Origin: Daucus carota subsp. sativus
Taxonomy: Eukaryota > Streptophyta > Magnoliopsida > Apiales > Apiaceae
Direction of reading: 5' to 3'
DNA length: 64,000 nt
Assembly: GCF_001625215.2 (NCBI RefSeq)
Contig: NC_030385.2
Location: forward strand, 39,085,598 to 39,149,597
Under the pieces are notes generated by a model. That model ran no database searches. It saw only the letters and a program-made list of their open reading frames with translations, and had not been told where the DNA came from. The translations under genes were made by a program, and so were the position numbers. Within the stretch, counting starts at the first letter, position 1, and each line of letters begins with the position of its first letter. Positions 1-64,000 of the stretch are shown here, piece after piece.

Positions 1-2476
1 TAAGGTAATTTGGGGATTCTAATCTATCAGAGAGCAAAAGTGATTGTGATGTACCGTCGTGGTGAAGTTATTAATATTCATTAAATACCGGTGATGTATT
101 ATCAATGTTCAACATACAATATATTTTTATACTTGAAAGGTGGAGTGTTTGTTCTGTCACTAACGGTGAATTCAGAGCCTCAAATACATATTTACTGCAG
201 AAAGAAGTGGTGAACGATAAAACTTTAATATGAATCAGATAACAAAGTGATATATGAAAATTATTTTACTATTATTCGAGTGTTTTCAAATTTATATAAA
301 TAATCTTTATATAAGATCATAACTGAGAATTAAGAGTAAAATCAGAATTTTATACCTTGGAAAGGTAAAAGACAACAACGTAAATATAATATTAATAACA
401 AATTTTGAATCGTAGCTGTTTAAAGAAGTAAAAAGGTAGCCCAATTATAAATATATTTCCTCCATATCAACCACCCCATCGATAATGGGCCGCTTTGACA
501 TCCAGCCCACATGTGCAGAAATGTCAAATCTGAAAAATAAATTTTGAATAGTTTTTATATTCAGGAGAGAAAATACGAGTAAATCTTTACTTAAACATGG
601 GCGCTGTTCCGTGTCAGGGCTGTTTTAAACATAATACTGGTTTTTAATTATTAGATGATAAATCTGACTACCTAGATTAAAATAAAACTAATTGTAATTA
701 TTGAAAATATAATTTGTTCTAAAATAAAATTCTTCTACGTTCAATGTTCTATTTGTATTGAATGTTGTGTATCTAACTCTTTTTCGAGTATTTTTTTTTC
801 AAATCTAATTTAAAAAAAATCGTAATACGATGATTAATCAGATTTTAATCATTCAGCGAGTTTTTTTAGCTTGACATACTAATGATAGTTTTATTATATT
901 TTAAAGTTCTATAAATATTCACTCGTTTATTTGATGAAAAGTTGGACCTCAAATTTATTTTAATATTACCTATTAAATTTTTCATCCAACGATTCAAATA
1001 TATGATCTTCCAGAAAAATAAGCACACCGCATGACACCAATATCTTCTTACATATCTTTATGAATTAGATAGCAAGTAGTTTTAGGGTCATTAATCTGAA
1101 TTGAATTATTAATATATATGAATGTTTTAATAGATGAATTATCTGAATGCTGAACGAATAATATTGTTTGATGAATAATATTCAAAATATATGAATAATA
1201 TATTATAAATATGATAATTTGTTTTCATAATCTTTTTTTATCCAAATTTGAATAAAATATATATCACTTGGTTTTTAATAAGATGAAAATTTATTTAGAC
1301 ATATATAAAAGAAATATTACACATATTATTATCCAAAATAATTATAAAATTAAAAATTTATATCGTTTATTATTATATTATTTTTAAATTTTTTTTGAAA
1401 ACTTATTATTTTCGGTTGATAGGAACCAAACTTGGGATAAAATCAACATATATAAAATATAGTAAACAAATAAAATATATTCTTACAAGATTGAAGTTGG
1501 CATACAGTAGTATAAGCTGGCGGTGAATGATTTTTTCACCGATTTTAGAGTGAGTGGGTCAGCAGTATATGAATAATTCAGAATATAAATATGGTTGCCA
1601 AACAATCTGAACTCGCATTAATCGGTAAGCTGGAATCGGTTCAGCCGTTGAGCAATGTTAAGCTCAAAACAAATGAGCGGAATCTCCTCTTTGGAATATA
1701 CTTGAGGCATGCACATCCCAAAAAAACTTGCCTATATACGGCTATACCCACATGTTCAAAAATCAAAGTTCCGTGATCAAATGGGCTTACACTGGCACTA
1801 GATTAAAGAAAAAAACCCCTCATTTTCATGTTTCGCTTTTGTTTACAGCCTAGCTGTTTTTTAAGTTAAAAATTAGATGGTTGTGCATGTAATTTGAATT
1901 TTTTTTCCAGTGCTTATTTCGAATGTGGATGGTATAAATAAAGAAGATGGGATTCTTCATTTTTTATGCGTGACAGATAAAACTTAACAGCTTATTATAA
2001 TCGTACACAAATTTACAATAGCACATTTTCATATGCGTAGCATATACAAATGGGATATAATTCATTTCAAAATGTGCATCAAATCCCTTAAAAATAATTT
2101 TTTTGTCATAGAAACTCTTACATTATTATTTTTATTGTAATGTCATTCAAATCAACCCAAGCTAAATCCTGTTTTGATAAAATTTAAAAAAAGAACTAAC
2201 TATGCCAAAGTTAACATATTAGACATGACATGACTGAAGTATAAATTAAAGATATTAATTAAAAGAGCGATTATTGATTTTCGAAAACGAATAAATATCA
2301 TAGAAAATTGCACAAAGATACTGGAAAACTGAACCTTCTTGATTTTCCTCACTTCGGGAAGAAATTATGTTATATAAATAAATAAAGTTCTCTTCAGTTT
2401 CTTAGAAATTTGAAGATACAATATATGCTATTTAAACGTGCGACAGTATATATATACACAATTCTAGTGTCCATGT
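1..2476. other. AT-rich intergenic sequence, no gene seen
   Basis: No open reading frame here has recognisable motifs, splice structure or a homologous neighbour. The longest frame (1591-1776, 61 codons) has no recognisable domain and no nearby partner exon. The sequence is AT-rich with short homopolymers. Confidence 0.6.
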
Positions 2477-2478
2477 TA

Positions 2479-2759
2479 CTCCCTCCGTCCCTTCCATTTC
2501 TTTACACTTTCCTTTTTGGGGTGTCCCATCCAATTCTTAACATTTCAAAACTTACCAAATATAGTCAATGGGTCCCACCACTTCTCCACTTTTCTTTCCT
2601 TTTCACACTACTTTTACTCCACTATCCTAATTTTATACATTAAAAATCAACGGGTCCCACCACTTCACCTACTTTTCTTTCTCTTTTCCACTGCTTTATA
2701 CATATTTCTTAACCTCCGTGCCCAACCCATTTGATAAGAAATGGGAGGGACGGAGGGAG
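2479..2759. mobile_element. Stowaway-like MITE, copy 1
   Basis: The element starts CTCCCTCCGTCCC and ends with the inverted form GGGACGGAGGGAG, and is flanked by TA at 2477-2478 and 2760-2761. TA duplications and these termini are typical of Stowaway (Tc1/mariner-derived) MITEs. It has no coding capacity. Its interior (GGGTCCCACCACTT motifs, CTCCGTG near one end) is shared with the copies at 10464 and 11343, so these belong to one local family. Confidence 0.85.
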
Positions 2760-3142
2760 TAGAAAATTTGTCGCCAGAGCATATAAAGTATAAACCTCAA
2801 TCACCGGTCTTTAAGGTCAAGTCTCTTCATACTACACTGAAGTTTGAAGATCAAGATGCATACATGTAGCGGTTCATGCATGTACTTAGCCTTTCTCCTT
2901 CACACACGTAGCTTTCATATCAAATACACTCACGTTTCTCTTTGCACTCTTACTACAGAAAAGAGATTATTCATTATAGTAAAGTAGTTGCATAGAGTGT
3001 TCAAATCTTACAGATGACTAAGTCATGCACAACAAATTCGAATTCTACGAACTTTGATTGATGCTCAATATTACACATATCTAACATAATTACAGCGCCA
3101 ATCAAATGTGAAAAATTAACAATTTTATCTATTATATATTTA

Positions 3143-3481
3143 TGCAATGCGTCTCAGTAGAGTCACAGGGCAAGTGCTGACTTACTCAAGAAAGAATACA
3201 AAGAAGGGTAAAACAGACTTTGGTGCAGCACAGGTGGTTGAAAGTCAAACACAACAAGGCCAGGGGCATAGTCGTAATCTCAGCCTAATGGACAGTACTA
3301 GTATTGGGGAAAAGGGGGAGAAAGGAGCATCAGATTTGTGTGTGCTAAATTAGGTCAAGGAGAGTCGGGCCTCTCGAAAGTTCCGAACTATCGCTACATT
3401 TTCTTATTGTTTGCTTGTTTGTAATCGTTCAGTACTGATGTTGGGTGTTTTAATCAATTGGAATCTAGTCTGTGCATTCCA
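3143..3481 (+). repeat. Left LTR of the chromovirus
   Basis: 339 bp, TG...CA. It aligns along its whole length with 8277-8616. Differences include T/C near position 11, two G/A changes, and changes in the T-run and in the last 40 bp. It should contain the element's promoter. The short frame within it is the same reading frame that extends the polyprotein into the right LTR. Confidence 0.95.
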
Positions 3482-3484
3482 AAT

Positions 3485-3496
3485 TGGTATCAGAGC
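3485..3496 (+). promoter_or_regulatory. Primer binding site (initiator tRNA-Met)
   Basis: TGGTATCAGAGC lies 3 bases after the left LTR. It is the standard plant retrotransposon PBS complementary to the 3' end of initiator tRNA-Met, where reverse transcription is primed. Confidence 0.93.
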
Positions 3497-3505
3497 GCTC
3501 GATCG

Positions 3506-6500
3506 ATGGGGCCACCGACTGTTACGCAACGAGTGGACACCCTCGAAGAGAAGGTATTAGATCTGGACGAAACCTTGAAAGAGATGGTATCCCAGACTGT
3601 TGGCAAGGCGATGGACGCGATGCGCCATTCCTTAACAGAGGTTTTGCTCGAGGGTCAGAGTTTGGCAGTGAAGAAGATGGGGGCTGAGTTTGAAGCCCTT
3701 ACTGGGCGTTTGGAGGGACGGGTGAATCGCAGTCGTGAGCATCATGAGACGTTGATTAATACGATGAGAAACGACCAGCTGAAATTTCAGGCTGATGTTC
3801 GTTCCACTCTTGAGAAGCTTGATGCCAGTGCACATCGTTCCGATCCGTTAGTGAGTCCTGTTAACTCGGCGTTAGGTGGTGGTGGTGGTGACAACGGGGG
3901 TCGATTTCAGACTCGTGATGGCGTGGGGGGTTCCAATGGCGGTAGATCCCCAGTTGGGGGGCATGGTTTGGGTCCGGGACCGGGTAATTGGCGGTATAGG
4001 AAATTGGACATGCCGGTTTTTGACGGATCTGACCCGGATGGGTGGATCCTCCGTGTTGAAAGATATTTTGCTTTTTATCGCCTCACCGAGGACGAGATGC
4101 TGGAGGCTGTTGTGGTAGCAATGGAGGGGGATGCCCTGAGATGGTTGCAATGGGAACATAAGAGGCATCCAATACGCCGATGGGCTGATCTGAAACGTTT
4201 TGTGCTCCGCCAGTTCAGGTCCAGCAGTGGTGGGTCTTTGTATGAACAGTGGCTGTCCACTGCCCAAACAGCTACTGTCCACGACTATCGTCGTTCTTTT
4301 ATTGAGACATCAGCACCATTGGAGGGTCTCTCAGAGGACATTTTAATGGGCCATTTCATTAATGGACTCAAGGAGGAAATTCGCGCGGAGGTGCGTCTAT
4401 TAAACCCCATGTGTTTAGAACAAGCTATGGAACAGGCTATAAGGGTTGAAGAGAAATTGAAGGTGACTGGCCAACGCAAATTTTGGGGTGTTGCGAAATC
4501 GAGGGTGTTTTCTACTACCAGCCGAGGTGGTTCGTCTGTGGGTCAGTATTCAATTTCATCACCTGGCAGTTCACCTGGTAGTAAACACTGGGAGCTGCAA
4601 TCCACGGATTCACAGGCTTCAACCCAATCTACGGTTGCCTCTAGTCCACGTTCACAGACAGGCGGTGATGTGAGGCGCCTCACAGAGAGGGAATTACAGG
4701 AAAAGAGGGCAAATGGATTATGTTATAGATGTGATGCTAAGTGGTCTGTGGGGCATAGATGCAAGAAAAAGGAGCTGAGTGTGATGCTCATTATGGAGGA
4801 CGAAGGTGAACTGGATAGCACGGACAGTGATGTGCCTCTCTCACCTACTGAAGAGGTAATTTCTGAAGTATCACTTAATTCAGTAGTTGGTATTTCGAAT
4901 CCAAAAACAATGAAGTTGAAGGGATTGATTGGTAATCATGAGGTGGTTGTTATGGTCGACCCTGGAGCGACTCATAACTTCATATCGTTGGAAACGGTGG
5001 CAGCTACTGGTATTCGGGTGGAGAATTCGATGGGGTTCGGTGTTTCACTAGGTAATGGAGATGCAATAAAAGGGGAAGGGCTGTGTAAGGATGTGACTGT
5101 TCACCTTGACGGGGGCTTAGAGGTGACTGCTGATTTTTTACCTCTCAAGTTAGGTAGCACTGATGTAATATTGGGTATTGCTTGGTTGAAGAGGTTGGGG
5201 ACAGTGTTGACTGATTGGAAGGCTCAAGTGATGAGATTCGAGTGGAACGGAGAGCCAGTGACGTTGAAAGGTGATCCGTCCCTGGTGCATTCACAGGTGA
5301 CTTTAAAGGCAATGAGGCGGTTGTTAAGGAAGCCGTGTTTGAGTTTCTGGGTTGAATGTTATAGGGTGGAAGTCGACCACGAGTTCGCCAAGGGGTTACC
5401 TGAGCAGCCAAAGAAGACACCTGGTTTTGTGAAGGGGCTGTTGGAGCAATATTCACAGATTTTTTACATACATACGGGTCTGCCTCCTACCCGAAGTCAT
5501 GACCATGCTATTGTCCTTAAGGAAGGAAGCAATCCTATTATTGTACGGCCGTATAGGTACCCACAAGTGCAGAAAAATGAAATTGAGAAGATGATAGCTG
5601 AGATGTTGAGTGCAGGTATCATTAAACCGTCCACTAGTCCCTTTTCTAGTCCTGTATTGTTGGTAAAGAAAAAAGACGGTTCCTGGCGGTTTTGCGTTGA
5701 TTACCGTGCTTTAAACAAGGAGACGGTGGCTGATAAATATCCGATACCGATGATTGATGAGTTGTTGGACGAACTTCATGGGGCAACAATTTTCTCGAAG
5801 TTGGATCTTCGTTCGGGTTATCATCAGATATTAGTAAGGCCAGAAGATACGGCTAAGACAACTTTTCGGACTTCGGATGGGCACTATGAATTTCTTGTTA
5901 TGCCATTTGGATTGAAGAACGCCCCTGCTACTTTCCAATCCTTAATGAATGAGATTTTTCGGCCTTATTTGCGAAAGTTTGTGCTCGTATTTTTTGACGA
6001 TATTTTAATCTATAGTGCCACCCCAGCAGAGCATCTGACACATTTACAGGAGGTGTTGGGCGTGCTTGCTAAAAATACTTTATTCGCCAACTTGAAGAAG
6101 TGTGAGTTTGCACAGCCGGTAATTGGCTATTTAGGCCATGTTATTTCGAAGGATGGCGTAGCTGTTGATCTGGACAAGGCAGCAGCGATGATAGAATGGC
6201 CTTCTCCTCGCAATCTACGTGATTTAAGGGGATTTTTGGGTTTGACAGGGTATTACAGGAAGTTCGTGGCCGGCTATGCCACCATTGAACACCCATTGAC
6301 ACTCTAGTTAAGGAAGGATAATTTTCACTGGTGTGAGGCAGCTGAGGAAGCTTTTGTGAATTTGAAGAGAGCTATGTCAAGTCCCCCTGTTTGGCTGTTT
6401 TGGCTATGCCAGACATTAACCAGCCTTTCGTTATCGAGGCTGATGCCTCTGGTTTTGGAGTTGGAGCCGTCTTGATGCAACAGGGGAGGCCAGTCGCCTA

Positions 6501-8487
6501 TTTCAGTAAATTATTGGGTGTACGCGCTCAACAAAAGTCAATATATGAAAAGGAGCTCATTGCAATTTGTTTGGCTATTCTGAAGTGGAAACCATACCTC
6601 CTTGGGAGACATTTCATAGTCCGGTCAGACCAACAGAGTTTGCGTTTTCTAATGGAGCAGAGGGAAGTGAATCACGAGTATCAAAAGTGGGTGACTAAAC
6701 TTTTGGGGTTTAATTTTGAAATTCAGTACAAAACTGGTGCTTCGAACAAGGTTGCCGACGCGTTATCACGCAAGCAGACTGGAACTGTGGCTTTGAATGC
6801 TTTAGTTACGTCCCCAGTAGTGTCTTGGGAGGAACTGGACAAGGAGATTTCACAAGATATTTTTCTCCAGCGTCTACGAAATGAGATGCAGAGCCCAGAC
6901 CGAAGTGAGTCGCATTTTTGCATCACAGACAACAGAGTGTTGTACAAGGGGCGATGTGTCATTCCCCGTTCTTCGAAGTTTTGTTCTATATTGCTACATG
7001 AATACCATAGTTCAGCTGTGGGTGGTCACGCCGGGGAATTGAAAACATACATGCGTCTTGCTACTGATTGGTACTGGCAGGGTATGAGACGTGATGTGGC
7101 GGAGTTTGTGAAAAGTTGTGTGGTATGTTAGGAGCAAAAGTACTCCCAGCGTTCCCCGGCAAGTTTGCTTCAACCACTTCCAATTCCGAATCAAGTTTGG
7201 GAAGATATCTCTATGGACTTCATTGAAGGGCTGCCGACATCTCAAGGTGTTAATGTGATTCTTGTGGTTGTGGATCGTTTCACTAAATATGCGCACTTTA
7301 TAGGGCTTAAACACCCATTGGACGCTTTCAAAGTTGCAGCAGCTTTTACTAAGGAAGTCGTCAGATTACATGGGTTCCCTAAGTCTATTGTTTCTGATCG
7401 GGATCGAGTGTTCCTTAGTACATTCTGGCGTGAGTTGTTCAGGTTGCATAGGACTGAACTCAAGCGTAGCACCTCGTATCACCCACAAACAGACGGGCAG
7501 TCGGAATTGGTCAATAAATGGTTGGAATGTTACCTGCGTTGTTTCATTGGGGGGCAGCCAATGGCTTGGGCTAGATGGTTGCATTGGACGGAATTTTCGT
7601 ACAACACATCCCCACATGTGTCTACAAAAGTTAGTCCTTTTAAGGCAGTTTATGGGCGGGATCCTCCACACTTAGCTAGGATTCCCAGAGGTCAGACTCA
7701 AGTCTGCAGTTTGGAGGAAAGTTTGTAGGAACGGGATGCGATTTTGGATGAGCTCCGTTTTAATCTGATTCGAGCACAGCAAGTAATGAAAGTGTCTGCT
7801 GATCGAAAGAGGAGGGAGGAGGAGTTTAAGGAAGGGGACCTGGTATTCCTAAAGTTACAGCCTTATCGACAGCAGTCGCTTGCTCGGCGTCCATTTAAGA
7901 AGTTATCAGCCAGATATTATGGGCCGTATAAGGTACTTCAGCGTATTGGCAAGGTGGCTTATCGCCTTCAACTGCCACAGTCGTCCAGGATTCATTCGGT
8001 GTTCCATGTATCTCAGTTAAAACGCGCCATTGGCACTGCACATGTTTCATCTGAACTTCCGCCTCAGTTGTCCACTACCTTGGAGTTAGTAGTGCAGCCG
8101 GAATCTCTGCTAGAAGTAAGACAAGTGAAGGTCGGTAACAATTATCGCAAGGAGGTACTAATTAAATGGAAGCATCTGCCATCTTTTGAGGCCACCTGGG
8201 AAGATGCTCAGTTGTTGAACAATCAGTTTCCAACCTTCCACCTTGAGGGCAAGGTGAGTCTTTGGGAGGGGGGTATTGCAATGCGTCCCAGTAGAGTCAC
8301 AGGGCAAGTGCTGACTTACTCAAGAAAGAATACAAAGAAGGGTAAAACAGACTTTGGTGCAGCACAAGTGGTTGAAAGTCAAACACAACAAGGCCAGGGG
8401 CATAGTCGTAATCTCAGCCTAATGGACAGTACTAATATTGGGGAAAAGGGGGAGAAAGGAGCATCTGATTTGTGTGTGCTAAATTAG
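3506..8487 (+). pseudogene. Gag-pol polyprotein with chromodomain, disabled
   Basis: The likely start is ATG 3506, just after the PBS. The domains in order are: coiled gag N-terminus; retrotransposon gag core (about 4000-4480); a zinc knuckle with Cys-x2-Cys then Gly-His-x-Cys (about 4718-4765); aspartic protease with DPGATHNF (about 4945-4985); reverse transcriptase with FFDDIL (about 5530-6240); RNase H (from about 6395); integrase with an HHCC-type zinc region and a D,D-E core (about 6990-7700); and a chromodomain (about 8090-8250). The frame breaks at TAG 6305, an 8-bp duplication (TTTGGCTG) near 6390, TAG 7129 and TAG 7726. Each stop stands where a CAG codon is expected. The last frame reads into the right LTR and stops at 8487. 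It is not expected to give a full polyprotein. Confidence 0.93.
8264..8273 (+). promoter_or_regulatory. Polypurine tract
   Basis: GGGAGGGGGG lies 3 bases before the right LTR, in the position used to prime plus-strand synthesis in LTR retrotransposons. Confidence 0.88.
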
Positions 8488-8616
8488 GTCAAGGAGAGTC
8501 GGGCCTCTCGAAAGTTCCGAACTATCGCTACATTTTTTTTATTGTTTGCTTGTTTGTAATCGTTCAGTACTGTTGTTGGGTGTTTTAATAAATAGGAATC
8601 TAGTCTGTGCATTCCA
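8277..8616 (+). repeat. Right LTR of the chromovirus
   Basis: 340 bp, TG...CA, about 97.6% identical to the left LTR. It is followed directly by the target duplication ATTTA. It should supply the polyadenylation signal for the element transcript. Confidence 0.95.
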
Positions 8617-8621
8617 ATTTA

Positions 8622-9557
8622 TTTTTATGCAAGAATTAGGCAAAATATCTATTAAGTCTAATTTAATTCAGAATGAATAATATTTTTTCACTTCTGAACA
8701 TTTTAAAAGTTCAATCTAATTATGAATTCAATTCATAATTATATAGAGCCCGCAGGATATAACTGTCTACGAGAAACATGTTAAGATATTCACAAATAAC
8801 TTGAATTAGTTCACATCAATGATAGTCGCATGTATATAGTATGCTACTATACTGTATGCTACATGACTACATCAAAGTCCATGAACTAACAACGACCATG
8901 AACTAGTAGTCTAAAAATTGCGCTTAATTTTAAGTTATATGCATCGATGACCATGGCAAATTAAGCATATAAAAACATATATGTCACTTTTTTCGCATAT
9001 TGTGCATGCAATTAATTAGCTGTAAATCTCGCAAGATTTATAGGATGGAAGTCAAGTCGGTTTCTAAAGATATAAAAATCTGATATTGTCGCCTAACTAG
9101 AGTTGATGAACAAAGAATGGCGGTATCTATCTACCAATTGTCAACTTTACAGTTGGCTACCTTGTAAAAGGACCATGTTGACACAAGTATTCAACAATGT
9201 GAAACCATTACTTATCCCTTATTCATTCATCATGGGCCCATCTAATTTCGTTTTCATCTTGAATATTTGGAATAAGATCTTATTGGATGAGCTCACTATG
9301 CTTACCAAAGAAAATATTAGGCGATTCACTAAAGTGAAATGTTTCTTTTTGCAAATTAAATGTGAATAATATAGTCTTAAATTGATATACCATCACTTTA
9401 GGTGAGCTCTTTACTTTTATGATTGATCGGTTATTTAATATTTTTAAGATAAGTATGATTCTTTTATTTAAAAGAATATGTATACACCAATATTTTATAA
9501 TTAATTATGATCAAATATACGACACACACGTATGCATATGTACTACGTGCATACAGT
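8622..9557. other. Intergenic sequence, upstream region of the 9651 gene
   Basis: I see no domain-bearing reading frame here. The frame at 9103-9369 has no recognisable motif. The part closest to 9560 presumably holds the promoter of the small gene at 9651. Confidence 0.5.
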
Positions 9558-9559
9558 AT

Positions 9560-9567
9560 TATATAAA
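9560..9567 (+). promoter_or_regulatory. TATA box of the small gene at 9651
   Basis: TATATAAA lies 91 bp upstream of the ATG. With a usual TATA-to-start distance of about 30 bp, the 5' UTR would be about 55-60 nt. The paralogous gene at 24069 has a TATA box in a similar place. Confidence 0.6.
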
Positions 9568-9650
9568 CAACCCCTTGTCCAACTCAAGACATACTATTTC
9601 CTTATCCTTTCCTCTACACAAAGTCTTGCTTATTAGCTCAAGATCACCAA

Positions 9651-9863
9651 ATGGAACTCAGCTCTGCAACTCCATCAAACAACAAAAAGAAACAGTTTCC
9701 TCCGAAGAGAGGTCAAATCAAGGAAGATATACTCAAGAGCTTTGCAACAAGCCTATCCAATTTGGCCTCAAAAGCAGGGGAAGTGGTGAGCAAGATCAAA
9801 CAAGGCAGCACAAGCTCTGCAGCCGCAAGCCCGCCTTCAAGCTCGTATAACTCAGATGACTGA
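9651..9863 (+). CDS. Small intronless protein of about 70 aa, paralogue of 24069-24272
   Basis: 70 codons from ATG 9651 to TGA 9863. The N-terminus is Ser/Lys-rich, followed by a conserved core PPKRGQIK, then a predicted amphipathic helix (I..S.A......A.KAGE...K.KQ), then a Ser-rich tail ending in Asp-Asp. I see no signal peptide or membrane segment. The same core, in the same order and spacing, occurs in the protein at 24069, so this is very likely a real gene and not a chance frame. It may belong to an angiosperm family of small proteins of unknown function; I cannot assign a biochemical role. A TATA box lies 91 bp upstream. An overlapping longer frame (9419-9850) is a shadow with no conserved core. 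Confidence 0.75.
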   Translation: MELSSATPSNNKKKQFPPKRGQIKEDILKSFATSLSNLASKAGEVVSKIKQGSTSSAAASPPSSSYNSDD

Positions 9864-10463
9864 GTCTTTAGTAGCCCTGAGAGAGTCAAGCTCATATTCT
9901 GGTCAAGCCATCTTTCTGTTCTTTGTTTGAGTTGCATGTACAAGAAATTATGGAGAATGTTTTTTCAGTTTCTCCCGTTCTTGTTTATTATCGGGGTGAT
10001 GTTTAATTTAATGTACTTGTTTTGTGATTTTCCCATCATTGTGGTCACTCTGCTATTTTTTGATTGCAGATGACTATTTTGAGTGTTTTAAAATTTGGTT
10101 TCAATTGGTGCACTTGTAAGTTGTAAGTCTCGCCGGAGATAGTTTTTTTTCCGATGATTATGGTGATATAATAAAAATAATTACTCATTTCTTCAAAGTT
10201 TATCGATTCATAAAATTCGAAGGACGAAATGTGTGGGGCATCGTGCATGTGATATTCTCATATGTTACCTCGTAAAATCTGGATTTCGCACTCTTTTTTT
10301 TTGAATACTGTAATGGATTTCGTACTTAAAAGAGCATTGGGATTTGCTCAGAAAACTGTCAGGTAGTGACAAATTATTGATAATTACAGAAAGTTCCATA
10401 CACTTCAATAATGAATTATTAGTACGTATTAATAAAGTTAAAACATATATTTAGATAGTGATA

Positions 10464-10775
10464 CTCCCTCCATCCCAGTCAATTCTATACAGTTTCCTTT
10501 TTGGTCCGTCCCATGATTTCTATACATTCCAAAAATAGTAACTTTTAATAATATAAAACACTATTACACCTACTACTTTCTTCCACTATCTTCATTCTAT
10601 AATAATATAAACACTATTACACCCACTACTTTCCTCCACTATCTCAAATCTATCCTTAAATATAAATGGGTCCCACCACTTTACCCATTTTTTCTCTAAC
10701 TTTACCCACTTTTTACACTTTTTCTTGGTCTCCGTGTCCAAACCATTTGTATATAAATCACTGGGACGGAGGGAG
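10464..10775. mobile_element. Stowaway-like MITE, copy 2
   Basis: Starts CTCCCTCCATCCC and ends GGGACGGAGGGAG, with TA on both sides (10462-10463 and 10776-10777). It is the uninterrupted relative of the element at 11343-12515. It contains an internal duplication in which AACACTATTACACC...ACTACTTTC occurs twice. Confidence 0.85.
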
Positions 10776-11106
10776 TACATATTTAGCTAAATAACAAAGT
10801 TTTAGCCGGAACGTCATATTTTAGAAGTACAATTTGCCATCTTTAACGTATCTCTTCTGAAAATATTTATACTGTATATAGCATTCAATTTATTTAGCAA
10901 TCATTCTCGTATACATCTCTGCTCCTGGCCAATTCTAGATAACATTAAACATATTTGATAGAGTATAACTATAAGAGTTAAAAAATTAAAAAAAATACAT
11001 ATACGTCAAATATCCTATATTTTTATAAATCTCAAAATTCATCTATCAAACTATCAGTTTATGATAAAAATTGAATTCAACTTTATATCCAATAAGGAAA
11101 ATGCTT

Positions 11107-11264
11107 GGTGCACATAATTGTGTACAAAAACATGTACATAATGACATGTGACGGATTTTAATTGGATGGCCCCCCTGCATTTACACCAACCACCCCAATT
11201 AAAACCCACCACATCACTTGCCACATCATTATGTACAAATTTTCTGTACACAATTATGTGCACC
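11107..11264. mobile_element. Short MITE with long terminal inverted repeats
   Basis: GGTGCACATAATTGTGTACA at the left end is repeated in inverse at the right end. The inverted similarity continues inward through GTACATAATGA, so most of the 158 bp can fold on itself. It has no coding capacity. I could not define a clear target duplication, so the superfamily is open. Confidence 0.65.
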
Positions 11265-11342
11265 TAGCACTACTCATCCAATAAATTTATTGGTTGGGAC
11301 TCGGGGGAGTGAGCGAAGCTTAAGATTCTATAATTTTTAATA

Positions 11343-12515
11343 CTCCCTCCGTCCCAGTCATTTGTATACAAATGGCTGGGACACGGAGACCAAGAAACTG
11401 GGTAAGAAATGAGTAAAGTTGGATGAAAAGTGGGTATAGTGGTGGGACCCATTTATATTTAATAATAAATTTGAGACAGTGGAGGAAAGTAGTGGGTGTA
11501 ATAGTGTTTAGAGGTCGTTTGGTTGACAGTAAATTATGAGGGTATTTAAAATACCTGGGAAGTAAGGATCCACCTAATTGTTTGGTTTACCAAAAACACG
11601 TGAAGTTTAAGTTGCTGGGAACTTCTAGTAGCTGTAAAACATAGGAAGTCACTTACCCACTCTCCCCTCGTTAACTCACACATCCAACACTTACCCACTC
11701 TCCCCTCGTTAACTCACACTTCCAACATTTTTGTAAAGTTAATGTTTGTACAATATGCTAGTAACAATATATAAAATATTCTACTATATATATTAATACA
11801 TATATAAAAGATTATTATTGTTTTTATATTATTATTATTATTATATGTAACTCAAAATATTATTGCTAAATTATTTTTCTTTATTAAAACATTGAATATG
11901 TTATTTTAATTCAATTAAAAATATTGAGAAAATAATAATGTATTAATAATATTATTTTGTCAAAATTTTATAAATATAATCTAATCTATGGTTAGGAATA
12001 AGTTTGAATAATTAATTTATTTAATAACTTTATATACAAATTTTATATAAAATAAAAAAATGATTCTATTAAAAAAAATTCATTGTGTAATTGTCAATAT
12101 GTAATATTTTTATCGCCAAATAATTTTGGATTTATTTTTAAAATACATATAATTATGTATAATTATTATTTTTATCAAAAAATAATATTTATCATTTAGT
12201 TATAATAAAAGATATTATAATTATTAAATTATATCATCTTTAAAATACAAAAAAACAATATGAGAGAAGTATAATACCTCACGTGTCAACCAAACAATTT
12301 TATGGTACTTCCCTGGTATTTAACAAAGATAGGAAGTAGATATTACTGTAGGAATTTATTTCCCTGATACCAAACAAGCACTTATATTATTATAGAACGG
12401 AGATAGTGGAAGAAAGTAGTTGGTGTAATGATGTTTTATATTATAAAAGTTTACTACTTTTGGCATGTATACAATTGATGGGACGTCCCAAAAAAATTCA
12501 TTGGGACGGAGGGAG
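11343..12515. mobile_element. Stowaway-like MITE, copy 3, interrupted by another MITE
   Basis: Termini CTCCCTCCGTCCC and GGGACGGAGGGAG are flanked by TA (11341-11342 and 12516-12517). Removing 11511-12381 plus one TTA joins ...AGTGTTTA to TATTATTATAG..., matching the reverse complement of copy 2. The element was therefore intact before the second insertion. Its orientation is opposite to copies 1 and 2. Confidence 0.85.
11511..12381. mobile_element. PIF/Harbinger (Tourist)-like MITE nested in the Stowaway copy
   Basis: Begins GAGGTCGTTTGGTTGACAG and ends ...ACCAAACAAGCAC. The two ends are imperfect inverted repeats, and further inverted similarity (CTGGGAAGTA...TACTTCCCTGG) lies inside. It is flanked by TTA (11508-11510 and 12382-12384), the Harbinger target site. 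871 bp, AT-rich interior, no coding frame. Confidence 0.72.
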
Positions 12516-12517
12516 TA

Positions 12518-14422
12518 AACATATATGAATAAAATAGAAAAAATATTGATATTATGTGACCGAGGATGCCATGGACCCTGCTCTCTGTGATACTACGTCA
12601 CTGAGCAACCAAGTGCTTTGAAGGGACAATTTAGCTAACAAATTCTGTTTCTGATTAGAATTCCAATTACAGATAAAAGCTCGTACTATAATGGCTAATA
12701 AAATGGTGTTAAAAATTAAGCATGCGACCCTGGTACATTAATTTCAATATTCGATTTTCAATTTCCTCAATCATGTCTCGTACTAATTTATTAGAAGTGG
12801 AGATCGTCAGATTTCAAGTACAAACTTGACTTTTCAAATGGATAATCAATCATAAATTTGCATGACTTCATACATACTCAGTTTAGTTATGATGTTTGTC
12901 AAATAAAATAATTAAATTAAAAAAATAATCAATCATTTGTTTAATTCTTGTTTAACTTTTCTGTAACATATTTATATTGTATATAACTTGATTATTCAAC
13001 AATCACGAAGTTATGCTTCACCTATTTTTAAATACAAGTCGCCACTAGTTTCTCAAAATTTTATATACAATTTATCAGTATGTCTCATAATTTATTAGGA
13101 CTCATGATGAGGAAGCCTAACAGGTTTCAAAGCACGAAATTGACTTTTCAAATAAACATAAATTTACACCTACGTAAACGACATTGACATATTTTAATTT
13201 GAAATCTCGATAATATACTGACAATTTAGATGAATTAATTATTTATAAAAATATTGATTGTTTACGAAATTATTCTTTACTCGGTGTGCAACTAATATCT
13301 CGAATGTTTATATGCAATATATCGGCAACTACACAGGAATCAGAAATGTGAGCCCTGCGTCGTCTTTTTGTTACTTGTATTGGATTAGTTGTTGTAGATT
13401 GAAGGTGGCTTCTTCTCAGTAATCAAACTTTTGTAGTCAAGTCAATGTTGACTTGCTTGTCGCTTTCAATCTGATTGGAATTGATCGGGTGGTTTCTTTA
13501 TGATTTAAAAAAATAAAAGTTTTATTAAAAACTTTAGATAAATAGTGTACACACTTGCTGAGTATGTTTTTTATTTTAACTTTTTGGTGAGTAAGCTACC
13601 ATCATTATTGGATTTATTTATAAACTTTTCTCGGGGCCCTATTTGATAAGAGGATCGGAGACATGGAAACCCCACCTGCAAAGGAGAAAATGAGCAAAAT
13701 GCGTTGATTTTAAGCGTTTCACACTTGAGTCGGGTAAGATGAACGAGGACACTCCGTCCACAAAATTAATTTTTTATATTTTTCAGTTATTTTAAATTTT
13801 ATAAAATTATATAAATATTTTTAAAAAGTTTAAAATATATAGATATTTTAAAATTTTACTTGATACTTTCTTAAATTTATATTGGGTGTACTCTGAATTC
13901 CTAATTATTTGTTCATAATTGTATTTAGATTTTGCGTGTAAGTTATATTTCTTCCGTCACATAGTAGTATACACGACGTGTAATTTAGTGGAAATATGTA
14001 AGAAAAATAAATAAATTGATAAGACCAATTAAAATATAATGTATAAAAATGAGTGTAGTGGATAAAATGATGAGACCAACTTATATTTAATGTATAAGGG
14101 GAAGAAAATATTGGATATAGTTAAAATTGTATATAAAAAATTCTGTTGTTTTGAAAATATATACAATTGAAAGGTATCCCAAAACTGTATAGAAATAAAT
14201 AAAAAAAAGTAATAACTTCTTTATATTCCAAAAAGGACTTTTGTTTTTGAACGCTAGATTCCAAAAATACCTGGGCAACCAGAACCACATTTTGGTAAAC
14301 TTAGCATGAATTTTTCAAGAGGACCGGACCAGGCCCATAAGGCATAAACGAGCAACCTTTCTATGGGATCCACCGATCCGGGAGTCCTCCACCAGATTTC
14401 GTTCACAGTTCTTTATTTCGAC
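12518..14422. other. AT-rich intergenic sequence, nothing recognised
   Basis: Short AT-rich stretches with no supported gene, RNA gene or element boundary. The small frames are chance frames with no motif. Confidence 0.5.
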
Positions 14423-14469
14423 TCAGAGCAAGTCCAATGGTGAGCTAAAAATAGGTGTCGTTATTGCTA

Positions 14470-14520
14470 CTAGTATTGATGCCCGCGTTGCAGGGCTTTA
14501 AAAATTAAAAAAAATTTAAT
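14470..14520 (-). mobile_element. Helitron 3' terminus (5' end not located)
   Basis: On the minus strand the sequence ends with a GC-rich imperfect hairpin (GCCC...GGGC) followed by ATCAATACTAG, with A/T flanking the CTAG. This matches the CTRR 3' end of Helitrons and resembles the two other Helitron ends in this window (27045 and 39826). A degenerate RPA-like coding remnant follows directly inside it, as expected for plant Helitrons. The 5' end could lie near 17874, where a minus-strand TCTCTATTATA follows an A, but that is weak. Confidence 0.5.
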
Positions 14521-14539
14521 ACATAGAGGAAGTTATACA

Positions 14540-14880
14540 TGGACGAATCATTTTTCATAAAAAGCAACCAGCTTGAAACCGTTGCACACATTAGTTGCCC
14601 ATTACTGTGTACTTCTGTTCCAAATGTTTGTTGTAATGATTTCCATTTTAAATGTGAATGGTCTTCCTGCCAGAAGCTTAAAGCTCTGTGGAAAGTATGT
14701 AGCTGCGGCATCCTGCAGAAAGTGATGATGATTAGCATTTGATGCTCAATTATTGGAGTTCTACAGTCAAAAAGCTTACCTGAGGTATAATCTCTCGAGC
14801 TGTTTTCCCAATTAGGCTTCTCTCTGTCGCGTATCATGATTTGGAGAGAGCTAGTAACATCCGATGCAAGTACAACCAAT
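14540..14880 (-). pseudogene. Degenerate RPA-like (replication protein A OB-fold) coding remnant
   Basis: In minus-strand frames I read FQLVVLASDVTSSLQIMIRD, then SLIGKTAREIIPQ after a frameshift, followed by a GTAAGC donor-like site, and downstream LPQSFKLLAGRPFTFKMEI. The pattern (a strand-rich segment with D.T, then L.GK.A.E, then a KPFTFK-like strand) fits the C-terminal OB domain of RPA70-like proteins carried by plant Helitrons. Frameshifts and stops make it a pseudogene. The family assignment is by pattern only. Confidence 0.42.
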
Positions 14881-15283
14881 TGAAATCTACAGTATTTCCT
14901 ATTATTGTCAAGAGTTTTTAATTGGACGGAAAACCAAAAAACAAAGCAATGACCAAATTGTTTTCTACCCTGATTTCCGGGTATGGAACAATCCTCTGGT
15001 AGCTAGTGAAGTAGTCCATACCATTTATTTCTTAAGTTTCTAAATCTGAGGCGGTGTAGACCTTGATAGACCATTTCTGATTCTCGTCCACTTGTACGAT
15101 GTTGACATGTGCAAGTACCTGTTCCAGATTGACAAAGCAATAAATTTGATTTCAAGTTTTCCTTTGTTTCTGTTAACTTCATGTGACTTCATTACCAACG
15201 ATTGCGCCATAACTAACTTGAAGCTCCATATAACAGTTCTAGATTAATTATTACCCTGATAGCATATTATCATTAAAAACACC

Positions 15284-15400
15284 TCATTGATGCATTTTAT
15301 TATAACGGAAATATAATTTTAGTTCCAACTACTTCTCGGCATCGCCTTCGGCGATACCTCGGTTTCTATTTATTAACACCCACAAATTTATATCTAAATA
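15284..15400. repeat. Direct repeat A1, with internal hairpin
   Basis: About 115 bp nearly repeated at 15904-16020. Both copies hold GGCATCGCCTTCGGCGATACC, whose 6-bp core ATCGCC/GGCGAT forms a hairpin with loop TTC. The function is unknown; a transposon terminus or internal duplication is possible. Confidence 0.6.
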
Positions 15401-15903
15401 ATAAACAATCTAATGAATAAAAAGGATGACAAAAAATCAACGCAACTCTATAATTCTTGTAAAAATTTTATCAAACACTTGATCAATGAACACCTAAGTT
15501 TGATAAAGTAAAACACACACAGCAAGTCAATAACCTATATAATACATAGTAAGCCGACACATTTAAACTGTAGAATAAACTTACACCATAAGCTTCCTAT
15601 GTTGCACCATTAGTCACCTTAACACAATTAGTCCCATTAACAGCATTAGTCCTATCAACTCTATTAACTACTCTATCAACTGCTTCCATTATTATTCCCT
15701 ACATCCAAAATGTACAAAAGATTTTCATAAATAATGTGAGTTATTTAAAACATTAAAACTTGAAAAGTATTATAACATATCATAAATATTAAATATGTAT
15801 AACAGAGCATGTATAAACTTTTAAAATTACATAACATCATGTATATTTCATACTCACGGATGAAAAGAGAAAAATAATGATGCAAGCATCCCAATGCAGA
15901 CCT

Positions 15904-16020
15904 TCAATGATGCATCTTATTATAATGAAAATATAATTTTAGTTCAAACTACTTCTCGGCATCGCCTTCGGCGATACCTCGGCTTCTATTTATTAACACA
16001 CATAAATTCATATTTATATG
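15904..16020. repeat. Direct repeat A2, with internal hairpin
   Basis: Second copy of the repeat at 15284-15400, about 620 bp downstream and in the same orientation. The GC-rich hairpin is unchanged while the AT-rich surroundings have diverged slightly. Confidence 0.6.
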
Positions 16021-16484
16021 ATTTATTACACATACATGATATGAAAATCATTACAAACATACATATTAAAGATCAAATGAATACAAAATAATTTATATCA
16101 AGATAATAATAAAAAAGAATTATGGAAAATATGTATGGTATATTGGTATATTATATCAAAATCATGTTCATCGATGTTGAGTACTCCTGTAAATCACCCA
16201 GATCTCAAAGTGCAATGCAAAATTCATTCACTGAAAAAGCACCAAAATAAAACTCTTTCATCTTAATCCCATAAAAACATCAACCTGTAATTATAGGAAT
16301 TTATTATCAGTGGCTAGTAAAGAATCAATAACTGAAAGTAGATATAAAACCAAATAAAATAAAAATGATAATAAGAAATTAAGAAATATAAATCAATGTT
16401 ATAATTGTAATAACAATATAATCAATCACCTTGTGTGCAAAAAATCATAGTTATTATAAAATCAATTGAAACCTGCAACCTGTA

Positions 16485-17775
16485 ATCAAAACAATTTTAT
16501 CTTTGACAAACCATCAATCAATTGGTGTGCAGTATTCAAACTGTAGTAACATTAGACAAATATTAGAGAAAAGAGCTTATAGTAGTTCGTCTACTAAAAT
16601 AATTATGAAAGATATCAAACTAAAATCATAAAAGAAAATACATAATATATATACCTGAGTTCACGATTCGTGTTAGATCGAAGTTGCACGTTAGGTCTTA
16701 GCAGAAATTCTCAGAGATATTCTCTTTCTCTGCAGAGTTCTTTTGCGCTCTTGCGCTCTTTGGTTTGTAACCTAACATCTAGATTTGAACTTGTCAGGTG
16801 AGTAAAATGATCTAACATAAAATCCTATAGTTAATACATATAATCCTATATGTACACAAATAATCGAAAAACATAAAATCAAATAATGAACCATCACACT
16901 CAATATATCTAAATTTGATGGCTAAAAAGTACTTCAAATATAACGCTTATAAAGAAGATACTTATAAAAAGAATTTGACTACCAACAATACTTTTCGCTG
17001 TGACAAATCATCAAACACTACATTGACTAAATTTAAACTGCAATTGAGATAGAAAGACGTCATTAGAGATTTAAATAATATAAAAGAAGTACTAATCACA
17101 TAGAGAGAAATGGATTGACTCATATACTCAACTTATGCACAATTTACTTCAACCTTTCTGCTTAACACATTTATCAATCTTTTAAGATCAATAATCTCAT
17201 AAGCACATTTATCTAAAATTATAAAAGTAAATGTCCATCATAGTGATTATTATATAAATGGAATAATTGAAGATAACCAATCAATGAATCAAACACAATG
17301 GATGATAAACTAAATCATGTAGTAACACACATAAAATAATACATACAGAAAGATATATCAAACTTTTTCTTTGAGACAAATCATCGAACACTTTTTCTGC
17401 TGAAAACTTAAGACAATATATAATAAATTGTAACGATAAAATTATCAAACCTTTTTTCTCTGGGACAAACCATCGAGCACTTCATCTGCTAGCAACCTAT
17501 GCAAGAATGTAATAAACCGTTAATCATATCGATTACCAACAAAAATTCTCAAGTCCCCTCGTAATCAGACACATCGAGTATGACAAACAACAAAGGTATG
17601 CGCATAATCAGTTAAACCTCCAATCTTCAAATCTCCATAAATATTATCAAATCTTGAAAATTAATAAACATAATATGAAAAAATTAGTGTACCACATATG
17701 AAGAAAATACCTAAAATTGACAACCATACTATCTTTGGGGCAAATTATCCAACACTTTATTAAAGAAAATTTAAC
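16485..17775 (-). repeat. Scattered exon-like cassettes (about 45 bp each), function unknown
   Basis: A short motif recurs on the minus strand near 16500, 16995, 17370, 17460 and 17740. Each cassette reads roughly AGTGTT.GATGATTTGTC.CA.AGAAAA. Most are preceded by an acceptor-like TTGCAG or TTTCAG and followed by GT. Translated, they give close variants of VFDDLSQRK. The spacing is irregular (about 90-490 bp). They could be degenerate exons of a captured or Helitron-borne gene. I do not recognise the protein. Confidence 0.4.
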
Positions 17776-18192
17776 CTGCAAATAAGACGAAGAAACTATT
17801 AGAAAACGAATAGTTGAAATAAAGACTGTACTGAAGAAATACTAAGAATATAAAAGGGAGAAATATAATAGAGATTATGGGTAGGAGGAAGAAGAGAGAA
17901 GGAAGGAGAGCAGAAGAGAGAGATATAAATATCTTATTTTAATTTAAATTCATATGATTTAAATTTGAATTCTCGAAAAGAGCGAGTAAACTTTGCAAAC
18001 TTTCAAGAGAAGCCCGCAGAGGCTTAGCTTCTTCAGGAAGCCTTTGCTTTTCAGTTTGAAAAGAGCTAATAAAGTCCGTTTGTTGTAACTTAAATATAAG
18101 AATTTAATTATAAATAAGAATAAGTTTTTATTTTATGTGTTTAGACTAATAAACCCAGCCAAACACAAAATAATATTGAATTTTTATCGATT

Positions 18193-19440
18193 AATTACAC
18201 AATCAATTTTGAAATATAAAATGCTTGACTTTTAGATCCGCACTTTTAAATCCTTTGGTCGCATAATTAAATTCAAATTTTTAAATAAAAAAATATAATC
18301 AATATTATAATTTTAAAAAAATATAATTTTGAAAATAAAAAATGTGTTAAAAAGTCAAACGGCCTATGTTCCAAATTGGAGAGAATACTAATTAATAATT
18401 TTACGTTTGTATGCATATATTTTTGTCAAAAAAATTAGATTTTGTAATTTTTGTATTTGGAATTTTTGGTTTAGTGGTTATTAAATTTGGATATAAAAAT
18501 ATAAATTATTAATATAATAATAAATTATCTTTTAAAGTGTTTTTCTATATATTTATAATATCGAATTTCAAAAATAAAAATAACTCATTAAAAAATGTAA
18601 AATTTTGAATTTTTCAAATTTCGATTTGTAAATCATAAATTGGCTTATAATTTATTACACAAACGATACAAATAAATGTTTTTTATTAATAAACCCAAAA
18701 GCTGGAATCTATTGATTAATTCTCAATCAATTTTGAAATATAAAATGCTTGACTTTTGGACCCGCACTTCTAAGTTCTTTGTTCGCATAATTAAATTCAA
18801 AATTTAAAATAAAAAAATATAATCAATATTATAATTTGGAAAAATATAATTTTGAAAATAAAGGACTTAAAAAATATGTTAAAAAGTCAAACGGCCTATG
18901 TTCCAAAATGGAGAGAATACTAATTAATAATTTTACGTTTGTATGCATATATTTTTGTCAAAAAAATTAGATTTTGTAATTTTTGTATTTGGAATTTTTG
19001 GTTTAGTGGTTATTAAATTTGGATATAAAAATAATTTATTAATATAATAATAAATTATCTTTTAAAGCGTTTCTCTATATATTTATAATATCAAATTTCA
19101 AAAATAAAAATAACTCATTAAAAAATGTAAAATTTTGAATTTTTCAAATTTCGACTTGTAAATCATAAATTGACTTATAATTTATTACACAAACGATACA
19201 AATATAAAATGCTTGACTTTTGGACCCGCACTTCTAAATCCTTTGATCGCATAATTAAATTCAAAATTTTAAATAAAAAAATATAATCAATATTATAATT
19301 TTAAAAAATATAATTTTAAAAATAAAGAACTTAAAAAATGTGTTAAAAAATCAAACGGCCTATGTTCCAAAATGGAGAGAATACTAATTAATAATTTTAC
19401 GTTTGTATGCTTATATTTTTTTCAAAAAAAATTAGATTTC
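18193..19440. repeat. Three tandem AT-rich repeats (period about 524 and 464 bp)
   Basis: The marker ATGCTTGACTTTT recurs at 18221, 18745 and 19209, and long matching stretches follow each (for example GTCAAACGGCCTATGTTCCA and TTTGGTTTAGTGGTTATTAA). Copy 3 is truncated. The unit starts and ends like the CTCCCTCCGTTTT-type MITE seen at 25142 (GCTTGACTTTT...GTCAAAC), so the array probably grew by duplication of a segment holding a decayed MITE. Confidence 0.7.
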
Positions 19441-20343
19441 ACATTTGTATGCATCTGAAATTAGACCTGACCAAAAAAAAAACGAAATTAGATTTTGCAT
19501 ATATTTTTAAGTAATTTATCTTGAGAAAGCTTGTTGCGAGTTTGAATTATGAAGCTTCCTCTGCAATCTTGCATAAACGCAGTGTGTATCAGCTGTAAAA
19601 ACGTGCTTGAACAGTAAACAAACAATCAAATATCCTGTCTGTGTGAGCACTCTTGGAGCATTAAATGAGCCACATGCCGAAGACAGGTGTCAGATTCAGA
19701 AGCAAGCAAACTCAATGGCAGAAGCTGTAAATATAAGAAGGTTTGAGGGTGGTTTCAAAGCAGGGGCTAACTACTATGCAAAACAGGCAACAGCAACTAT
19801 AATATACATAGATACATAGATACATAGATAATATAACACCAAAAAGTGGTTTTTGGTGCTAAAATAATATCACATCTTCAATGGTTGGTGCTATATCTTG
19901 TGTCAAATTCATATATGTGCATTCATGTACTTGAATAGGTTGAGATATAAATCCATTTTTTATTCATTTCCCTTCATTTTTCTACTTTTTGATGAGGTGG
20001 CAATTATAGCTATTGCTATAGTTTGTGCTAAATATAGCACCAACTATAGCAATATGCTATTTTAGCACCAAGTTTAGCACACCATTGGAGTTGAAATTTT
20101 TTGATTTTGAGCTATAATATAAATATAGCACAAGATATAGCTCACCATTGGACTTGCTCTCAGGGATCCATTCCACCAATAACTATCCAATTTGATCATG
20201 TTCTCGCATGTGCCACGGATGAAGCTTAAAATGCAACAACGTAAACGGCAAAATTGAAAAAGAAAATTACATAACTTATTTTTCAAAAAAATTCATAAGG
20301 ATAAAACTACAAAAGAAAAAAACTTAAGAAGTTAGTAGTTTGC

Positions 20344-22631
20344 TGTAAAATACTGTGATTTTATTTATTTATTTAAATATTTCTATTTAATTAGTATTGT
20401 TATTATGAGTTAGATTTGAGATTTAAAATTTGTTTGTATTTATATAATTAGATATTAGCATTAATTGGAAGCTTCTAGAATTTATTTTGTGTTAGTTATT
20501 TGAATAATAAAATAGAGAGAATTCTTTATTAATGGAAAGAAGCGTAGAAATATTATCGAGAATCGAAATCTTTTTGAGAAGACCTTATATTTGGAAATTC
20601 GTTTATGAGGTGGAGAAAATTGTGACCCAAGTTTGGAACTTCCTATTTACGATTAGGTTTGATGTGCTATATAAGAATCCATTTAGAATCCGAATAAGTC
20701 GTACAACAATTTACGTGGACGGGTATGTTTTCTTTTCTCTTCGATCTTTGCAAGTATATGTTGGTTTGAGATATTGATTTCTTGTTTCTTGTCATGTGTA
20801 TTTGATGTGAATATATATTGTTTGCCTAATTGTTTATGCTGAAATTCGGATATAGTATTTTTTGTGAATCAGTTGGGTTGTAAAAATCGTAGTAAATTGA
20901 AAATTGATCGGATTTTGTTGATTCTGGACATTCTGAAAAGCTCTCTTCGATACCTACAACTTTTGTCTCAGGACTTATTTCGAAATTAGCAGTGTATCTA
21001 TGCTTAAAATGATATTCTTTGTAACCCTTCAGTTCTTAGTCGTGAAACTTTTTCCCATGTTCAAAAATTCACTATAAATTGATCGTATGTCAAAAATTTA
21101 CTCATGATACCAATCTGGAAAGATTGAGATATGATATTTCGTTATCAGTCATACCCATTTGTTGTATAAATTGATTTAATTGTCTAAACTGACTTATAAA
21201 GATTCAGGGCTGTTTATACTTTTCTGCTGAGTTGTTCCGTGTTTAAAAATTCATATCTCTCTCGTTATTTGTCATAAAATTGTGATCTTTACCAATTCTG
21301 AAACCTCTGAGAATGATATTTAAGTGTTTAGTTATAGTCTAGTTGAGATCAGTTTGTTTGCTTCGTCAAAATCTGCTTTGAATGTAAACTGCTCCTGAGT
21401 AAAATTCTGCTCTGTTACTTGAACTTCTAAAATTCATAACTAATTCATTATCTGTCCGTTTATTATGAATCTGGTCATTTTGGAATCCTTGTTGAATGTA
21501 CTTTAATTCTCCAGTTGACTATTTTCTCATATTCAGAAACTATATTTGGTTAAGATTGAGATTTGTAACAGCATGCATTGTCATTTGTCTTGTTCGGTGA
21601 TTGAATTGTGTTAATTGTTATTAGTTGTTAAAGTTTGTATTTTGTTAAGATTTGTTATGTGCCTTGCTCTTTATTGTTTAAGGAGTACTATATGTTAATT
21701 ATGTTTTGTTTATCAATTAAATGTATAGGCTTTGTTCGTGTTATTAATTTCGGATTTTAAGTGTCGACTTTGAGGTAAGTACCTTTTGACTTACTTTTAT
21801 TTTCGAAAGGATATTTTGATTTCGCAAATTTCTGATTTTTGTTATAAGATATAAGAATTTTGTTTCGAAAATTTATAAGATATAAGACATGAGAATCTTT
21901 GAAGACCCAGTCTCTACGTTTCGAACCCGTTCGTAATTTACGCTATAGTTCCGGAACTAGCCTTAGATACCCTTAGTAGGCGCACAAGTGTGCAACTTTA
22001 GATACCTGCTAAGGGCGCGTGATTATTGAACTTTAGATCCCGGTCACTGGGTAAGTGTGGCAAAAGAATAAGAATAAGATCCCGGTCACTGGGAAAGTGT
22101 GGCCGTAGAGCAAGACTGTGGTATTGATAAGATTTTTGTTTCTGTTTCTGCTTCTGTTTTAAATTCTGATTGGTTTTAAAATATAAACTGTGGGTTGGAT
22201 TTTCTTTTACAAGTGTTTTCAAAATTATAATTGTTTTGAGGAACAATGTTTTATAAAAACGCCCACTGATTTCGAGATTAATTGTTAGTCAAATTGTTAC
22301 TTGCTGAGCTGTGTAGCTCATCCGTTTTTCTATATTTCAGGTTCTATCATGTGGAAGGATTTTGAGAATAAGATTGAGGACTTTTGGATTTTATGCTTCG
22401 TGATTATTTGCATTAGTGAATAAAGACTTAGTGTTTATTAAGAATAATTTGATGAATTTATTAGTTATTGGTTTTGGATTATGGAGCTGCGTCTCCAAGT
22501 TTATGACTTTTGATTATTGGGTTTGACCGCTGCTTTGACTTATATATTATTTGAGGATTTTGATTTAAGTAATGATATTATTTATGTCGTGAAATTAGCT
22601 TTTTAATATTCCGAAAATTCGGGATGTTACA
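20344..22631 (+). mobile_element. Solo LTR, 2.3 kb, with intact target duplication
   Basis: Begins TGTAAAATACTG and ends GGGATGTTACA. The terminal bases TGTAA/TTACA are inverted. The perfect 5-bp target duplication TTTGC lies at 20339-20343 and 22632-22636. No internal retroelement domain lies between. Near the 3' end are GCTGAGCTGTGTAGCTCATC and a T-rich stretch ending in CAGGT, plus two copies of GATCCCGGTCACTGGG (22034 and 22078). Such features are common in long LTRs of plant Ty3/gypsy elements. The best reading is a solo LTR left by LTR-LTR recombination. The frames inside it are not genes. Confidence 0.82.
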
Positions 22632-23012
22632 TTTGCTAATTTCCCTAAATATTTTTATATTTCTTTTTGAAAATTTTGTTTCATCCAACATTTTAAATTT
22701 CAATCCCAGTAATATTTTTTTTTAAAGACCTACCCAGTTAAAGAACACTTACATATAAGCCAAGGCGCCGAGCATATATCCGATTGCCATCAAAATTTTA
22801 TGGATAAATGTATATATTAGTAATCCTTTCTCACATTATTTCCGGTCAATTTACAAAATTATTTCTCATCCTCCCGTTAATTCAAAAAAGAGTTTTCTGG
22901 TTAATTCAGAGAAATACTCTATCCATCCTACATGTTTATATTCCGTTTAAATGAAACAAATTCAACTATATTGCCATTTAGCCAATTTTAACTCTATATT
23001 ACATATATTATT

Positions 23013-23384
23013 CAGTGTTACAGAAATCGGAAATCGGACCTAATCGGCTGAGCTACCGATTCAGGGATTAATCGGAAATCGGGGATTAATAGGAAGGATT
23101 AATTGGAGTGAAAATCGGATTTATTTTATTATTACAATATTATTTAATATTTAGTTATTATTATATTAGCTATTTAGTAACTAATAAATATACTATATTC
23201 ATAAACTTTATAATTACTCGTATTTAAAGTAATATAGTGTTTTGATTCTAATAATTTATCGTATATGCTTCAATTAAGAAATATATATAAGGATTAATCG
23301 GATTTTAGAAATCGGATTAGTGGCCGACCTTGCAGGGGATTAATCGGGGAATAATTGGTTAAATCGGGGAGTTTTAGAACACTG
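23013..23384. mobile_element. hAT-type MITE
   Basis: Starts CAGTGTTACAG and ends TTTTAGAACACTG. It is flanked by a perfect 8-bp duplication, ATATTATT, at 23005-23012 and 23385-23392, as expected for hAT. The 372 bp contain many ATCGGA/ATCGGG motifs near both ends, which may act as subterminal repeats. No coding frame. Confidence 0.87.
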
Positions 23385-23420
23385 ATATTATTTATACAAT
23401 TTGGATAAAAAAAATTGATA

Positions 23421-23811
23421 AGAGCATCTCCAAGAGCCTCCTTGCTGACTCCTAAATATAATATAAAAAATGTGGCTCTTGGTAATTTACGACAAAGTTA
23501 AGAGTGTAAACTCCAACAATACTCTCTACATCTCTTCTCTATTTCATATTTTATTCATATATTGGGCTCCACTATAACTATAACAAAAGAGAGAGAAAGA
23601 TGAAGGTGAATTGGAGGTAAGAATTTTTTTATTGTGAAAAAACAAGTTAGGAGCCATGTGGTGGCTCTTAACTTTGAGAAGAGAGGAGAGAGAAACAAGA
23701 GGCTCTTAGTGATTTAAGACCCACTTAAGAGTCTCTTGGAGCAACATTTTTCTTCTCCCTCCTCAAATCTCAAGTTAGGAGCCTAAATGAAGAGTCTCTT
23801 GGAGATGCTCT
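23421..23811. mobile_element. MITE with AGAGCATCTCCAAGAG termini
   Basis: A 16-bp perfect inverted repeat, AGAGCATCTCCAAGAG, bounds 391 bp. Inner sequences (GACTCCTAAAT / CTAAGTTAGGAGCC-like) are also partly inverted. I found no convincing target duplication. It lies about 150 bp upstream of the TATA box of the small gene at 24069, so it may form part of that promoter region. Confidence 0.72.
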
Positions 23812-23962
23812 GAGAAATACTTTGACGGAATATATTTTTTGAATAAATTGCAAAAGCTTTCGAGCACAATTACTTTTTGTCAAAGAAATGCTTGTTACTT
23901 CCGCGAGAAGATTCAACTTAAAAATCCATAGCATCTTGATAATGATAACTGGCCCAAATGGC

Positions 23963-23970
23963 TATAAATA
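23963..23970 (+). promoter_or_regulatory. TATA box of the small gene at 24069
   Basis: TATAAATA lies 106 bp upstream of ATG 24069. It overlaps an upstream in-frame ATG (23958) that would extend the protein by 37 residues. Because a TATA box is not normally transcribed, 24069 is the better start. Confidence 0.6.
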
Positions 23971-24068
23971 CTATGGATATTGCCTTGTCTTCAACACTGC
24001 CCTCACTTGAGCTACTTTTCCAATACACAAATCCTCTCTTATCCAATTCTTCACTTGAATCTACAGAG

Positions 24069-24272
24069 ATGGCGAGCTCTTCATCATTTAGCATGAGAAG
24101 CCAGCAACCAAACTATGGTCCTCCTCCGAAGAGGGGCCAGATCAAAGCTCAGATTTTCGAAAGCGTGGCGGAAACCTTTGTTTCCATGGCCTTGAAAGCA
24201 GGGGAATCACTCATCAAAACCAAACAGAGCTCTGCTAGTTTTGCTGATCAAGTTCCAAAGGCTAGTGACTGA
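24069..24272 (+). CDS. Small intronless protein of about 67 aa, paralogue of 9651-9863
   Basis: 67 codons from ATG 24069 to TGA. The N-terminus MASSSSFSMRS is followed by PPPKRGQIK, a helix-like stretch (IFESVAETFVSMALKAGE) and a Ser-rich tail ending in Asp. The core PPKRGQIK..I..S.A......A.KAGE...K.KQ matches the protein at 9651, and total length is nearly equal. I see no signal peptide or membrane helix. An in-frame ATG at 23958 would add 37 residues but lies at the TATA box and has no counterpart in the paralogue. The function is unknown to me. The two genes are in the same orientation 14 kb apart, separated by transposons, and probably arose by local duplication. Confidence 0.75.
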   Translation: MASSSSFSMRSQQPNYGPPPKRGQIKAQIFESVAETFVSMALKAGESLIKTKQSSASFADQVPKASD

Positions 24273-25139
24273 ATCACTGTCTTGCTAATTGCATGACCAA
24301 AATGACTCTGGCTATACATGTTTAGCATTCCTGTAATCCTGTGTGATTGTAATTTGTAATTGTAATACACTAATACTGTAGTACTAGACTCTTGTTAAGC
24401 TACTGTCAGGAATCTCGAGATATTAGGAGTTGGGCGCTTGATTTGTATTTTTGTGTTTCGAAGATCTCGAAGAGTATTGGGTTTTACTGTTGAGTTGTAA
24501 TATCATGTAATGTTGCAGATTCTCGTGATATCATAGACTCTCAGTTGCATGTTATGCCTCTCAGAGGTGTTATTTTGAAATTTTTACTTGGATTTGAGCT
24601 TTAGAAAAAGATAAATTATGAGGAACCCTTTATAGAACTCCCTTTGCCTGAGTAAAAATTCAATTTATGGTCCAGAAACTTGCTGGCTGTATAGCTTGTT
24701 TGTCACCGCTACTTTTGCTAATACTCGTATCCCGTAGAATCATTTAAAATTAAACTTGTGAGGAGTCTGGAGTTGTTAGGTTCATGAGATCTGCAACCGC
24801 CAACCAGGTACTAGTTTTGTTTGTTGTAAATATTTCGTTGTTAAAAATAAAATTTCAAATTTATAACTCAAACTCTCCGGCCTCAAATATATTTTAGATG
24901 AGAGGTAGGCAGGACTAGGAGAGTAGGAGGTATAAGAATCAATTTTATTTTTGAATTTTCATCCCTCTTTAAATAATTAAATATTAATATATAATATCAA
25001 AATAACCAATGATTTAAAATATATAATAATACTAGTTTTATCAAAAAATTTAATTTTTAATTAATATAAGTAATAACCAATATTTTTAAATTAAATATAT
25101 TAATTCAGCACTTCATTTATACAAATGATATAAGATAAC
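24273..25139. other. Intergenic, 3' flank of the small gene
   Basis: Holds the presumed 3' UTR of the 24069 gene (TGTAATTTGTAATTGTAAT region near 24345) and then AT-rich sequence. No other gene seen. Confidence 0.45.
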
Positions 25140-25141
25140 TG

Positions 25142-25369
25142 CTCCCTCCGTTTTAAAATATAGGTCGCTTGACTTTTTTGCACGTATTTTAAAGTCTTTT
25201 GACCGCATGCTTAAAATCATTTTTTTGAAATTTTCTTTTTTCGAATAATAATATTAATTATATATTTTTATTTAAAAAAGAAAATTTTTAAAATAATGAT
25301 TTTTAGCTCAAAAGATTTAAAATCGCATGAAAAAAATCAAACAACTTATATTTCAAAACAAACAAGAGT
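25142..25369. mobile_element. Decayed Stowaway-like MITE (CTCCCTCCGTTTT type)
   Basis: Starts CTCCCTCCGTTTTAAAATAT and ends TATTTCAAAACAAACAAGAG, an imperfect inverted match. Inside are GCTTGACTTTT...TCAAACAACTTATA, the same layout as the decayed copies in the 18.2-19.4 kb repeat array. Confidence 0.6.
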
Positions 25370-27044
25370 AGATTTCGCATTCCAACACAATAGTGCTACA
25401 CCGCCAACCAAACGAATTCTAACATAATAACAATAACTTGAATCAAATTTGCAAAAAGGTAAAAGTCCAATATGCTCAATCTGTAATATCAAAAGTTAAA
25501 AGGAAATTCTAACCAAATAACAGTTGAGAGGAAAATATCTTATCGAACAAAAGTGGTCACCAATATTCCTAATATTCCTCTATATCTTCAGTCCTGTATA
25601 TCTTCAGGTGATAGAATCTAATACGAGGACCGCTTTACAATGATGATATTCGATTTATGTATGATGTTTGTATTTTTTTTATATTCAATATATTTACAGA
25701 AATGTTGTCCTATTTTTAAATACTTTATAGAAGTATGCAACTGCATAATTATTTTTAAATTTACTACATTATACGGCAGGTCTTTTCCATTTCTCAAAAT
25801 TTCAAGACATGAGTTACGGATGCTTTTCTGTTTTTGTTAAACAGAGACACCTTTCTCTCTCTCAATAAAACTCCCAGATTAGTAGTTTTTTTCTTTAAAA
25901 AATTATTATAGAAAATTCACTCATCACTTAAAAAATATCTAATTTATGTTTTCTTTGATTCTATATCAGATTTAATAGGGAGACGTTTTTACTGCCCAAA
26001 CACAAATCCGGTCTAAACATTTTTTTATTATAAAATAGCTGTGAATATTTTGTTGCAATAATCAATTAACATGAACGGATTTAGTAACCTTTGTTATAAA
26101 TACACTTTAATGATGGATTGATGTTTAAAAATTGTCACTCTGCTCAAAAATGGGTTATATGATTGATTCATCGGCACTGAAAAAGAATGGTAGAATAGAT
26201 ATCGGCAACGTTACTAAAATGGACAAGAAAGCAAGCAACTACTTTATAAGACAAGTAATCTCATAAAATATCTACTCCAAATCTATCTTCCGCGGATCTT
26301 TTTCCGGTAACATGTAATATTCCATATGCTTGTTAAAGGTTTTCTTTATGGATCTTCCTCCCATTTTTTTTTAAAGTTTATTTTTCCCCATACTTAGAGA
26401 ACATACTTAAAGTGGCACTATGTTGGAAAGATAAGCAGAACAAAACCTCCGAATCTAATCTTAATATGGGCAACTTTTGAAGATCGATTCAGTAGATTAT
26501 ACATTTTGTTACCTTGCCAGCCCCTTTAACACCTCACCACAGAGAGACCTTGGCGAAATTTTTTAGGAGGAGGAGAAAGAAAATAAAGGGAATCCTCTCG
26601 AGCTCAGCTGCCTTTGTCCAATTCGTTGTGTCTGTAGCACAAGTGGTTGATTTCAATTTTCACTTTCTAAACAGTATTTGAATAAGTATCAATTTAACAA
26701 TGTGTTATGTTCCTCGCCCTATTTAGAATATTACTGAAAACGTTTATTTAGTGAACCGCAAGTTAAAATCAACTTATATATATCGTTTAAATAATAAATT
26801 TATTAGATGACTTCTGATTTGTAAATCTAAAATTTAAAATATTGAAAATTCTAATAATTTTTCATTTTTAAAATATGTCTTTTTAAAAAATTTAAGCACA
26901 CCTCCCGTCTATTTTTAACACTTTTCTTTTCGAAACTTTCTAATAATTATAAAATCTTTTTTTTGAAACAATAATTATAAATTCTTATAATATAAAACCA
27001 ATCCCACCCCCTAATTTCATATATGTTTCTAATTTATAGTTAAA
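25370..27044. other. AT-rich intergenic sequence, nothing recognised
   Basis: No supported gene. The frame at 25640-25840 has no motif. The stretch ends at the Helitron boundary A/CTAG at 27044-27045. Confidence 0.45.
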
Positions 27045-27960
27045 CTAGGTGTATAACCCGCGCTTCGCGCGGGCACTGAAAATATCATGAAGACTGTAAG
27101 TGTTGCGCGTGAGATAGCGATGAAGAGAAAATAATATAAGTGGCCTCCATAATCTCATAATGTTAACTGGTTTTATTCTGAAGAAAAAGAGTGCACTTAA
27201 TATATTTTTTATATAGTCCATAATTTCTGAAATTTTTAATTTCTTATTTATTGTTGAAATATAAAAAAATATTGTTAGTCATAAAGAGTGTAAGAGAGTG
27301 TATCAAATATTTAGCTATATTTTGATTTCCAAAAAAAATAATAATATTTAGCTATATTTCAGTGAGAAATCTACTTACATGGCTAAACTCAAAACTTCAA
27401 AAGGTGAATAATAATATACAAAATTTTCTGATACAAGTTCTCCACTATGAAGCAGAGATATCAAATGAACCAACTGGAGGTGTACATTTAATTCAGCTAC
27501 AGCACATATACACTATTTAAATGGCTATATCCGAAAGGAGTTCCCAACACTTGTTCAGAAGCTACTCTTGACAGACCAAAAAAACACGGAAATACTTGTC
27601 ACGTTTTAGCAAGCATGCAATAGTAAACATAATCAGTAAAACCACCACCTGCACTAATTATATCTAGCAAATGCTTAAATTTTATTGTGTGTCACAAGTG
27701 ACAACTGGATAGATAAACCAAGCAGAACAACAGTTTTTTTTAAGTTTTGAGCACAATTCCACGCAGGAATGGACATGATCAATAGGGGAAAAGAATCTCT
27801 TTATCAACACTGCACTTCCACTCGATTGATTGACAACACTTCCAACCCAACTTCAGCTGCTGGTAAAGTAATCCCTGGATTCCTCTTTCTTGTAGTGAGA
27901 ATCAATAATAACCATTACAATCAGTATAATCCAATTCAATTAAAACAAAAACAATCAATC

Positions 27961-28104
27961 CTAAGCAGTAAGCACAACAGCGCCGCCCATCTCAATCTTC
28001 TTCTCCGCAATTTTCGACACCAGCTTGGCCTTTACCACAATCGGTTTCGTCCCTGAGCCCTTCCCCAGCACCTTAAAGTAGCCAAACTGCGTGACATCAA
28101 GCAC
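27961..28104 (-). pseudogene. RPL27A: Captured C-terminal fragment of 60S ribosomal protein L27a (uL15)
   Basis: An open minus-strand frame of 47 codons plus a TAG stop (27961-27963), preceded by an acceptor-like TTAG at 28105-28106. It contains [14 protein letters not shown], then VVKAKLVSK and [15 protein letters not shown], which closely follow the C-terminus of plant L27a. About two residues are missing after GKG (HLPEN-type stretch replaced by a shorter one). The start of the gene is absent. It lies inside the Helitron, in the Helitron's own sense, about 130 bp downstream of the aminotransferase fragment, so a chimeric transcript is possible. Confidence 0.82.
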
Positions 28105-28234
28105 CTAAGCAAATTCTTGATAATTTATTGATTTTAGTACCTGTAAACAAATATATCCTTCCTGACTAATACTCCCTCGTGTCCCAGCAACTTATAGCTA
28201 TTGTTTCTAAAGTAATAAAGGAATATATAAATAC

Positions 28235-28323
28235 CGGAAAGTCTTGATATTGGATATAAAAACTTCAGTATCTTTTACTGTTACATCTCCGTAAAATGTA
28301 TCTGCAACTGCTTTCCTTAACTC
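28235..28323 (-). pseudogene. Captured exon fragment of LL-diaminopimelate aminotransferase
   Basis: After an acceptor-like CTTACAG the minus strand reads ELRKAVADTFYGDVTVKDTE then VFIS. This matches the AGD2/ALD1 aminotransferase family region that follows GYGAEQGNK. The frame then runs into unrelated sequence, with a possible donor CCG/GTAT at 28234. Together with 28510-28536 it preserves two adjacent exons and the intron between them, so capture was from genomic DNA and not from mRNA. Confidence 0.75.
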
Positions 28324-28509
28324 CTGTAAGTTGCACAACTTTCAGTGCAAATTTTCACATATTAAGTCAAGAAATTGTTAATCATCAAGCATTAGGAGTG
28401 TTGCTAGTTTCTCTTTCAAATGGATTATCCTAGTTCTGCCGTTTTTCCAGAGAACATATTTCAGACCGAAAAGAAATGGTCACAACACACAAAGGGCATA
28501 ACATCCTAC

Positions 28510-28536
28510 CTTGTTTCCTTGTTCAGCTCCATATCC
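28510..28536 (-). pseudogene. Captured exon piece of LL-diaminopimelate aminotransferase (GYGAEQGNK)
   Basis: The minus strand reads GYGAEQGNK followed exactly by a GTAGGA donor. This is the conserved motif directly upstream of the LRKA region found in the next fragment, with a 186-bp intron in between. Sequence before it is unrelated, so the captured segment starts within this exon. Confidence 0.72.
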
Positions 28537-28750
28537 TTATTAAGGGCAATTTCTTGAAACATTAATGGTCATATGTTAGAAAAATAATAAATGGCTAAAC
28601 CAAGTTGCAAGAGACTATAAGACATTTAAATTATAATTACTACACCTGAGCAAATGTCCAGGCTGCATCATTTTAGAAGTAGATCAATTTGGAGTCGCCT
28701 CAAGAATTTATGGATATTTTGAAAGTTAACCTAAGCAGATAAATTAACCT

Positions 28751-29490
28751 ACCTAAAAAACCATAGTACACACAAGAACATGATAAAATATGTAAAACAT
28801 TCATAAATAGAAGCATACAAAACTCTTTCCCAAACCCTGTAATTTGCTCAAATCATGATCAGGGACACCCTGGCGTGCAAAAGACCATCAGAGGATTCAG
28901 CCTAAAAAACACAAAGAATCAATAACAACAAAAATTAGTAGTGACCCGTTTGAGCTTAAGACATAAATAAACATAATCCAAGCCAAAAAAGCACAAAGAA
29001 CCGATAACAACAAATTTTTGCAGTGACCCATTCGAGTTAAAATTATAATTAAAGTGAGGAGAATTAAGCCGCAGGAGAACAAAGAACCAAACAAAATGAA
29101 TTAGCATTATGGATCTTCTGATCATATTTACCAAACTGTTCGTACAAGAAGCTACTAAAAACAGTTTCTCATTTTGTTGCCTAACTGCTCCCTCGTCACC
29201 TAAAAAACCATAGCACACACAAGAACATGATAAGATATGAAATAAAAGCATACCGAACTCTTTCCCAAACCCTGTAATTTGCAGAAATCTTGATCAGGGA
29301 CCCCTTTGGGTGCAGAAGACCATCAGAGTATTCAACTAAAAAAAACACAAAGAATCAATAACAACAAAAATTAGCAGTTACCCATTTGAGGTGAAGACAT
29401 AATGAAACACAATCAAAGCCAAAAAAAAAAACACAAAGAATTGATAACAACAAACATTTGCAGTGACCCGTTCGAGTTAAAATCATCACT
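28751..29490. repeat. Direct repeat within the Helitron (period 447 bp)
   Basis: 28751-29047 is repeated at 29198-29490, starting ACCTAAAAAACCATAG. Shared landmarks are CTCTTTCCCAAACCCTGTAA, CAAAGAATCAATAACAACAA and a shorter sub-repeat ending in GACCCGTTTGAG or GACCCGTTCGAG. It is an internal duplication of the element with no coding meaning seen. Confidence 0.75.
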
Positions 29491-29739
29491 AAACATAATT
29501 TAATCCAAAGAAACATTAATATAAAAAATCAGTGTAATCGTAGAAAAGCAGAGCTGAAAAATGAGAGATTATGCAAGTAAGTGGCTCTTATAAACATGTT
29601 CAACTTGATGCCCACAACAAAATCACATTCTAATGAAATCGGTGATAATACAGTCAGTTGGGCATTTGATCGAACACCTTATTACCAATCTTATTTATGT
29701 GTAATCAAGTAACAAACACTCACCCTACCCGAAACCGAT

Positions 29740-29830
29740 CTTAACAGCAGCACACCAATCAATCAGGGTTCCAGCCACAACAACTTCGCAACCACCCTGT
29801 AAATCTTTCGGCAAGTATACCCTATGAAAT
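29740..29830 (-). other. Possible third captured fragment, unidentified
   Basis: The minus strand has a clean open stretch after an AG: YLPKDLQGGCEVVVAGTLID followed by WCAAVKIG. It looks like protein-coding sequence, and GCEVVVAG faintly recalls ribosomal protein S3 (GCEVIVSG). The match is too short to accept. It sits near the Helitron 5' end. Confidence 0.25.
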
Positions 29831-30540
29831 GTATAATATATAAAATTGAGATGGACATTTGGTAAATCACAAAAAGAAAGAGTAGAAATCTGAGAAAATA
29901 ATACCGGAAGAAGATTCACGACTAAGCTAGAGAAGAAGAAGAGGACGCCCACCGGAAGAATAACAGCTGTTAGCAACAATCGCTATAGCCAAGCCAGCCC
30001 AACAAAGAGGTCCAACAGTGTGTGCGAAGCTAATTTTCAAGCAAGAAATAATCAAGCGAAAAGTAACGATTGCCGGAGGATCATTTATAACAACTGTCCG
30101 AGGAGATGATGAGGCTTCAGTACAACCGTCCGAGGAGATGATGAGGCTTCAGTTACGAAACCGATCAGCCAGGCATAAAATATAATAAAAATTAAATAAG
30201 AAGAAAAGAGGCAGCGGAATAATTGAGATATGCTGAGAGGAGAGAATTCAGTTTAAGAGCAAGGAGGGAAGAGCCACGTCAGCCGTCCGAGATTTTCCTT
30301 TATATAGATATATAGATATTAGCGAGTCTCACGACTAAACTTATTTTTCTTATTCTTTCATACTACTTTATATATTTTTCAAAAATTATTTATAATATTT
30401 TATCACTATATTACTCATTTTATATCTAATAAATTATAAATTATAAATAACTCATCTGATATAAATAAATTAAAATTATTTCCACTTACAAATATTTTAC
30501 ATTTATATATAATGTACGTTTTCAATATCTTATTAGATTA

Positions 30541-31084
30541 TGGGGTGTTTGTTTCCGGCTTTTAAGCCGAGCTTCTGGTTTATAAGTTAGAAACACTTAT
30601 TTGTACTATTTGTGTAAAAAGTCAAAAAACACTTATATAAAGCTAGGAATGCTAGCTTTTGTTTCAGGGTTTCTGCTTATTTCCCAAACACTTTAATCAC
30701 TTATAAGTCTTAATTTGCTTCTAACTTCTACTCCACTTATTTATTTTAAGTAAGAAGCGCTTATTTTAAGTTCACCCAACTTGCTCTTAAAAATCCAAAA
30801 CAAAGGAACAATATCGGGGGACAAGCTTAAGATTATGGAGATTTTTTGGTGAGTTTAAAATAAGTGCTTCTTGCTTAGTGTAAAAAAGCGAAGTAGAAAT
30901 TAGATAGAAGTTAAGATTCATAGGTGATTAATGTCTTTGGGGAAAAAGTAGAACTTAGAAATTATGAAGCAAAAGTTAGTATTCTCTATTGTTTTTTAAG
31001 TATTTCTTGACTTTTTACATAAATAATACAAATAAGTGTTTTTTTACTATAAACGCAGAAGCCGGGTTTTTAAGTTCCGACCGC
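30541..31084. mobile_element. Foldback MITE (Harbinger-like), 544 bp
   Basis: TTA flanks both ends (30538-30540 and 31085-31087). The two halves are long imperfect inverted repeats: AAGTGCTTCTTGC...GAAGTAGAA in the right half mirrors TTCTACTCC...AAGAAGCGCTT in the left half. The termini GGGGTGTTTGTTTCCGGC and CCGGGTTTTTAAGTTCCGACC are weakly inverted. A related shorter element lies at 55348. Confidence 0.6.
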
Positions 31085-31698
31085 TTACTTTTCTAAAAAA
31101 TCATTTAATTTTAATTAAAGAATTATCTGGCTCAAAATGCTAGAGATCATCTTTTCCAAACTCAATCAGGAATCGAGCCCGCATCCTCTCCTGCAATCGG
31201 GCTTTCCAATAATTTATAATAAAATATCAATTATTTAATAATTTATAATAATTATATAAAATTTTGATTCAGTATAATAATATTGATATTCATAAATAAT
31301 CTATAAATCAATGAAATTTAAAATCCGGTCCCATATAGAATGCCAGTGCCATGATTGTGACATTCAATTTTTATTTTTTCTCAAATCAGTTTTTTAGAAA
31401 GAAAGGTTAAGATTTTCGTAAAATAATCAAGTGCAAACAACTTCGATTCAAAATTTGAAGTTGAAATGGCGCATAGGCCCCATTTTCCACCAAAACACTA
31501 CATCCCCTTTCTTTTAATCTAGAGAAGCAAATTACAATAGGGTCCAAAAATTCAAAATCAAGCAGTAGTAGCTCGACTTTGATACAAAGCACAAACTACA
31601 TATATCATCGTTCGGTGTTTTGAGAATAACATCTGGTGTTTCTTTTCACAAAAACAAAAAAAAATCTGGGCTCAAGAAAAGAAGAACGAAAGGAAGAA

Positions 31699-31871
31699 AT
31701 GGGGAATGAAGATAGTAGCGATAGTCAGGTGAAAGTAAAGGTGGAAAAAGGCAAGCCAACACACGGCGGAAGATACGTGGAATACAATGTCATGGGCAAT
31801 CTCTTCCACCTCTCTTCTATCTACGCCCCTCCCGTTCAACTCCTTGGCTGTGGCTCCTATGGCGTCGTCTG
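31699..31871 (+). CDS. Upstream MAP kinase first exon (alternative first exon or orphan duplicate)
   Basis: ATG 31699 opens 57 codons plus 2 nt, ending at a GTGAGT donor (31872). It encodes MGNEDSSDSQVK..., then THGGRYVEYNVMGNLFHLSS, APPVQLLG and the Gly-rich loop GCGSYGVV. This is the N-terminal exon of a group B (MPK4-type) plant MAPK. THGGRYVEYNVMGNLF is closer to the usual MPK4 N-terminus than the exon at 34181 is. No matching second exon occurs before 34181, but the phase is identical to that exon's. It could therefore splice to exon 2 at 34861 (predicted 377 aa), or be a leftover of a tandem duplication. The downstream intron begins with a long CT-rich tract. Confidence 0.75.
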
Positions 31872-32385
31872 GTGAGTCTCTCTCTCTCCCCCTCCCTCCC
31901 TCCCTCTCCCCCCTCCCCCTTCTCTCTCTCTCTCTCTCTCTCTCGATAATGCACTTTCATTTCATACTTTAGAACACAACTATTAGTCTACTACATGTCC
32001 AAATTATATCCAGGATTTAAAATATGAACATACTAAATCAAGTTCAGTCATGCCAATTTTGAAAGAAGCATAATGGCAAAGTGGTTGTGGTTAACCTGCT
32101 TTCCTTCAAATCTTATACACAAACAACTATATAATCTTCATTGCATTAATTTACAGAATTTAATCTTAGTTAATTTCATATTTTCCTGTTTCGATTATTT
32201 TGTTATGATGGCCGTCGGGATCTCAGTCAGATCGTATAGCGATCATGGTTTTATCCATAATCATCTATCCGAATTTTGAGTGTCCACTCCTCCTCTACTA
32301 TCTATTTCCAAGCCCTTTCCTAATTACACAGCTTTTGCTTCTATAGAAAATTATAAACTCACAAATATCACTCGTTCTACTTCAA

Positions 32386-32541
32386 CAAAAACCAAAGCCC
32401 TTCATCGCTCTGCCTCCAGTACTCAAATTCCAACTTCTTGGCCATGGTTTTATCGAAAACAGCCTCCAAATTAGATGTATCGGTGCATTCCACTTTCGCT
32501 TCTCGCTGTGTTCGACGTTCACTTCCCAGGTCAAAGATGGG
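32386..32541 (+). pseudogene. GAD: GAD 5' fragment, sense arm of an inverted duplication
   Basis: Includes about 58 nt of 5' leader and ATG 32444, then [20 protein letters not shown] and [13 protein letters not shown], the well-conserved N-terminus of plant glutamate decarboxylase (glutamate to GABA, calmodulin-regulated). After KMG the sequence jumps into an inverted copy. The arm pairs with 32632-32787 with 13 differences in 156 nt. Confidence 0.85.
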
Positions 32542-32787
32542 AACAATGCCAAGTTCAGCCTCGAGTTCCCATTGAGCATCAGCTCGTCGTTGATTATCTG
32601 GTATGCCGCATCTTTCGGCATCAAATTCTCCCCCATCTTTGACCTGGGAAGTGAATGTCGAACACAGCGAGAAGCGAAAGTGGAATGCACGGATATGTCT
32701 GATTCGGAGGCTGTTTTCGATAGAACCATGTCTAAGAAGTTGGGATTTCAGTACTTGAGGCAGAGAGATGAAGGGCTTTGGTTTTTG
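32542..32787 (-). pseudogene. GAD: GAD 5' fragment, antisense copy (loop plus second arm)
   Basis: On the minus strand, ATG at 32727-32729 starts [40 protein letters not shown] and [23 protein letters not shown] residues 1 to about 56. The part after KMG forms the 90-nt loop (32542-32631); the part before it plus the 5' leader forms the arm (32632-32787). The frame then continues into the complement of the sense arm, so no real GAD protein results. Confidence 0.85.
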
Positions 32788-32893
32788 TACGAGCTGATGC
32801 TCGATGAGAACCCGAGGCTGAAGTTGGATCGTTCGTGACAATATGGATGGAGCCAGAATGTAATAAGCTGATGATGGATTCTGATGACACCTA
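32788..32893 (+). pseudogene. GAD: GAD fragment continuing in sense orientation
   Basis: Plus strand again: ELMLDENPRLKLD, then after a 1-nt shift SFVTIWMEPECNKLMMDSDD and a stop. This corresponds to GAD residues about 48-80. The segment duplicates part of the loop region in the other orientation, so the locus contains GAD pieces in the order sense, antisense, sense. The following sequence to 33037 includes a possible further coding-like stretch (VQKEDDLVTEDPKWMEV) that I cannot identify. Confidence 0.75.
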
Positions 32894-33202
32894 ATTTTCC
32901 CCTCTGGCCTATGGCACACTAGGGTTAACTTTTATCTGTACACTCAAGGCGTCCAGAAAGAAGACGACCTCGTTACAGAAGACCCCAAGTGGATGGAAGT
33001 CAGAGCCCAGTCAGAAGGTAGAAATCCCGATGGCCAATTACGGATAAAACCATGATCAGTACGGATACGATCTGAAATCCCGACAGCCATCAGTTATTAT
33101 ATTTTGTTCTCATGCTTTAGGTTGTTTCATAGTAAACCTGCTTAATTCTTGCCAAGATGCTTTTGGTGCATATGGGGAAATAATGTGTAGAATACCTCAA
33201 TG

Positions 33203-33649
33203 CTAAGTTACCCGGACACGGGTATGGGTATCGGACACGGGTACAGATCCAAGAGTCAGATTCGTAGTTTTAGGATAATTAGGATTCATGTATGGATCCG
33301 GAATTAGACTCGGGTACGGGGACTTGGCACTTAAGTTCCACGCAAGTAAAACTTTATATAGACTGATTTATTATACATTCATAAAAATAGTGTCTATTGC
33401 ACATTAATCACATAAACTGAAAATTGAAGCATAAAATCAATAGAACAACATAGAAACAAGTCATTCATGGATCTTGATCTCTATAAAAAAAATTGAAACA
33501 AGGCCTAAGTTTTCATTTTGACCTGGTATGTTACAGGTGAAGTGTCCGGTTGTAATAAAAAGGATCCGACTCAGATCCCATACCCACACCCATGTCATGT
33601 CCGGTGGACACGGGTATAGGCACAAAAATGGAGAGTCCGGGTAACATAG
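33203..33649. mobile_element. hAT-type MITE
   Basis: Starts CTAAGTTACCCGGAC and ends GTCCGGGTAACATAG. A perfect 8-bp duplication, CCTCAATG, flanks it (33195-33202 and 33650-33657). The interior has repeated GGACACGGGTA-type motifs near both ends. 447 bp, no coding frame. Confidence 0.88.
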
Positions 33650-33992
33650 CCTCAATGTCAACAAAAGTGGCCCAAATGGCTACATTATTACAGGACTTAT
33701 AAAACCAGCAGTAATACATTATTACAGGACTTATAAAAGCTTATGAAATCTCACTGTGGATGACAATCTGTACATGTATACGAACAAAATAAAATAGAAA
33801 TTCAAGTGAGCACACCATTTCTAGTTGATTATCCTAGTTTTACTTGCTTTCTTTGTTTTGTTTCAATTTTAATTGAAGAAAACAAAACATAAATAGTGAT
33901 AATTATTATTAGTATACATCTTTGATTCGAAATTTCAAAATCCAAAAGAGAAAAGTAGGCCCCGATTCCCACTAAAAATATTTATCTCCGCA

Positions 33993-34024
33993 CCCCCCCC
34001 CCCCCCCACCCCCCCAAAAAAAAA
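33993..34024. repeat. Poly-C/poly-A tract upstream of a MAPK first exon
   Basis: C15, A, C7 and A9 in a row, about 160 bp before ATG 34181. The complementary strand has G-runs that could form a quadruplex. It may affect transcription or be a weak spot for sequencing. Confidence 0.7.
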
Positions 34025-34180
34025 GAACAAAAAAAAAAACAAACTACGTCTTTCTTTCCCTTAAAACAAGAATAAACCCTTCTTTTTTTTGTATCAGATA
34101 GAATAAATCATCTAACAGAGAAAAAAAATTAATAGTTTGCATCGTGGTATTTTGGGTAAGAGAATTAAAGGAAAAAGAGA

Positions 34181-36610
<2,430 letters not shown>

Positions 36611-37660
36611 CAAGATTTGTTTTTCATTTCCTGTGGTATACCATTGGTGTCCTTAAATGAGCATTTTACATATACTTTTTTGGTGAGCAAAGTATAAAGT
36701 GTTACTGAGTTTCCAGAGTGAAAGTGATGTGTTGGGATAGCTTCTTATATGTATCGAACAGTTCATAAAAAAGAATACCGTTTATTGGTTTGAAAGAAGA
36801 ACATATCGTTGATCAGTTTTATGAGACAAAGTGGGATTTATTTTCGGGAATTCATCCGAGCATAATCGTAAATGGCTGATTGCTCATGTGTCCATGTTTG
36901 CGGGTTTGTAAGGCTCTATCTGTTACTATGAGCAAAATCTGATATGCTCATGTATTGATTTAAAATAAGCATTTTGCAGTTTTTGGCGAGTTGCATCATT
37001 TCCTGTATTTTGTACCAGAAAATTCTTAGTGTTTATATTGAAATGTATCAACTTCCGGTGCTACAGCCAACTGTTGTTGTTGTTGATAGGAAGTTGTGGT
37101 ACAACCAGCGGTTGTTGTTAGTTATTGATAGGAAGTTGTGGTACAGCCAACGGTTGTTAGTTGTTGCACGTTGTTAGTTGTTAACTGAGTTCGCAATTTC
37201 AGGTATCGGGTCAGGTTGATAGACGCTAGTCAGGAATTTGACCCTACCCGAATTTGATCCGAACTCTGAGTTTACCTGTTGCCTTGCATGATCTTATTCA
37301 ACCTAGAGTTATAGGTACAATAGTGCACTAAAATGTTATCTAACACTTCAGTATACCATTTGTAATCATAAAGATTTGTTGAAGCTCACCTGATAGGCTG
37401 ATACATTGTTTCTTTTAGTTTTGAGAGATGCATTGTCATATAACAGGCAGACAATGAAGTATGTAATCTTGTTATTAGATTATACTTTATTATCATTTAC
37501 AGGTACCTGGATGAGCTTTTAATCAGCATTGTTTTAGAAATTGAAATGTTTATGAGGTATTTCAGTTATATCTGATACTTTTACCAGGACTGGTCCGAGA
37601 TTGCTCGTAGTAGTCATATCAATTAGATGTTGGCCAATTCTTGATGACAATCGGTTAAGT
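36611..37660. other. Intergenic, with imperfect tandem repeat near 37070-37170
   Basis: Holds the MAPK 3' UTR. At 37070-37170 a unit of about 54 bp (TTGATAGGAAGTTGTGGTAC plus CGGTTGTT) is present about twice. No gene seen. Confidence 0.5.
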
Positions 37661-37668
37661 ACCGTGGT

Positions 37669-37837
37669 CAGGGGCAGATTTAGGATCATTTATTAGAGAG
37701 GACCAAGCATATTTTCGAAAAATACAGTATATTTTCAAATTTTGTGGGTACATTTATAAATTTTTGTAAAACTTAGAATAGATAAAACATGTCAATTTTT
37801 TTTAGGGGGACACTGCATTTTACTGGATCCATCCCTG
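37669..37837. mobile_element. Short hAT-like MITE
   Basis: Starts CAGGGGCAGATTTAG and ends CTGGATCCATCCCTG, imperfect inverted repeats. The flanking 8-mers ACCGTGGT and ATTGTGGT match at 6 of 8 positions, consistent with an old hAT duplication. 169 bp. Confidence 0.55.
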
Positions 37838-38098
37838 ATTGTGGTTGCTCCTACCAGCCTGTAAGTGTGGTTGTTTAGTTTATGAGCCCGCTTATGGAGA
37901 TATTAAACACAACCAAACACTATTACGTATCATTATCTCATCTTTCCTCACATACATTGAAAACTCGTGTGTACTGTAAATGAAACATTTCTATATATGT
38001 CTACTGTCATTCAGACAGTACAATATGCTTACTTGTCTTTTTTTTTTTTTTAAAATTATTAGCTCCACCTGATCACATCTGTTTCCAAGCTAATAATC

Positions 38099-39146
38099 AT
38101 GAAAGCCTCCTCTTTGTTAGCTCCTTTTGCAAGAAGGTGAGTTTTACCATTTTTATCATTTCATGCTGATATTGAAAAGTAGAACTCTTGTGCAGTACTA
38201 GGCTGCTTTATCTGACAGTGTTTCTGCGTATTTGTTCTTAAGGTTGGAAGGTAAGGTGGCTATAATCACCGGCGGTGCCAGAGGCCTTGGCGAGACTGCA
38301 GCCCGTCATTTTCTCAGGCACGGTGCCAAAGTGGTGATTGCAGACATCCAAGACGAACTAGCTCATTCCCTCTGCAAAGACATTGACGACAAAAGCTCCC
38401 TTTCCTATATTCACTGTGACATTACTAAAGATTCCGATGTTGAAGCCCTGGTCGGCATCACCTTAGCCAAACACGGAAAATTGGACATATTGCACGCCAG
38501 TGCAGGCATTTCCACATCCAGCAGATCTGAATCCAAAATTTTACTAGCAAACAACGAAATATTCAGAAATCTGATGGATGTGAACGTGTATGGTACATTT
38601 CTATCTTGCAAACATGCTGCTAGGGCTATGATCCCCGCAAAAAGTGGTAGCATAATTCTGATGTCCAGTGCAGCTTCAGTGTCAAGTGGCCCCATTTCTC
38701 ACGGTTACCTGGCCTCCAAGCACGCGATAGTGGGACTGACTAAGAACTTAGGAGTGGAGTTGGGGAAGTCTGGGATAAGAGTTAACTGTCTTTCACCTTT
38801 CATATTTGATACAGAATTGTCTAGGAAGGAATTTGGATTGGATGATGAGGAGGCCGTGAAGCGCTTTGTCTCAGATTTCTCAAACTTGAAAGGGGTGATT
38901 TTGGACGCAGAGGACGTGGCAGCAGCCGCCGTGTATCTAGGGAGTGATGAAGCGAAGTATGTGAGTGGATTGAACCTTGTGATTGATGGAGGGTACAGTA
39001 CTACTAATGAAGCTATCACGCAGGCTATAATGAGGAAGAACTCTTATAAACTATCAAGAATCGAGACTCATTACACCTTACTAGGAGTTTGTTTAAGAGT
39101 TTTGCAGTTGGTGTTTTATGTGTGCTTCTGCTTTTTCAAGGTGTAA
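38099..39146 (+). CDS. Short-chain dehydrogenase/reductase (classical SDR, SDR110C-like)
   Basis: Two exons: 38099-38136 and 38243-39146, 313 aa. The N-terminal exon encodes MKASSLLAPFARR. The dinucleotide-binding motif TGGARGLGE is at residues 22-30, the active-site Ser lies in LMSSAAS, and the catalytic YLASK gives Tyr168 and Lys172. GRID-type ending VIDGGYSTTN is present. Plant relatives (secoisolariciresinol dehydrogenase, momilactone A synthase, tropinone reductase-like) oxidise or reduce terpenoids, lignans or alkaloids with NAD(P); the substrate cannot be told from sequence. Odd points: the usual NNAG reads HASAG, and a hydrophobic tail of about 35 residues follows the normal C-terminus. 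Confidence 0.9.
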
Positions 39147-39719
39147 CAAGTGTCAAGTGCTTTAAGACTTTCAAATACCTGGTTCTTTCACTCTTTTGTT
39201 TAAGAAGTATCTAGACTCTTTCTCTTGAGCATGGGAAAATTTATTTTGCAATTGTCATTCATACCAGGCCTTAGCAGTGCATTATATTCAGTATACAATT
39301 TGTAGAGTTATCCATATTGAACATGCCTTGCAGGCTTGTAGCTCCTAAAATTAACAGCAACTCTCCACATGACACATCGAAACATCTCAAGGCATTCGTT
39401 AGTGCTGTACTCAACACAAGATGTGAGACTGACCCTCTTCTCCTACAGCCTAATCATCAGTTGATATTTGGTAATCAGCATTAAGGTCATCTGTACTGCT
39501 ACGACAACGTCAGACATTAACGGGGGAATATTATCTGATCGATTATGAAACTAAGATCACCCTGTAATATTGTATACATTTGAGTACCTACAGCACAGTC
39601 TTGGAATCTCTACCCTCAACTCATTTCAAGTAATTGAAAAACAAGTGGCATACCAAAAAAAGAAAGAAATTTACCCGTGAAGAGCAGCGGGGATTCAAGA
39701 AAACGAATCTGATAAAAAA
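39147..39719. other. Intergenic, 3' flank of the SDR gene
   Basis: Presumed 3' UTR and spacer; no gene, RNA or element boundary supported. Confidence 0.45.
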
Positions 39720-39767
39720 TTCCATTGCCGGGAAAGCCAGATATCCTAACCGCTGGACGACAATGGA
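39720..39767 (-). pseudogene. Truncated tRNA-Glu-like gene
   Basis: The minus strand begins TCCATTGTCGTCCAGCGGTT, continues AGGATATCTGGCTTTC (D arm and start of a UUC anticodon loop), then jumps to CCGGCAATGGAA, the 3' acceptor strand of tRNA-Glu. The acceptor stem TCCATTG/CAATGGA pairs perfectly. About 25 nt (rest of anticodon arm, variable loop, most of the T arm) are missing. TTTTTT follows at once, the pol III terminator. Without a T arm and B box it should not make a functional tRNA. Confidence 0.75.
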
Positions 39768-39825
39768 AGTAGATGCCAAAATTTGTTATTTAAAGCTAAA
39801 ATCCGGACCTCTTCTTTATAACATA

Positions 39826-39870
39826 CTAGTTGATAACCCGTGCCAAGCACGGGTTTGACTAAAATTTTAA
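39826..39870 (-). mobile_element. Helitron 3' terminus (5' end not located)
   Basis: On the minus strand, hairpin CCCGTGCTTGGCACGGG then TTATCAACTAG, followed by T. This is the Helitron 3' signature (hairpin plus CTRR) and very like the end at 27045. The element would extend rightward into the AT-rich stretch ending near 42.3 kb, but I could not fix its 5' TC end. Confidence 0.62.
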
Positions 39871-41916
39871 AATTTGTCATTTATTGAAAAAATAATGTCT
39901 TTTGTTAATTACATTATCATATTTTTATCATACCTATTTAAATTATTGTTTTTAAATGATATTTGAATTATTGTTATTTAATATAAGACTTTCAATATAT
40001 TAAAATTTGATCCTATTTTAAATTTATGTCATAACAATATGGGTTCTTGTTCTATGAAATCCACAAAATAAGAGTAGTGCAGTTCAAAATTATTTAAATT
40101 TCAATTTTTTTAGTCTACATTATTTGTAAGCATCTGAAAATTTGCAGGTTATGTTCTACAATATAATCGTTGCAATCAAAAGATAAAACAATTATTTTAT
40201 AAATCACTAAACACTATATATGTTCTAAAATATAACACATAAGTAGAATAATGATCTTAATGATTGTTAGTGTTAAAAGATGTTAATGATTAATTGATAA
40301 TTATATTTAAAACTACTTAAAGATGGTAAATTATATATAGAATTTGAATAATTAAAGATATTATTTATGACTAAACTAAAATATTATGACTGGTACTTAT
40401 TACGGCTTAAATGCGGACTTTATGGAACTTAACTTTAACAGTATGTTTTATTTTAGTAAAATTCTTATGTTGTTTGATGATTTTTAAATTGTTAAAATAA
40501 TATTCAAGATCAACACATATAAGTTCGTTTATAGCGTCTTTAAAATTGAATAAAAATTTAAAATTTTAAGTCGCAATTATTTTATTCATTTAATAGGCAA
40601 CTATTATATATAATTTTAGTTGGAGTTTTTGTAGATCTAACCCTAGTGTTGTAGTTGTTTGATAAACTAATATTGTAATTTGACAAAATTAATTAACTTT
40701 TCAAAACTAATTTGATATCAAATATTTTGACGTATGTCTTGTGTTTCGGTTCTTTTATTATACGTTGCAATATGGACAATGACTTCATTTTTTTTGAGTT
40801 TCTATTTGTCAAGTCAGTGTTACCACCGGCTTATTCGTCTTTATCGCAATCTTCTGAAGAGCACTGAATGACAATCATTATTATTAAAAAATATATGACT
40901 AAGTTTTTTGGTGCTTTGGTATCAATATTGAATCTTGTTTATTTTAATTCTGAAATATGATAGAAATTTTATAGATTTGTTTCGTAAATTAAATTGTATG
41001 AGTTTTAAAAATTAAAACGAATAATTTCGTTGACATTAATATTCTATTGGTAGGATATTATTTTATTATAAAATCTATAATAGTATAATTATTATTACTG
41101 CCGAATAAAAAAATTATATGATGATAATCAAATTAAAGTTATTTTATAAAATAAATTATTTGAGTTTTAAAATTTAAAATGAGTAGCTTTGTTGACTGAA
41201 ATTTTGTTGGTGTGATAATCATTATATTACAAAAATTCTGATCAAACATGGAAGTATTCTCATAGTTATATGATAATAATAATTATTATTATTAAGAATT
41301 ATATGATAATAACCAAATTTTGGTTCTTTGATATTAAGTATTTTGATGATATTGATTCCGCTTATCGATAAAAACTATATATGGATATTATATTAGTATC
41401 AATATGAACTCCTTATTTGAACTCTGAAGCATGATAAAAGATTTACAGATTTGTTCCGTATATTAAATTATTTGAGTTTTAAAAAATTAAACCAATAATT
41501 TTGTTGATAATATATTTTTATTAGTGAGATAATTGTTATAATTTTTAAATAAAAAATAATATGATGATAGCCAAATTTTGATATGAATTTTATATTAGGG
41601 AGATAATTGTTAAATAAAAAATAATATGATGATAGCCAAATTTTGATATGAATTTTATAGAACTGCTTCATAGGTTAAATCCAATTTAACTGTGCGGATA
41701 GGATAGATGTTATATTACAAAACCCTAAATACTATAGAAGTCTTTTTATAGAATTAAATATTAATTATAAAATCTTAACCAATATTGAAATATTAATAAT
41801 AAAATCCGAATCAATATAGTAATAATCTTTATAAAATCCTAAAAATGTATAATAGTAACTATAAAATCTTAACGATATGAAAATCTTTTCATAATTCTAT
41901 AATGATTATTGTTATT
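39871..41916. other. AT-rich sequence, probably Helitron interior
   Basis: Very AT-rich, with many short variants of TTGATATGAATTTTAT and AATCTTT-type motifs. A unit of about 70 bp is imperfectly doubled near 41520-41660. No coding sequence seen. Confidence 0.45.
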
Positions 41917-42346
41917 AATCAATATTGAAATCTTTAATAATAAAATTCTAATCAATACAGAAGTCTTTCATTGTCCTAATGAATATCGAAGTCTTTAATG
42001 ATAAAATTCTATTAAGTCTTTTGTAGTAGTATAATAATGATTATAAAATCCTAATCAATATGAAAGTGACCAAATTTTGGTACTTTTGGTACCGATGTTC
42101 CACCGAAATGTGGTTTCGCTTATTAATAAAGAATCAATATTGAAATCTTTAATAATAAAATTCTAATCAATACAGAAGTCTTTCATTGTCCTAATGAATA
42201 TCGAAGTCTTTAATGATAAAATTCTATTAAGTCTTTTGTAGTAGTATAATAATGATTATAAAATCCTAATCAATATGAAAGTGACCAAATTTTGGTACTT
42301 TTGGTACCGATGTTCCACCGAAATGTGGTTTCGCTTATTAATAAAG
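41917..42346. repeat. Perfect tandem duplication of 215 bp
   Basis: 41917-42131 and 42132-42346 are identical by eye, starting AATCAATATTGAAATC and ending CTTATTAATAAAG. No difference was seen between copies, although the surrounding sequence is old and diverged. Confidence 0.85.
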
Positions 42347-42366
42347 GGTATTGATGTGGTGTCTAT

Positions 42367-43094
42367 TAGGGGTGTACACGGATCCGTGAAACCGACCGAA
42401 CCAACCCAAACCGATCATATTTCACCCGAACCAATCCGAACTTTTTTGACCCGATTGATAATTGGATTAAAAAATGAGTAACCCGATTTAATTGGGTTGG
42501 ACACGGGTTTCGGTTTTTTTTAACCGATCCAACCCAACCCGATTAAAAAATATTAAATTACATATAAAAATCATTCACCCCACCCTAGTAGCCCATAATA
42601 TGTTAGCATAGTCCATTTAACTGATCTATTGATTTGTTATACTTTGCTAATTGTTGATTTGTTGTGCTTTACTAATTGTTTCTGTTCAACTTAATTTTTA
42701 AATTTATTGCTATAATTTTGAAACTTCTGGTATCGAGCTTAACATGGTATCGAGCTTTAATTGTTTTGATAAGTAGTGCACGTTTTTTAAGATGTTATAG
42801 TGCTTAACTCATTTTGTATACACTGGGTATTTCACCTTGCTATAGTACATTCAGTTAAAGTTTTATTTTTTGATGTGTCGAAATTTGGTTTTGCTAGATC
42901 ATGGAAACGAAATTATTTTATATTTCATAACCCGATCAAACCGATCCGAACCGATCCGAACCGAAGTAATACAAATTGGTTTGGGTTATGAATATAATTT
43001 TTATGGACTGGGTTGACAATTTAAAAACCCGATTTAATTGGATTGGGTCTTTAAATTTCTTTAACCCGCCCAACCCAAACCGTGTACACCTCAG
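42367..43094. mobile_element. hAT-like MITE next to the HAD gene start
   Basis: Starts TAGGGGTGTACACGG and ends CCGTGTACACCTCAG. GTGTCTAT flanks both ends (42359-42366 and 43095-43102), the 8 bp expected for hAT; a ninth base, G, also matches. Both ends are rich in AACCCGA/CCGAACC motifs. The right end is 16 bp before ATG 43111 of the HAD gene. Confidence 0.83.
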
Positions 43095-43110
43095 GTGTCT
43101 ATAATCAGAC

Positions 43111-46100
43111 ATGGAAAGTGAAAACAAGGTTTTTGTCGAATCCAAGAAAAGAATGAGGTTTCTGAAAGTGATATCCAACGGGTGTTCTCAGAATCGCAGG
43201 AGCAAAGTTTCAGCGTTTCCACAGCTTCATCGTCTTCATTCACTTTCCCAACCGTATGTACATTGATTTGTATCCGCATAAATATAATCGTATTACTATT
43301 ATTATTATGTTCTTGACAGCAAAAAAAAAAAACAAAACATTATAACCCAGAAGTGAAATTTGTGATTTGATTGTAATGTAAATGTTTACACAGGGCGGTG
43401 CCCAGTTTTGGAATTGCTTTCGACATTGATGGTGTCATTCTTCGAGGCCACTCTCCCATTGGTGGATCTCCACAAGCTCTCTCTCGACTTTATAATCATC
43501 TTGGTATTCATTCAGTGTGTGTGTGTGTGTTTACTAATTTCCTAATGCTATGTTTTTGTTTGCGTATATGCTCTATATTTTGCTGTAACAACCTAGCAGA
43601 CAATCCTCACTCTTGGTTGGGTTGGTAACAAGAGGTTGTGAGTTCGAGTCACTAGGAGTCATGAATGACATTGCTCGACAAATTGATTATTACCTAGGAG
43701 GAGGCGTGATTTATTTATTTGATGTAAATAACTAAAACAAGATTTTACGCATTTCTTTAAAGTTGAATTACTTTTTTGTATTGAAAGAATGGATAAAATA
43801 ACAATTAGTAGGAATAACGACATAACGTGAGTTCCTGTAATACATCCTATGAGATGAGTAGAGGGTTTACTCGGAGTACTAGAAAACTTCGAATAAAAAT
43901 TGGGGGTCCTAAATAATGCACTAGGTAATTGTTGATTATATAGTTATATTAATGCACCAAGAGGAAGCCAATGGTTGTGCTGAATTTGATAGAGCTATTG
44001 CTATATTTTAGTACCAAAAAGTGATTTTTGGTGATCTAACTAAATTGTTTCAAATAGTCACTATAAATTCACTGTTTGTAACTTCATCTTGATGTACTAA
44101 TAGTCAGATGTATGTATTCGCTTTTCTGTGGCTATCCCCTCAATTTGATTGGCATGAACTAGACTTTCCTTCATCTTGATGTATTCATAAATACTTTTAT
44201 GCAGGTAGCTTGAAAGTTCCTTATGTTTTCTTGACAAATGGTGAGTTGCATCTTTCATTTATTATTACAGATAGAATTACATTAACAGTGTTAAGCAGAT
44301 TCCAACTGAATCAGATGTTTACCCCCTCTTGTATGTATGGGGTATATCTACTCTGGTATATGCTTTTAAACGCAGCAGGTGCAATAATCTTCTTGCTTCG
44401 CAGCTTTTCGAATAGATATTTGAATGATAAAATGGGAAAATATAGTTGCTTAGTAGTATGGTATGTGTTGAAAGCATATGAAATTTTTTTAACTAAAATA
44501 AACAAACAAACAGGTGGTGGTGTACCTGAATCGAAAAGAGCTTCTGAGTTAAGTAAACAGCTGGGTGTCAATATTCAACCCCAACAGGTACTTAACTTAT
44601 TATGTTAAGATTTGCCTAGCAAAGCTCCATATTTTAGACAAAACCTGTTTCAGTACCTATAGCTTTGGAATTTAGAGCGACCAAAGAAAAGTAATTAACT
44701 AAACCGTCTTATTGGACTATAAAGTGTATCTGCCTGATTTCTAGCATTATTAATTCGGCTAGCCATTCTTGAGAAATACACAAGTTATATTAATAATATT
44801 CTACTAGTCCGTACACCGCATTAAGTTTTTATATTGCACCTTTGTAATGTGATGAAATTGTGCCTTCTTCTGGTAATATACTTGCTTCTAATAATATACT
44901 GTATCTCTAATATGTGCATCACAACCCTATTATAATTGACTTTGTGCGTTATATATTGATTATATATTGACTTTAGCACCTATGAATTTATTCTCTTTTA
45001 TATTTTATTTTAAGCTAGTATAAAGTGTAAATAAATCTTAAAGTGTATCATAAATGACATTTGTGATTATCTAATTACTACATTCAATTAAAATATTAAA
45101 ATCTCTTGTATTCACATCAATATCACTGATTATAATATTCCAAATTGACATATCATCAATATCATCTCATCTTTGATATCCAGTTTGATGTCTCCATCAT
45201 TATTCTCGTATCAGTGTTTTAAAAAAAAAAAAAAATTAATTACATAATAACTCACAGATTCATTTAAAAGAATAAATTATCTAAAACAACAATATTATTT
45301 CATTTATTTTATTTCTCATCTCCAAAATATTATAATCCCCATATAAATCACTTTTTAAAATAAGATTTAATAATATAACTATATGCAGAATTAATTACTA
45401 TATTATTTGATACATTATCTGTTCCCTTATCTATCTTTAATAAGTTTTTTTAGTTATTATAAATAAAATAAAACTTTTTTAATAGAATTCTAAAATCGGA
45501 TTGGATCTGGATCCGAATTTATATAAAAAAAATCTGGATCAGATATCAGGTCCGGTTTCCGGATCAAATATCCGGATTTTTGAATTTCTTAAAAACGGAT
45601 GCCGAACCGGAATTTCGATAATCTGATTTTTTGGATTTTTTTGCTCACCCCTGCTAATAAGTTTATTTTTAATACCTCCCACCTAGATCATATCTTTAAC
45701 ATTTTGGTACTAACGTTCCATTTCTTCAATACTGTAATGCAGGTTATCCACGGCCATTCACCTTTTAAACAGCTGGTAAATAGGTATAGTATCATACTCA
45801 TTTAGTTGCTACCACAACCAGGATGCTTATATTTCAATTAAATAAGCTTAATTTATGTTTCAATTGACCTGTAATATAATTTAGTATTGTCAACCATTGC
45901 CGCAGCCTCCAGACATAGAGGTTGTTTACTTTATGTAGTGGTGTTGATATTGTAAAATAGTAAAAAAGAGGAATTTGATGTGCAACGCAATATACTGGAA
46001 TATCACTTTAGATTGAGCTTGACATAATGTAAAAAAGTCAATTGAATAAAATAATGGCCTATAAAGTTGTTTCCTGCACAATTTTTCTCTTTGTTAGATG

Positions 46101-46188
46101 TACTTGTGTACTTAAATTTTATAATGAAAATTATAGAAAAAATTATTTATCTTACTTGTGTTCCCATCAAAAAAAATAAAATATATCT

Positions 46189-46219
<31 letters not shown>

Positions 46220-46766
46220 TATATATATGCCAACATTCCAGAGAGGGACTCTTTATATAGAGTTACATAGTGCGCTACTATAAATCATCAATTTTATTAT
46301 AAATTCTGTTATAGAATACATATAAAACGTGTTTCTAATATAGAATACTATAAAATAAATCTATTTTAAGTAATTTAACACTTAATATTTGATTAATAAA
46401 AGTATATTTTCGAAACTGATTCTATAACAGAATAATTCTGGATGATTATTATTATGTTATAGAATCATGTTGAGATATTGCGTAATTTTAGATGATCTTT
46501 GGAATAAAAAAATTGTATAACTTCGTTTTCGGTTTAATAATCAAAATTTGCAATTATATTTCATAAAAGATATAATAGAATATATATTATGTATATATTT
46601 ATAATGGTGTGCTACGTAACTCCATATAAGAGGGTATGCTATGGAGTGCTACCCTATATATATATATATATAATATGAGTTAAGTTCTATGGAGACCGCT
46701 ACTTCATCGGAGACCGTGGAGAACATTTATGTTATGTGAAGAAAACATTACAAATGTATTATCTAA

Positions 46767-46821
<55 letters not shown>

Positions 46822-49344
46822 TTTAGGAAGACCACTATTGCATTAAATATTTTGAAAATTATGTAAGTTTTGCAAGCAAAATATTGCAAAACGGATTTTT
46901 CTGCAAAATATGTTTTACAAGTTACAATACATGTTATACTTTTAGAACATACATAATTTTTATGATTTTCAATGAAATAGTGGTCTTTATATAACATGTC
47001 TAGCAAAAGATTGCATTTCACAATATTTTAATCGAAAAACATATATGCTCTCCGGGGTTTCTAATGATACTTGGTCTCTATAGAACTTTTAAGATTTTAA
47101 TGCATCAATAAAATATAGTTCTGCAACTTATTTTTAAGATTTTCTTTTTCTGTATAAAAATATAACATTCATATTTTTACACAAAAGAAGAAAATTTTAA
47201 AAATGAGTTCTAGAACAATATTTTATAAGAGTCTTAAAATGCGTGCCGAGCAGTGAAAAACAAAAGTATACAATTGAATGGGACGGAGAGAGTAATTTAC
47301 AAGAGCTTTCTGGTAAATATCCATTTCTAAAAGACTGCAAGGTTTTGAAATTAGAAGTGGTGTATTTCCATAGCTCCGTCCCAGTTTAACAGTATTTTCG
47401 TATACAGATATGAGAAGGAGCTAATAGTTGCTGTTGGTAAAGGGGAACCTGCTGATGTGATGACTGAATATGGTTTTAAGTAAGATGCGCCCTTGTTTAT
47501 AAATGAAATATCTTAATTGGTCTATGTTTTCTTTTTTATAATTTTTTCTGCTCCCTTAAATTTATTTCAGAAATGTTGTCTCCATGGATGAATATGCATC
47601 ATGCTTTGACAGCATTGATCCCTTGGAACAATATAAGAATTGGAGATTGGATAGCCAGAAAAGCTCTTCCAAGACCAGCATTTCCTCACAAAGAGTGAAG
47701 GCAGCATTCATCGTTAGTGATCCTATTGATTGGGGAAGAGACATTCAGGTTAGTTTCATTATTTTTAACTGCATTTTTTCAATTTATTTTGCCAGTGTTT
47801 GATTGTATAATCTCATGAACAACACTATTTATTAAAATCCTTGTATTTTGTGCATTGTTAGATTGTCACTTCTTGACTTTTTTGCTTATTTCGAAATATG
47901 TTGGATTCATTATAGTCACTCCTGAGCTCTTAGTTCCTCAAATCCCCTATTTTCTTACTTTTACTAAGTATTTAGGCTGTGTTATCCTCTGCTCTTAGGT
48001 TCTTTGTGACATATTACGAACTGGAGGTCTCCCTGGAACAGAAATTGCACATCAGCCACATCTTTATTTTGCCAATGACGACATCGACTACCAGGTTGGT
48101 TACAAATTCGATTGTAGGTCAATTAAATTGATTCACTGGTTACAAAAATTTGATAAGATACTGATGAAATGCTACCTTAGATAGGCTGTGTTTCCGTCGG
48201 AAAGGCTTGGTATGGCTGCTTTCAGGATTGCATTAGAGTCGATATTTAACAGGTAAAGTTGAACACACCTTTCTGAATGTAGCGCCAGCTGCATAGTATT
48301 AATTTTTAAATGCTATGTTCTCTTTGTTCTGGAGTTCAAATTTAACATTCTTGCACAACATTTTCCTGCTTTATTTCCATTGGTTGTAGTTTGGATCCAA
48401 CTGCAATGTAATAAGACTAGTATAATTTCTCTACTCTAGCGCCATTTACACATAATGTGATAATCAGTTATCAGGATGGATAAATGAGGGCAGTTTGCTA
48501 GTGGCTTCTCTGTTGACTGATAATAATAGAAATCATCTTTAACTCTATATTCCTGAATATGTGTTATCTAATTATTTCTAGAATTTGTAATATGCAGAAT
48601 TCATCCAAAACCGCTGGAGTATACATCGTTTGGGAAGCCCAAACCGTTCGTTTTTCGAAATGCTGAGATAGTACTTAAGGACCTCTTGCCATTACTTGTT
48701 CATGACCCTCAGGATGCAAAACCTGGGAATATTGATAATCATTGTTTCAAGACCTTGTACATGATAGGGGATAATCCTGCCATTGACATTAATGGTGCAC
48801 GTCAGGTTTGTTTACATTGGGCCAGTTTATTTGATGTTGATTTAATGCTTTGAGGTTAATGTGCAAGTTGTATATGTATGTCATATTTCAGGCGGGACAA
48901 CCTTGGTTTTCCATTTTAACGAGAACAGGGGTATTCAAGGGAAAAGAAAATCATGCAGAGCACCCGGCAGATTTGGTATGTTTAATCCCTGTATTGTATG
49001 TTTAAGTTGCATGTTTAAGTTGCTCCACTTTTACGTACCCGAACCTGGTTTCAGAAAAAGATACCTTGACCTGATTTCAAAGGTCAGAAATGTGAAATGC
49101 CTACACATTATTAGACATGCACCACAACCTTTTAAACTCTCAACATCCACTGTCAAAGGGCTAAATAAGAAAGATCCTTGAGAAACCTATCTACATACCC
49201 ATTGTTGAGGCTTTCTGGGGTATGTGATAATAGTTTTCCTTTATGGTAAAGGCTTTGATATAATCGCCTATATTATTTGTGCAGGTCGTTGATACCGTGG
49301 AAGAGGCAGTAGACTATATATTAAAAAGGGAGTGCATCTTGTAA
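43111..49344 (+). CDS. HAD-superfamily hydrolase, CECR5/HDHD5-like, 12 exons
   Basis: Exons: 43111-43253, 43394-43503, 44205-44240, 44514-44587, 45743-45783, 47408-47479, 47571-47748, 47999-48094, 48185-48252, 48598-48805, 48892-48975, 49285-49344. All junctions are GT..AG with matching phases; 389 aa, or 375 aa from ATG 43153. The later start gives MRFLKVISNGCSQNRRSK..., a basic, Ser-rich leader that looks mitochondrial. HAD motif I is FGIAFDIDGV, motif II VFLTNGGG, and motif IV MIGDNPAIDINGA. The family resembles human HDHD5/CECR5 and plant mitochondrial HAD proteins; the substrate is unknown (probably a phosphate ester). Introns contain AT microsatellites and a MITE. An hAT MITE sits just upstream. 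Confidence 0.93.
46192..46229. repeat. AT-rich microsatellite in HAD intron 5
   Basis: ATATCT repeats run into (AT)n. A second, longer (AT)n tract is at about 46771-46815. Both lie in the 1.6-kb intron between exons 5 and 6. Confidence 0.85.
46682..47090. mobile_element. MITE in HAD intron 5
   Basis: AAGTTCTATGGAGACC at the left end is matched in inverse by GGTCTCTATAGAACTTTT at the right end. A (AT)n tract and the inverted fragments TTTGCAAG/CTTGTAAAAC lie inside. Target duplication unclear. Confidence 0.55.
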
Positions 49345-51161
49345 GGTTTACTCCTTTTGCTGGGTGAGTTGTAGGATTTAGTACTCAACTTATTGGAGGA
49401 GTTCAGCAATCTTACCACAGAATGCTCTTAATGAGATATATACGGTAGCCACTAAGAATCTAGTTGATAGATTCAGCAGAGTGGAGAAAGGAAGTGCCCC
49501 TTGCAAATTCTATTTGATAACTTAGGCTTATATGCCTTACAAATTAGTATCTGTTCTAATACTTTTCGGGTGAGCCAGAGTCGAACCCGGGTCTCCGGGG
49601 ACAACAGAGGATAAACCCACCACTTGGGACATTTAAATACCCTTGATGCATTTAAATATCCTTGATGCATGATTATGATTTCCAACCTTTATTATATGTG
49701 TGTATTTTGGGTTAATCTTATTTTGTTTATTGTACGGGTATTTTTCATGAAGTCGTTGGAAGTTGAAAGTTAGAATTATCCTGAAAGGCCGGAAGGCCCG
49801 AAGATGATATTTGCCCATACAATGCTGTCGTACACTTGGACTGGTGTGGATAATAAAGAATCCGACCCACTACCTTGATCTAGAAGACAAGAAAAGTTGT
49901 CATATAAAATTAGCATGGGCAAGATATATACCTAAGGAAATTTACTTATTTATATACTCTGATCAAATATTTTAGTCAAAATAAACAGGCTTGAAATTGG
50001 TGATCAAATTATTACAGCAACTGGTTCACTTCACTAAATTATTACTTACTCGGTCCCACCCAAATTTTATAGAATATTTTTACATTGATGGACTTGAAAT
50101 ATATTTTAAGGATTTTAAAAATATGTACCCATTTTTTATAGAATTTTTTACATTGGTGAACTTGAAATATATTTTAAGGATTCTAAAAAATATGTGTGCT
50201 GAACTATCAATCTCAAACATGCACAATTCGGTGGAATTGAGGAGTACAATGATGATTCAAATAATTATTTTTTTTTGTTTTCTATAACAAATCAATTAGA
50301 CCAGGAAAAGGAAAAAAAATATGAGGGGCTACGGTCTTATAGTAAAATTATAACTCAAATTTTCTCGTATGAAATATTTCAAGAACTCGAGGCTGATGTC
50401 AGTGAGAAAAGTAAGAGATAATTTCCTGGGGGTGCTTGATAAAACTTGCTTTTTTAGTTTCAGTAATATGCATACAAATACTTTTTGTAATAACATCTAA
50501 TTACGATATATAAGAATTTTATTTATTTATGATTTTAATTTTCCAAAATTTTTCTATATAAATTTCATATAAATATCTGCAATATACGATCCTTTTTTAA
50601 ATTAGTATCGAAAATCAATTGTAGCTAAATTTTGTATGAATATAAAACTGATCCAAACTAATTTAAACCGATCTCAAATAAATAGAATTAGATCACGAAT
50701 TTTTTTCTTAGCAAGATTGGATCAAAATTTTCGAACCAACTTAACTAAATGGAATTGAAATTGCTAAATCAGTCTAACCAAACCCATATAAAACATTTCA
50801 GTATTAGTCGAAGAAATTGGAGTAGTGTATAAAAAATAAATTTCCAAGAAATTGGGGTGACAAGAAAAAGACAAAAGCAGGGGCATAATGAGTTTGCCAA
50901 AAATACTCGGGAAATGAATCGTAGTGTGTGCATCTTTCTCTTTTAAAGCTATCACTTTTTCATCCTCCCTATGTGAATCCCAGTTCTTTCTCTTCTGGGT
51001 TTTGGCTGTTAGAAGAGAAAGAATATTTTTATTATTATTCTATTCTACACACACAACAACGTTCACACGCCATCTTAATTCTATTATTACATATACACAT
51101 ACACATTAGTGTCTGAAAATTACTTGGGACGAGGAGGAGGAGGAGGAAGACAAAGAAAGGC
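49345..51161. other. Intergenic between HAD gene and RLCK gene
   Basis: Contains the HAD 3' UTR, a SINE-like stretch (49555-49630), a doubled segment of about 75 bp near 50050-50200 (GACTTGAAATATATTTTAAGGATT), and the 5' UTR of the RLCK gene. No gene seen. Confidence 0.5.
49555..49630 (-). mobile_element. SINE- or tRNA-derived fragment
   Basis: On the minus strand GGTTCGACTC (49578-49587) is a good pol III B box, preceded by GGAGACCCGG and, about 35 nt upstream, a weak A-box-like TGGTGGGTTTA. The pattern is that of a plant SINE head. No tail or duplication was defined. Confidence 0.4.
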
Positions 51162-54100
51162 ATGAATTGTTTTCCATGGGCCAAAGATTCTGCCAAAAAA
51201 TCTAAGAACAATAAGATGAAATACAAGTCCCTGGATCAAGATCAGCCTAAATCACTATTAGGTATCTTTTTAATCTCTTTTTTTTATGGGTTTTTTCATG
51301 CACTTGTGTTTTTATAGAATTAAGTGTTTTTATGTGCCTGGTCTTTAATTTCTTTACGTGGGCCTTTCTTGAATTTCTTAATGATTTTGCATCCTCTGGA
51401 ATATTTTTAATTTTGTTGTTTTGATCAACTTTTATTGTTTATGTGTAGATGGGCAGGGGCAATTCATACTGTAGCCATGTTTCTTGTGTTTTTATTTGAT
51501 TTCTAGTAATGTGTAGCAGATGGGTCTTCAGGACATACAGATTTTAGATTGTTAGAATCAGCACAAATGGAGATTTGGAGTAGTTGTGCAATTCACTTTT
51601 GTCGGTGTTGTTTAAAATCTTTATTTGTAGAGGGAAAAATTAAGTTTTTCTAGTGTTTATGTAAAGCCGGGTTCTTTCTGGATTAGGTCAGGGGTAGAGG
51701 TAAGGTGTGTGTACTAATACCATCGTGCTCTACTGCTCTTCGAGCTGGATACATTAGTAAAGGCAAATATTAAGTCTTTTTTGATAGTATTAATATAAAG
51801 CCGTTGAACAGCCTATGAATGTTATTAGGTCATATTACCCTCCTGACATCCTTCTCTTTGAGCGTATGCTTTGTTTCGGATTTATTGCTTCTGTAATATC
51901 CTTAATTCAAACCTTTGTGTTAAAACATCATTTAGTGACATTAGACTACCTTATATTTTTGACATTATTCAACCAATGTTTTGACAAAGATTTTTTTGTT
52001 ATTTTTTATTTTCATTGTTAATTCTGTGTGCCACTAAATCATTAGTGGCTTTTAATGTATTATTGTGGTTTTGTTTAAGTCAACTCCATTAAAATCATGC
52101 TGATATGGTGGAATAAATGTAGATGATTTGAGTCTGGATCTCTCTGTGCGTTATGTGTCTAGTTTTCTTTTTTCTTTTTCCAAATGCTTTACTCAATGTA
52201 GTCTACTTTTTTACTTTTTGGCTCAGATGCATTGAAAGTTGCTCCGGTTAAGAATGATGCGAAAGAAGATACACAGAAAGTTGCCCCAGCTAAGATTGAT
52301 ATGAAAGAAGATGCCAAGGATGCTGAACAATCTGCAGTTACTAATGATTTGGAGGTTGTTGAAGGGGTGGGTGGCGATCATAAAGAGAAGGGGAAGTCAA
52401 GGTCATTCAAATTAAGTGAATTGATTGATGCCACTGATGATTTCAATATGGAAAATTATCTTGGCGAAGGTGGATTTGGCAAAGTTTTTAAAGGAAAGTT
52501 AAAGGATACTGGCGAGGTCTGTAGAAAGCAAATTGTTTTTCTTGTGTTCTCAACGTGCATATGATCCTTTTCTTTTTTGTTTTCAACAAGATCTGTCCAG
52601 GGCAGCTTTTGAATCTTATTTAAAATTGAAGATTTGATTATAGATATGCGTTTTGATGCTTTTATTTATTATATAATTTGCTGGACAGCTTGTAGCTATC
52701 AAACAACTGGACTCTGATGGCACGCAAGGTGTTAGGGAATTCGTTATTGAAATGATGACTTTAAGTTTAGTCGATCATCCGAATCTTGTAAAACTAGTTG
52801 GATATTCTGTCGAGGGAGGCCAGAAGTTGTTGGTGTATGAGTACATGTCATTGGGTTCTCTGGAGAAGTATTTGTACGGTAATATTACATTTCTATGACC
52901 TTTGTCTTCCTTTACCTCTCCTGTAAGCATGAAATCGGATGTGTAGTTATGTTACCACCTTTTTGCATACTATAACACAAGTATAAATATATAATTCTTC
53001 CTTTGTTATTACATGCTGTCTTGTATATATTAGCCATCTTAATATTGTCTTGCTGCGTAGGCCATAAACGTAAAACACTTGATTGGAATACTAGAATGAA
53101 GATTGCAGCTGGTGCAGCAAGAGGATTAGAATATCTGCATGATAAGTTGAATCCCCCGATAATATACCGTGATTTAAAATCCTCTAACCTTCTGCTTGGG
53201 GAGGATTTTCATCCCAAGCTATCGGATTTCGGCTTAGCCAAAGTGGGACCTACCGGAACTAATACCCATGTGTCAACCAGAGTGATGGGAACAGAAGGTT
53301 ATTGTGCACCAGAATATGCAATGACTGGCCAGCTGACTTTTAAGTCGGACATTTACAGCTTTGGGGTTTTTCTTTTGGAGATCCTTACAGGAAGGAAAGC
53401 CATAGATTCCAAAAGACCCTCCAAGGAACAAAATCTGGTTGATTGGGTAAGACATCTTCTTTCACTATTTAACAAACCATATTTTAATATATTTATATAG
53501 GTAACTCATACACTATTAAGTTTTCATACTGAATTATAAGTAATGTGTTGTACAAGTAAAAATTAGGCTAGCTCCTCCTTGTTGCTAGGGAGTGCTAAAG
53601 CACTTGCCTGATTGCACAAGAAAATTATTTGAATAAATTTTGTTTGTTTAGCAGTAATTTTGTCGTGCCTTGTAAAAGGAGTAATCTGTAAAGAAAATAT
53701 TCCTTTTGTGTTAGGTTAGTCTGATTATAATCGGAGCAGAATGGTGGGAGATCTAAACTAATGCTATCCCCATTTGTACATAAACCATCATCTCTCTCAT
53801 TTATTAAACTAACTAAACGTTCAAATCCTTCAAATCTGGACCTTGATTGAGTGTTCTGTGGTATCTCGTACTCGCTCAAATTACCTATCACTGCTCTTCC
53901 ATTGGTAACTTTCTTCGTATACACCACCATTCTATTCTAATCAACTGGAAGCTACCAAGGTTGTGTCAACTTGGAAGGGTTGGATTGGTGGGAGATTGTA
54001 GTGAGATTTAGTCAAGAAAATAAGGTTCAAGAGAAGGATTTAGGGGCAAGCATCATCATAATACTAGAAGGATGGAGGTGAACACAAGCTTCCAGTATAC

Positions 54101-54743
54101 CGACTCAATTTGTAAAATATTTGGCAGAGCAAGCAGGTACTAGATCGTCAAGCAGACATGGCCCGGTGCTTGTAGCATTGTGGTGACGACTATTATAATA
54201 ACAGGCTGAGCACATTACTTTGGTGTTTAAGCACATCAGAGATCCTAAATAGCCACATTCAAGATTGCATTCTATATTGCAAAACTATTGTAGCATTTTA
54301 CCTGTCATATAATAATGATTTAATAATACATCAACCACAACACTAACATTTTTTACTCATTACTTTTATGTGATTGGATTTTAATGTTAAAGCGGTTACA
54401 TCCTAATAATAGCTGAAGTAGTTTTGGTTTCAATACTAAAATTGATTACGGATGACCATTGAGCTGATTAAATGAAATCATTGTATTGTGTTTACAGGCT
54501 CGTCCTCTTTTAAGAGACAGGAAGAACATATATCATATGGTTGATCCTGAACTCCGAGGCCAGTATCCACCAAAACAGTTATATAAAGCTTTTGCAACTG
54601 CCCTAATCTGTGTCCAGGAGCAACCTTCCACCCGGCCTCGTGTGTCCGAAGTAGCTAAAGCTTTAGATCACATTGTGTCTCAACTATATACACCACAAAG
54701 TCCTCCTGCTCAGACCACTCCGGAAATCCCTGTCATCTCATAG
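51162..54743 (+). CDS. Receptor-like cytoplasmic kinase, RLCK VII (PBS1-like)
   Basis: Five exons: 51162-51261, 52227-52516, 52689-52878, 53061-53446, 54498-54743; 403 aa, phases consistent. The N-terminus [18 protein letters not shown] lacks Gly2 for myristoylation but Cys3 could be palmitoylated; the basic stretch fits membrane association. Residues about 35-90 are an acidic/Lys-rich linker with two VAP.K repeats. The kinase domain has GEGGFGKV, Lys135 in [13 protein letters not shown] (Asp231), DFGLAK and [11 protein letters not shown], then [13 protein letters not shown]1/PBL kinases relay signals from pattern receptors at the plasma membrane. MGTEGY replaces the usual MGTYGY. The C-terminal tail is short and Pro-rich. 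Confidence 0.93.
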
Positions 54744-55344
54744 CTTCCGTGGGAAAATTCAGTGTCCTTGTATATTCAAAACTGTTCCAGAGGTGTTTGT
54801 ATCCTAGCGTAAGCCTGATTATCAAGTTTTGTATCAGAGTCATGATGACAGGTTCTCAGTTTTGGAAACATTATCTTGATAGGCAGAACGTATCCCTCAA
54901 ATTCTTTTTTGCAATGTAAGCTGCAGGAACTATAGCAACTGGAATTGCCTCCGACTCTGAAAATTGAATAACCCGTAGTCGGCTTCTTTTAAGAGAAGAT
55001 CATTCAGTTCTGTTCTGTTGGTTCTTGGAATAATTTTTTTTGTATCAGATCTCTAGCGTCCGCAATTTTAACCAAAGAACGTCTGAACTCAATCGCTTGC
55101 TACTTCAGCTTCTGTTTTTATCTGTGATATTAGCCTCAAGTAACCTAAACTTATTATGTAAAGCAGTATCCATTTTATACAAAATCTACAACGATGAGAG
55201 TTAACACTCGGCGAAGCGTAAAGGATGGCTCTGCACACACTCTTTAAAAGCGTTATATTCAAGAGGGAAATTATGACTATATTTGATTGATATACATATC
55301 TGAATTTTAGCATAATATTAAAAAAAAAAAAAAGTATATTATAC
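54744..55344. other. 3' flank of the RLCK gene, no gene
   Basis: Presumed 3' UTR, then spacer. No supported feature before the MITE at 55348. Confidence 0.45.
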
Positions 55345-55347
55345 TTA

Positions 55348-55601
55348 GGGCCTGTTTGTTTACCAGAAGCAAAAGCTACTTCTGACTTCTGCTTTTTTTG
55401 ACCCGTTTGTGTAAAGAAACATAAGCACTTTTAAGAAGCTGAGATTCCTAACTTCTCTCTCACAGCTTCTCCTTCTTTTCCAAACATTTTATTCACTTAT
55501 TTACTTCTCACTTCTGCTCCACTTCTCTAGTTTAAGTAAGAAGTCACTTTATTTTTTTTTGACAAAGAAGTCACTTTATTTAAGTTTGCCCAAATGACCC
55601 C
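55348..55601. mobile_element. Tourist/Harbinger-like MITE
   Basis: Starts GGGCCTGTTTGTTTACC and ends TTTGCCCAAATGACCCC, imperfect inverted repeats, with TTA on both sides (55345-55347 and 55602-55604). The interior resembles one half of the foldback element at 30541 (GTAAGAAGTCACTT...). 254 bp. Confidence 0.75.
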
Positions 55602-55784
55602 TTAATCTGCAAAAGAAAGGGAAAAAGAAATTATACTAAATTCAAATCAATCACGTGACTGTCACGTGCAATATATACACACCCCACACTAGTAATATAT
55701 ACTCTGATTTGCGCGCCTAAAACCGTTGGAAAGAATCCAACTCCAAACCGCCTATAGTAACAAACCAGAGAGGAAACGCACACA

Positions 55785-55914
<130 letters not shown>

Positions 55915-55923
55915 TGCAAGTCA

Positions 55924-58021
55924 ATGCAGCGGCTGAGTACTACATCACGAGTTCCGAAGGACCATCACTCAATTGATCTAGAGAAGCAGGGGGAAGAGGA
56001 GGAAGTTATGGAAAAGCCGCCGCGCTGGTTCTCTTCGCGCTGCAAATCATCTTCTTACAAAACGTCGCCGGCGTCGCTCAAGCTGATTCATATCCTTCCG
56101 CTCATTGTCTTGCTCTGTCTCTTCATCCTCTGGTACTTCTCCTATCCAGGTAAATACATTCATCATTCTCAATTTCTTATATATGTATATTTGTTTGTTA
56201 ATTTTACTGCTAATATGAGGAAGTTGCTTGATTATGTAATTCCATGTAGTTCCTAACCGTAACATTCGAGAATTGAAATTGAGATCGCTTCAATTGAGAT
56301 ATCAGTTGATGAGTAGTAAGATCTCTCTTTATTGCATATATTGTGTCGACATATAGGTATAACGTATGTTTGTGCTACTATGTTAGGTCTTCTGCTAATT
56401 TGGAAATTTTGATTGATTTTGTGATTTTAGAATTGAATCTACTGAAAAAGTTGATGAGTGCTAAAATCCGTAAGATCTCTGTTTGCCGCATATAGACGTC
56501 CGAGTTTTTTTTATTTTTTTTTATTTTGCTTCTTTCGCTGATTTTATAGAGTTGCTTGATTATGATATGAGAATTGATTTAAGGTTGTTTTGATTGAAGT
56601 ATTTATTTTCGAATTCTGTGTTTATGTACCTTGAGCTTTGTTTGGACTTTTGTATATGGACTTGTGGCTTGTAATAAACTATGATTCAGTGCATAACATG
56701 CGGATGAGTATTCATTTCTTTAGCCTTGTGTCCGTTTGCATATGTAGTCTATAAAATTTTACATTCTGAACAACAAGAATTTTTAAGTTGTTGGTTTGCG
56801 ATTGTGATTCTTGGATGTTTTTGTAATATATGTTTTCTTCCTAAATCATTCGCCTTGTAAATACGCAGCTGTTGAAATTGTCATAAATAGTGCAGCAACT
56901 TCTTGACCTTGTCGTGAGTAAGTATCTTAAATACAATTTAAGAAGACTACATGTGCCTCAAAATCTCATCTAGGCTTATATCGTATAATGAGAAACAATA
57001 GCTGTTTGTGGCTCTTAAAATGTTTAAGTCTTAAATTGTTGCATAATGAAGTTGTGTGAGTGTGTTCACTTTAGTGTGATGTGCCCTTTATGCGTAGAGG
57101 GATGTCCATGTTCTATGAACATCATTCTATATATGTTTTAATGTTTATGTTCATGCTTTATGTTTCCAGTTTGTAATTTCTGCTTGCTATTTGTATTCTA
57201 GAATTTAATAGTTCTAATTACTGCAATCACAGGAATCTATAGCCAGACTTGCTCAAGTATTTAAATTTTGAATCTTATTGCCATCTTCGTGGATCATCTA
57301 TTTATATACACAAATTTAGAACTATTTAAATACCACAGGGGACCTAAAAGATAGTATATATAAATATTCCCCAAAAGATTTTTTGTTGAGAAACGTGCCA
57401 ATGGAAACATTGATCTCCATATACTCATAGTTATGAAAAACTGAGAATCTGATGTTAGGAAAGATGTATACTTGCTCAAACATGTAGGAAACCCTGTAAT
57501 TTGTACTTGTGCACATTAATTTATTCTTCCACTGTTTGTCTTTCATGAATTGTTTTTAAAATAATTTCCAGTTTCCATTTACTGTTTCTTTTTTTTTGTG
57601 CTTGTAGTTCTTTCATCCCCGTTTAGCTATATACATGCAAGTAAGCAATATGTGAATTGGATGACGCCTTACAGTTCTGATTGTTGAAAACTCAAGTTCA
57701 TATCAGTTATATTTGATTTTGCTTCACTCTTCTGATAGTTTTTTGGTTTTAAGCATCATGGTAGAATATTTGCAGATCATTTCTTTCTCTATCTTGCTCC
57801 CTCTCTATCATAACTTAAATGTTCATGTCAAAATAGTGAACCTGGAAATCAAAGATGGGAGGCTAACAAGGATTAAACCCGTTGTCATGTCACGTTCTTT
57901 GAATGAGTCTCGTGTTGATCTGACCATCTTGGCAAAAGCTGCTTCACCAAATGTCTCAGTTTCAGATATGCTGATAGCTTATACTGCAACTGCCCCACAG
58001 CCAAGAATCGGAACAGACTAA
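55924..58021 (+). CDS. Small single-pass membrane protein, unknown function
   Basis: Two exons: 55924-56149 and 57837-58021, 136 aa, separated by a 1.7-kb intron. The first exon gives a polar, charged N-terminus ([16 protein letters not shown]) and a hydrophobic helix at about residues 52-74 ([19 protein letters not shown]). The second gives [20 protein letters not shown], a likely glycosylated NES and a short tail. There is no cleavable signal peptide, so a type II or signal-anchor orientation is likely. I do not recognise the family. The second exon's acceptor (AAAATAG/TG) is less pyrimidine-rich than most, which lowers confidence in that junction. The gene converges on the glycosyltransferase gene 302 bp away. 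Confidence 0.75.
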
Positions 58022-58323
58022 ATTGCTGGAACAGCATCCTTCCGCTACATTACAGAAGTTTAGATGAAATTACACTACTCTCAGCCTCAGACAAGGTATA
58101 TGTAAAAATATCTCAATTGTGCTGTAGTTTCTGGGGAAAAAACAAGTGATTTCTGAGTATAAAGTTACATACATACAAAGTTTGTATTACATTGGTACAA
58201 ATGTATACACAATAGTGGCCGTTCTGCCTTTTGTAAAGTCCTAACTTCTTAAAAATCAAATCATCTGTAGCTTGGTTTACTCTGTACATGATCTTTGCAA
58301 TGATTTCACCTTTCCTGTTACAG

Positions 58324-60091
58324 CTATAATTCGCTAATTTCCCCTTGTCTGCATTTGCCAACCCATATGTACATGCTTGAGTTTTTACCAGATGGCATAA
58401 CCCTACAACAATCCCTCCTTGGTGACTGTAACACAGATTAATTTCTTTAATTAGGTTTGTCATAGTACGATGAAAGTTGATGAATGAAAAGATTCTGTTA
58501 CATAGAAACTAAATCTCTTTGAATGCATCAGAAAAGTGAAATACTGGTAGGTGCTGTACCTTTTGCCAACGATCATTATCCGGCTTTTTCATGACGATGA
58601 CATCATCAATTTCTTCAGGTGAGTCCATTTGCCATCTACAATTAGGGTAGCTATCTTTATTAAGAGAATGGAATGCAACGATTTGTCTCCTTTTCTCATC
58701 ATATCTCATAGAAGTCATGTAATAAACATAGGGCTTCTGGCAGGGTTGCCTTGCGAACGGCCTAGTATTAAATGCATAGGCAGTGTAATCAGCCTTCTTG
58801 TACCAATTGAGGAACGTTCTTGTTGGCATTTCTAGCTCTCTGGGCGATAGTACTCCTCTTATGATCTGAACAACGTATCCCCATGAAACTGAGATAGACC
58901 ATTCACGGTTCCTGTCGTAGCAGATGGACTGCTGTGCTATACTGGCACTATCATACTTGGCAGCTTCAAATAGGTGATGAATTGCCTGCACTCTTGTCAT
59001 TTTTGGATATACTGGATCCAATACATCGAGGTGGTGTAGCGAAACCAGAGGAGTTACAGGATGAGCTCCCAAAAGTCCTAATAGATTCCCATACACGTCA
59101 TACTGCAGAGAACATTAGTTAAATTTCTCTTTTAAGATACACAACTGGAATATTGTACAATTCAAGATATATTACATTGATTCACCTGATGAAATCCATG
59201 TTCCCTAGTGAGTGGCACACCTAGTTCTGCCATGCAAGCCTGCATTCTATCATCACTTCCATACAGTCCCGGATATCGTTGAATGCATCGATCGTGAATC
59301 CTCTCCAACTCCTTTGCCAATGGATAGCTTAGCGCAAATCCACCTCCACCAAATGCCATTGCATAGGAGAAAACTATGTTCTGAACATGACTCTCTGATA
59401 TACACCCGATGTAGTAAAGCTCATTATGGTCATACTTAGACAATACTCTTACCACATTCTCAACCATAAACACGGTGTCATCATCTCCCATGACAAACCA
59501 TCTAATATCTTTCATTCCCAGCCTCAATGTCTCAGAAACTACCCTTGCAATCCTCAATGCTGATCGGTCACCCTGCGTGTTGGTGTACTTAAACTGCGAA
59601 GTGTCACCAGAAATCCTTATTTCCGGCAACCCTTCATTCCTGTCCGTGCTTACATTCTTATCCAACCAAACAACCCCTCTAGTTTCCCCTGGCCTCCACC
59701 ATTGTTTGATGTACTCTTTCCTATTCTCCCAAAAAAACTCTGATGCAGCAATTCCAAAAGCAATGTGTTTGATCTTGGTATCAAATCGTTGAATAGATGG
59801 TGGTGGTGGTGGTGGTGGTGGTGTTGTTGTTTGAGGAAGCATAAGGCTAGTACTATTATGATCCTCATCTGGAGACGTCGTGAGCGACGAATTGCTCAAA
59901 TGTTCAACTGTTTGAAGAGCTTCTCTGGGGTTAAGAAGTTCAGAAGGTAAAGAACAGTTGGCTTTATCATTGTACAGAGCGACATTGGATGAATAAAGAA
60001 GATAAAGGATTAGGACGCTAATAAAGAACCAAGTGATGGGGTTTCGGAGAGCGCTCACAAAAGGCGGCAGGCGATGGTGAGGAGAGGGCAT
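58324..60091 (-). CDS. Fringe-like beta-glycosyltransferase (DUF604 family)
   Basis: Three exons in minus order: 60091-59186, 59102-58560, 58425-58324; 516 aa, phases consistent. The N-terminus has a short cytosolic stretch, then a membrane anchor at about residues 19-34 (TWFFISVLILYLLYSS), a Golgi type II layout. A stem follows with polyproline at 91-98 (GGT microsatellite in the DNA). The catalytic part has IRWFVMGDDDTVF (DDD at 203-205), then YYIGCISESH, GGGGFALSYPLA and YPGLYGSDDR. The third exon ends SPRRDCCRV...GKCRQGEISEL, typical of DUF604. The family is plant-specific and related to GT31 Fringe; acceptor and sugar are not known. Confidence 0.93.
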
Positions 60092-61944
60092 AATGCTGCT
60101 TGATTTTTATTACACAAGTATAATTTTGGTAAAAAGGTAAGTTTCATTAGCATGGTTGCAAGAAGATCAGAGCTCCAACAACACTGAGTGCAGGGAAGGA
60201 GGAATGTGTGATGGAGAGAAATGGTTGGACTGAGTGATGTTCGGATCATTAGATCAGACAAGAGGTTCATTTTTGTTATGTATTCACGACAATTAAGGCT
60301 CGTCTTATCTTGCATTCCTATGTCACGAGGTGAGGTGATTAGAGTAGCAGATTTTGTTGGATGCATGTTATGTTTTGTAATACTACAAGCATATGCATGC
60401 ATGCACTACATGTGGCAAAAAAGGATTTTTTAAATTTTATTATGGCCATGTTTGGAAGTTAGAGGTTTGAAGCAAAATTAGAGGTTTGGCTTGAGTTAGA
60501 GGTTTGACCACTAGAATCCGCTAATACAAGTGTTTGGTAGTCAGCGGATTGAAATATAGGTTTGGACCCAAAAAGCTAATTTTGAAAAAGCTACTTTGAG
60601 GAGTTTTTTGGGTTAGAGGTTTTAGTTTGTGTCAGAAAAAGCTAATCAGCCAGCTATTAACCAAACAGTTTTACGAGAAACATCTAATTCAATCCGCTAG
60701 TCAAAACATCTATTTCAATCCGCTAGTCAAAACATCTAATTCAATCCGCTAACAGCTAACCGCTAACAGCTAATCCCCAAACAGGGCCTATATATGTGAA
60801 TATATAGTATAATTACAGTGAATATACACAAAAATATTGGAGTATCAGTCATATGTCATAATATTTTAGTTTAATCATAACTAATATCTTTGATTATTCA
60901 AATTTATATATAATTTATCATTTATAAGTAGTCTTAAACTACTTACGATTTGTTGGTGCAATTTGTAGTAATACTTATGCTTATAAACTCAACTAAAGTC
61001 GGCACACTCCTCGATGGGGCTGAGGTGTTACATGTATGTCTTCAAATTATATGGGATATAAAATCCACACTTTTTTCCAACTGATTATAATCTTAGAGTA
61101 TATCCATTGTTTGTGCTAAAATAGATGGAGATTACCATAATTTAGTATCAAAAGTGATTCTTGGTGTTAAAATAGTATCATGTCTCTAATAATTGATTTC
61201 AAATATTATTTTAATTTTAAACAATTTTTAAATACACCCTACTTTTAAATATAAATTTACACACGCATGTCGCTAATGATCCTAAAACTCGAATTTATTC
61301 TATACTAATGATTCCTATTTATTATCTTGTTAACTTTTGATGCATGTTATGATGCCAAATACTATTACATATGTTGATAGTTGATCTTTTTTCGTAATTG
61401 TCAAATAAATGATTTGATGAATCTGTTTAGATTATCCTGATCTAAGAAACAAGATAAGACATGTTTCAAGATTCATGATTTTGTAGAAGTTGTCAAATCA
61501 ACTTTTCATATGATTGTATATAAATTTGAATATTTGTGGAGTGGATATATGCAAATTTACTGGCTATTAAATTTGCATCATCAAACCTGATTTATTCTCC
61601 AATTCTATCCGTCCAGTTCTATGTTACTTCATTAGGATGTATCATCATAATCAAAGTGATTGTATATTTCCTCAGCATATCCATATATGATGATTTTTGC
61701 TTTGTGTCCACCTTAAAATTATTAGATCTAGTCTTTTTATAAAATTGCTCTTGCTTTATAATACAACTAGACAACAATGATGGTTGGTAAACAAAATATT
61801 TTAATTAATCATACAAAATTAAGCTAAACTATTACTTGAATATTCAAAAGTATGTTGTGTGTTTACAAATATTATCTAAAAAAACTATCAAATTGAAGGT
61901 GAAAAGGATTGTTAGATCTATGTGTTAGACGTTGTCTTTGTGAT
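60092..61944. other. Intergenic: glycosyltransferase promoter, MITE, RBOH 3' flank
   Basis: Upstream region of the DUF604 gene, the MITE at 60444-60788, a stretch near 61100-61170 similar to the MITE interior at 19840 (AAAGTGATTCTTGGTG), and AT-rich sequence. No gene supported; the frame at 61536-61742 has no motif. Confidence 0.5.
60444..60788. mobile_element. MITE with GGCC(A/C)TGTTTGG termini
   Basis: Starts GGCCATGTTTGGAAGTTAG and ends CTAATCCCCAAACAGGGCC. TAT lies on both sides (60441-60443 and 60789-60791). Inside, AATCCGCTAGTCAAAACATC is tandemly repeated near 60690-60740. A Harbinger-like MITE is most likely; the 3-bp target supports this but is not the usual TTA. Confidence 0.68.
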
Positions 61945-64000
61945 TCAAAAGTTTTCCTTGTGAAACTCAAAACGAGTTGATGTTTCCAAGGTAAATTCTT
62001 CGCAAAGATCCCTCAGTGGTTTCGTAAGTGTGGCACTTCCACAGTAGAACACGCCTAAAAATTTAGTTAATGTCAAGTATGGGACAATAAAAAGTATCAT
62101 ATAAGCTACTAAAAATGAAATGTTTACCTATGCAATGTTTGTTATGACGTTGTGATAATTCTTCGAACACCTTTCTCCAATTAGGTCTGGCAAAATGAGT
62201 TATTATCTGTTGTGTTTATATATTATTAGAAACAATTAAGTTGCAAAAAAAAGTCCATATGAATACAAAGTAGACAGATTAAGTGAAGAATAAGATAGAT
62301 AATACCTTACTATTTGAAACAATGTCAACACCTTTTTTAGCGCGTTCTAAGGACTGAACCATGGTTATGAGTGCTGATCGTGCATCACCTTCTTCATATA
62401 CACTAGTCAGATAATTATGCATTTCAATTATATGCTGCAATATATAGCACAATATTGCTTATTAGTTCTAAGAGCCAAGGAAATATAGTACAGAAAGTAA
62501 AATTGAGGAGTTGTAGCATTTCATAAACATACATTAAAATCATGTTCTGCAACATCGTCCATCACGCCTTTGAACCATTCAAATGAGGCTTGTTCTCTTG
62601 TTATCCAATAAAAGTATGCTCGTTCTGGAACTTTACCGCGAAAGCTGCCTTCATTCGAACCCTGCATTAATACTTGATCTCTTAATAATAATTTCTTTTT
62701 TTTAATCTTTTTCTCACTCTCGATAGTTAAACAGTTTGTCTAGTGTGTGCTAATGGGTACATGCTAAGAACTAAATCCTATGCATTTAGTTTTTTTTATT
62801 TGGTGTGGCTGTTGTATATGCAGGGGTCCATCATTATTAAGTGGTAGCCAATCAAAATGAGTTAAATGTATACAATTTAGTTGTTAGCATATGCCCACGG
62901 ACACGCCATAAAAAAACTCATAGTTAAAAATTATCATCATGCACTTGACTTACCAAATCAATGTAAGATGGCGTAATGTGGTTTAAAAGATCTTTTAGGA
63001 TGCTGATAAATGGAGTTGCTCCTATTCCTAAACCAATGAGTAAAAGAATATCGTATTCTTTATAGTCTTGAGCTGGTGCTCCGTAGGGTCCTTTGATGAA
63101 AATTTTTGGAAAACTGCATCGAATATTATAAATTATCAACAGTGAAATAAAATATAGCTTAATTTATGTATAGCTTAATTCATATATAACTTACATTGGT
63201 TCTGGCAAGTCTGGTTGTTCATGAATTGATCTTGAGTTTTGAATGACATCTGAGATTGATGCGACTGAGAGTCGCTCTACATTTGAACTTCTTTCATTAA
63301 ATGTTGCGTTTGACATTCTTGCAAGAGGAGCTACACTTGAAATTCTTCCCAGAGGAGTTACATTTGAAGTTCTTGCGTTTGTTCTAGTTTCAAGTCTAAC
63401 AAGATTTCCTTCTCTTGGTTTCGCGTCTTGGACTTCACAGATCTGCAATTCGCATATGCTAAAGGCCATAATCGAGAAACTAGAGATGATTTGAACAAGT
63501 CAATAGCAAAGAAATGAGTATGTATTACCCTCTCAAATCTGTCTTTAAGTTCATTAGTCCAATCTCCCAGAGCACGAATATGAATACTTAAATAGTCATC
63601 TCCCGGTGCTGAAGTGATTGAAAAGGGATGCCTGTTTTTGTGGTTAGCGAATGAATGCTTGATGAAACGTATCATATGTGTGTGTGCGCGCGCATAATAC
63701 ATATGTTGTCGAATGATTATAATACTGACCATTCATAATTTGATAAATCTGGGCACTTAACGAAAAGGTACATCCCACTCTTGTACTTGAATGGTGGAGG
63801 TCTGCTCATGTATAATGCTAGCACATTTCCTGTGTAGATAACAGCCTGCATTGCCTATGTAGTTACTTCTGTTGGTGTTATTATAATAGTAAATAAAGTG
63901 AATGAGATGTGTTAATCCTAACCTTAATGATGTGGACTTCATAATTAAGATCATACATAACCAACAATCTTTCAGTTGAGTAACACAATACAGGAATCGT
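61945..64000 (-). CDS. RBOH: Respiratory burst oxidase homologue (NADPH oxidase), C-terminal part
   Basis: The gene continues beyond the window; nine exons are visible in minus order: 64000-63923 (partial), 63845-63730, 63631-63529, 63442-63195, 63113-62954, 62661-62533, 62434-62306, 62206-62128, 62054-61945. They encode 383 aa of the cytosolic FAD/NADPH-binding half: [24 protein letters not shown] (FAD site, split here), [36 protein letters not shown] (NADPH site), [18 protein letters not shown] and the C-terminal [11 protein letters not shown]. RBOHs move electrons from NADPH across the plasma membrane to make superoxide. The linker before FPKIF is unusually long and repetitive (about 80 residues). 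Nearest to RBOHE/H/J-type sequences by eye. Confidence 0.94.

Follow-up and report, generated by a model that had tools for sequence, protein, structure and literature searches.

The window (the whole 64,000-nt stretch of carrot, Daucus carota subsp. sativus, that was analysed; C5:39085598-39149597) carries an 887-bp unit with inverted ends, between which three pieces of a glutamate decarboxylase (GAD) gene, here called S1, S2 and S3, lie in sense, antisense and sense orientation (Table 1). The unit follows 335 bp downstream of a MAP-kinase exon 1 that matches MPK4/MPK6. A second MAP-kinase exon was not found between this exon and the next MAP-kinase gene (34181-34900; best E 1.3). Exon 1 may be either a tandem copy that was truncated or an alternative first exon whose intron contains the GAD unit. 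Repeated GGACACGGGTA-like motifs occupy 33205-33640, downstream of the unit. Far upstream, at 3425-8487, consecutive frames of 960, 261, 198 and 252 aa are split by stops and look by eye like an interrupted gag-pol.

Table 1 Features of the 887-bp unit and of the adjacent MAP-kinase exon (window positions)
Feature	Position	Strand	Basis or remark
MAP-kinase exon 1	31699-31871	+	open for 57 codons, then splice donor
Probable 5-bp target-site duplication GTTAT, left copy	32202-32206		base 32206 included only if one LTR-end T was lost; otherwise 4-bp GTTA, 32202-32205
Left end, like U5 (3′ end of the LTR) in a Ty3/Gypsy family, reverse complement, TGATGGCCGTCGGGAT...	32206-32261	-	alignments and shuffles
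41 nt between left U5 and GAD	32262-32302		no match better than E 0.66 (10 loci and window compared)
S1: GAD promoter core (TATA region), 5′ UTR, exon 1 and first 12 bases of exon 2, no intron	32303-32541	+	205/240 columns identical to spliced C8 gene, 9 gap columns
S2: GAD 5′ UTR and exon 1 fused to ~102 nt of exon 2, no intron, antisense	32542-32788	-	229/246 identical
S3: another GAD exon 2 piece, sense	32789-32881	+	88/94 columns identical
Non-GAD stretch with open 32-codon piece at 32924-33019 (VNFYLYTQGVQKEDDLVTEDPKWMEVRAQSEG)	32882-33036	+	155 nt; only self-match in genome
Right end, U5-like (LTR 3′ end), same family, forward, ...GAAATCCCGACAGCCATCA	33037-33092	+	alignments and shuffles
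Probable target-site duplication GTTAT, right copy	33093-33097		flank comparison

Two opposed GAD arms form a predicted hairpin

The left arm of the inverted duplication (32385-32541) lies inside S1, and the right arm (32632-32788) lies inside S2 together with the 90-nt spacer that separates the two. Each arm is 157 nt long, and the arms are 92% complementary; they differ at 13/157 positions (8.3% divergence), and their longest runs of identity measure 34, 24 and 22 nt. A preliminary description of this locus had proposed two opposed GAD arms with 13 differences and a 90-nt loop that is also GAD sequence. Both proposals hold, with the arms one base longer than the 156 nt given there and the spacer identified as exon 2 in minus orientation; S3, the loss of the intron and the promoter sequence in the left copy were absent from that account. 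The predicted RNA fold of 32385-32788 has a free energy of -295.6 kcal/mol, compared with a mean of -109.5 (sd 5.75) for shuffled sequences (z -32.4), and none of 100 shuffles folded as well. A transcript of this stretch would thus be predicted to fold into a stem, as is asked of plant MIRNA and hairpin siRNA loci. The arm-bearing stretches match the GAD gene on contig C8 at E 2e-71 and 2e-57, which together with the z-score of the fold shows that the inverted duplication is not due to chance. Among the 11 inverted pairs listed in the window (arms of at least 45 nt, separation of at most 2 kb), the GAD pair is the second longest. Six of the others all fall within one AT-rich stretch (46140-46997), and a further inverted-repeat cluster, with arms of 170 and 113 nt that are 87-89% complementary, was observed at 10498-12494.

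The GAD pieces lack the intron of their closest gene

The preliminary description had called for a search for the parental GAD gene, and searching the genome (441 Mb, 11 contigs) located a parental gene able to pair with the arms on contig C8. The best match to the unit, C8:29708957-29709571 (locus L009), has a 245-bp intron between exons 1 and 2, and two GAD genes on contig C1 (L010 and L011) are more distant from the unit; four candidates were scored in the genome search, and more GAD genes may exist. S1 and S2 each join exon 1 precisely to exon 2 and lack the intron of the parent to the base, which at the level of sequence is the precise intron absence by which reverse-transcribed host sequence is recognized. 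A further intron-free GAD copy was not present among the four candidates scored. The pentanucleotide CAGGT occurs at both splice sites of the parent intron. Translated in antisense, S2 aligns with residues 1-63 of Arabidopsis GAD1 (PDB 3hbx; E 6e-24), and the residues at the exon joint read SKMGEN in both S2 and L009, FKMPEN in L010 and FKISEN in L011. No Pfam match was obtained for the S2 peptide or for 32882-33036, and neither DNA or protein genome searches nor Pfam or PDB yielded a source for the latter stretch, whose 32-codon open piece is perhaps a second captured exon.

When S1, S2 and L009 were compared over 157 positions, 135 agreed in all three and 9 differed from L009 in both S1 and S2; private changes numbered 9 in S1 and 3 in S2, and one position differed three ways. 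Among the 9 differences common to S1 and S2, L010 or L011 carries the same base in six, two of which fall in the 5′ UTR, where alignment is poor; at two more, L010 and L011 have no base, and the last (alignment column 208) is absent from L009, L010 and L011 alike. S2 and S3, which differ in 5 other columns, also share a base in column 299 that is absent from all three GAD genes. On few bases, the bases shared by S1 with S2 and by S2 with S3 fit pieces that were copied from one captured sequence.

In gene coordinates, S1 extends to 2434 and S3 begins at 2479; the 44-nt gap between them is spanned by S2, which overlaps both (S3 by ~46 nt of gene sequence) and runs from exon 2 back across exon 1 to L009 position 2034. 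This inner limit of S2 lies ~34 nt past a TATA box, which is where a run-off cDNA would end by the usual distance from TATA box to transcription start. S1 continues for 76 nt upstream of the limit of S2, beyond the TATA box, and S2 ends near the expected start. The TATA region of S1 is 8 bases longer than that of L009 and still reads TTATAAAC; a second TATA-like site (1940 in L009) precedes the start of S1 by only 18 nt. In a check for a retroelement next to the parent gene that might account for read-through, exact TGATGGC/GCCATCA was sought in the 6 kb of L009, and a single GCCATCA was found, at 5461.

The ends of the unit resemble LTR 3′ ends of a Ty3/Gypsy family

The inverted ends align over 60 columns, with 47 identical positions, 5 mismatches and 8 gap columns, in agreement with the terminal inverted repeats proposed previously. 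The classification given to the unit at that stage, a transposon-like element, was right in general and missed the kind, as the ends resemble the U5 of a Ty3/Gypsy LTR and the captured GAD sequence is intron-free. The terminal 20-nt pattern, allowing 2 mismatches, occurs at 10 sites in 441 Mb, compared with 0 for either reversed control. Two of these sites are the ends of the unit itself. The remaining eight comprise five that mark the 3′ end of an LTR in elements with paired LTRs, two that are LTR-like (L018 and L024, by similarity to other pattern sites) and one (L019) that looks like chance. Four sites are the LTR pairs of two ~11-kb elements, one on C3 (64.21 Mb; LTRs 99.5% alike, target repeat AGTGT) and one on C4 (33.18 Mb; LTRs 99% alike, target repeat GTCTC), and site L017 belongs to a 2.6-kb element (L027 3912-6508) with 403-bp LTRs that are 93% alike and the target repeat CTTTC. 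The interior of this smaller element has an open stretch of 223 codons that matched no Pfam family. In the Ty3/Gypsy family, the 5′ LTR is followed by a primer-binding-site-like GTTGGCGCCGCCGCCGGGGAT, and the interior encodes gag, RT, RNase H, an extra RVT_3 domain and integrase, a domain set that with this primer site we take to be typical of the Tat/Athila lineage. In retroelement orientation, the terminus that the pattern matches is U5, at the 3′ end of the LTR.

Since the loci had been chosen by the first 20 nt, nt 22-56 were compared separately and without gaps. For the right end, identities (and the number of 5000 shuffles that scored as well) were 22/35 for L017 (0), 20/35 for L018 (1), 17/35 for L020 (36), 15/35 for L022 (195), 13/35 for L024 (524) and 7/35 for L019 (4091); for the left end they were, in the same order, 19/35 (3), 19/35 (6), 15/35 (169), 12/35 (1167), 11/35 (1585) and 9/35 (2467). 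With gaps, over nt 22-70, the left end was equalled by 0 of 1000 shuffles against L017 and 18 against L018, and the right end by 1 and 15; neither end reached significance at 5% against L020, L022, L024 or L019. Beyond the search pattern, the likeness to U5 is therefore weak for L020, weak and confined to the right end for L022, and not significant for L024. The right end is 75.5% identical over 49 nt to the LTR 3′ end in L027, and z-scores for the two ends against L017 were 4.8 and 7.1. No likeness to LTR starts was detected in six comparisons (two ends against three LTR starts; z -1.3 to 0.5). Judged by these alignments, both ends resemble U5 and face each other, clearly so against L017 and L018 only, and each carries a putative LTR terminus, TG...CA with U5 sequence, in U5 orientation. 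A solo LTR with a captured insert is disfavoured, as the left end is like U5 and unlike the three LTR starts tested. A direct terminal repeat, as formed by two LTRs, is absent from the unit; with its ends inverted, the unit is a derivative and not a standard LTR element.

Genome searches with the left end and with the right 231 nt returned only the unit and revealed no close relative of its U5; both searches were insensitive, given that one candidate was scored per search and that the left-end search missed the other end of the unit. Searches with the left end, the right end and an inner motif common to both ends yielded no further copy of the unit, counts that are lower bounds, and as far as they tell the unit appears to be single copy in the genome. 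The inner motif (3 mismatches allowed) had 38 non-self sites versus 12 for reversed controls, and the terminal motif did not adjoin it at any of the 18 of these 38 sites inspected by eye.

The right flank of the unit starts with GTTAT, and the left flank ends in the same five bases when the leading T of the left TGATGG is assigned to it, as would follow the loss of one of two T's; without this assumption of a lost T, the exact flanking repeat is the 4-bp GTTA. Given one T lost at the left junction, the two copies are a probable 5-bp target-site duplication. When sites were drawn at random from ~600 nt of flanking sequence nearby, 0.45% of draws agreed over 5 bp, 0.88% did so with one-base slack, and 0.8% gave an exact 4-bp repeat. 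Target duplications of 5 bp flank 3/3 family members that have both LTRs. Substitutions affect 5/52 aligned bases of the U5 ends and 13/157 of the GAD arms, and both inverted pairs may therefore be of similar age, although the numbers are small.

Discussion

We consider it reasonably probable that the unit is a single chimeric reverse-transcription product of a Ty3/Gypsy retrotransposon, into which GAD cDNA was drawn by template switching and which was inserted once. We infer the succession of template switches, the role of integrase and any transcript or silencing effect as follows. Minus-strand strong-stop cDNA of LTR elements begins exactly at the U5 end, and its jump to a GAD transcript therefore yields a U5-GAD chimera. 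Here, strong-stop cDNA would have jumped onto transcripts of the C8 GAD gene, and switching between GAD RNA and GAD cDNA would have produced the sense, antisense and sense pieces, with the inner limit of S2, near the expected transcription start, resembling a run-off end. A product with U5 at both termini would offer integrase two substrates, which could have been joined to the target beside the MAP-kinase first exon. Were the unit transcribed, either from that upstream exon or by way of the captured GAD TATA region, the RNA would form a long hairpin directed at the 5′ portion of the C8 GAD mRNA. Chimeric template switching has been described for plant LTR elements (PMC1950507; PMC13317346), and captures by terminal-repeat retrotransposons in miniature (TRIMs) are reported to consist of exons only and to have 5-bp duplications, unlike Pack-MULEs, which take up exons and introns (PMC4717578).

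Several observations speak against an origin by reverse transcription. The 5-bp flanking repeat requires one lost base, and the unit's U5 has no close relative among the search results, its likeness to L020 and L022 being weak and that to L024 not significant. S1 includes the TATA region, so it was not copied from an ordinary capped mRNA beginning at the limit of S2; and with CAGGT at both splice sites, the intron could have been deleted at the DNA level through 5 nt of microhomology. With GAD promoter sequence in one copy and this splice-site repeat, the chief rival is an origin in DNA alone, in which a mobile element or repair captured genomic GAD from promoter to exon 2, the intron was lost via CAGGT and a replication template switch added the inverted copy. 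The order of the switch points, with S2 bridging the gap between S1 and S3 and overlapping both, fits a single four-point template switch of the kind described for hairpin birth (PMC8794818). Such an origin nevertheless requires a further event, the exact loss of the intron, and leaves ends that are like LTR U5 and not like those of a DNA transposon, and we regard it as unlikely, though still alive. A Pack-MULE or other TIR DNA transposon with GAD fragments, as the locus had first been read, would account for inverted ends, host gene fragments and a size of ~0.9 kb, but we reject it as the main reading and hold it to be very improbable, since the ends match LTR 3′ ends, the flanking repeat of 4-5 bp and inverted ends of ~56 bp fall short of the 8-11 bp duplications and 100-500 bp TIRs usual for MULEs (PMC4858842), 9-bp flanks agree at no more than 6/9 positions (by eye, three end positions) and Pack-MULEs are described as including introns (PMC4717578), which the captured GAD lacks; cut-and-paste transposition in general is probably not how the unit arose.

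Whichever way the unit originated, it could be active as a hairpin small-RNA gene and regulate GAD, a functional reading that we find doubtful. The predicted stem is highly stable (z -32) and fits the C8 gene best, so that a GAD-silencing RNA from the predicted hairpin is possible. Exact matches to the spliced C8 gene were found for 4/219 21-mers of S1, 42/227 of S2 and 16/74 of S3, and matches with at most 3 mismatches for 158/219, 227/227 and 60/74, respectively. The other two genes were matched less, L010 by 24/219, 62/227 and 37/74 and L011 by 0/219, 5/227 and 6/74 at up to 3 mismatches, with 0 exact matches in either. Of the eight transitions between the arms, seven leave a G-U pair in a plus-strand transcript and one in a minus-strand transcript (two-sided P 0.07, post hoc); the GAD TATA region and MAP-kinase exon 1 lie on the plus strand as well. 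This excess is not significant and may at most be a faint hint that pairing was kept on the plus strand. Set against an active locus are the 8.3% divergence of the arms, the excess of private changes in S1 (9) over S2 (3) and the pairing broken by 6/13 arm differences on the plus strand and 12/13 on the minus strand. A transcript could arise via the captured GAD TATA region or by read-through from MAP-kinase exon 1, and read-through from a flanking gene has been proposed as the source of hairpin RNA from Mu killer in maize (PMC3440606). Mu killer is also like the unit in being a transposon-associated inverted duplication of part of a gene; it differs in that it derives from MuDR, targets its own transposon family and has had its silencing demonstrated in plants (PMC3440606).

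Exon capture by LTR elements, inverted arrays of retroelements and hairpins born from transposable elements are each already known. TRIMs and other LTR retrotransposons that capture genes, such as GmaRetroS15 of soybean and Bs1 of maize (as cited in PMC4717578), share with the unit LTR ends, intron-free host exons and a 5-bp duplication (in the unit, if one T was lost), but elements of that kind are described there with both LTRs, whereas the unit has only facing U5-like ends around an inverted host duplication. The Zma-SMART array of maize (AC220956), with tandemly arrayed TRIMs of which two are inverted, likewise holds inverted retroelement parts in one 5-bp duplication; it consists of TRIM units, with no host gene mentioned in the passages cited, and the unit has U5 ends alone (PMC4717578). 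Complex LTR elements of Triticeae resemble the proposed origin in their abnormal template switching by RT, single insertion and 5-bp duplication, but they fuse two retroelements via a common LTR, and the cited passages describe neither a host gene nor a hairpin (PMC1950507). In the inverted-duplication model for young plant MIRNA genes, for which routes via transposable elements and pseudogenes have been proposed, the locus is, as here, an inverted copy of the target gene; the non-MITE/pseudogene routes, as outlined in the source, bring together two neighbouring opposed copies, whereas for the unit one reverse-transcribed product would give the whole hairpin (PMC3237417). Facing U5 ends around an inverted, intron-free duplication of a host gene were not found among the open-licence literature matches listed.

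How hairpin small-RNA genes are born is an open question, as the usual model requires an inverted duplication of the target gene and leaves its mechanism vague. As proposed here, the carrot locus records a specific mechanism, with retroelement ends and intron-free host sequence in facing copies. We tentatively suggest, with rather less confidence than in the reverse-transcribed origin of the unit itself, that retrotransposon RT can make a gene-targeting hairpin locus in one step, with strong-stop cDNA taking up a spliced host transcript and template switches producing the inverted duplication, and that facing U5 ends would allow integrase to insert it with a stretch of the target's promoter. 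If true, this would add an RNA-mediated route to the inverted-duplication model of small-RNA gene birth, for which facing U5 ends within 1-2 kb and one 5-bp duplication would serve as a marker in genome scans.
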